36,051 nucleotides of DNA from a virus. The translations under genes were made by a program, and so were the position numbers. The notes beneath the pieces are model-generated. The model ran no database searches, had not been told where the DNA came from, and worked only from the letters and a program-made list of their open reading frames with translations. Below, piece by piece: positions 1 to 36,051 of this stretch; within the stretch, counting starts at the first letter, position 1; each line of letters starts with the position of its first letter. The stretch is taken from the IMG/VR virus record IMGVR_UViG_3300032288_004526, positions 1 to 36,051 of that record. The stretch is one strand, 5' to 3'.

Positions 1-52
1 TGTGTATCATACAAATTAAAATTCTATTAACATTTTCATAAATCTAAATTAG

Positions 53-81
53 TGGTCAACTAGGATTATAAATGTTATAAT
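53..81 (+). promoter_or_regulatory. Promoter for the tRNA pair
   Basis: A -10 box TATAAT lies at 76-81 with an extended -10 TG at 73-74. A weak -35 box TGGTCA lies at 53-58, with a 17-base spacer. The predicted transcription start, about 88, falls just before the first base of tRNA-Asn at 90, which fits a tRNA promoter. Bases 1-52 upstream are AT-rich and show no gene. The -35 overlaps a copy of the GTCAACTAGGAT motif that recurs near 552 and 903. Confidence 0.55.
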
Positions 82-89
82 AAATAAAT

Positions 90-162
90 TGGGGATTAGC
101 TCAGCAGGCAGAGCGGGAAGCTGTTAACTTCTAGGTCCTAGGTTCGAATCCTAGATCTCCAG
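90..162 (+). tRNA. tRNA-Asn (anticodon GTT)
   Basis: The sequence folds as a full cloverleaf. The acceptor stem is TGGGGAT (90-96) paired with ATCTCCA (155-161), with one G-T pair. The D stem is GCTC/GAGC. The anticodon stem is GGAAG/CTTCT around loop CTGTTAA (121-127), giving anticodon GTT for Asn. The T stem is CTAGG/CCTAG around loop TTCGAAT. The discriminator base is G162, as in bacterial tRNA-Asn. The 3' CCA is not encoded, so the host must add it. Phage tRNAs usually supplement host codon supply or replace tRNAs cleaved by host defence. Confidence 0.95.
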
Positions 163-173
163 CTATTACATTT

Positions 174-244
174 GCGAATATTGCATAGTGGTAGTGCGTA
201 ACCTTGCCAAGGTTAATGTGAGAGTTCGATTCTCTCTATTCGCT
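174..244 (+). tRNA. tRNA-Gly (anticodon GCC)
   Basis: The acceptor stem is GCGAATA (174-180) paired with TATTCGC (237-243), and the discriminator is T244, as is usual for tRNA-Gly. A short D stem GCA/TGC surrounds the TAGTGGTAG-type loop. The anticodon stem TAACC/GGTTA encloses loop TTGCCAA, giving anticodon GCC. The T arm is AGAG/CTCT around GTTCGATT. CCA is not encoded. It lies 11 bases after tRNA-Asn and probably shares its transcript. Confidence 0.92.
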
Positions 245-247
245 CTC

Positions 248-277
248 TTGACCTAACAAAATCTATTATGCTACAAT
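248..277 (+). promoter_or_regulatory. Promoter after the tRNAs
   Basis: TTGACC at 248-253 is followed after 18 bases by TACAAT at 272-277, with an extended -10 TG at 269-270. The match to a housekeeping promoter is good. The predicted start is near 284. No plus-strand protein gene follows until 607, so the promoter either makes a non-coding RNA or reads through to the HNH gene. Confidence 0.5.
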
Positions 278-283
278 TCTAAC

Positions 284-490
284 CTTGGATAGTTTTCGGA
301 GATAATATCAAGGGGTTAAACTCCAAGTGCGACAATGACGGAAGTGTTATTAGTCTTGGCTTATATATCCAGTATAAGTTCAACCGATGAATTGCGGGTT
401 TACTACCTTTAGACAATTTCGGGGGATCCTTAAAAGATTTAAGGGGTGTAGGGGTTGTATGCTCTAAATCTGGAAGTATCCAATAAAAAG
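284..490 (+). ncRNA. Candidate structured RNA, family unknown
   Basis: This fills most of the 360-base gap between tRNA-Gly and the HNH gene. Its predicted 5' end pairs with its far end: TTGGATA (285-291) with TATCCAA (477-483). Inside are hairpins CTTATA/TATAAG (360-365/373-378) and a 7-bp stem CCTTAAA/TTTAAGG with a 3-base loop (428-434/438-444). A segment near 389-420 (AATTGCGGG, then TAGACAAT) resembles part of a group I intron core, but no P7-type R/S pairing or split gene was found. No clear terminator follows; an AT-only palindrome lies at about 512-528. The rest of the gap to 600 is AT-rich. Function is unknown and the RNA call is inference. Confidence 0.3.
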
Positions 491-551
491 AAAATATAAG
501 ATATACACTTAAAAATAAAAATTTTATTAACATTTAATATCATCTAATATT

Positions 552-563
552 CTAGTCAACTAA
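552..563 (+). repeat. Copy B of the CTAGTCAACTAG-type motif
   Basis: CTAGTCAACTAA is one base short of a perfect inverted repeat (CTAGT-CA-ACTAG). It shares flanking sequence with the tRNA promoter region: ATTAACATTT and ATCTAA occur upstream of both copies at similar distances. It lies upstream of the -10 boxes before the HNH gene, as an operator or activator site would. Confidence 0.4.
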
Positions 564-578
564 GATATATATCCAGAT

Positions 579-600
579 TATAATAATTAAAAGATATACT
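579..600 (+). promoter_or_regulatory. -10 region(s) of the HNH gene
   Basis: Two -10-like boxes occur: TATAAT at 579-584 and TATACT at 595-600. The second ends six bases before the ATG at 607, so transcription from it would begin at or next to the start codon. No Shine-Dalgarno sequence is present, which fits a leaderless mRNA. No good -35 is seen for either box. Confidence 0.4.
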
Positions 601-606
601 TAGTCT

Positions 607-894
607 ATGAAGTCGGATAAAACGACTGATCGAAAACATAAAGCTCATCTGATAAAATATATCCAGGAGTTAAAGTCTTCTACTCCTTGTTTAGATTGTA
701 AAATATCCTATCCATACTACATGATGGACTTTGACCATGTTAGAGGAACTAAGCAAGCAAATGTGGCGGAATTGATTAATACCTTATCCAAGAAGAGAAT
801 AGATCTAGAGATAGCTAAATGTGAGATAGTATGTTCTAATTGTCATCGTATTAGAACTCATCATAGGAAAATTAAGAAAAAGGATAAATCTTAG
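607..894 (+). CDS. HNH endonuclease-like protein
   Basis: A 95-residue basic protein with the hallmarks of a small HNH nuclease. A CxxC pair (C28, C31) and a second CxxCH (C76, C79, H80) would bind structural zinc. DFDH (D41-H44) supplies the HNH histidine, and the CSNCH segment supplies the N and second H. HNH enzymes of this size occur in phages either as free-standing homing-type nucleases or as packaging-associated nicking enzymes. No terminase lies near here, so the homing or unknown-role reading is more likely. The gene stands alone between structured non-coding stretches, has no Shine-Dalgarno and may be leaderless. The C-terminal 15 residues are Lys- and Arg-rich, suggesting DNA contact. 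Confidence 0.8.
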   Translation: MKSDKTTDRKHKAHLIKYIQELKSSTPCLDCKISYPYYMMDFDHVRGTKQANVAELINTLSKKRIDLEIAKCEIVCSNCHRIRTHHRKIKKKDKS

Positions 895-902
895 TATTTA
901 TT

Positions 903-914
903 CTAGTCAACTAG
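903..914 (+). repeat. Copy C of the CTAGTCAACTAG motif, perfect palindrome
   Basis: CTAGTCAACTAG is an inverted repeat of CTAGT with a CA centre. It is followed by GGATATAG, close to the flanks of the copies at 52-63 and 552-563. It sits just past the HNH stop codon in the 895-989 gap. A second small hairpin CTATTA-GCAAA-TAATAG lies at 928-944. On the minus strand the palindrome contains TTGACT, a possible -35, but no good -10 was found for it. Confidence 0.45.
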
Positions 915-989
915 GATATAGATAGTACTATTAGCAAATAATAGGCTATAGAGATTATAGCAATTGAAATCATTATCCTAGATATCATA

Positions 990-1310
990 TTAGCTCTTAT
1001 AAACAATAAATGGGTATGTACTTAGGGCGGGTAGACGAAGTCTCTTTGCTAATGTATTATATTGGCTAATTAGATTCTCTATGTTAGAGTTAGCTTTAGC
1101 CAAATCATACTCGTGTGCAGCTCTAGAATGAGTTAAATCTGTAGATCCTTTGACCATAATGTCAGCGGTATATTTAATACAATATTGAGCGGAGGACAAT
1201 GAAGTCTTTCTTGCGTACTGCAACTCATCATTAATAATAACTAAGCTCAATCCCATAACCATGATTATTGCAGCTAGTGCTAGGTTTAATTTATTATATT
1301 TATTTTTCAT
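990..1310 (-). CDS. Small membrane-anchored protein, unknown function
   Basis: A 106-residue protein not assigned to a family. Residues 1-7 are basic and residues 8-26 form one hydrophobic segment, so the protein is probably a type II membrane protein or has an uncleaved signal. The remaining 80 residues are soluble, largely helical-looking, and contain one Cys. There is no lipobox, so it is not an obvious o-spanin. The minus-strand orientation and nearness to the lytic transglycosylase make a lysis or cell-envelope role possible, but this is only context. A near-consensus promoter ends nine bases before its ATG, and there is no Shine-Dalgarno, so it is probably leaderless. Confidence 0.6.
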   Translation of the reverse strand: MKNKYNKLNLALAAIIMVMGLSLVIINDELQYARKTSLSSAQYCIKYTADIMVKGSTDLTHSRAAHEYDLAKANSNIENLISQYNTLAKRLRLPALSTYPFIVYKS

Positions 1311-1319
1311 CCTGTATAT

Positions 1320-1348
1320 AGTATATTATTTATATTGGACAAAGTCAA
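1320..1348 (-). promoter_or_regulatory. Promoter of the 990-1310 gene
   Basis: On the minus strand, TTGACT (1348-1343) is followed after 17 bases by TATACT (1325-1320). The -10 ends nine bases before the ATG at 1310, predicting a leader of zero to three bases. Confidence 0.6.
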
Positions 1349-1385
1349 AGGATTTCTTCCCCTACCCCGCTTTTTCTAGAATAGC

Positions 1386-1412
1386 CCATATCGGCCTTCT
1401 AAGGCCCTTATG
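1386..1412. repeat. Two-part inverted repeat in the intergenic region
   Basis: CCATA (1386-1390) pairs with TATGG (1408-1412), and inside it GGCCTT (1393-1398) pairs with AAGGCC (1401-1406) around CT. Small 2/1-base internal mismatches separate the two stems. No T-run follows on either strand, so it is not a simple terminator. It may be a protein-binding palindrome. No gene is seen in 1349-1540; just right of it at 1481-1509 is a T-rich direct repeat, gCACTTTTTTCG then gCACTTTATTTTTTTCG. Confidence 0.45.
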
Positions 1413-1540
1413 GCAAATGTTTAGGGATAGATGGTGGGTTATATGTGGGATATGGGGAAAGGGGTCTCTATCTCGCCGAAGCACTTTTTTCGCACTTTAT
1501 TTTTTTCGCAATGCACTGTATTTAAAACATGCGTCTAATA

Positions 1541-1576
1541 AACACAAAACCCAATCAGAGGCGGATCCGATTGGGC
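1541..1576 (-). terminator. Rho-independent terminator, minus strand
   Basis: The 7-bp stem CCCAATC/GATTGGG (1575-1569 with 1556-1550), extendable by one G-U pair, has a 12-base loop and is followed on the minus strand by TTTTGTGTTTATT. It would end both the 2678-1652 operon and the small RNA starting near 1633. Confidence 0.75.
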
Positions 1577-1633
1577 AGTGCTAGTTCTTGCGAACTAAGT
1601 ATGGGGAACATTGTGGGATGCTACGACCCATAC
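1541..1633 (-). ncRNA. Candidate phage small RNA of about 93 nt, three hairpins
   Basis: Read on the minus strand, the RNA would begin near 1633, seven bases after a TATAAT box. Hairpin 1: GTATGGG (1633-1627) pairs with CCCATAC (1605-1599) around a 21-base loop. Hairpin 2 follows at once: TTAGTTC (1598-1592) pairs with GAACTAG (1587-1581), with one U-G pair, around a GCAA (GNRA) tetraloop. Hairpin 3: CCCAATC (1575-1569) pairs with GATTGGG (1556-1550), followed by a T-rich tail, giving a rho-independent terminator. The predicted promoter, 5' end, fold and terminator agree well. It could also be read as the 3' untranslated end of the 2678-1652 operon. The target is unknown; the large loop of hairpin 1 is a natural pairing surface. 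Confidence 0.55.
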
Positions 1634-1639
1634 GTAATC

Positions 1640-1668
1640 ATTATAAAATACTTATTTTTCTAAGTCAA
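1640..1668 (-). promoter_or_regulatory. Near-consensus promoter inside the end of gene 1652-1897
   Basis: On the minus strand, TTGACT (1668-1663) and TATAAT (1645-1640) are separated by exactly 17 bases. It is one of the best promoter matches in the window, yet no protein gene lies downstream before the terminator at 1541-1576. It is therefore assigned to the small RNA. Confidence 0.65.
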
Positions 1669-1897
1669 GGATATCTTGAACAAATTCTGTATCAGATTCA
1701 TCAGAACCTTCTTGGGGTGTAAATGAGGGGGATGGTCCAAGTAGGTAACCTTCTTCATGGTACTTAATCATTTTTTCAGTTTTTTCAGGATCTACCTTAT
1801 TAGCCATAATGGTTAATATGTCATAAATTCTATGAAGCATAATGTAATTAACCATAGGTAGGTTATCTTCTAAGTTTTGAGATTGTTGATCAGACAT
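1652..1897 (-). CDS. Conserved-looking phage protein, unknown function
   Basis: An 81-residue acidic protein with no domain I can name. The first half (residues 10-45) is predicted helical, with the pattern PMVNYIMLHRIYDILTIM; the second half contains KYHEEGYLLGPSP followed by an acidic tail. The start ATG overlaps the end of the upstream 1890-2108 gene by eight bases, indicating translational coupling in one operon with the transglycosylase. The family style is familiar from phages of actinobacteria, but this rests on recall rather than a search. A promoter for the downstream RNA lies inside its 3' end. Confidence 0.65.
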   Translation of the reverse strand: MSDQQSQNLEDNLPMVNYIMLHRIYDILTIMANKVDPEKTEKMIKYHEEGYLLGPSPSFTPQEGSDESDTEFVQDILDLEK

Positions 1898-2108
1898 TTT
1901 CTGCTACCTTTATTTTTTCTAGAATATCTTCATAGAACTTAATTCCTATGAAATTTTGATAATTACAGGACAAACAATATAGAAATTCTTTATCATCTAA
2001 AGTTAGATTAGGCATCAGAAGGCCCTGATCCATTGGACATTCAAGTCTAGGAACAAGGCCCTCTTCTGACAAAGCTATATATCTAGATACGTTCTGTATC
2101 TTTCCCAA
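1890..2108 (-). CDS. Small Cys-containing (zinc-ribbon-like) protein
   Basis: A 72-residue protein with CPMD at residues 24-27 and YCLSC at residues 44-48, spaced like the knuckles of a zinc ribbon. One expected ligand is missing: the first knuckle has a single Cys (C24), with D27 where a second Cys would be. It may bind zinc through three Cys plus Asp, or be degenerate. It is the middle gene of a leftward operon, nine bases after the transglycosylase stop and overlapping the next gene. The function is unknown; DNA, RNA or protein binding are all possible. Confidence 0.65.
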   Translation of the reverse strand: MGKIQNVSRYIALSEEGLVPRLECPMDQGLLMPNLTLDDKEFLYCLSCNYQNFIGIKFYEDILEKIKVAENV

Positions 2109-2117
2109 TATTGCTCC

Positions 2118-2678
2118 TTATGATTTTGGAAACTCTCCTACGAGAGCTTTGGCCTTGCCCGTTGAGGCAGACCATGCTGACCAGTCTTTTCCGCCTTTGG
2201 TCATATAGTACGTTATCTCTGCGTTTGTTACTGGATCAAATAATTCCTTATTTGAAACTAAATCGAACTTTTCTTTTCTTGCCATACCAAGTTCCCCTAG
2301 CATGTTGATTTGAAAAATTCCGTAAGATTTATCGCCAGTTGATTTGTTGTCGTTTAGAGCAAGTGGTCTCCCATTGGACTCTATTTTAGCAACAGACCAA
2401 GCTGTTTTTAAAGCAGTTCCTTCAAATCCTACAGCCCATAATAAATCTTTTAAATCTTCGGCTGTAAGCATTTCTGAACTCTTATAAGTATCATTGCTGA
2501 ACTTATTTATTATTTCTCTTTTTAGTTGTTTTTCGGTTTTTTGCACCTCTGCAGGTACATTTGTTAGTGCTTGAGTTGCAGTTGGTCCAGGTTGGACGGA
2601 AAATAGAAATAATGTTATCATTCCTATTGTAGTCCAATTATGAACAACATCGCTCAAACGTTGTTTGATTCTCTCCAT
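2118..2678 (-). CDS. Lytic transglycosylase-like endolysin
   Basis: A 186-residue cell-wall hydrolase of the SLT/goose-lysozyme fold, expected to cleave glycan strands of peptidoglycan. The catalytic Glu is E100 in AKIESNGRP. It is followed by the family's G-[IF]-x-Q-I-N segment (YGIFQIN, 119-125) and by a later helix DPVTNAEITYYMTKGGKDWSAW. Residues 15-28 form a hydrophobic segment after a basic start, so the enzyme is exported or membrane-anchored by a signal-arrest-release type N-terminus, followed by a linker of about 35 residues. The start at 2678 is preferred because AAGGAGG lies eight bases before it; the ATG at 2684 is only two bases from the same Shine-Dalgarno. First gene of the leftward operon. 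Confidence 0.85.
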   Translation of the reverse strand: MERIKQRLSDVVHNWTTIGMITLFLFSVQPGPTATQALTNVPAEVQKTEKQLKREIINKFSNDTYKSSEMLTAEDLKDLLWAVGFEGTALKTAWSVAKIESNGRPLALNDNKSTGDKSYGIFQINMLGELGMARKEKFDLVSNKELFDPVTNAEITYYMTKGGKDWSAWSASTGKAKALVGEFPKS

Positions 2679-2711
2679 TGGCATTTCCTCCTTTAGAGAT
2701 AACGGACTATA

Positions 2712-2741
2712 ATAGTAGCATTAACCGATAAAGCGTGTCAA
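2712..2741 (-). promoter_or_regulatory. Promoter of the transglycosylase operon
   Basis: On the minus strand, consensus TTGACA (2741-2736) is followed after 18 bases by TACTAT (2717-2712). The predicted start is near 2705, giving a leader of about 27 bases that holds AAAGGAGG. The -35 is half of the inverted repeat at 2737-2751, so a repressor bound there would block it. Confidence 0.6.
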
Positions 2742-2751
2742 CCCAGTTGAC
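2737..2751. promoter_or_regulatory. Inverted repeat GTCAAC-CCA-GTTGAC between divergent genes
   Basis: A perfect 6-bp inverted repeat with a 3-base centre lies between the leftward lysis operon and the rightward glycosyltransferase. The half site GTCAAC is the core of the motif repeated at 52-63, 552-563 and 903-914. A plus-strand TATAAT (2708-2713) upstream could start the glycosyltransferase transcript, in which case a protein bound here would affect both directions. Confidence 0.45.
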
Positions 2752-2763
2752 CAGAAAGAATTA

Positions 2764-3753
2764 ATGAATATTTCATTTTCAACACCAGTTGTTAATATAA
2801 AAGGTGAAAATGGATATGGCTATGCGGGAAGAAATATAGTTAATTCATTAAATTCATTAGGACATTTTGTTCCATTTCAAGATTCTAAATCTTTAGTTCA
2901 ATTAAATTTTTCACAACCAGATCTTTTTAAATTACACAGGAAACAATATCAAATTGGATATACTCCATGGGAGTCAACAGTTATTCCAAAAAGATGGCAC
3001 GAGAACATAAGACATTGCGATGAGTTTTGGACAACATCGGACTGGTGTGCAAATGTATTTGATAATAATGGATTTAGCAATATCAAAGTATTCCCGCATG
3101 GGATAGATCCAATGTGGACTCCTAAAAAAAGAGAACAAAAAGAGACTTTAAAATTTTTACACATAGGAGAGCCATCTTCAAGAAAAGGTGGGCAAATAGC
3201 AGTAGATGCATTTTTACAACTATTTGGAAATAAGCCAGGATATTCTTTAACAATAAAAGCATTTAACTATAGTACCGCTAGGGTATTTAATAATTATACA
3301 GATAAAAATATTATAGGCCTGCCCCATGAAATTTATAACAATGTGTTTTTAAATAATTCTGTATTAAATGACGAAGAGCTTGTTAGACTTTATCATGATC
3401 ATGATGTTTTAATTTATCCTAGTTATGGAGAAGGTTTTGGGTTTATCCCGCTTCAAGCTCTAGCAACAGGAATGCCTACAATATCTACATTCGAGTGGGC
3501 ACAATATAAAAAATATATTGGTCCGCTAAAATTAAAATCAGAATTAATAGATTCTCCCTGGGACTATATGCACGAAGGCAAAGTCTATGAGCCAGACTAT
3601 CAACACTTACTTGAGCTTATGAGAGATGTAAATTTAAATTTTAAAGCATATTCATCTTATTATTACACTCAGTCAACTAAAATTCATGAAGAATATAATT
3701 GGTTGCGGTTGACTAATAATGCGTTTGACCATATTTTTAAAAAATTCTCATAA
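2764..3753 (+). CDS. Glycosyltransferase, GT4-like (GT-B fold)
   Basis: A 329-residue protein of the glycosyl transferases group 1 type, which moves a sugar from a nucleotide-sugar to an acceptor. The N-terminal half has GYGYAGRNIVNSL (residues 17-29) and TPWESTVIP (67-75). PHGID (111-115) marks the hinge and GEPSSRKGG (135-143) the start of the C-terminal nucleotide-binding domain. YPSYGEGFGFIPLQALATG (218-236) is the signature loop. In the usual EX7E motif the second Glu is replaced by Gln (E223, Q231), so catalysis may be altered. The donor and acceptor are unknown. In phages such enzymes modify phage DNA, virion proteins or host surface sugars. Upstream AGAAAG is only a weak Shine-Dalgarno, and the gene is particularly AT-rich. 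Confidence 0.85.
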   Translation: MNISFSTPVVNIKGENGYGYAGRNIVNSLNSLGHFVPFQDSKSLVQLNFSQPDLFKLHRKQYQIGYTPWESTVIPKRWHENIRHCDEFWTTSDWCANVFDNNGFSNIKVFPHGIDPMWTPKKREQKETLKFLHIGEPSSRKGGQIAVDAFLQLFGNKPGYSLTIKAFNYSTARVFNNYTDKNIIGLPHEIYNNVFLNNSVLNDEELVRLYHDHDVLIYPSYGEGFGFIPLQALATGMPTISTFEWAQYKKYIGPLKLKSELIDSPWDYMHEGKVYEPDYQHLLELMRDVNLNFKAYSSYYYTQSTKIHEEYNWLRLTNNAFDHIFKKFS

Positions 3754-3757
3754 TCTC

Positions 3758-3786
3758 TTTCCATTATAAATAAAGTTTGATACACT
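3758..3786 (+). promoter_or_regulatory. Possible promoter of the ribonucleotide reductase gene
   Basis: TTTCCA (3758-3763) and TACACT (3781-3786) are 17 bases apart, with an extended -10 TG at 3778-3779. A start near 3793 would leave a 44-base leader with a small CCGC-TGG-GCGG hairpin (3812-3822) next to the ribosome-binding region. The leader is far too short for a cobalamin riboswitch. Confidence 0.35.
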
Positions 3787-3836
3787 TATACTTCATTAAA
3801 AAATAATCAAACCGCTGGGCGGAGAAAAAGGTCTAT

Positions 3837-5771
3837 ATGTCAACAGTTATTGAAAACCCATATGAAAATTTTATTGCATTGTCTCGTTACGCAAGGTGGA
3901 TTCCAGAAGATAATCGCAGAGAAACTTGGGGAGAAACAGTAGATCGTTATTTTACTTTTATGCTTGATCATTTATTTAAAGAGTATTCTTATGAACCATC
4001 AAGCAAATTAATCCAGGAATTAAAAGAAGCAGTTCTTAATAGAAATGTTATGCCCTCAATGAGAGCGGTAATGACATCTGGTGCAGCATTAGAAAGAGAT
4101 CATGTTGCAGGATACAACTGTTCTTTTATTCCAGTAGATTCACCAAGATCATTTGATGAAACAATGTATATTCTTATGTGTGGAACTGGAGTAGGATTTT
4201 CTGTAGAGTATAAGTATATTAATAAACTTCCTTCCGTTCCAGAATCTTTAGAAAAATCAACAACAGTTATTTCTGTAGAGGATTCAAAACAGGGTTGGGC
4301 AAAAGCATATCGTGAATTACTAGCGCTACTTTGGTCTGGACAAATTCCAGCAATTGATGTAACCAAACTTAGGCCAGCAGGAGCAAGACTTAAAACTATG
4401 GGCGGAAGATCTTCTGGCCCACAACCACTCATTAATCTTTTTGATTTTACAATTAAAGTATTTAAAAACTCAGTTGGTAGAAATTTAAAGCCAATTGAAT
4501 GCCACGACATTATGTGTAAAATCGGAGAAGTTGTTGTAGTTGGCGGAGTCCGTAGATCTGCAATGATTTCACTATCTAACATTAATGACATTGAAATGGC
4601 GGCAGCTAAATCAGGAAACTGGTGGGAGAATAGTCCACAGAGAGCGTTATCAAATAACTCAGTCGCCTATTCTAGAAAACCAGAAATGGCACAATTTATT
4701 ACAGAATGGAAAAATCTTTATGACTCAAAATCTGGAGAGCGTGGAATCTACAATGTTGCCGCTGCTCAAGCGCAAGCAGCTAAATATGGAAGACGGGATC
4801 CTGAAATACACTATGGAACAAACCCTTGTTCGGAAATTATTTTGCGTCCTTATCAGTTTTGTAATCTTTCAGAAGTCGTATTACGTGAAAAAGATACAGT
4901 TGAGGATGTCGAGAATAAAGTAAGACTTGCTACTATTTTAGGAACATGGCAATCAACATTAACAGACTTTAAATATCTACGTAAAATTTGGAAAGATAAT
5001 ACAGAAGAAGAAAGACTATTAGGGGTATCTCTAACTGGTCAATTTGGACACAAGTTCTTCTCTGGAAAACAAGGCCTAGATAAACTAGAATCTACACTAG
5101 TATCTCTTCGTGAGCAGGCAAGAAAAACAAATAAAGAAGAGGCTAAAAAAATTGGCATACAGGAGTCTGCGGCAATTACCTGTGTAAAGCCTTCGGGAAC
5201 AGTATCTCAATTAGTAGGAGTTTCTTCAGGAATGCACCCATGGCACTCTAGGTATTATATTCGTACGGTTCGTGGCTCTAAAGGAGATCCAATTTCTACA
5301 TTTTTAAAAGAGGTTGGAATACCAGTAGAAGATGATGTTATGAAACCAACAGATACTTATGTATTTTCATTTCCTATAAAAGCACCAGAAGATGCAATTG
5401 TAAGAAACGACCTAACGGCTATTGATCACCTAAACACTTGGCTAGTATATCAAAGAGCATGGTGTGAGCATAAGCCATCAATTACAGTTTCAGTAAAAGA
5501 AGATGAGTGGATGGAAGTTGGAGCATGGGTATATAAAAACTTTGATGAAGTTTCTGGTATCTCATTTTTGCCGTCTTCAGATCACTCATACAAACAAGCA
5601 CCATATCAGGAAGTAACAAAAGAGGAATACGAAGACTTGTTATCTAAGATGCCAAGCTCTATTCGTTGGGAAGATTTATCTTTTTATGAAACTGAAGATG
5701 GAACATCTACAAATGCTACATTAGCCTGTAGTTCAGACGGTAATTGTGAGCTTGTTGATATTTCTGCTTAA
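3837..5771 (+). CDS. nrdJ: Adenosylcobalamin-dependent (class II) ribonucleotide reductase, monomeric type
   Basis: A 644-residue enzyme that reduces ribonucleotides to deoxyribonucleotides using a B12-derived radical, supplying precursors for phage DNA synthesis. The active-site cysteines are visible. C95 in GYNCSF and C342 in QFCNLSE form the redox pair. C331 in GTNPCSEI is the thiyl-radical Cys, with N329 and E333 as partners. The C-terminal CSSDGNC (C631, C637) is the shuttle pair that re-reduces the active site. The arrangement is that of the Lactobacillus leichmannii monomeric triphosphate reductase, though about 95 residues shorter. The host, or its environment, must supply B12. AAGG lies seven bases before the ATG. 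Class II enzymes need no oxygen or iron-containing partner, which suits a self-contained phage gene. Confidence 0.95.
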   Translation: MSTVIENPYENFIALSRYARWIPEDNRRETWGETVDRYFTFMLDHLFKEYSYEPSSKLIQELKEAVLNRNVMPSMRAVMTSGAALERDHVAGYNCSFIPVDSPRSFDETMYILMCGTGVGFSVEYKYINKLPSVPESLEKSTTVISVEDSKQGWAKAYRELLALLWSGQIPAIDVTKLRPAGARLKTMGGRSSGPQPLINLFDFTIKVFKNSVGRNLKPIECHDIMCKIGEVVVVGGVRRSAMISLSNINDIEMAAAKSGNWWENSPQRALSNNSVAYSRKPEMAQFITEWKNLYDSKSGERGIYNVAAAQAQAAKYGRRDPEIHYGTNPCSEIILRPYQFCNLSEVVLREKDTVEDVENKVRLATILGTWQSTLTDFKYLRKIWKDNTEEERLLGVSLTGQFGHKFFSGKQGLDKLESTLVSLREQARKTNKEEAKKIGIQESAAITCVKPSGTVSQLVGVSSGMHPWHSRYYIRTVRGSKGDPISTFLKEVGIPVEDDVMKPTDTYVFSFPIKAPEDAIVRNDLTAIDHLNTWLVYQRAWCEHKPSITVSVKEDEWMEVGAWVYKNFDEVSGISFLPSSDHSYKQAPYQEVTKEEYEDLLSKMPSSIRWEDLSFYETEDGTSTNATLACSSDGNCELVDISA

Positions 5772-5801
5772 AGTAGTATAATAGATAGTGGCGAAAGCCA
5801 C
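5755..5801 (+). promoter_or_regulatory. Promoter with a 5' hairpin for the holin-like gene
   Basis: TTGATA (5755-5760) and TATAAT (5777-5782) are 16 bases apart and overlap the stop codon of the reductase gene. The predicted start, about 5789, coincides with a perfect hairpin GTGGC-GAAA-GCCAC (5788-5801) with a GNRA loop, directly followed by AAGGAGG. A 5'-terminal stem of this kind commonly protects mRNA from decay. Confidence 0.65.
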
Positions 5802-5812
5802 AAGGAGGAAAA

Positions 5813-6007
5813 ATGAATACCTATACAGAACAAATACTAGCAGCCCTAGGAACATACGGAAGAGCTTTCTTAGCAGCAGCTACAGCTTTATACATGACTG
5901 GCAACACAAATCCAAAAGATTTAATTGCGGCAGGTGTTGCAGCAGTTGCTCCAGTTATTTTAAAGGCGCTAAGCCCAAGTAATCAGGAGTTTGGCTTCAA
6001 AAAGTAA
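5813..6007 (+). CDS. Small holin-like membrane protein
   Basis: A 64-residue protein with two hydrophobic segments (about residues 8-26 and 36-52) separated by a short polar turn containing NTNPKD, and a Lys-ending tail. Size and topology fit a class II holin, which would permeabilise the membrane so that the cell-wall hydrolase can act. I see no diagnostic motif, so a small structural membrane protein is an alternative. The start is fixed by AAGGAGG four bases upstream. The gene has its own promoter and terminator, consistent with timed expression separate from the structural genes. The transglycosylase lies about 3 kb away on the other strand, so the lysis genes are not clustered. Confidence 0.6.
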   Translation: MNTYTEQILAALGTYGRAFLAAATALYMTGNTNPKDLIAAGVAAVAPVILKALSPSNQEFGFKK

Positions 6008-6033
6008 TATAGACTAACACTGAATTAGGACTG

Positions 6034-6063
6034 CTCCTGTGCTAAAATAAGCATAGGAGTTTT
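6034..6063 (+). terminator. Rho-independent terminator after the holin-like gene
   Basis: CTCCTGTGCT (6034-6043) pairs with AGCATAGGAG (6050-6059), ten pairs including one G-T, around AAAATA, followed by TTTT and a T-rich stretch. The loop also contains TGCTAAAAT (6040-6048), which looks like an extended -10 box, so a promoter for the next gene may be folded into the same sequence. Confidence 0.65.
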
Positions 6064-6084
6064 CCTATTTAGGAGTACTAGCAA

Positions 6085-6432
6085 ATGGCAGGACAAAAAA
6101 ATTTCGAAGTGGATCAAAATACCACTTTTACTTTCATTGTTGAATATAAAGACAATGCGGGAGTCCCTATTGTTTTAACTGGGGCAAGCGCTAAACTGCA
6201 GGTCCGTGATACAAAAGGCGGAACCAAATTAGCTTTTACTCTAACATCACCATCTGGTGGAATTACAATAGATGCTCCTAACGGTAAGTTAACGGTTAGG
6301 ATGACTCCAACCCAAACAAATAAATTATTTTATCCGAAGTCCTCTTATGACCTAATGCTTACCGATTCCAATTCAATTAAAACAAAACTTCTAGAAGGAT
6401 TTTTGTCTCTTAGTAGGTCGGTAACAATATGA
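6085..6432 (+). CDS. Baseplate/tail Ig-like protein (BppU N-terminal-like)
   Basis: A 115-residue all-beta protein. It has the arrangement of a family common in siphovirus tail modules: a polar N-terminus, then LTGASAKLQVRDTKGG (31-46), then ITIDAPNGKLTVRMT (65-79), YDLMLTD (88-94) and a closing LLEGFLSLS strand (103-111). This resembles the N-terminal domain of baseplate upper proteins that attach receptor-binding proteins to the tail tip. Its position as the first gene of the fibre block supports a structural role. AGGAG lies nine bases before the ATG. The last four bases overlap the next gene (ATGA), so the two are translationally coupled. Confidence 0.65.
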   Translation: MAGQKNFEVDQNTTFTFIVEYKDNAGVPIVLTGASAKLQVRDTKGGTKLAFTLTSPSGGITIDAPNGKLTVRMTPTQTNKLFYPKSSYDLMLTDSNSIKTKLLEGFLSLSRSVTI

Positions 6433-6893
6433 CAGAATCAGTAATAGTAACACAAGTTCTAAATGATGTAATAGTAACACAAGCCGTAAACGATGTAATT
6501 ATATCCTCCCCTGGACCGCAAGGCCCAAGAGGTAAAACTATATTAAATGGCAACGGAGTTCCAGCAGAAAATTTTGGATTAGAAGGCGACTTCTATTATG
6601 ATAAAAATACAACAAGATTTTATGGCCCAAAACTTTCCGATGCTACTTGGACTGGTGCCACAAATTACCTTCTAAATGTATCTACCCTAACCTATCCGTT
6701 TTCTATTAATCAGGTAGTTGCTGTAGGAAACTATTATGCTATTGCTATACCTCACAATTTGGGATACAACCCCAATGTTACTGTAAAAAACAGCGCTGGC
6801 GACATATTAGAAACAGGAATAGATTATAATAGTATTAACCAAATTACACTGACAATGGCTCAACCATTCGGTGGGACAGCTTACCTGTCCTAA
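6429..6893 (+). CDS. Small tail-fibre protein with collagen-like turn
   Basis: A 154-residue protein starting with two near-identical VIVTQ-x3-NDV units (residues 5-12 and 15-22), then a short collagen-like GPQGPRG (30-36) and a LEGDFYYDKNTTRFYGPK segment typical of phage fibres. The last 60 residues (from about 95) form a beta domain with AIPHNLGYNP and IDYNSINQITLTM. The same kind of HNLG domain closes the next gene, so both may carry the same C-terminal fold. Overlaps the upstream gene by four bases. Probably part of the tail-tip attachment set; function inferred from motif and position. Confidence 0.6.
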   Translation: MTESVIVTQVLNDVIVTQAVNDVIISSPGPQGPRGKTILNGNGVPAENFGLEGDFYYDKNTTRFYGPKLSDATWTGATNYLLNVSTLTYPFSINQVVAVGNYYAIAIPHNLGYNPNVTVKNSAGDILETGIDYNSINQITLTMAQPFGGTAYLS

Positions 6894-6906
6894 AGGAGAA
6901 TAGAAA

Positions 6907-8109
6907 ATGGCAAGATTATTTGTAACTGATATCAATCTTAACAAGAATGAACTTCAGAACGCAAGAATTCAGGGATTAGCTTCAGCACCATCAGCCCCTG
7001 TAAACGGGCAGATTTATTATGACACATCAAATAACACGATGTACTACCACAATGGACTAGCATCACCAAACGGTCCATGGGTAGCAATGAATGCTTCTCA
7101 AGAAGTAATTCAAGACATCATTGGTGCTTCCGTTGAAGGCGGAGTTGGCTTAACAAGAACATACGTTGACTCAACTGGAGTCACAACAATAGATTTAGAT
7201 AACACAGCAGTAACAGCAGGATCTTATGGTTCCTCAACACAAATTCCTACTTTCACAGTAGATGCCCAAGGTCGTTTGACTGCAGCATCAACAGTAACAG
7301 TGGCAACAAATCTTTCAATTGCTGCAGATACTGGAACAGCTGATACAGTAAGTCTTTTAACAGACACATTTACAATTAGCGGTGGCGAAGGAATTGACAC
7401 TGCCGTAACAAATAATACAATTACAATATCTGGAGAAGATGCAACTACCACTAATAAGGGTATTGCCTCATTTGCAGATGCAGACTTTACGGTAACAACT
7501 GGCGCAGTAACAATTAAGAACGTTAACCTTGCTACACAGACAACTGGAAACTATATTGCAACTATTGCTGGAACAGCAAATGAAGTTGAAGTTTCAGGTT
7601 CAGGTTCAGAAAACTCTGCAGTAACAATTGGTCTTCCAAATGACGTAACAATCACTAACAACCTTACAGTTGGCGGTAACTTAAACGTAACTGGAACAAT
7701 CAACTCAGTAAACACCACTCAGGTAAATATTGTTGATAACAAGATTAATCTTAATACAGACTTTACAGGAACTCCAACAGCAGATGCTGGTGTCCGTGTA
7801 GAGCGTGGAACCTCTGCAGACGTAGAAGTACTATGGAATGAAACAAACGATAACTGGACACTTACAAATGATGGTACAAATTACCACGCAATTACACGCA
7901 AGTTTACCTCAACTGTTGGTAATGGATCATTAACTCAGATTCCAGTAACACACAATTTGGGATCTAGAACAGTAGTTGTAAATGTTTATGATTCAGCAAC
8001 ATATGACACCGTAGAGTGTGATGTTGTTAGAACTTCAACAACTGTTGTAACACTAGGATTTACAGTCGCACCAGCAGCTGGAGCATATACGGTAGTAATT
8101 ATAGGTTAA
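6907..8109 (+). CDS. Tail-fibre protein
   Basis: A 400-residue all-beta protein. Residues 1-60 form a fibre N-terminus (LNKNELQNARIQGLA, then GQIYYDTSNNTMYYHNG) of the type that docks fibres to the virion. The middle is Thr-, Ser- and Gly-rich with repeated TVTTG/TITISG-type strands. Residues about 250-300 (NLTVGGNLNVTGTINS, then DNKINLNTDF) form a beta-helix segment also found in the 1536-residue fibre (14466-19076). The C-terminus from about 335 is an HNLG-type beta domain shared with the previous gene. AAAGGAGA precedes the start. Unlike the later giants it lacks the SQTANLQEW repeats. Confidence 0.75.
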   Translation: MARLFVTDINLNKNELQNARIQGLASAPSAPVNGQIYYDTSNNTMYYHNGLASPNGPWVAMNASQEVIQDIIGASVEGGVGLTRTYVDSTGVTTIDLDNTAVTAGSYGSSTQIPTFTVDAQGRLTAASTVTVATNLSIAADTGTADTVSLLTDTFTISGGEGIDTAVTNNTITISGEDATTTNKGIASFADADFTVTTGAVTIKNVNLATQTTGNYIATIAGTANEVEVSGSGSENSAVTIGLPNDVTITNNLTVGGNLNVTGTINSVNTTQVNIVDNKINLNTDFTGTPTADAGVRVERGTSADVEVLWNETNDNWTLTNDGTNYHAITRKFTSTVGNGSLTQIPVTHNLGSRTVVVNVYDSATYDTVECDVVRTSTTVVTLGFTVAPAAGAYTVVIIG

Positions 8110-8120
8110 GGGGGCAGTAA

Positions 8121-8360
8121 ATGTCTGTAAAAAGATTAGTCCCTCTTAATGCAGTAGAGCTATCCACAGACCCAACGGGTGCACGTCGTGGAGACATTTA
8201 TTATAATACTGCTGTAGAAGAACTTAGAGTATATGATGGCGTGTCCTGGACTCCAATATCAGGATTAGCAGACCATCTTCATACGTACGACGGTGCAATT
8301 TATTCAGTGGGCAATATAACCTATCCAATGGATCCTGTAATCGATGGCGGCACTCCATAA
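8121..8360 (+). CDS. Small fibre-associated protein
   Basis: A 79-residue protein that is essentially a stand-alone version of a fibre docking segment: LVPLNAVELS, then RRGDIYYNTAVEELRVYDG and VSWTPISG, like residues 1-60 of the preceding gene. It ends with HLHTYDGAIY and a Gly/Asp-rich tail. It probably binds the base of a fibre or the tail tip; this is inferred from the motif. GGGGG lies before the start. Its stop TAA shares its last A with the ATG of the first giant fibre, implying coupled translation and perhaps a fixed stoichiometry. Confidence 0.6.
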   Translation: MSVKRLVPLNAVELSTDPTGARRGDIYYNTAVEELRVYDGVSWTPISGLADHLHTYDGAIYSVGNITYPMDPVIDGGTP

Positions 8361-11300
8361 TGGCTACTAATTACCCTAACTCATTAGATAACTTTACAAA
8401 TCCAACTTCTGCCAGCCCAATAAATAGTCCATCTCATTCAGAACAACATGCAAATGCTAATGATGCAATTGAAGCTATTGAGGGTGAATTAGGAACTAAC
8501 CCAAAGGGTGCAAAGGCAACAGTTAAAGCTCGTCTTGATGATGTTGATACTGCGATTGCTACCAAGGCTCCCATTGCTTCCCCTACATTTACTGGCACAG
8601 TAACAATTCCATCAGGTTCAGCAATTACTGGTGTTCCTTATCTTGCTACTGCCAATACTTTTACTGGTGGAGTGCAGCAGATTACAACTGCTAGTGCCTC
8701 AACTAAAGGTTTAATTATTAAAGCCGACGCATCTCAATCAGTGAACCTTCTTGAATTTCAAAACTCAATTGGAAATCCTATAACATATTTTAATTCAAAC
8801 GGAGGATTAACAGCAACCGCAGTAGTTGCTTCAACACTGTATTCAGGTGGGTTTTTAACTACAGGAACTCTTGGGTACCACAACGCAACAACATTTGCCC
8901 CATCAGTAATACCAATTGTAGTTCGTGGTACTACTTCTCAAACCGCCAACCTAACCCAATGGCAAAATAGTGCGGGTGCAGTCCAAGCAAGTGTTGCATC
9001 AAACGGCGATTTTACAAATAATGGTATTTTTACGGTCTATGGTCGATTTGGTGGCGCATCTTTTACTGACGCTGCTGCCCTACGAGTAAACGGGTATAGT
9101 ACTGCTGTCCCAACCGCTGTTATCAAAGCAATAGCCTCACAAACTGCCAACTTGCAAGAATGGCAAGACAGTGCGGGAACAGTTGCAGCGAGTATAAATT
9201 CAGGTGGAAGTTTAAGTCTTTCTAGAAGTCTATACACAAGCGCATCACTAGGAGTTTGGGCTTCTGTAAATGCCGACCCTCAAGGTGGCTCTACTGGAAA
9301 TGCACTAACTGTTCAAACATACAACACCACAAGTAAAGGTATTGTAATTGTAGGACAAGCCTCACAAACCGCTAACCTTCAGGAATGGCAGAATAATAGT
9401 GGTACGGTGTTGGCTAAGGTTGCGGCAGACGGGCAATTATCTGTTGGTAGTGGCACATCAAATTATCTAAGCACTTATGATGCTTATGGAAACATTACAT
9501 CAAGAACTGCTGGAACTAATTATAGCGCAAATATAAGTGTACTTACTGGTGCAACTGGTTATATTGGTATGGTCATTCGTGGGCAATCAGGTCAAACTGC
9601 CAACTTACAGGAGTGGCAGAATAATAGTGGTTCTGTAATAACAAAAGTTGGCTCTAGTGGTGGAATAGATACAACAGTGCAACTTTCTGCAAGAAGCGCC
9701 TTAACAGCAGGAACAGATAATTATTTATCTGCTTCCTTAAGCGTAATTCCTCTTAATGCATCAGTAGTTGGACAAGTTATTCGTGGATTTGCCTCCCAAA
9801 CTGCCAATCTGCAAGAATGGCAAAACAGTTCTGGTACAGTACTTTCAAATATTACAAGTTTTGGTGGAGCAAGATTATATGATTTAGGAATTAAAGGAGG
9901 CCCAGAAGGAATTGGTTGGGTATACTTTGGTAATGATAATACTTCAACTAAAAATGTTGTTGTAAGAGGATTTGCTTCACAAACCGCTAACTTGCAAGAG
10001 TGGCAGAACAGTGCTGGTACCGCTTTGACATCGGTTTCACCTACTGGTAAATTAACAATAACAAATACTTCGGCTTCTGCCGCTTTGTTTGAAGTGCTTG
10101 GCGCTGGCGGAGGTCAATTTGTTATTTCTCAAAATGCAGGAATTTCAACCAATGGAGGATTCCAATCTATTGGAGCTGCATCATATTTTGGTGGATATGG
10201 CGGAGCTTCAAATGTTGTGTTATATGTTGGTGGTGCATCTGGGCAAACTGGTGATTTACAAAGATGGACAAACTTTGCTGGTACTACACTAGCAAAAATT
10301 TCATCTGCTGGCAGACTAGTTGTAGCAGATGATGGAGAAGTTTCATCATCACAAATTCTTACTTCAATCGCATCGCCTTCAATAACTACCACTTCAACTG
10401 CAAACAACTACGGACTTACTATATCTGGTTCTAACGCTTCAACAGGTTCTAATGTCGGAATGTCATTTTCCGCCTGGGGCAGTCTTGGATTCAATGGCGT
10501 TGCGGTACCAGGGGCAGCAGTATGGTTCACAAGAACGGGCGGTTTCTCACAGGGCTATCTTTCTTTTTTAACTAGAACTGGCGGCGCTCAAACCAGCCCA
10601 CTGGCTGAAAGAATGCGTGTTGGTGAAACTGGCACTATAACAATTGCTGGATTTACCGATAGTTCTATCGGCCTAATCATCAAAGGCGCAGCCTCACAAA
10701 CTGCAGACCTACAACAATGGCAGAACAGTGCTGGTACTGTGCTGGCAAAAGTTAACGCAACTGGCCAATTTATTGCAGTTGGAGATAATTTAAATAATTT
10801 TCAATCAATAGGTACGTCAAGTACTTTATATAATGGATTTACAGTAACTACAAATACAAACGCAGCAAATTATGTAATGGGAACTGCGGGTGCTTCTGAA
10901 ACAGCATTTAGTGTTGCTAACTCTTTTTATATTTATGATGGCATTGCAGGTGTTATGCGCCTTCGTATTAATCCAAGCGGACTTGTGGGAATTAATGCTG
11001 TACCAACATCACAGTTGCAAATTAACAATGCAACCGCAGCCAATGTTGGCCTAATCGTCAAAGGCGCTGCCTCACAATCTGCCAATCTGCAAGAATGGCA
11101 AAATATTGCTGGAACTGTAGTTGCAAGCGTTTCTTCGGGTGGTGGGGGAACTTTTAACGCATTAACTTTAACTTCAGGTAATGGTACTTTCACAAGTCCA
11201 GGCTGGTCTGGTTTTGGTACTTTTGGACCATCGGGTGGTACATCAGGAGTAACATTAGGTATCAGCCCATACATTGCTACAAATACTGCACTTGTTGTAA

Positions 11301-14300
11301 GAGGCTTTGCATCTCAAACAGCCAATCTTCAAGAGTGGCAGAATTCTGCTTTTACAATGCTGGGTTCACTAAGCGCCAACGGACAACTTTACGTGTATGA
11401 AAATGCTGCTAGTGGAACTGGAAATGCTCTTGATATTAATCAAGGTTCAGGGGCTCGCAGAATGATATTTGGCTCAGGCGGATTAAATACTAATTCAACC
11501 GCAACAATTGGAAGTGGTGTGTGGAATGGAATTGCACAATTAGAAACTTACTCGGGTGCTACTAGTCGTGTTGGACTTCTAGTTCGTGGCATAGCCTCAC
11601 AAACTGCAGACCTACAGCAATGGCAGAACAATGCTGGTACTGTATTAACAAACATATCTTCAACAGGTAAGTTAACCTCTGCAGTTGATGCAAGTATTAA
11701 TGGAATGACAATTGGTTTGGGTGGCGGAAATCTAAGTAGTAATATTGCTTTAGGTGGTTCTGCTCTTTTATCTAATACAACAGGTGCTAGCAACACCTCA
11801 ATAGGTGCTGCAGCATTATATGCAAATACAACTGGCAGCTCCAATATTGCTATTGGTCTTGAAGCGTTAAATAATAATATAGTTGGTAATTACAATACAG
11901 CAATTGGTGTCCAGTCTTTAAAAAGTTCTAATACTTCAACTGCAAATTACAATGTTGCTATTGGACTACAGTCTATGTTTTATAATACATCTGGCGGCGC
12001 TAATACTGCAATTGGTCCAGTTTCTCTTCTTAGTAATACATCGGGCAACGCCAATATTGCAATAGGATATGCCGCATTATATAGTAATACTAGTGGATAT
12101 AATAATACAGCAATTGGCTCACAGGCTGGTAATTCAAATGTAACTGGTATTCAAAACGTATTTATTGGATACAACGCAGGCTACAATGAAACAGGTTCAA
12201 ACAAACTTTATATTGCTAATAGCAATACCGCCACCCCTCTTATCGGTGGAGATTTTTCTGCTAAAACTTTAACCGTTGCAGGTAGTGCATCTATTATTTC
12301 ACAAGATGCTTCATCTAGCGTTTTACTTGTAAAAGCCGCCGCATCACAGGCTGGTAGTATAATTCAATGGCAAAATTCTAGCGGGTCTACTATTGGAGAA
12401 ATTAATAATCAAGGTATATTTAGAAATACATATAATTATGTTCAAAATCTTCAAGGTCTAGGCGGAGGTAGTGGACTTTATCTTAATGATGTTACGACTA
12501 CTGCATTTAACGCAAATCCAGCTCATTTAGTATTTAAAGTTCAAGGCTTCGCCTCTCAAACCGCAGACTTACAACAATGGCAGAACTCTGCTGGAACTGT
12601 ACTGGCAAATATAAAATCAGACGGTGTTATTGCTATTGGTGGAACCCCAGGAACAAACGTAAAAGCATATATTGAAGAAAGTTATACGGGAAATAGTGGA
12701 GCAAATACTGGACTAAGAGTTCGTGGAACTGGATCTTCTTCAAGTAATTGGAAAGGTAGAATAATTGCTGGTGGCGATACTGTCGCATTTTTAATGGGTG
12801 AATATAATTCACAGGCTTGGCTAGGTGGTCATAATGCCGCATTAAATGCCTGGGCGCCATTTTATATTAATCCAGACGGCACACAGGACCTATATCTTGG
12901 AAATACGGGTGTTGGTGGATCAACTCCAATAGTAACAATTAAAAATTCAAATGGTTTCGTAGGAATTGGCACTTCAAGTGCTACAGCAAAACTTCATATT
13001 ATTAATACTTCTGCATCCGCACAAGGTGTAATTGTCAAGGGTGCTGCTTCACAAACCGCAGACCTAATCCAATGGCAGAATAGTGATGGTACCGTCCTTT
13101 CATCTATTTCCTCAAGCGGTAATTTTTCTGCTAAAGGATTGTCTGTTTCTAGCGTAACAAATACAACAAATGCTGGAACATTTTATAATGCAGCGGGAAC
13201 AATAGTCTTTAATGTAGATACATCTCTTAATCAAGTAAATATTGGCGGGGGTCTTAGCGGCATAGCGAATAATTTTGGATCATCATGGGGATACGATAGT
13301 TCTGCAAATGCTGGATTTATAACATTCCAGACAGGAGCACTTGGCGGGGACTCTCTTGCAATGAGAAGAACTAACCATGTTGCTTCTGGAGATTATACAA
13401 TATCAACGCTAGGCAATATGAGATTAAGCACAGCTATCGGTAAAAACTTTAATTTTAATAATGGAAATATTGGAGTTGCAACAACAGCAATTGGGACAAA
13501 TAATAAGTTAATTGTTAATCCTTATTCTACAGTTGATAACCTAGCAACAGTTCAAATAAATACTAATTCTGTTACAAATAAGGGATTAGTTGTTCAGGGT
13601 ATAGCATCCCAAACCGCAAACTTACAGGAATGGCAGAATAGTACTGGTAGTGTACTTGCGTATGTTGATTGTTTTGGCGGACTTCGTGGGTATATTGTTC
13701 AAGCACCTGCTGGGGCAGCCCCATATATAGCACTTGGCGTTCTTGGAGATACTAACGCTGTAACTATTTTAGGTGGTGCTGCTGATAATAAAGGTTTAGT
13801 AGTTCGTGGTGCAGCCTCCCAAACCGCCAACCTTCAAGAATGGCAGAGCTCTACTGGAACCGTATTAAATGCAATAAATTCATACGGTTCCTTTATTGGT
13901 GGACAATTTGATATTAACGGAAACTTAACAAACGTTTTATATACTGGTGCCATTAGAAACTTATTTGCTGGAAATGCATACGGATCGTCAGATACAGATG
14001 AACCTAAATTATCTTTGTTTGGAAAAACTGGACAAACAAGCAATTTTATTGATATAAAATCTATTGGTGGTGGATCTGGAAAGATATTGTTATCTATTAC
14101 TTCAGATGGATCTATCAAGGGTGGAAATTCTTCTACAATTTCTGTAAATACCGCCACAACTGTTGATACAGTTGCAATTTCATCATTTACTACAATTGAA
14201 TATACAATTTCAATTAAGCAAGGTTCAAAAGTTAGAAGCTCAAAGGTTCTTGTCCACACCGACGGAACCTCAATAGACTCTACAGAATACGGAATTATAG

Positions 14301-14431
14301 AAATGGGGGGAGGAATCACAGGAATCCTAGTAACAGCATCAGTATCTAGCACAAATAGCATACTTCAAGTAACAATTACAGATGCGGCTACTACAAATGC
14401 CACAATTAAACTAATTAAAACAATGTTATAA
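8360..14431 (+). CDS. Giant tail-fibre/adhesin 1 (2023 residues)
   Basis: The largest protein of the window. Residues 1-90 are a recognisable fibre N-terminus (YPNSLDNFTNPTSASP, then QHANANDAIEAIEGELG). The stalk, about residues 115-1830, holds 17 copies of a motif like VRGFASQTANLQEWQNSAG, separated by 50-150 residues of variable beta-rich sequence. At about 1110-1285 lies a head module of nine NxAIG-type repeats, like those of YadA-type trimeric adhesins, ending in LYIANSNTATPLIGGDF. The last 90 residues are a distinct beta domain (SKVLVHTDGTSID, EYGIIEMGG) seen at the ends of other phage structural proteins. It probably forms a trimeric receptor-binding fibre. It begins on the last base of the previous stop codon. 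No peptidase, lyase or chaperone domain was seen. Confidence 0.85.
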   Translation: MATNYPNSLDNFTNPTSASPINSPSHSEQHANANDAIEAIEGELGTNPKGAKATVKARLDDVDTAIATKAPIASPTFTGTVTIPSGSAITGVPYLATANTFTGGVQQITTASASTKGLIIKADASQSVNLLEFQNSIGNPITYFNSNGGLTATAVVASTLYSGGFLTTGTLGYHNATTFAPSVIPIVVRGTTSQTANLTQWQNSAGAVQASVASNGDFTNNGIFTVYGRFGGASFTDAAALRVNGYSTAVPTAVIKAIASQTANLQEWQDSAGTVAASINSGGSLSLSRSLYTSASLGVWASVNADPQGGSTGNALTVQTYNTTSKGIVIVGQASQTANLQEWQNNSGTVLAKVAADGQLSVGSGTSNYLSTYDAYGNITSRTAGTNYSANISVLTGATGYIGMVIRGQSGQTANLQEWQNNSGSVITKVGSSGGIDTTVQLSARSALTAGTDNYLSASLSVIPLNASVVGQVIRGFASQTANLQEWQNSSGTVLSNITSFGGARLYDLGIKGGPEGIGWVYFGNDNTSTKNVVVRGFASQTANLQEWQNSAGTALTSVSPTGKLTITNTSASAALFEVLGAGGGQFVISQNAGISTNGGFQSIGAASYFGGYGGASNVVLYVGGASGQTGDLQRWTNFAGTTLAKISSAGRLVVADDGEVSSSQILTSIASPSITTTSTANNYGLTISGSNASTGSNVGMSFSAWGSLGFNGVAVPGAAVWFTRTGGFSQGYLSFLTRTGGAQTSPLAERMRVGETGTITIAGFTDSSIGLIIKGAASQTADLQQWQNSAGTVLAKVNATGQFIAVGDNLNNFQSIGTSSTLYNGFTVTTNTNAANYVMGTAGASETAFSVANSFYIYDGIAGVMRLRINPSGLVGINAVPTSQLQINNATAANVGLIVKGAASQSANLQEWQNIAGTVVASVSSGGGGTFNALTLTSGNGTFTSPGWSGFGTFGPSGGTSGVTLGISPYIATNTALVVRGFASQTANLQEWQNSAFTMLGSLSANGQLYVYENAASGTGNALDINQGSGARRMIFGSGGLNTNSTATIGSGVWNGIAQLETYSGATSRVGLLVRGIASQTADLQQWQNNAGTVLTNISSTGKLTSAVDASINGMTIGLGGGNLSSNIALGGSALLSNTTGASNTSIGAAALYANTTGSSNIAIGLEALNNNIVGNYNTAIGVQSLKSSNTSTANYNVAIGLQSMFYNTSGGANTAIGPVSLLSNTSGNANIAIGYAALYSNTSGYNNTAIGSQAGNSNVTGIQNVFIGYNAGYNETGSNKLYIANSNTATPLIGGDFSAKTLTVAGSASIISQDASSSVLLVKAAASQAGSIIQWQNSSGSTIGEINNQGIFRNTYNYVQNLQGLGGGSGLYLNDVTTTAFNANPAHLVFKVQGFASQTADLQQWQNSAGTVLANIKSDGVIAIGGTPGTNVKAYIEESYTGNSGANTGLRVRGTGSSSSNWKGRIIAGGDTVAFLMGEYNSQAWLGGHNAALNAWAPFYINPDGTQDLYLGNTGVGGSTPIVTIKNSNGFVGIGTSSATAKLHIINTSASAQGVIVKGAASQTADLIQWQNSDGTVLSSISSSGNFSAKGLSVSSVTNTTNAGTFYNAAGTIVFNVDTSLNQVNIGGGLSGIANNFGSSWGYDSSANAGFITFQTGALGGDSLAMRRTNHVASGDYTISTLGNMRLSTAIGKNFNFNNGNIGVATTAIGTNNKLIVNPYSTVDNLATVQINTNSVTNKGLVVQGIASQTANLQEWQNSTGSVLAYVDCFGGLRGYIVQAPAGAAPYIALGVLGDTNAVTILGGAADNKGLVVRGAASQTANLQEWQSSTGTVLNAINSYGSFIGGQFDINGNLTNVLYTGAIRNLFAGNAYGSSDTDEPKLSLFGKTGQTSNFIDIKSIGGGSGKILLSITSDGSIKGGNSSTISVNTATTVDTVAISSFTTIEYTISIKQGSKVRSSKVLVHTDGTSIDSTEYGIIEMGGGITGILVTASVSSTNSILQVTITDAATTNATIKLIKTML
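11657..12305 (+). repeat. Head-module cassette, copy 1
   Basis: Coding segment for SSTGKLTSAVDASINGM, nine NxAIG-type repeats, and LYIANSNTATPLIGGDFSA to SIISQ. Its right border, 47 identical bases from 12227, is found again at 17241 in the second fibre gene, and in diverged form near 21141 in the third. Left borders match at the protein level and closely at the DNA level. Confidence 0.8.
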
Positions 14432-14432
14432 T
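14424..14432 (+). promoter_or_regulatory. Extended -10 at the end of giant fibre 1
   Basis: TG-T-TATAAT spans the stop codon of the first giant fibre, 33 bases before the next ATG. There is no good -35, but extended -10 promoters often lack one. Same nine bases as the tRNA promoter (73-81). Confidence 0.3.
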
Positions 14433-14465
14433 TAAGTTATCTATTATGGGGAAATGTGAACCAAT

Positions 14466-17400
14466 ATGAGCGATAAAAATTTTAAAGTAAAAAATGGTCT
14501 AGATGCCGTCGGCCCTATAACTATATCTCCATCAAGTAATTCTATAGATGGCATAGTAATTAATACACAAGTAGGCGGAAAAGCAATTCGTTTTATACGT
14601 GTTGGAACTGGTGAAGTAGCATCGATAGATGAATGGGGCACATATAGCAGTAATGGGATAAACATTGTACAGCCTTGGTATGTAAGAAATCCAGGAATAG
14701 AATCACAATCATTTTTTTGGGTGGCATCTGGCGCAAGATCAGCAGCAGGATTTGCAGGAACTAACTCTGGAACTAACCCAGTAATATATATATCACAAAA
14801 TGGTTCTGCAGCTAATGACTTAACTCAATGGATAAAATCAGATAATACAGTTTTAGCTAAAGTGGACTACCTTGGTAATATTACAGCAAATGATTTGACA
14901 CTGGCTGGAAATTTAACTGTAAATGGAACTACAACAAATCTTAATTCTACTAATCTTATTATAGAAGATAAAAATATTATTATTGCAGATGTTGCAACAC
15001 CTACTAATACTACCGCCGATGGGGCGGGCATTACAATAAAAGGTGCTACAGATAAAACATTTAACTGGGTACAATCAACGGGAAGATTTACATCATCAGA
15101 ACCAATTCAATCTTCAGCATTTGTTTCAACATATGTTTATGCCTCTCAAATAGGTAGCACAGTAATTGGAACCGCAACACTAAATACAAATTCAGATACG
15201 GGTGGGGTTTTAATAAATACTGCTGGTGTAGCAAATAAGGGTTTGATTGTTCGTGGTGCAGCCTCACAAACTGCAGACCTGCAACAGTGGCAGAATAGTG
15301 ATGGTACGGTGCTAACTCGTGTTGATAGTGCGGGTGAATTAACCGCAACCCAATTAAAATCTTCTGGAGATATTAGAATACAGTCAGGTAGTAATTTATT
15401 TGAAAGTAGCAATACTGGGCCATATTTGAATTTTGGTTCAAGTGCTTTAACTGTAAATCATAGAGGAGTTACTACTACTACTTCATTTATTGTTAAAGGA
15501 ATGGCCTCACAAACTGCTAATCTACAAGAATGGCAAAACTCTGCAGGGACTATATTGCCAAGCATTGGTCCAAATGGAACAATGACTTTGAAGTCTGTAA
15601 ATTCAGCCAATATTGCTACATTCTATAATGGAACAAATGGTTACGGTGCTGGAGGTATAACCTATAATGGATTATTTAATATAAATGGCGCAAATATGGG
15701 ATTCCCATACACATCTACTGGAGCAACACTAAATGTAAATGCAGGAGCATCAAACATTATTCCATTAACAGTAAAAGGAGTTGCTTCTCAAACTGCAGAC
15801 CTACAACAGTGGCAGAATAGTGCTGGTACTGTACTTGCAAAGATTGATTCAAGTGGAAATTGGCAAAATAGCATTCAAACTAACACGACTTTGTATACAC
15901 AATCAGTTAATTCAGGTTCTTTGTCGTTTGCTGGTGTCTCCTATAACGGTATTTCAAACCCTACAGGCGTAACAACATTACCTACCCTTGTTGTTAAAGC
16001 AATAGGTTCACAGTCTGCAGACTTACAACAATGGCAAAACTCTGCAGGTACGGTACTTGCTAAGGTAACGGCTGCTGGTGATATAAATATTGATATTAGC
16101 CAAGGTGGGTCATTTCATGCTCAAGCATCAGGTGGACAAGTTGGCGATTACAATCTTATTAAAATGTCACAGACATCTACTCAGAAAACTACTTTATTAA
16201 CTACTGTAGTCAGTGGTGGTAATACTGAATTTTCCGTAAAAACTCTTATTGGTTCTCTAACTACAACTTTAAAAATTGATAAAGACAGCCTTGTCGGTAT
16301 TGGTAAAAATAATACTTCCCCATTGGCGCAAATAGATGTTCGCCCTCAATCAGCGTCAACTATTGGTGCAATCATTCGTGGCGCAGAATCTCAGTCTGTT
16401 AATTTAACTGAATGGCAAGGTTCTGGGGGTAACTCTACTACTGTAATAGACCCATATGGGGCAGTATACGTATCAGACACAGTAATGGTTGGACCTAAAA
16501 CTAGTTGGGCAGGCGATAGATTTGCTACAGGCGGATTAACTATTGTAAACAGAGGCGGGGCTTCTGCTATACCGTTTGGTGTTCGTGGTGCAGTATCACA
16601 AACAGCAGATTTAACTCAATGGCAAGACAGTGCTGGAAGTGTATTGGCTAAGGTAAACACTAATGGTGTATTCCATACCTTTGGGTCTGTTTATACTCCT
16701 TATATTCAACCAGCATCACCAACTGGAGTTAACGCATTTATTGCATTAGACAATACAACCGTTCTCATAGATGGTTGGTCCGCATCTACTGTAAAACTCA
16801 CCGTAAAAGGTTATACCTCACAATCTGCCAACCTTCAGGAGTGGAAAAATAGTGCTGGTACTGTACTTACATCCATTTCTTCAACAGGTAAATTAACTTC
16901 TGCTGTTGATGCAAGTATTAACGGAGTTGCGTTTGGTTTAGGTAGTAGCGGTAGCGCATCAAGAAATATTGCAATAGGTCTTGCTGCTGGCGAATCATTT
17001 GGCGGTAATGACCAGAACCTTGCAATTGGATATTCAGCAGGTCGATACAATTATGGCGCAAACAATGTACTTATTGGCGATGGCGCTGGTATTTATAATG
17101 GCGGCGGTGGTGGAAGTAATAATACTTATTTAGGAGTTCAAGCAGGTTATAGTGGCGCTGGTGCTAGCAATGTGATGATTGGTTATCAGGCTGGTATAAA
17201 TACTGCTGGTAATAATAAATTAGTAATATCTAACTCATCAACCGCCACCCCTCTTATCGGTGGAGATTTTTCTGCTAAAACTTTAACCATTGCAGGTAAT
17301 GCATCTATTATTTCACAAGCAACTGGAACTGTTGGCTTAATTGTAAAGGCAATAGCCTCCCAAACTGCAAACTTACAACAGTGGCAGAATAGTGATGGAG

Positions 17401-19076
17401 GCGTACTTGCTTATGTTTCTAACGATGGAACATTTCAAAATACTGGTGATATAAATTCTGGATCTACAATAAGACTTGGAAGTGGAGCAAGTTCTGCTGG
17501 TGGATATCCAGTATTTGCAATAAAAAATGCAACTGTTGCTCCAACTTCAAATCCTACAAATGGTGGAGTTATTTATGTTGAATCTGGATCATTAAAATAT
17601 AGAGGTCAAGGTGGTGCAATAACTACAATTGCAGCATCTACATTGGATGATCAAGAAGATATAGAAAATTCAGAAGTACAATTAATTCAATATGGTGCAG
17701 AAGGTTCTGTTCTACAAAATCTTCCAACAAGAATACATCCTGCAGAGCAATTATTAAAAGAATCTGTTCTTTGGTTAGATCCCGCCCATTCATCTGCTGG
17801 ATCACAAACAATTCAAAACTTAGGTTGGGGCGGTACAGCATTAAATGCAACAGCAGGAGCAAATACAAGCGTATCAACAGATGAACCTAAATACCTTTCA
17901 TGGGAAGGTGAAAATTATATTTATGCCACTGGAGAAACTGGAAACTTTATGATGTCTTCAGCATCCACATCTTTAGGAATGACAACATCATCAGATTTAG
18001 ATATGCGTGTAAAAGTATCTTTAGATGTATTAAGTGGAAGAGACCAAATGCTTATGAGTACTTGGTGGTATAGATTACATTTAACATCTTCAGGGTATGT
18101 AGGTCTATCATGGAATGATAATACAACATTTAATAATATTTATTCAAGCAATTTATTGTCTTCTGCAGCCACCGTTGGCCAAGAAATATGGATAAGAGGA
18201 ACATTAAAATTAAATAATGGATCAGGAGTATCGGAAGTTAAATTTTATACATCAAAAGATGGAACAACATGGACACAGTTAGGATCTACATATAATGGCG
18301 CATCAACATCTATACTTGGTGCGGGCGGTAGATCATTATCGGTAGAAGTAGGCTCTCTAGACGGTGGAGTAGCGGGTGTATCATCTGGAAAAATATACAG
18401 AGCTCAAGTTTTACAAGGCGTGGACGGGGTTGTAGTATTTGATTGCGATACATCGTTAGTTTCATCAGGATCATCAACTACATTTAATGCTTTAACTGGC
18501 CACATAATGACAATAACAAGAAATACTGTAGGAAGAAAAATGGTTGCAGTAACTCATCCATTATGGTTATTTGGCACAGATGATTATTTAAAGATTGCAG
18601 ATAACAATTTACTAGACTTTACAACAAATCAACCATTTACAATATTTTTATCTGTAAGAGAATTTGCATCAACTGGTGGAAACAAAATATTATTGGGTAA
18701 AGGAATTTATGGTGGGTGGCAAGGATATACTATAACATCTGGAGATAGCCTGACACAATTATATTTTTCTGGACCACAAGCAAACATTTCATACTATTAT
18801 TCAGCTAATTTAGGAAAATCTACAACATCAAGAAATTATTTTTATGGAAGATCTGCTACAAATACATTTTCATATTTAAATAATAATTTAATTGGAGGTG
18901 CAGAAGAAGTTTCTCCACAGTTTGATACATCAAATGCTTATAATCTTTATTTAGGCAGGGCAGAAAATGGTCAATACTCTAATATGGAATTATTTGGAGT
19001 TGCAATATGGAGAAGAGCTTTAACAGCCGCTGAAATTGCAACCGTATCTAGGTATTATGAAGGAAGGGCTATATAA
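14466..19076 (+). CDS. Giant tail-fibre/adhesin 2 with C-terminal LamG-like domains (1536 residues)
   Basis: Residues 1-140 form an N-terminus unlike that of the first giant, ending in one degenerate stalk motif (DLTQWIKSDNTVLAKV). At about 145-200 is a beta-helix segment (GNLTVNGTTTNLNSTNL, GAGITIKGATDKTFNW) shared in type with gene 6907-8109. Eight clear SQTADLQQWQNSAG-type repeats follow to about 985, with a head module of five NxAIG-type repeats at about 822-912. From about 1065 the protein changes character: ESVLWLDPAHSSAG starts two tandem concanavalin/LamG-like domains, ending in LYLGRA and WRRALTAAEIATVSRYYEG. These usually bind sugars. Arg codons are mainly AGA here but often CGT in the repeats, suggesting a separately acquired tip. 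Weak Shine-Dalgarno GGGGAA. Confidence 0.85.
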   Translation: MSDKNFKVKNGLDAVGPITISPSSNSIDGIVINTQVGGKAIRFIRVGTGEVASIDEWGTYSSNGINIVQPWYVRNPGIESQSFFWVASGARSAAGFAGTNSGTNPVIYISQNGSAANDLTQWIKSDNTVLAKVDYLGNITANDLTLAGNLTVNGTTTNLNSTNLIIEDKNIIIADVATPTNTTADGAGITIKGATDKTFNWVQSTGRFTSSEPIQSSAFVSTYVYASQIGSTVIGTATLNTNSDTGGVLINTAGVANKGLIVRGAASQTADLQQWQNSDGTVLTRVDSAGELTATQLKSSGDIRIQSGSNLFESSNTGPYLNFGSSALTVNHRGVTTTTSFIVKGMASQTANLQEWQNSAGTILPSIGPNGTMTLKSVNSANIATFYNGTNGYGAGGITYNGLFNINGANMGFPYTSTGATLNVNAGASNIIPLTVKGVASQTADLQQWQNSAGTVLAKIDSSGNWQNSIQTNTTLYTQSVNSGSLSFAGVSYNGISNPTGVTTLPTLVVKAIGSQSADLQQWQNSAGTVLAKVTAAGDINIDISQGGSFHAQASGGQVGDYNLIKMSQTSTQKTTLLTTVVSGGNTEFSVKTLIGSLTTTLKIDKDSLVGIGKNNTSPLAQIDVRPQSASTIGAIIRGAESQSVNLTEWQGSGGNSTTVIDPYGAVYVSDTVMVGPKTSWAGDRFATGGLTIVNRGGASAIPFGVRGAVSQTADLTQWQDSAGSVLAKVNTNGVFHTFGSVYTPYIQPASPTGVNAFIALDNTTVLIDGWSASTVKLTVKGYTSQSANLQEWKNSAGTVLTSISSTGKLTSAVDASINGVAFGLGSSGSASRNIAIGLAAGESFGGNDQNLAIGYSAGRYNYGANNVLIGDGAGIYNGGGGGSNNTYLGVQAGYSGAGASNVMIGYQAGINTAGNNKLVISNSSTATPLIGGDFSAKTLTIAGNASIISQATGTVGLIVKAIASQTANLQQWQNSDGGVLAYVSNDGTFQNTGDINSGSTIRLGSGASSAGGYPVFAIKNATVAPTSNPTNGGVIYVESGSLKYRGQGGAITTIAASTLDDQEDIENSEVQLIQYGAEGSVLQNLPTRIHPAEQLLKESVLWLDPAHSSAGSQTIQNLGWGGTALNATAGANTSVSTDEPKYLSWEGENYIYATGETGNFMMSSASTSLGMTTSSDLDMRVKVSLDVLSGRDQMLMSTWWYRLHLTSSGYVGLSWNDNTTFNNIYSSNLLSSAATVGQEIWIRGTLKLNNGSGVSEVKFYTSKDGTTWTQLGSTYNGASTSILGAGGRSLSVEVGSLDGGVAGVSSGKIYRAQVLQGVDGVVVFDCDTSLVSSGSSTTFNALTGHIMTITRNTVGRKMVAVTHPLWLFGTDDYLKIADNNLLDFTTNQPFTIFLSVREFASTGGNKILLGKGIYGGWQGYTITSGDSLTQLYFSGPQANISYYYSANLGKSTTSRNYFYGRSATNTFSYLNNNLIGGAEEVSPQFDTSNAYNLYLGRAENGQYSNMELFGVAIWRRALTAAEIATVSRYYEGRAI
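16878..17319 (+). repeat. Head-module cassette, copy 2
   Basis: The shortest version, with five NxAIG-type repeats. Both borders match copy 1 (11657-12305). The sequence just after the cassette (ATGTVGLIVKAIASQ) instead matches copy 3 almost exactly, so it is a mosaic of the two neighbours. Confidence 0.8.
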
Positions 19077-19098
19077 TGGTAAAATATGAGGTAGTGAT

Positions 19099-22000
19099 AT
19101 GACAAAAGAATCTATAGTTCCGCAAACAATTACATTAAACAATGCTTATGCACCAGGCTTAATTATCAAGGGTGCACTATCTCAATCTGCAAATTTGCAG
19201 GAATGGCAGGTTTCAGATGGTACAGTAATTGCTTCTATATCTAGAACTTCTTCATCTAATAATTCAGCTAATTTTCTTATTGGTGGCGGACCCGATTGGA
19301 AAATAGGGTCAAACGAATTAATATTTGGTCGGTCTGGTGGAACATCATATATTAATCATCCAACTGATTTTTATTTGCAATCCGTATACGGCGGTAAATT
19401 AATTGTTAAAGGCCCATCAGGTCAAACTGCCAATCTTCAAGAATGGCAGAACAGCGCTGGTACTGTGTTGGCTAAAGTAACAAGTGCTGGTAATATATTT
19501 TCAGCAAATAACTTTGAATCTCTTTCAAGCGATATTTATATAAAAAATACTTCAGGGCAAGTTTTTAGATCTGTAAGAGCAGGGGCTTGGACAGACTCAG
19601 CAGACGCTTTATTTTTTCAAGTCGGAGCAAATAGCGATAGAATTGCATTTACCGCAAATGTTGGAACCACCGCTACAAGAATGTTATTTGCTAGCACATT
19701 TACAACTATATCAAATTATTCATATAATACTACTCCAGTTCCCACTGCTGTCACAAATCTTTTAAGTTCTACGGACGCTGTTGTTTTAAAGGTTCAAGGC
19801 TCATCCTCACAAACTGCCAACCTGCAGGAATGGCAGGATAGTTCGGGAGCAAACCTTGCACTTATTGCAAGCGGTGGATTCTTTCACGGCACAGGTTTTC
19901 GTATTAAGCAAAATGCAAACTCTACAATTTCAAGCGCTCAGGGTTCTATCGAAATTCAAGGGTCTACAGTAAGGGGTTTGGTAATTGTTGGCGCTACATC
20001 ACAATCTGCTCACCTTCAAGAGTGGCAGAACAGCGCTGGAACGGTACTTGCAATTGTAAACTCAACAGGCGAAATTCGTGCACCTTTATTTGGTTCAGTA
20101 TCATCTGGCAAGGCATTGCTATATACATCAGCATCCGCAACAAATGAGTTTAGAATAGATACAAATGGTTCAACAAACAAAGGTTTAGTAATCCGAGCCG
20201 CAGCCTCTCAAACCGCCAACATTCAGGAGTGGCAAAGCAGTGCAGGAACAGTTTTAAGCTACATTAACAATGTAGGGGCTGCTAACTTTGTTAGAGCAGG
20301 AATTGGTGGGGCTACACCTGGAACAACTGCTCTTTTTGTCACTGCTACAAGTGCATCTGGTATAGGCGTTATTGCTAGAGCCGCAGCCTCTCAAACCGCC
20401 AACATTCAGGAGTGGCAAATCACAGATGGAACTGTCCGTTCTTTTATTAACCCTATTGGAAGAATGGGTGTTCGCTTAAGCGAATTAGCAGTCGGAACTG
20501 AAAGCCTTTCCGTAGGAACAGTCAATACAACAGATATTGGAATTGTAGTCAGAGGCGTCGCCTCACAAACTGCCAACCTACAGGAATGGCAGAATAGTGT
20601 TGGAACTGTATTAACATCCATCTCCTCAACTGGTAAGTTAACCTCCGCTGTTGATGCAAGCATTAATGGTGTTGTTATTGGTATGGGTGCTGGCTCGGCC
20701 TCAACTAATACAGCTGTTGGACTTAACTCACTTGTTTCAAATACTACTGGTATTTCCAATACTGCATTTGGAAATCAATCTCTTCAACTTAATACATCTG
20801 GAACTCAAAATACTGCATTTGGTCAAGGTGCATTATACAACAATAGAACTGGTTGGTATAACACCGCATTTGGTCAAGGTGCATTACAAAACAGTAATTA
20901 TGCATATAGCAATACTGCAATTGGCGTTGCTGCAATGATAACTAATGTTTCTGGAGGTGGCAACACAGCAGTTGGAATTCAAAGTTTACTATCAAATCTT
21001 TCAGGCGGTAATAATGTAGGACTTGGCAGTAATGCTGGATTTTCAAATTCAACTGGTTCTGGTAATATTTTCTTAGGAAATGACTCAGGATATTATGAAA
21101 CAGGTTCAAACAAACTTTATATAGCAAATACTAATACGACTACCCCTCTTATAGGTGGAGACTTCTCTGCTAAGACCTTAACTATTGCTGGTAATGCAAC
21201 TATAATTTCACAAGCAACTGGAACTGTTGGATTGATTGTAAAGGCAATAGCCTCTCAAACTTCAAATGTCTTTGAAGTTCAAAACTCAAGCGGCTCAACG
21301 CAATTATCGGTTAATCAATTTGGTGTTACTAGAGCATTGGCTGGCGGTTACATAACAACAAACTCGGCGTCAGGTGTTGTTCTGTACGTTGATGGAGTGG
21401 CATCACAAACCGCAAACCTTCAAGAATGGCGGAATAGTGCTGCGACTGTGTTGGCAAAGGTTGATAAAGATGGCAACTTTAGCAATGTTGCAGCATTTGG
21501 AAGTGTTAACGCCATGTCAGTTAGCGCAATAGGCGGGAATATAACAACAACTTACGGATTTTATAGTAATCTTTCTGCTTCAACAGATGCAGGTGTAGCA
21601 GTTCAACCTTGGGGAGCAAATATTCGAGGAGCACTTGTTAAAGGTTTTACTTCACAGACAGCAGACCTACATCAGTGGCAGAACTCTGCGGGAACGGTAC
21701 TTGTAAAAATTGCTGCAGACGGAGCAACTAGTTTCCCAGGTGGAAATGTTGATATTCATGCAGGTGGAAATTTTACAGTCAGAGCCTCTGGTGCTACTGC
21801 TTGGTATCAAAATGCATCAGCATTAATTGGAACAGGATATGCAGGAGGAATTGGTTTAATAGTTCGTGGTAGTGGTTCCCAAACCGCAGACTTGCAACAA
21901 TGGCAATCTAGTGCTGGAACTGTAATTGCAAAGGTAGATACATACGGATATATAACTTCAAACGGTGCAATACTTCCTAGCGGCAATGGTTCTTTTGAGT

Positions 22001-22182
22001 CCGCCTACGGTGGAGCATTTATGGCTATGAAAAAAGTAACTTCTGCCGTAGCCAACCCCGTAGCAGATGTTGCTAGAATGTATTTGGTTGCTGGAACAAA
22101 CGCTGGCACACTAAAATTAGTTATAAAGGCAGGCGCAGCAGGAGCAGAAACCACTATATTAGATAATATTCCTCAGTCTTAA
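19099..22182 (+). CDS. Giant tail-fibre/adhesin 3 (1027 residues)
   Basis: The smallest of the four giants. It starts almost directly with a stalk repeat (ALSQSANLQEWQVSDG at about residue 27), without the docking domain of gene 1. Eleven stalk motifs follow. Residues about 521-668 form a head module of eight NTAxG-type repeats. The C-terminus (AFMAMKKVTSAVANPVAD, AGTLKLVIKAGAAGAETT) is a small domain known from the ends of phage fibres. GAGGT lies six bases before the ATG. A TGGTAAAAT box overlaps the upstream stop, but its predicted start would fall inside the Shine-Dalgarno, so this gene is more likely read from the same transcript as its neighbour. Probably a trimeric fibre; inferred. Confidence 0.8.
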   Translation: MTKESIVPQTITLNNAYAPGLIIKGALSQSANLQEWQVSDGTVIASISRTSSSNNSANFLIGGGPDWKIGSNELIFGRSGGTSYINHPTDFYLQSVYGGKLIVKGPSGQTANLQEWQNSAGTVLAKVTSAGNIFSANNFESLSSDIYIKNTSGQVFRSVRAGAWTDSADALFFQVGANSDRIAFTANVGTTATRMLFASTFTTISNYSYNTTPVPTAVTNLLSSTDAVVLKVQGSSSQTANLQEWQDSSGANLALIASGGFFHGTGFRIKQNANSTISSAQGSIEIQGSTVRGLVIVGATSQSAHLQEWQNSAGTVLAIVNSTGEIRAPLFGSVSSGKALLYTSASATNEFRIDTNGSTNKGLVIRAAASQTANIQEWQSSAGTVLSYINNVGAANFVRAGIGGATPGTTALFVTATSASGIGVIARAAASQTANIQEWQITDGTVRSFINPIGRMGVRLSELAVGTESLSVGTVNTTDIGIVVRGVASQTANLQEWQNSVGTVLTSISSTGKLTSAVDASINGVVIGMGAGSASTNTAVGLNSLVSNTTGISNTAFGNQSLQLNTSGTQNTAFGQGALYNNRTGWYNTAFGQGALQNSNYAYSNTAIGVAAMITNVSGGGNTAVGIQSLLSNLSGGNNVGLGSNAGFSNSTGSGNIFLGNDSGYYETGSNKLYIANTNTTTPLIGGDFSAKTLTIAGNATIISQATGTVGLIVKAIASQTSNVFEVQNSSGSTQLSVNQFGVTRALAGGYITTNSASGVVLYVDGVASQTANLQEWRNSAATVLAKVDKDGNFSNVAAFGSVNAMSVSAIGGNITTTYGFYSNLSASTDAGVAVQPWGANIRGALVKGFTSQTADLHQWQNSAGTVLVKIAADGATSFPGGNVDIHAGGNFTVRASGATAWYQNASALIGTGYAGGIGLIVRGSGSQTADLQQWQSSAGTVIAKVDTYGYITSNGAILPSGNGSFESAYGGAFMAMKKVTSAVANPVADVARMYLVAGTNAGTLKLVIKAGAAGAETTILDNIPQS
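20623..21214 (+). repeat. Head-module cassette, copy 3
   Basis: Eight NTAxG-type repeats between the same flanks as copies 1 and 2. It is more diverged at the DNA level (many synonymous changes), so it is either older or has not been homogenised recently. Confidence 0.75.
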
Positions 22183-22186
22183 CCTA

Positions 22187-22246
22187 TTGCCTGATAAGCG
22201 ATATTTTGATATACTAATGATATTCCGCAGATAACTCTGCGGTTTT
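22187..22246 (+). promoter_or_regulatory. Promoter and leader hairpin for the 22274-22513 gene
   Basis: TTGCCT (22187-22192) and TATACT (22210-22215) are 17 bases apart, with an extended -10 TG at 22207-22208. The predicted start is near 22222. Directly after it, CCGCAGA (22225-22231) pairs with TCTGCGG (22236-22242), followed by TTTT. This could be a 5' protective stem, a terminator for fibre 3, or an attenuator controlling read-through into the next gene. A palindrome GTTTTACGTAAAAC follows at 22242-22255. Confidence 0.6.
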
Positions 22247-22273
22247 ACGTAAAACCTAAAGGAGAAACAAACT

Positions 22274-22513
22274 ATGGCAATTGACTACTCAGGCCTACTA
22301 ACGGATGAGCAAAAACGTTCAATCTTGTCACAAAGATTGACACAGTTTGCCGCAGAAGCATATCAGCACGAGATCAATAAAAAGGTCGCTGATGATTCAG
22401 ACAATGAAGAGGGCGTTAAGGCAGCAAACGATGCTCTTGCAATTCTTGATTCAGCAATTACAGTTCACCAAACTGAAATAGCTAAGCTTCCTGCACCAGC
22501 AGCAGCAGAATAA
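22274..22513 (+). CDS. Small helical protein between giant fibres, unknown function
   Basis: A 79-residue soluble, acidic protein, predicted helical from end to end: LTDEQKRSILSQRLTQFAAE, then QHEINKKVADDSDNEEG, then DALAILDSAITVHQTEIAKL, finishing in an Ala/Pro tail. No domain is recognised. It lies between the third and fourth giant fibres with its own promoter, hairpin leader, strong AAAGGAGA and downstream hairpin, so it is probably made at a level different from the fibres. Its size, coiled-coil look and position suit a fibre assembly factor or a linker, but this is inference from context. Confidence 0.6.
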   Translation: MAIDYSGLLTDEQKRSILSQRLTQFAAEAYQHEINKKVADDSDNEEGVKAANDALAILDSAITVHQTEIAKLPAPAAAE

Positions 22514-22522
22514 CTAATATCA

Positions 22523-22552
22523 TTTAGCATAGGCCTTCGGGCCTATGCTAAA
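22523..22552 (+). terminator. Very stable hairpin with UUCG loop
   Basis: TTTAGCATAGGCC (22523-22535) pairs perfectly over 13 bp with GGCCTATGCTAAA (22540-22552) around TTCG, in the cUUCGg context that gives exceptional stability. The following TATATATT is a poor T-run, so it may act as a terminator or as a 3' stability element for the small gene before it. Confidence 0.7.
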
Positions 22553-22588
22553 TATATATTACATGTCATAAAATAAGAGTGTGAGAAA

Positions 22589-25500
22589 ATGTCCAGTAAA
22601 ATTCTACTAAGAAGAGGTACGGCGGCTGAATGGTCTTCAGCTAACCCAATCTTGGGAACTGGCGAACTTGGAATAGAAACAGATACACTTAAAATAAAAA
22701 TTGGTAATGGATCTAGCACATGGTCACAATTATCTAGTTACGCAAACGTAACCCCAGCACAATTAACTTCTCAAATAAATAGTCTTATAAGCGCAGCCCC
22801 TGCAACCCTTGATACATTAAATGAGTTAGCGGCGGCAATAAATAATGATGCTTCATTTTCAACTACAGTAAATAATCTTTTAACAGGTAAAGTATCTAAA
22901 TCAGGTGGAGATACAATTACAGCAAGTACAGCATCCACGGTTGGTTTAATCGTCAAAGGCGCAGCCTCCCAAACCGCAGACTTACAACAATGGCAGAACT
23001 CGGCTGGAGAAGTTCAGGTAAGCATAAAGCCAACATCTAATCTTACAAATGTTTTAAAGTTTACAGAGCAATACTCTTTTGCAATAAATTGGGGAAATGA
23101 AGCAATACTTTCAACTTCTAGCGGGGAACTTGTTGTATCTCCTTATGGGCCAGACCGTGCCGCATTAATTGTCAAAGGTAAAGCCTCTCAAACTGACAAT
23201 CTGCAGGAATGGCAGAATAGTTCTGGTACTGTGTTGGCATCAGTATCATCAGTTGGAAACTTTTATGTCGGTAATACATTTAGCAACTTTGGTGGACAAA
23301 CAATAAATGGTGGATATGTAACCATTGCTGGTTCACTTCCAGCAATAAAACCGCTTCTTATTAGAGGGGCTGCTTCACAAACCGCTAATCTTCAAGAGTG
23401 GCAGAGATCCGATGGAGCAATTTTGTCTTCTGTATCGTCAGACGGAACAACAACCCTAGGATCAATGCAGATAACAGCAGGCACACATAAAGCATACGGT
23501 CCATTTGAAATATTAAATAATGCAGCTGGAAACAGTATATTTAGTGTAATTGGATCTAGCCAAGGCGCATACGGATCATTAACAATTGGAATAAAAAATA
23601 CAGATAATGCAAACAATAGAAATTGGCGGCTACTTGTCGGCGGAGGCGGATTTGCTGGACAATCAGGTAATTATATAGGAGAAGGAGGTCTAGTATTTAC
23701 AGAAAATAATCCAAACGATTCTTCATCAGCAGATCGTGCAGGATTTAGAAGAGGTGGACAGTTTGCTCTAGGTGGACTTAACACATACTCTGCTTCATTA
23801 TCTGTTACCCCATTATCAACATCTACTATAGGACAAGTAATTCGTGCTAATGCCTCACAAACCGCCAACCTGCAAGAATGGCAACAATCTGATGGTTCTG
23901 CTACATATATTATTGATGCTAATGGTCATATGTATGCTAGCGGCTCAAGAGGATTATATTTAAATACAGGGTTTATAGGAGATACAAGGTTTGCTGTAGC
24001 ATCAAATGGTGCCTCACAAATTGGTATGATAATAAGAGGCAGTGGTTCTCAAACAGCAAATCTTACAGAATGGCGTAATGGCAGTGATGCTGTACTTGCT
24101 AAAGTAGATTCTGCAGGAAGTATTACAGCCACAAATTATAACCTTTCAAATTCTTTATATAATATTAAAAAAACACTTAAAAAAACTATTGATCCTGCCC
24201 AAAATGCAATAGCAGGAAACACATATGATTTGTTTCAAATACAATTTTCATCATCACTACAAGGAATATTTACAATGCAGGTAAGCATAAGAAATGGAGG
24301 GTATGGACAAAGTATGTCTTATACTCTCCCAGTCACCTATGTTATGGACTGGTTATCTCAATATGGAATAACAAACCCATTTACAGATTCAAGTACATGG
24401 GTAGATTTAACACCAATTACATTTGCTCCAAGACATTTAATGACAAATGATTATTTAAAATTCCAGGCTAGGGTAAATAACAACACAATATTCTTTAGAA
24501 TTAAGTTAACTGGACAATTAACATCTAACCCACTATTTGATGTATATATTCAGCATAGCGAAGAGTTTGCAAATTCTACGGTTACAGAATTATCCTCAAC
24601 TGGAACAGATTTTACAACATCAGGTGTATTGCCTAACTTTTTATCATCAAAAGCTGGAACAACTGCAATATTTAACCCGCTTACAATTACATCAAGTGTT
24701 GCAGCAAATGTTCCTTTAATTGCCAAAGGAGCTGCTTCTCAAACTGGAGATTTAACTCAATGGCAAAACTCTGTTGGTACGGTGCTCTCTGTAGTTGATA
24801 GCGCAGGAAGAATAGTACTTGGTCGTGGCTCACAATTAGCATCGGCTACATTTACTATTCAAGGAAACACTTCAACCTATAGCCCAGATAACACTTCAGC
24901 ATTAGCAAATAGAATTATTTTCCTTCGTGGTAATACGGGTGGAAATTTAATGGCGTTAACATCCAAGGGTGATGCTGCACAAGGTGTTGCGGCATTAGTA
25001 ATAACTAATGGTGGATTCTCAACTGAAATAACTGGATTTGGTTATAACGGCAATATTTATACTAATCTTCAATCCGCATCTACTGTCGGCCTAACCATAA
25101 AAGGCGCAATATCTCAAACTGCAAACCTGCAAGAGTGGCAGAATAGTTCTGGTACGGTCTTGGCTAAGGTTGAATCTACTGGAATTTTTAATGTAAACAA
25201 CATTGCAAACTCAACCCTGACTACCGCATTAGTTATGGATAATAGTGGTGTAGGAACGGGTACGGGAACGCAAATTATATTCCGATATGGCGGCGGTAAT
25301 TATGCATCTATTTCTTCGGTATATTCAGGATCACCCACTGGTCCAGATATGATATTCAATGTTGGTTCAACTGGTGCGGCAAGAATGCGAATTGATAATA
25401 GAGGTACCGTAACTATCAATGGATTTCAGGCAGACGCACAAGGTCTAATCATCAAAGGGTTTGCATCTCAAACTGCAAACCTGCAAGAGTGGCAGAATAG

Positions 25501-28399
25501 TTTTGGAACTGTAACTTCTAAGATTAACTCAAGCGGGGACCTCGGAGTTAACTATATAACTTCAGTCATAGGCGGAGGTTCGCAACTTTCATTCACCAAT
25601 AATGCTGAAATAACTGCTTATACAGACAATGCTGCTCGTAAGGTATTAGTAGTCAAAGCCTTTGCCTCACAAACAGCCAATCTAACAGAATGGCAGAATT
25701 CTAACGGTACTGTATTAGTTTCAATAAGTTCAGATGGTGTTATTAATAAAACTGGAACTACAAATATTGGCCCAGTTTTAACTTTTGCCAACCCAGGAGT
25801 TGGACAAGATACTAGATTTAATTTTACTAAGAGTAGCGATGCAGCATGGCTAAGCGTTGTTGAGAGATCTTCAGATAATACATATTATGAATTTGGTATG
25901 TCAGATAACCCAACAGGCGGAGATTATTTTCAATGGAAATTTGATAATTATGAATCAGCTGGACAAGGATGGATGCCTATTCAAATAGGTGCAATGGCAA
26001 CAAGATTTACTTCAGCTGTTTCAAATTGGGGTTCATACTCTATACCAGCAAATACGCCTTTTACAACATTAAATGCATCAGCATCTTCAAGTACTGATTT
26101 TCAGGTTAATAAATATTTTCCAACAAATAATACTGCTCAAGTATTAAATAAAGATTCTGGATCAGGTACTGGAACTGTTACATTAAATGCACAGTCTTTT
26201 ACAGGTACTGCAAGACTAGGGTACTGGATAACTATTGAATCAGGCGGAACAACATTTAGCTGGGGAAATGGATTTACTGCATCAACGCCAATTGCAACAG
26301 GGGTAGCAATAACAGGATCTGCACAAACCCTTAGCAATGGTGTTTCAATAACTCTTTCATTAACTAATCATGTGGCGGGAGACAGATGGTCATTCCTATG
26401 CTTCCCAAGACCAACAGTTGGAATAGGAGGAGACCCTCTATTAACTTCAATGCATACAGTTTATACTGCCGCTGCAGTTGTTGGAAGCATAATAAGAGCC
26501 GCAACTTCCCAGACCGCCAATCTTCAGGAATGGCAGGATTCTGCGGGGACTATTAGAAGCTACATTCAATCCGATGGAAGATTTGTTTCAACACTTCCAA
26601 TTAGAACAAATTCTGTTGGAGCGGTTGGAGTTATTGACCAGACAATTGGGCAATTTACGATATTTACAGATAGCGCTACCAGAGTGGGATTAGGCATTAA
26701 AGGCGCTGCATCCCAAACTGCAGACCTGCAACAATGGCAGAACAGTGCAGGTACTGTAATGGCACATATAAATTCAATTGGAACCTTTACGAACCGTATG
26801 CAAATTTACGCAGATAATACTCAGAGCGGTTCCTTTTCGTTGGTTGCTCGTACAAATTATGGCACCGTTACTCCCGTATCAATTCAGGCTGCAGCCTCAC
26901 AAACTGCAGACCTAACTCAATGGGTGAACAGTGCTAATACGGTGTTGGCAAGTATTTCAAGTAGTGGAAATTTGCTTGCAGGCGATATCAGTGTCGGAAA
27001 TTCCAGCGCATACGGAGTTGGCTCTTTTGGTACTGGGTCTAACTCTATTCAGCAGTTATTAATTGCAAATGGGGCTGCTGGTAGAATCGGTCTGATTGTC
27101 AAAGGCGCTGCATCTCAGACTGCTAACCTGCAGGAATGGCAAAACTCTTCTGGTACTGTGTTGTCAAGAGTTGATTCAGGCGGAATTGGAAGATTTACAT
27201 ATTTTAGAATTGGCTCAACACTGGATGGTCTTTATACAACAAGCATATCTAATCCTGCTGCAAATTTAGCAGGTTTAGCAATTAGAGGCGCAGATGCACA
27301 AACTGCCAACTTAACCGAATGGCAGAATTCTGCTGGTACTGTGCTGGCTAAGGTGCAGTCAGGTGGAGAAATTTCATCTTTAGGTTTTATTTCTACATAT
27401 AATTCCTATATGTACTCAGGTGATGCAACTGCAACTCCATTAAGAGTTATTGGTACAGCCTCACAAACTGGTGATTTACAGCGGTGGCAGAATAGTTCTG
27501 GAACTGTATTAACTAAAATAGAGTCGGGTGGAGCAGTTAATATCTCACCTACTTCAACGCCAAATGGTTACTCCCTTTATCTTATAGGTGCAGGCAGTAG
27601 TGGTATTGTAACAATGAAATCTACTGCTACAAGCGCACACGCTATTCAACTACAAAACTCTGCAAATACTGTTGTATTTAAGATGGACTTAGAAGGCAGG
27701 ATTGTTCCATCTTCTGCATCAAGTATTGGACTAATTATTCGTGGCGCAGACTCTCAAACTGCAAACCTTCAGGAGTGGCAGGACAGTAGCGCAAATGTTT
27801 TGCTATCGGTGAGCGGTAATACGGCAAATATGGATGTTCGTACAATTGGTAATTTTTACTTAAGAACATCAAACAATAATTCTATAAATATACAGCCGTA
27901 TGTAAGCGCTGGTGGACCAGCCGCAACATTTACTTACAATTCAATAGTACTTGGAACTCAGGCGCCAATAACCGCAGCATCCGCAACAGCGCAAGCCATA
28001 ATTGTCAAAGGTTTTGCCTCACAAACAGCCAATCTTCAAGAGTGGCAAAACAGTTCTGGTACGGTGCTGGCTAGAGTAGATTCTAACGGAAGTATATACT
28101 CTGGTCTTAATTTATATGTTAGCAATGCTGCACTTTTTACAACCAGTGCATCAAATTACTATAATGCAACTGTAAGTATTGACTCACAGGGTGCTGCATA
28201 TTCTGGTCTTGTTATTCGTGGTCGTGCCTCACAAACTGCAAACCTGCAAGAATGGCAGAATAACAGCGGAACCGTATTAGCTAAAATTACTGCATCTGGA
28301 GCATTAGATGTAACAGCAATTACTGTAAATGGCGCAGCAATTACAAGTACGCCTTCTACATCAGATGTAGAATTAATGAATATTATGGGAGCATACTAA
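22589..28399 (+). CDS. Giant tail-fibre/adhesin 4 (1936 residues)
   Basis: Residues 1-50 (LLRRGTAAEWSSANPILG, GELGIETDTLKIKIGNG) resemble the N-terminal domain of the Bordetella phage major tropism determinant and other fibres; residues 55-100 are a helical-turn segment with LDTLNELAAAINND. Then follow 18 clear and one degenerate SQTANLQEW-type repeats to near the C-terminus. Two stretches break the pattern: about residues 518-700 and about 1064-1285, both without stalk repeats and with different composition; they look like inserted beta domains. Unlike the other three giants it has no NxAIG head module and no large C-terminal tip, ending shortly after the last repeat. The start has only a weak GAG Shine-Dalgarno. 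Confidence 0.85.
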   Translation: MSSKILLRRGTAAEWSSANPILGTGELGIETDTLKIKIGNGSSTWSQLSSYANVTPAQLTSQINSLISAAPATLDTLNELAAAINNDASFSTTVNNLLTGKVSKSGGDTITASTASTVGLIVKGAASQTADLQQWQNSAGEVQVSIKPTSNLTNVLKFTEQYSFAINWGNEAILSTSSGELVVSPYGPDRAALIVKGKASQTDNLQEWQNSSGTVLASVSSVGNFYVGNTFSNFGGQTINGGYVTIAGSLPAIKPLLIRGAASQTANLQEWQRSDGAILSSVSSDGTTTLGSMQITAGTHKAYGPFEILNNAAGNSIFSVIGSSQGAYGSLTIGIKNTDNANNRNWRLLVGGGGFAGQSGNYIGEGGLVFTENNPNDSSSADRAGFRRGGQFALGGLNTYSASLSVTPLSTSTIGQVIRANASQTANLQEWQQSDGSATYIIDANGHMYASGSRGLYLNTGFIGDTRFAVASNGASQIGMIIRGSGSQTANLTEWRNGSDAVLAKVDSAGSITATNYNLSNSLYNIKKTLKKTIDPAQNAIAGNTYDLFQIQFSSSLQGIFTMQVSIRNGGYGQSMSYTLPVTYVMDWLSQYGITNPFTDSSTWVDLTPITFAPRHLMTNDYLKFQARVNNNTIFFRIKLTGQLTSNPLFDVYIQHSEEFANSTVTELSSTGTDFTTSGVLPNFLSSKAGTTAIFNPLTITSSVAANVPLIAKGAASQTGDLTQWQNSVGTVLSVVDSAGRIVLGRGSQLASATFTIQGNTSTYSPDNTSALANRIIFLRGNTGGNLMALTSKGDAAQGVAALVITNGGFSTEITGFGYNGNIYTNLQSASTVGLTIKGAISQTANLQEWQNSSGTVLAKVESTGIFNVNNIANSTLTTALVMDNSGVGTGTGTQIIFRYGGGNYASISSVYSGSPTGPDMIFNVGSTGAARMRIDNRGTVTINGFQADAQGLIIKGFASQTANLQEWQNSFGTVTSKINSSGDLGVNYITSVIGGGSQLSFTNNAEITAYTDNAARKVLVVKAFASQTANLTEWQNSNGTVLVSISSDGVINKTGTTNIGPVLTFANPGVGQDTRFNFTKSSDAAWLSVVERSSDNTYYEFGMSDNPTGGDYFQWKFDNYESAGQGWMPIQIGAMATRFTSAVSNWGSYSIPANTPFTTLNASASSSTDFQVNKYFPTNNTAQVLNKDSGSGTGTVTLNAQSFTGTARLGYWITIESGGTTFSWGNGFTASTPIATGVAITGSAQTLSNGVSITLSLTNHVAGDRWSFLCFPRPTVGIGGDPLLTSMHTVYTAAAVVGSIIRAATSQTANLQEWQDSAGTIRSYIQSDGRFVSTLPIRTNSVGAVGVIDQTIGQFTIFTDSATRVGLGIKGAASQTADLQQWQNSAGTVMAHINSIGTFTNRMQIYADNTQSGSFSLVARTNYGTVTPVSIQAAASQTADLTQWVNSANTVLASISSSGNLLAGDISVGNSSAYGVGSFGTGSNSIQQLLIANGAAGRIGLIVKGAASQTANLQEWQNSSGTVLSRVDSGGIGRFTYFRIGSTLDGLYTTSISNPAANLAGLAIRGADAQTANLTEWQNSAGTVLAKVQSGGEISSLGFISTYNSYMYSGDATATPLRVIGTASQTGDLQRWQNSSGTVLTKIESGGAVNISPTSTPNGYSLYLIGAGSSGIVTMKSTATSAHAIQLQNSANTVVFKMDLEGRIVPSSASSIGLIIRGADSQTANLQEWQDSSANVLLSVSGNTANMDVRTIGNFYLRTSNNNSINIQPYVSAGGPAATFTYNSIVLGTQAPITAASATAQAIIVKGFASQTANLQEWQNSSGTVLARVDSNGSIYSGLNLYVSNAALFTTSASNYYNATVSIDSQGAAYSGLVIRGRASQTANLQEWQNNSGTVLAKITASGALDVTAITVNGAAITSTPSTSDVELMNIMGAY

Positions 28400-28432
28400 T
28401 ATGCTATACTGTAAAGATAGGAGGAATAAATA

Positions 28433-28738
28433 ATGGCAACAACAGTTAAGGCACTATTTAGAGGTGCAGCAACAACTAATACAGCTACTAATCTTTATGC
28501 AGTTCCCGCCGCAACAACGGCGGTGATTACAAATATTGTAGTAACAAATACTTCTGGATCCCTTCAAAATTACAGCCTATCTCTTGACGGAGTAAGTATT
28601 GCTACTACAGTCTCTATATCAGCAAACGATTCAGTTGTAATTGACATGAAGCAGGTTTTAGGGGCAACAAAAATTATTGCAGGCGGAGCTTCTGCAACAT
28701 CTGTTAATATACATATCTCAGGAGTTGAAATAGCATAA
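28433..28738 (+). CDS. Small beta-sandwich virion protein
   Basis: A 101-residue protein of regular beta strands: VKALFRGAATTNTATNLY, then AVITNIVVTNTSG, LQNYSLSLDGVSI, DSVVIDMKQVLGA and VNIHISGVEIA. This is a common pattern among small phage structural proteins, decoration or fibre-base type, but no exact role can be given. AGGAGG lies eight bases before the start. The TAA stop shares its last A with the ATG of the propeller-like gene, so the two are translationally coupled and may form a complex. Confidence 0.65.
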   Translation: MATTVKALFRGAATTNTATNLYAVPAATTAVITNIVVTNTSGSLQNYSLSLDGVSIATTVSISANDSVVIDMKQVLGATKIIAGGASATSVNIHISGVEIA

Positions 28739-29844
28739 TGTTTGTAAAACGACTCAAAACAATAGGTGGTATATCTTCTTTAGCTAGATATGTAAGTACG
28801 TTAGCTGGAATTGATCGGTATGTTCCTACAACTAATTCTACTGCAGTATTCCTTCCAGTTGAAGCCAGTCCATATATGCAGGTGCAAAATTGGTTTAATG
28901 GGACTACTACTGGTTTTAATGGCAAATATGCAGACCCAGCAGTTTTACTGCCTTATTATTCAAGAGATTCTTCATGGAGCAGAGCCAAAGGGTACCTGTC
29001 AGTAGGATTTGACTTTTCCCCATATGTTAGAACATATACATTTAATGACTCAACAGGATTCGGATCTGCCTATTCAAATCCGTCAACGTTGCCAGCAGGA
29101 CCAGTAAAAGGCATTGATTTACAAGTTGATTCTTCTCTTATTTTTATGGCACACGCCACAACTCCTTATATGTCAGGATATCCTTTTAGCACAGCTTCGG
29201 GATACGGAACTAAGTTTGCAGACCCAGCAACAACAATTGGAAGTAATGGAGTAGGAATTAAATATTTTAATGAAACGCTACTTGTTTCTTCGGATGTAAC
29301 GGCACCATTTTTGCATGCTTATCAATTTTCAGCATTTACAGGTTTTGGAACAAAATATTCAAATCCTACAGGAGTAGGTAGTTATGGAGGATATTTTGCA
29401 GAAGCTCATCCATTAGGTAATGCGGTGGCATCAGGCCGTTTTAACCCTGACGTATATGCATGGTCAAAAGCAAATGGTTTTGGAACAAGATATACGGGTC
29501 CATCAGAATTTCCATCTGCATACTCTTTAGTTTTTTCTTCAACTGGAAATACAATATTAATGGGAGGTGATCAAACCCCATTTATATCTGCATATCCATT
29601 TACAGTTGGAGGTGGTTTTGGTTCAAAATTTAGTAATCCCGCTACTTTACCGACAACCACACCTTACTATAATAACGTTGCTTTTAGTTTTGGGGCACAA
29701 GCAGCAGCGATTACTTCAACTACGTCCCCATATGTTTATGCTTATCAATTTTCAGAATCTACAGGTTTTGGAACAAAATATTCAAATCCTGCGGGAACAT
29801 TACGTGCAGTTGGATCCTTCGGCGGCGGAATTAATTTTAATTAA
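28738..29844 (+). CDS. Seven-repeat beta-propeller-like protein, copy A
   Basis: A 368-residue protein. After an N-terminal 45 residues beginning FVKRLKTIGG, it consists of seven repeats of about 45 residues with a core such as YPFSTASGYGTKFADPATT. The repeat number and length fit a seven-bladed propeller (WD40-like), although the sequence is not canonical WD40. Such propellers commonly bind proteins or glycans. It follows the giant fibres directly, so a receptor-binding or tail-tip role is likely but inferred. It is the left half of a tandem gene duplication with 29872-30981. Confidence 0.75.
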   Translation: MFVKRLKTIGGISSLARYVSTLAGIDRYVPTTNSTAVFLPVEASPYMQVQNWFNGTTTGFNGKYADPAVLLPYYSRDSSWSRAKGYLSVGFDFSPYVRTYTFNDSTGFGSAYSNPSTLPAGPVKGIDLQVDSSLIFMAHATTPYMSGYPFSTASGYGTKFADPATTIGSNGVGIKYFNETLLVSSDVTAPFLHAYQFSAFTGFGTKYSNPTGVGSYGGYFAEAHPLGNAVASGRFNPDVYAWSKANGFGTRYTGPSEFPSAYSLVFSSTGNTILMGGDQTPFISAYPFTVGGGFGSKFSNPATLPTTTPYYNNVAFSFGAQAAAITSTTSPYVYAYQFSESTGFGTKYSNPAGTLRAVGSFGGGINFN

Positions 29845-29871
29845 AAAAAATAGAAAAGGAGAAATAGCATC

Positions 29872-30981
29872 ATGTTTATAAAACGACTTAAAACAATAGG
29901 CGGCACATCTTATTTGACTAGATATGTACATATGCTATCTGGTAATAATTCATATGTTCCTACAACTAACTCTACTGCAATCTTCCTTCCAGTTAGCGCC
30001 AGCCCATATATGCAGGTGCAAAATTGGTTTAATGGAACTACTACTGGCTTTAATAGCAAATATGCAGATCCAGCAGTTTTACCGCCTTCTTCTGTAAGGG
30101 ACGCTTCGTGGAGCAGAGGCAAAGGATATCTATCTGTAGCGCATGGCTCTAGCCCATATTTTAGAACATATACATTTAATGATTCAACAGGATTTGGATC
30201 TGCCTATTCAAATCCGTCAACGCTACCAACAGGATCAGTAAATGGTATCGATTTACAAGTTGATGATTCTCTTATTTTTATGGCACATGATACAACTCCT
30301 TATATGTCAGGATATCCTTTTAGCACAGCTTCGGGATACGGAACTAAGTTTGCAGACCCAGCAACAACAATTGGAAGTAATGGAAAAGGAATTAAATATT
30401 TTAATGAAACATTATTTGTTAATTCAAATGCAACCCCGTATTTACATGCCTACCAATTTTCACTATCACCTTTATCGTATGGCACAAAGTATGCAGCCCC
30501 AACAACACTTGCAACATATGCAGGAGACTCTAACCCTGAAATACATCCTTCGGGAAATGCTGTAGCAACTGGTGGTATATCTGGTTCTTTTATATATGCA
30601 TGGTCAAAAGCAAATGGTTTTGGAACAAAATACGCAGCGCCAACAGGTAACCCGTATGCATACGCTACATCTTTTTCTTCAACTGGAAACACAGCGGCTA
30701 TTGGAGGACAAAATGGTTCATTTATACACGCCTATCCATTTACAATTGCAGGGGGGTTTGGTTCAAAATTTAGTAATCCTGCTACTTTACCGACATCGCC
30801 ACCGTACTATAATAGCGTTGCTTTTAGTTATGATGCACAAACATTAGCAATTCTTACAACTGCGTCCCCATATGTCTATGCTTATAGTTTTTCAGAAACA
30901 ACGGGATTTGGAACAAAGTATAATAATCCATCAGCACTGCTTGCAACTGGATCTTTTACTGGAGGAATTAATTTTAATTAA
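29872..30981 (+). CDS. Seven-repeat beta-propeller-like protein, copy B
   Basis: A 369-residue paralogue of 28738-29844. It has the same N-terminal FIKRLKTIGG start and the same seven repeats with cores such as YTFNDSTGFGSAYSNPST. Blade four differs most (SLSPLSYGTKYAAPT in place of SAFTGFGTKYSNPT), and blade five also diverges, while blade three is identical in DNA. The pattern suggests a conserved scaffold with one varied face. AAAGGAG lies nine bases before the ATG, part of the duplicated spacer. Two copies could form a hetero-oligomer or give two specificities; neither can be decided here. Confidence 0.75.
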   Translation: MFIKRLKTIGGTSYLTRYVHMLSGNNSYVPTTNSTAIFLPVSASPYMQVQNWFNGTTTGFNSKYADPAVLPPSSVRDASWSRGKGYLSVAHGSSPYFRTYTFNDSTGFGSAYSNPSTLPTGSVNGIDLQVDDSLIFMAHDTTPYMSGYPFSTASGYGTKFADPATTIGSNGKGIKYFNETLFVNSNATPYLHAYQFSLSPLSYGTKYAAPTTLATYAGDSNPEIHPSGNAVATGGISGSFIYAWSKANGFGTKYAAPTGNPYAYATSFSSTGNTAAIGGQNGSFIHAYPFTIAGGFGSKFSNPATLPTSPPYYNSVAFSYDAQTLAILTTASPYVYAYSFSETTGFGTKYNNPSALLATGSFTGGINFN

Positions 30982-31019
30982 AAAATTTTAATTAAAAAAA
31001 ATAGAAAAGGAGAAATAAA

Positions 31020-31322
31020 ATGACAGATACACCACTAACACCACTACAATCAAGACAAGCTGAGGTAGCACAATACGAAGCAAACATTGCTATGTACACA
31101 GCAATTATTGCAACACTGCCTACAGAATGGCCAACACGCCTACTCGACTATCGTAGTTCATCTGATAAGCATGCAGCAATTGCATCAGTTGCCGATATGG
31201 CAGATGTAGAACTATTGTCAAATCTATGGTATGCAGATCAATGCTATGCAGCAATTCGTTCTGAAACTGTAGAAATGAGCAAAGCTAAAGCTATTCTTAA
31301 TGTACTTCAAGCAATGGCGTAA
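31020..31322 (+). CDS. Small helical protein, unknown function
   Basis: A 100-residue soluble protein, largely helical: LQSRQAEVAQYEANIAMYTA at residues 9-28, then TLPTEWPTRLLDYR, then a second helical half ending KAKAILNVLQAMA. No domain is recognised. In size and position (after receptor-binding genes) it resembles the 79-residue protein at 22274-22513, although the sequences do not obviously match. Fibre assembly or linking is possible. It uses the ribosome-binding site generated by the propeller gene duplication, AAAGGAG nine bases before ATG, so it belongs to the same transcript. Confidence 0.6.
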   Translation: MTDTPLTPLQSRQAEVAQYEANIAMYTAIIATLPTEWPTRLLDYRSSSDKHAAIASVADMADVELLSNLWYADQCYAAIRSETVEMSKAKAILNVLQAMA

Positions 31323-31351
31323 GATATTTAATGTCTTACCACAGAACTATA

Positions 31352-31381
31352 TTGGCAGATTTTTTAGTGTCTTACTATACA
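31352..31381 (+). promoter_or_regulatory. Possible promoter of the LamG-like gene
   Basis: TTGGCA (31352-31357) and TATACA (31376-31381) are 18 bases apart in the 112-base gap before 31435. The predicted leader is about 47 bases and contains TAGGAAA. Moderate match only. Confidence 0.4.
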
Positions 31382-31434
31382 CTAGACAATTTTAGTTTTG
31401 CCTGCTTAGATAAAGAATAAGATTAGGAAATAAA

Positions 31435-33204
31435 ATGAGCTATCAATTAAAGGTAATTAAAGACCATCCAATTGGCTTCTGGCCGTTGGATGAGTCTTCT
31501 GGTTCTACCGCTGTCGATTCATCGGGATGCGGTAATAATGCTACATATGTAGGATCTCCTGCATCAAATATATTACCATTAGTTTCTGGCGGAATATCTG
31601 GAACAAAGATAACAAATACAGCGTACATAACTGTACCAGTTACAAAAGATTACTCTGGATCTACAGCATCAGGCGGATTTGGAAATAAATATACATCAGA
31701 CAATGATTTTACATTAGAGGCTTGGATATATACCGAGATACCTACTACTAATTTAACTACTGTCTTTGCCGACCCAGCAAATGATGTTGGAGTATTCTGG
31801 CAAAAGGGTAATATTATATTTAAACTTGACTCAGAAGAATTAAATTATACCGTTCCATATTTTAAAAAAGCTTTACATATTGTAGCAGTATATTCAGTTT
31901 TTCAAATGATAATTTATGTAGATGGTAAAGCGGTAGCATCAAAAAACCTAACAAACTTTAAATTTACAAACACATCTCTATCTTTACAAATTGGCCCTAC
32001 AGCACATGCTACAGATTCATTTATTGTAGATGATCCAGCGGTATACAGATATGCTTTATCTGCTACTCAAATTTTAAATCATTATAATGACAATGGGTTC
32101 TTACCACCAATACAAATAGCATACCCAGATAATGGACAGATATTTGAATTTTATGACAATAGCATTAATTCTCAATACAGATATTCTTATCCAGCCGATA
32201 GGTCATGGGAGTATTTTTTAACTAGTGACTTATATTACAATAGAGATGATAATGCCATTGAAATGGCTTACTCTCAAAGTGGAGTTTCAAAAACTGTATA
32301 TCTAACAGACCTAGTTACTATCCCGTTAGGAATTACAATGGACTCATCTAAAATTGAATGGTATGGAGATAATGGAATTATGGTGGAAACCAGTATAGAT
32401 AATTCTACATGGGTTCAATGTATGAACGGAGAATCAATTCCTCAGTATAAATTAAATAGTTTTAATTCCTCAGGCTTTGTTTATTTAAAGATAACCTTAT
32501 CCACCACAGACAATAGTAAATATCTTCCTAAGATTTCTAATTTAACTTTATCTTTTTATAATGACCAAGTAATGTATGCTCAAAATGGTGGAAGCTATAT
32601 GTCGACATTTGCTGATTTAGCTGGCATATCAGATCCAGCAATAAGCCTTGGACCTAACAAGTACCCAATCTTGTCTAGAGATTATAGAAATGGAATTAGG
32701 GTTCCAGTAAATTCTGGATTTTATATTAATTCCAATATACCAGTAAAGACTATAGAGTTTTTCTATACCCCAGACGCAATTACAAATAGCGGATTAATTT
32801 CTTCTATTTCAAATAACGGCTATGCGGCATCTAACTTTTCTTGGTCTTCTGGGACAATTAGTAAAACTAACATAAATTCAATATATGTAAACGGGGTAAA
32901 TAAATCCTCAGCAACTAGCATATCTAATGTTTTTACACCCAAAGATCTTCACCATGTGGTTATAACCTATACAAATTCAATTTACGGTCCGCTTAGATTT
33001 AATAATACTTCAGGAGTAGGCGTAGGATCCCTAATTCAAAATGTTGCCTTATACGAGGATCAATTTACGGGAACTCAAATATCAAATCATTATGACCTAT
33101 ATTTAGGTAGGGCTTCTGTAATATGCCAAGATTCGACTATAAACTTGACAGAAAATTCAGCTCAGGCTTATAATAATGACTGGCTCGTGATACAAAACGT
33201 ATAA
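31435..33204 (+). CDS. LamG/concanavalin-like minor tail protein
   Basis: A 589-residue protein, probably a sugar-binding virion component. The first domain, residues 1-215, is LamG-like: IGFWPLDESSGSTAVDSSG (13-31), DFTLEAWIY (90-98), IIYVDGKAV, and the closing ATQILNHYNDNG. The middle, about 220-400, is another beta domain. A second LamG-like domain follows from about 425 (VKTIEFFYTPDAI, DLHHVVITYTN, NHYDLYLGRA). The C-terminal 30 residues have two features, a single Cys and a short DSTINLTENS turn. LYLGRA also occurs near the end of giant fibre 2, so the two share a tip fold. Shine-Dalgarno TAGGAAA. It is the last gene of the adhesion block. Confidence 0.75.
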   Translation: MSYQLKVIKDHPIGFWPLDESSGSTAVDSSGCGNNATYVGSPASNILPLVSGGISGTKITNTAYITVPVTKDYSGSTASGGFGNKYTSDNDFTLEAWIYTEIPTTNLTTVFADPANDVGVFWQKGNIIFKLDSEELNYTVPYFKKALHIVAVYSVFQMIIYVDGKAVASKNLTNFKFTNTSLSLQIGPTAHATDSFIVDDPAVYRYALSATQILNHYNDNGFLPPIQIAYPDNGQIFEFYDNSINSQYRYSYPADRSWEYFLTSDLYYNRDDNAIEMAYSQSGVSKTVYLTDLVTIPLGITMDSSKIEWYGDNGIMVETSIDNSTWVQCMNGESIPQYKLNSFNSSGFVYLKITLSTTDNSKYLPKISNLTLSFYNDQVMYAQNGGSYMSTFADLAGISDPAISLGPNKYPILSRDYRNGIRVPVNSGFYINSNIPVKTIEFFYTPDAITNSGLISSISNNGYAASNFSWSSGTISKTNINSIYVNGVNKSSATSISNVFTPKDLHHVVITYTNSIYGPLRFNNTSGVGVGSLIQNVALYEDQFTGTQISNHYDLYLGRASVICQDSTINLTENSAQAYNNDWLVIQNV

Positions 33205-33229
33205 CTTTGTCAAACCTTTGGACAAAATC

Positions 33230-33258
33230 TGGACTTTAACTTAAAAGAATGGTAAAAT
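33230..33258 (+). promoter_or_regulatory. Promoter before the 33268 gene
   Basis: TGGACT (33230-33235) and TAAAAT (33253-33258) are 17 bases apart, with an extended -10 TG at 33250-33251. The -10 ends nine bases before the ATG at 33268, and there is no Shine-Dalgarno, so the mRNA is probably leaderless. It starts the head-gene transcript. Confidence 0.55.
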
Positions 33259-33267
33259 TAATACCTA

Positions 33268-33603
33268 ATGGATATTAAAAGAGTCAAGCAATCTGTAATA
33301 GAAGAAACTACGCTAGGAATTTATGTGTGGGAAATTGACGGCAAATGGGTTGGCGATGACGATGGAAACTACCTTTCTGTAACCTCTAAAAAAGGAAATA
33401 GGGAAAAAATAGAAATGCTAAGGAAGGCTGTTGCCCACTATGGCGTAAATAGGGGAGAGCCAAAATTTTTATCAGGACGTAGAAAAATAGATGATGAAGA
33501 ATTTGAGTATCAGAACCAGAGATTAAAATGGGGCCTAACTCCAGATCCTCTAGACATTGGCGAATACAAGGATCAAATTAAAGCAGCAAAAGGGAGCAGA
33601 TAA
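33268..33603 (+). CDS. Portal-linked protein, unknown function
   Basis: A 111-residue charged protein. The first part is beta-like (GIYVWEIDGKWVGDDDGNYL, residues 17-36), then a helix KKGNREKIEMLRKAVAHYG and a basic region EPKFLSGRRKIDDEEFEYQN; the end is KWGLTPDPLDIGEYKDQIKAA. No domain is recognised. Its stop codon is directly followed by the portal ATG, so it is co-expressed with the portal and may help head assembly or packaging. It looks leaderless, the promoter ending nine bases before the ATG. Small genes of this kind precede portals in other actinobacterial phages, as far as I can recall. Confidence 0.65.
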   Translation: MDIKRVKQSVIEETTLGIYVWEIDGKWVGDDDGNYLSVTSKKGNREKIEMLRKAVAHYGVNRGEPKFLSGRRKIDDEEFEYQNQRLKWGLTPDPLDIGEYKDQIKAAKGSR

Positions 33604-35187
33604 ATGGAATTTATAAATGATGAAGAAGAACTATCAAATGAAATTTTAATATCTAATGATTCCGATTGGATTAAATTTAATAAAAAGCCAGTTGTAGAAA
33701 ATGATCCATTTAAAATTGAAGGCGCAGAATTAAAAAAAGTTAATGGACTAGGTTCATCATTTAGACGTAAAGTCTCAAGAGATTTACAAAAAAGATTTGT
33801 AGGTCAAGACGACACAGGAACACAGCAAAATTTATTAGCACAAGCAGTAACTGGCTATGCGATGTTCGATCTTATTGAGCCTCCATATAATTTAGAATAT
33901 CTTTCTAGGATTTATGAAATATCTCCATACAACTATGCAGCAATTAATGCAAAGGTTGCAAACATTGTCGGATTAGGATTTTCTTTTGTAGAAACTCGTA
34001 AAGCAAACGAAGCACTTGATAGCATTTCAGATGGAAGACAGTTAGAGAGAGCACGTCGTAAATTAAATAAACTTCGTCAGGACCTAGATTCTTGGCTAGA
34101 AGAAGTAAATGAAGAAGAAACATTTACAGAAACATTAATTAAAGCTTATGTGGATTTAGAAGCAACAGGAAACGGCTACATCGAAATAGGCAGAACAACT
34201 GCTGGCAACATTGGATATATTGGTCATATTCCTGCAAAGACAATGCGGGTACGCAGACTTCGTGACGGCTTTATTCAATTGCTTTATGGCAAGGCGGTAT
34301 ACTTTAGAAACTTTGGAGATCAAGAAACTGAGAATCCAATTGCAGATGGATCAGATCGTCCAAATGAAATTATTCACCTAAAGAAATATACCCCTATGAA
34401 TAACTATTACGGAATACCAGACATTATTGCAGCACAAAATGCAATGGCAGGTAACGAGTTTGCTGGAAAGTATAACTTAGATTACTTTGAAAACAAAGCA
34501 GTCCCAAGATATATCATTACAGTTAAGGGTGCTAAATTAGCTCCAGAGTCAGAACGGAAGTTATTAGAATTTTTCCAAGTAGGACTTAAGGGTAAAAATC
34601 ACAGATCCTTATACGTACCACTTCCAGCCGATAGCGCAGACTCAAAGGTTGAATTTAAAATGGAACCAATCGAGGCAAACTCTCAAGAGTCTTCATTTAA
34701 TGTATATCGTAAATCAAATAGAGATGAAATACTTTTGGCTCATAGAGTTCCAATTAGCAAAATCGGATTACCTGAAGGAGTCAATTTGGCTTCAGCTAGA
34801 GACTCAGATAAAATGTTTAAAGAGCAGGTATGCCGTCCAGCACAGGATATTTTAGAAAAGAAATTAAATAAAATAATTGAAGAAAAAACAGATGTGCTAT
34901 TAATTAAATTTAATGAATTAACCCTGACCGATGAAGATACTCAGTCTAAAATAGACGAGAGATATTTAAGAATGCAGGTAATTACCCCTAATGAAGTTAG
35001 AATTAGAAAGGGTATGGTCCCAATCGATGGTGGAGATTCAATTGTTCAATTAAAGCCACAACAGGCTGCTGAGCAAACTGCACAGGCTATGAATTCTCGT
35101 CAAAGAACTCAAGATAGGGATGCTAATTCTCCAGATATTTCTGGGGAGGCTAGAAATCCAAAAGGCGAGGGTAGAGTAACCTCTTAA
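33604..35187 (+). CDS. Phage portal protein (HK97/PBSX type)
   Basis: A 527-residue protein of the dodecameric ring at the capsid vertex through which DNA is packaged and released. Recognisable segments are YNYAAINAKVANIVGLGF (109-126), LEATGNGYIEIGR (185-197), HIPAKTMRVRR (208-218), IIHLKKYTPMNNYYGIPD (256-273) and KYNLDYFENKAVPRYIITV (289-307). After these comes the clip/stem region with LGK-type loops and a Gln-rich hydrophilic C-terminus. Length is normal for the family. GGGAG precedes the start within the end of the upstream gene. No terminase gene lies upstream: fibre genes do, so the usual terminase-portal pairing is broken. A terminator follows. Confidence 0.93.
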   Translation: MEFINDEEELSNEILISNDSDWIKFNKKPVVENDPFKIEGAELKKVNGLGSSFRRKVSRDLQKRFVGQDDTGTQQNLLAQAVTGYAMFDLIEPPYNLEYLSRIYEISPYNYAAINAKVANIVGLGFSFVETRKANEALDSISDGRQLERARRKLNKLRQDLDSWLEEVNEEETFTETLIKAYVDLEATGNGYIEIGRTTAGNIGYIGHIPAKTMRVRRLRDGFIQLLYGKAVYFRNFGDQETENPIADGSDRPNEIIHLKKYTPMNNYYGIPDIIAAQNAMAGNEFAGKYNLDYFENKAVPRYIITVKGAKLAPESERKLLEFFQVGLKGKNHRSLYVPLPADSADSKVEFKMEPIEANSQESSFNVYRKSNRDEILLAHRVPISKIGLPEGVNLASARDSDKMFKEQVCRPAQDILEKKLNKIIEEKTDVLLIKFNELTLTDEDTQSKIDERYLRMQVITPNEVRIRKGMVPIDGGDSIVQLKPQQAAEQTAQAMNSRQRTQDRDANSPDISGEARNPKGEGRVTS

Positions 35188-35192
35188 TTATT

Positions 35193-35215
35193 AGGCAACT
35201 AGTTATTTGCCTTTT
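35193..35215 (+). terminator. Terminator-like hairpin after the portal gene
   Basis: AGGCAA (35193-35198) pairs with TTGCCT (35207-35212) around eight bases, followed by TTTT. The second arm is also the -35 box of the next promoter, so end and restart signals are packed together. Confidence 0.5.
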
Positions 35216-35235
35216 GACGTATACAAGTATAAAAT
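35207..35235 (+). promoter_or_regulatory. Promoter of the prohead protease gene
   Basis: TTGCCT (35207-35212) and TAAAAT (35230-35235) are 17 bases apart. The -35 is the same hexamer as at 22187. The -10 ends seven bases before the ATG at 35243; with no Shine-Dalgarno, the mRNA is probably leaderless. Confidence 0.55.
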
Positions 35236-35242
35236 TAAGCAT

Positions 35243-36051
35243 ATGAATATTGAAAAATCTAATTGGTCTTCTAATGGCGATAATATTATTTTATCTGTTC
35301 CATTCACAAAAGTTAATCGTGAAAAAAGAACAGTTTCTGGATTTGCCACACTAGATAATCTAGATCAAACAGGCGACGTAGTAACGGCAGATGCAAGCCT
35401 TAAAGCTTTTGAAAACTTTAGAGGGAATCTCCGTGAGATGCATCAACCAGTCGCAGTGGGCAAAGTAGTTTCTTTTAAACCAGAAACATTTTATGACCCA
35501 GCAACAAAAGAATTTTTTAACGGAGTGTATGTAGACGCATATATTTCAAAAGGCGCCCAGGATACTTGGGAAAAAGTTTTAGACGGAACCCTTCAAGGTT
35601 TCTCAATTGGCGGTAAAATAATTGAGTCAGACAATGAAGTAAATAAATCAACAGGTAAGACTGTTAGATTTATTAAAGACTATGACTTGATGGAGTTATC
35701 AATTGTAGATTCTCCAGCGAATGAATTATGCAGCATTGTTTCAATTCAAAAAGTTAATGGACAGCTAGTATTTAAAGGAATGGCCGCAGAAGTTGTAACA
35801 GAAAATATTTTTTACTGTACAGAAAGCGACTCTGTTTTTATTTCAACAGAGAAGACATATGAATCACCAGTAACTGGTAAACCAGCAGAGCTAATCGGTT
35901 GGGTAGAGAGTTCAGATGTCAATAAAGGAAAAGAAATAGATAGAATTCTTGCTTCATTTAAGAAGTCAAGATTACCGTTGCCTGCAATACAAACAATTGC
36001 AAAACAGGCAAACGCAGAAGGAGGTAATGAAGTGTCAGAAAACACAGAAAA
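35243..36051 (+). CDS. Prohead protease (S78 type), 3' end beyond the window
   Basis: At least 269 residues are open to the window edge. The protease domain spans about 18-170: VPFTKVNREKRTVSGFATL (19-37), the catalytic His H67 in REMHQ, the nucleophile S121 in QGFSIGG, and ELSIVDSPANE (151-161), which supplies the probable third acid (E151 or D156). It cleaves scaffold and capsid N-termini during head maturation. The part beyond about 175 is not protease; it may be the start of a fused scaffold or delta region. The start ATG is supported by a promoter ending seven bases upstream and by the conserved domain beginning near residue 18. The gene follows the portal, the normal head-gene order. 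Confidence 0.88.
   Translation, partial: MNIEKSNWSSNGDNIILSVPFTKVNREKRTVSGFATLDNLDQTGDVVTADASLKAFENFRGNLREMHQPVAVGKVVSFKPETFYDPATKEFFNGVYVDAYISKGAQDTWEKVLDGTLQGFSIGGKIIESDNEVNKSTGKTVRFIKDYDLMELSIVDSPANELCSIVSIQKVNGQLVFKGMAAEVVTENIFYCTESDSVFISTEKTYESPVTGKPAELIGWVESSDVNKGKEIDRILASFKKSRLPLPAIQTIAKQANAEGGNEVSENTE
36018..36034 (+). promoter_or_regulatory. Internal ribosome-binding site and in-frame GTG
   Basis: AAGGAGGT (36018-36025) is followed six bases later by GTG (36032-36034), in frame as codon 264 of the protease gene and reading MSENTE. Few genes here have so strong a Shine-Dalgarno. It may start a separate scaffold protein. The ATG at 36027 is out of frame and too close to the site. Confidence 0.4.

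Follow-up and report, generated by a model that had tools for sequence, protein, structure and literature searches.

Two adjacent genes for predicted beta-propellers, A and B, occur in the viral DNA stretch of 36,051 nucleotides that we analysed (the window; IMG/VR record IMGVR_UViG_3300032288_004526). In the duplication that produced them, the spacer between a propeller gene and g100 (encoding 100 aa) became joined to the 3' end of the upstream gene g101 (101 aa). The ancestry of the two copies is mosaic. Our preferred reading, held with moderate confidence, is that a crossover fused two alleles of one propeller adhesin, A and B, in tandem and that the two were partly homogenised.

The features of the locus are listed in the table, with the tail-fibre-like gene as the upstream context of g101, A and B. 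The stop codon of g101 shares one base with the start codon of A (TAATG). The locus as delimited ends at 31019, the last base ahead of the next gene, which starts at 31020. We also observed a perfect 14-nt tandem repeat at 30970–30999, spanning the stop codon of B and the start of the B-g100 spacer; it is absent from the propeller-g100 spacers of the seven relatives described below.

Features of the propeller locus and its flanks (window coordinates).
Feature	Position	Strand	Basis
Tail-fibre-like protein, 1936 aa, Mtd_N at N terminus	22589..28399	+	Pfam PF18454 3.4e-13; PHROG tail fibre matches
g101, 101 aa, predicted all-strand sandwich	28433..28738	+	phrog_1276 (unknown function); model pLDDT 97
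GAAATA in g101 3' end, counterpart of the joint	28727..28732	+	Comparison of junctions with seven relatives
Propeller gene A, 368 aa, predicted with seven blades	28738..29844	+	ORF and model
A copy of the identical 93-nt stretch	29158..29250	+	Sequence comparison, codon shuffles
A-B spacer with Shine-Dalgarno-like AGGAG, like the propeller-g100 spacer of relatives	29845..29871	+	Spacer comparison
GAAATA duplication joint; left, spacer; right, g101 3' end (GCAT)	29861..29866	+	BLASTN, six relatives
Propeller gene B, 369 aa	29872..30981	+	ORF
B copy of the 93-nt stretch; 95 nt identical between B and L002	30292..30384	+	Sequence comparison, BLASTN
B-g100 spacer	30982..31019	+	Spacer comparison
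g100, 100 aa	31020..31322	+	Relatives near propeller in 18/22 propeller loci
LamG-like protein, flank ahead of portal region	31435..33204	+	Pfam PF13385 1.2e-12; phrog_11584

A is predicted to be a seven-bladed beta-propeller, and B is 73% identical to it. The model of A, based on an alignment of 19 sequences, has a mean pLDDT of 82 and a pTM of 0.83, with residues 1–15, 20–32 and 358–360 below pLDDT 50. It contains 25 strands of at least three residues, some blades being called with three strands, not four, and it supports for A the seven repeats that had been read from the sequence. Among the matches listed, the best solved structures are propellers, including the designed seven-bladed 7bid (Z 31.0, rmsd 2.4, 280 residues aligned), and lactonases are among the closest folds (Z 28.5–29.6). 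The propellers of phages phi11 and phiKZ are not in the best 50 structure matches, an absence that excludes nothing. When solved structures were searched by sequence at 0.01, only four designed WRAP-T propellers matched. Against the propeller repeat families of Pfam, A had no match at E 1 and B matched PF23414 alone (E 0.029, 14.2 bits against a cut-off of 90); a PHROGs search of both proteins gave nothing informative.

How the tandem arose can be read from single-copy relatives. In all seven that we compared (L001–L005, L025 and L095), one propeller gene lies between g101 and g100; for L025, the contig includes the 3' end of g101 alone. In the seven relatives and the window alike, g101 closes with GAAATAG(C/G)ATA, and the propeller's ATG comes next. 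On the other side of the gene, the propeller-g100 spacer of every relative includes GGAGAAATAAAATG, and AAAAATAGAAAAGGAGAAATAAAATG sits between propeller and g100 in 7/7. The A-B spacer shares AAAATAGAAAAGGAGAAATA with the propeller-g100 spacers of all seven, in agreement with the proposal of the first-pass annotation that the tandem duplication had included the ribosome-binding spacer. The window has AAAAGGAGAAATA between A and B, and then GCATC-ATG: the left part is spacer sequence and the right part is the end of g101, with one substitution (GCATC for GCATA). BLASTN alignments of the window break at GAAATA, where segments stop at 29866 and resume at 29861 in six of the seven relatives (L009, equal to L001; L010 and L052, equal to L002; L011, equal to L003; L012, equal to L004; L025; and L005); L095 is too distant for BLASTN alignment at the joint. 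From these breaks and junctions we conclude that 28727 to 29861 was doubled via a joint at GAAATA. The 13-base joint is present once in the window. A 30-base pattern around it had no match in the viral contigs searched, which possibly do not include the window's own record, and a search for propeller relatives in genome contigs gave 32 pattern matches, none of them confirmed.

The two genes share 79% of their bases and the two proteins 73% of their residues, confirming the observation from which this work started: tandem seven-repeat genes with a 93-base identical blade three. That stretch is the longest identical run between A and B, and none of 20,000 codon shuffles reached it. Of the 269 codons at which both proteins have the same residue, at most 38 in a row lack a silent change, a run that 35 of 20,000 shuffles reached. 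A 255-nt segment holds just 17 of the 227 differences found in 1098 compared bases, matched by 0 of 2000 shuffles. The pair thus has what is expected after gene conversion, namely a tract of identity beyond chance and higher divergence outside it. A conserved DNA element as the source of the blade-3 identity was rejected, since L001, L003 and L004 differ in that stretch. A mutagenic retroelement is unlikely as well, since the differences are of every type (CT 62, AG 53, AT 47, AC 23, GT 22 and CG 20) and dispersed along the whole gene. At the protein level, the difference between A and B is 0.15–0.21 in blades 1–2, 0.06 in blade 3, 0.40 in blade 4, 0.42 in blade 5 and 0.31–0.32 in blades 6–7. 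Blades four and five had been singled out as differing strongly; they are indeed the most divergent, but blades 6–7 follow close behind, and it is blade 3 that is the outlier. Blades within one gene, A or B, are alike at only 23–25% (means of 0.23–0.25).

Trees of separate parts of the gene gave different relationships. In codons 90–180, A and B were grouped at 74%. In codons 180–300, A instead grouped with L001–L003 at 94% (A+B, 2%), and the same held for codons 180 to the end (89%; A+B, 2%) and 330 to the end (52%; A+B, 0%). In codons 0–90, B grouped with L004 at 73% and A was unplaced. L004 joined L005 and L025 in codons 180–300 and 180 to the end (75–76%; B+L004, only 17–21%), so the lineage of A is clear in these parts and the sister of B there is not settled. 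The branch of A is long (0.30 substitutions per site in codons 180–300 and 0.26 in 180 to the end), which could mean that the donor is unsampled or that A changed faster. In the quartet of A, B, L001 and L004, 44 sites grouped A with L001 and B with L004, 25 grouped A with B and 10 supported the third grouping. The sites grouping A with B are clustered at alignment positions 327–488, moderately so, given that 56 of 2000 shuffles reached this clustering (35 of 2000 with L003). Judged by these sequences, A and B belong to different lineages in blades 4–7, and strong divergence after the duplication therefore need not be assumed.

The blade-3 stretch also occurs outside the pair. The single-copy propeller gene of L002 is 94% identical over the gene to those of both L001 and L003, and 17 of its 70 differences from L001 are packed into 67 nt of blade 3 (1 of 10,000 shuffles). 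At alignment positions 415–495, L002 differs from L001 as well as from L003 at 15 sites, and its base is that of B at 15/15 and that of A at 14/15. In the blade-3 stretch L002 has 95 identical nucleotides with B and 86 with A. Other clusters of differences in L002 match B at 6 of 12 sites (80–150) and 6 of 9 sites (1085–1116). An exact 24-mer from the 93-nt stretch was found, in the viral contigs searched, in the contig of L002 alone. The tract is thus not exclusive to A and B, as exchange inside one genome would have it; its presence in a single-copy relative indicates that the stretch moved between phages, and it was probably also exchanged between the A and B copies. Of the suggestion that gene conversion renews part of the gene, recombination of a part is supported, while privacy of the identical tract to the pair is not.

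The alternative put forward in the first-pass annotation, that selection diversifies one face of the propeller as a ligand-binding site, found little in its favour. We computed dN/dS per blade in seven pairs of genes, each blade offering 26 to 41 synonymous sites, so that every value is rough. For A against B, the dS values of blades 3 to 7 are 0.13, 0.72, 0.96, 0.38 and 0.53, respectively, and dN tracks dS, with dN/dS of 0.28–0.66 per blade. Blades 4 and 5 (0.41 and 0.31) are not above the others, and in no pair computed does blade 4 exceed 0.79, so the proposed comparison of blades across related phages does not reveal values above 1 in the divergent blades. Silent sites of blades 4–5 are highly diverged too, which points to different ages of common ancestry. 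The single blade value above 1 among the seven pairs is that of blade 2 between L001 and L002 (1.98, from one silent and six other changes); blade 3 gave 0.88 for B-L004 and 0.76 for A-L004. A and B are under overall purifying selection. Blade 4 is raised in all six between-lineage pairs (0.41–0.79), and weaker constraint or a few selected sites may exist there; A-L001 peaks in blades 4 and 5 (0.47 and 0.67). We then compared faces assigned from strand order without coordinates, a coarse test. Between A and B, loop difference was 0.37 on the BC+DA face against 0.22 on the AB+CD face (717 of 10,000 permutations); with five sequences it was 0.32 against 0.24 (1345 of 10,000), and with eight 0.38 against 0.34 (4382 of 10,000), none of them a significant bias. 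Taken singly, the A-B loop values were 0.46 for BC and 0.33 for DA against 0.20 for AB and 0.24 for CD. With eight sequences, strands A and B (0.46 and 0.45) varied about as much as the BC and CD loops (0.41 and 0.42), the remaining values being 0.26 for AB turns and 0.27 and 0.20 for strands C and D.

What follows g101 varies among phages. We took the best 80 of its 114 relatives in viral contigs, one of them cut, leaving 79 loci. In 73 of these the g101 stop and the next start have one base in common. Compared by BLASTP at 1e-5, the 74 complete partners of g101 (near-identical contigs included) fall into 20 clusters, of which the propellers are one, with six members; the position behind g101 thus looks like an exchangeable slot. 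Among ten partners that we scanned, five passed the Gly_rich_2 cut-off (L113, L139, L155, L160 and L168; L139 also fn3), the other five had below-cut-off matches only, and an enzyme family above cut-off was found in none of the ten. Of the 68 other partners, 6 (four distinct sequences) scored at least 5 bits with a profile of the first 34 residues of the propellers, where 100 shuffle sets gave 0.41 matches on average and never more than 3; the best score was 25.1 bits in the real set and 12.3 in shuffled ones. A short N-terminal anchor therefore seems common to different heads. Two adjacent copies of g101 were seen in L108 (3176–3817), L109 and L111, with equal gene sizes across these contigs. 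In L124 (3370–3864), a 164-aa protein with CxxC motifs follows g101; it resembles an HNH endonuclease and is perhaps the product of a homing gene in the slot.

The g101 model (pLDDT 97) consists entirely of strands. Its structure matches listed reach Z 9.1 at most and include nucleoplasmin-like and spore-appendage proteins, a phage cement protein (8.2) and the HFTV1 turret (8.4), with tail parts at Z 7.4 and 6.9 in lower rows; given these resemblances, the fold cannot tell head from tail. By sequence, g101 had no match among solved structures. A distant g101 in Streptomyces phage Saftant (43% identity over 52% of the query) is flanked by two annotated minor tail proteins, again with the one-base overlap. 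In 18 of 22 loci a relative of g100 is present near the propeller (three of these matches are weak, at 30 bits; L098–L100 are alike), and g100 is a possible assembly partner of the propeller; no relative of it was found in named phages. Among distant relatives, L047 and L019 have two propeller genes each, and L006 and L013 encode double propellers in a single chain (714 and 700 residues). Blade segments of L006 (7822–9966), L013 (6908–9010) and L098 (3378–4421) are 56–62% alike on average, and up to 93% in L013, suggesting recent blade amplification. In L021 (2378–3380) two ORFs together carry the propeller match, which may point to a broken gene or an error in the sequence.

The surroundings suggest an actinobacterial host, and the phage probably came from fresh water. 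The portal protein is 57.6–59.8% identical to those of Streptomyces phages (best 12 of 303 records), including BillNye (Stanwilliamsviridae), and the LamG-like neighbour 27–28% (best 15 of 127 records). In BillNye the order is glycosyltransferase, ribonucleotide reductase, endolysin, one 2.4-kb gene, a small gene and the portal. By Pfam the window has the glycosyltransferase and the ribonucleotide reductase, as in BillNye; ahead of its LamG-like gene and portal lie four giant fibre-like genes, g101, A, B and g100. The fibre-like genes (8360–28399) encode 2023, 1536, 1027 and 1936 residues and have a common motif like QTANLQEWQN, whose pattern matches them 13, 7, 5 and 15 times, respectively. 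The 1536-residue protein has a C-terminal LamG-like domain barely above the cut-off.

In the reading we prefer, an unequal crossover at the shared GAAATA would have connected the spacer behind one propeller gene to the g101 end ahead of another, and if the recombining genomes carried different alleles, one event would have made the pair. Recombination would have homogenised blades 2–3, either after pairing or already in the parents, leaving blades 4–7 as two lineages. Translation of A may be coupled to that of g101, with B using the ribosome-binding site that was copied. The two different parental genomes, these modes of translation and any benefit of two copies are what we infer beyond the joint itself. 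The trees also fit an old duplication after which the relatives lost one copy. A duplication within one genome, with ordinary divergence and later conversion of blades 2–3 between the copies, would dispense with any meeting of two alleles; it accords with the sisterhood of A and B in codons 90–180, with the low dS of blade 3 beside blades 4 and 5 and with the 255-nt segment so poor in differences. Codons 180–300, however, which put A with L001–L003, would oblige it to place the duplication before the split of the single-copy relatives and to add later copy loss, and we think it rather unlikely. Selection that reshapes one face as a ligand site, with conversion renewing the remainder, could account for the slight excess of A-B differences in the BC and DA loops over the AB and CD turns, for the raised blade 4 and for the long branch of A in blades 4–7. 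Set against the A-B ratios of blades 4 and 5, the single blade above 1 and the non-significant face bias in all three sequence sets, this appears very unlikely. Assembly could also have falsely joined single-copy alleles of two strains: the window is an IMG/VR virus record, and its joint pattern was in no other viral contig searched. The two sides of the joint share GAAATA alone, which is shorter than usual assembly words, and the joint carries a substitution, so we regard a chimera as highly improbable.

As for function, the propeller is probably on the virion surface, contacting the host, and is most likely a receptor-binding adhesin, a role suggested by the slot, the gene context and the precedent of phage phi11. 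It might instead be an enzyme (a lactonase or glycan-active) or a head decoration, as the lactonases among its best listed fold matches and the likeness of g101 to the cement protein and the HFTV1 turret would allow. The scanned slot partners speak against this, since none of the ten has an enzyme family above cut-off and five are glycine-rich (though that of L124 may be nuclease-like), as does the distant g101 among minor tail genes in Saftant; we judge this alternative rather unlikely.

Several known systems are comparable in part. The WD40 repeat protein UOF80687.1 (Podoviridae sp. ctYwJ313, MW202701.1) is 39.7% identical to A over 84% of A, with homologous repeats. It is one chain of 714 aa with 14 motif copies, whereas A and B are separate genes, and its blades are more alike (mean 0.56) than those of A or B (0.23–0.25); no g100 relative was found in its stretch. 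The receptor-binding protein Gp45 of Staphylococcus phage phi11 is described as a propeller with a modelled GlcNAc site (PMC4901313). By that description, it resembles A and B in being a beta-propeller on a host-recognition device and, unlike A, has five blades and forms a trimer with stem and tower. As PMC4901313 describes it, gp131C of phage phiKZ has seven blades, the number predicted for A, and lies at the baseplate periphery with its role given as unconfirmed; its propeller, unlike A and B, forms the C-terminal part of a different protein. The highly repetitive propellers outlined in PMC9218822, which arose by amplification of single blades, have blade repeats in common with our genes, and the blades of L006, L013 and L098 are alike too; those propellers reflect blade amplification, whereas here a whole gene was doubled and blades within a gene are 23–25% alike. 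The Podospora WD40 genes het-d and het-e, as presented in PMC12222747, are likewise propeller paralogues shaped by recombination. Their in-gene repeats are nearly identical, with some sites under diversifying selection, whereas the blades of A and B are divergent within the gene and gave no diversifying-selection signal. Among the titles and abstract openings of the literature matches listed, we found no comparable tandem phage propeller pair.

In this pair, the acquisition by a phage of a second allele of a probable adhesin can be read from the joint, and the case cautions that uneven divergence between paralogues should not be read as selection. More speculatively, and with small likelihood in our view, the pair may be a two-allele store in which single blades are swapped between copies or co-infecting phages, with g101 as the socket for adhesins sharing an N-terminal anchor. 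If so, adhesin specificity would shift blade by blade, and propellers, glycine-rich proteins and other adhesins would plug into the g101 socket. The host-recognition proteins of uncultured phages are otherwise hard to name, and the slot behind g101, with 20 partner clusters next to one conserved small protein, provides a handle on candidates for them.
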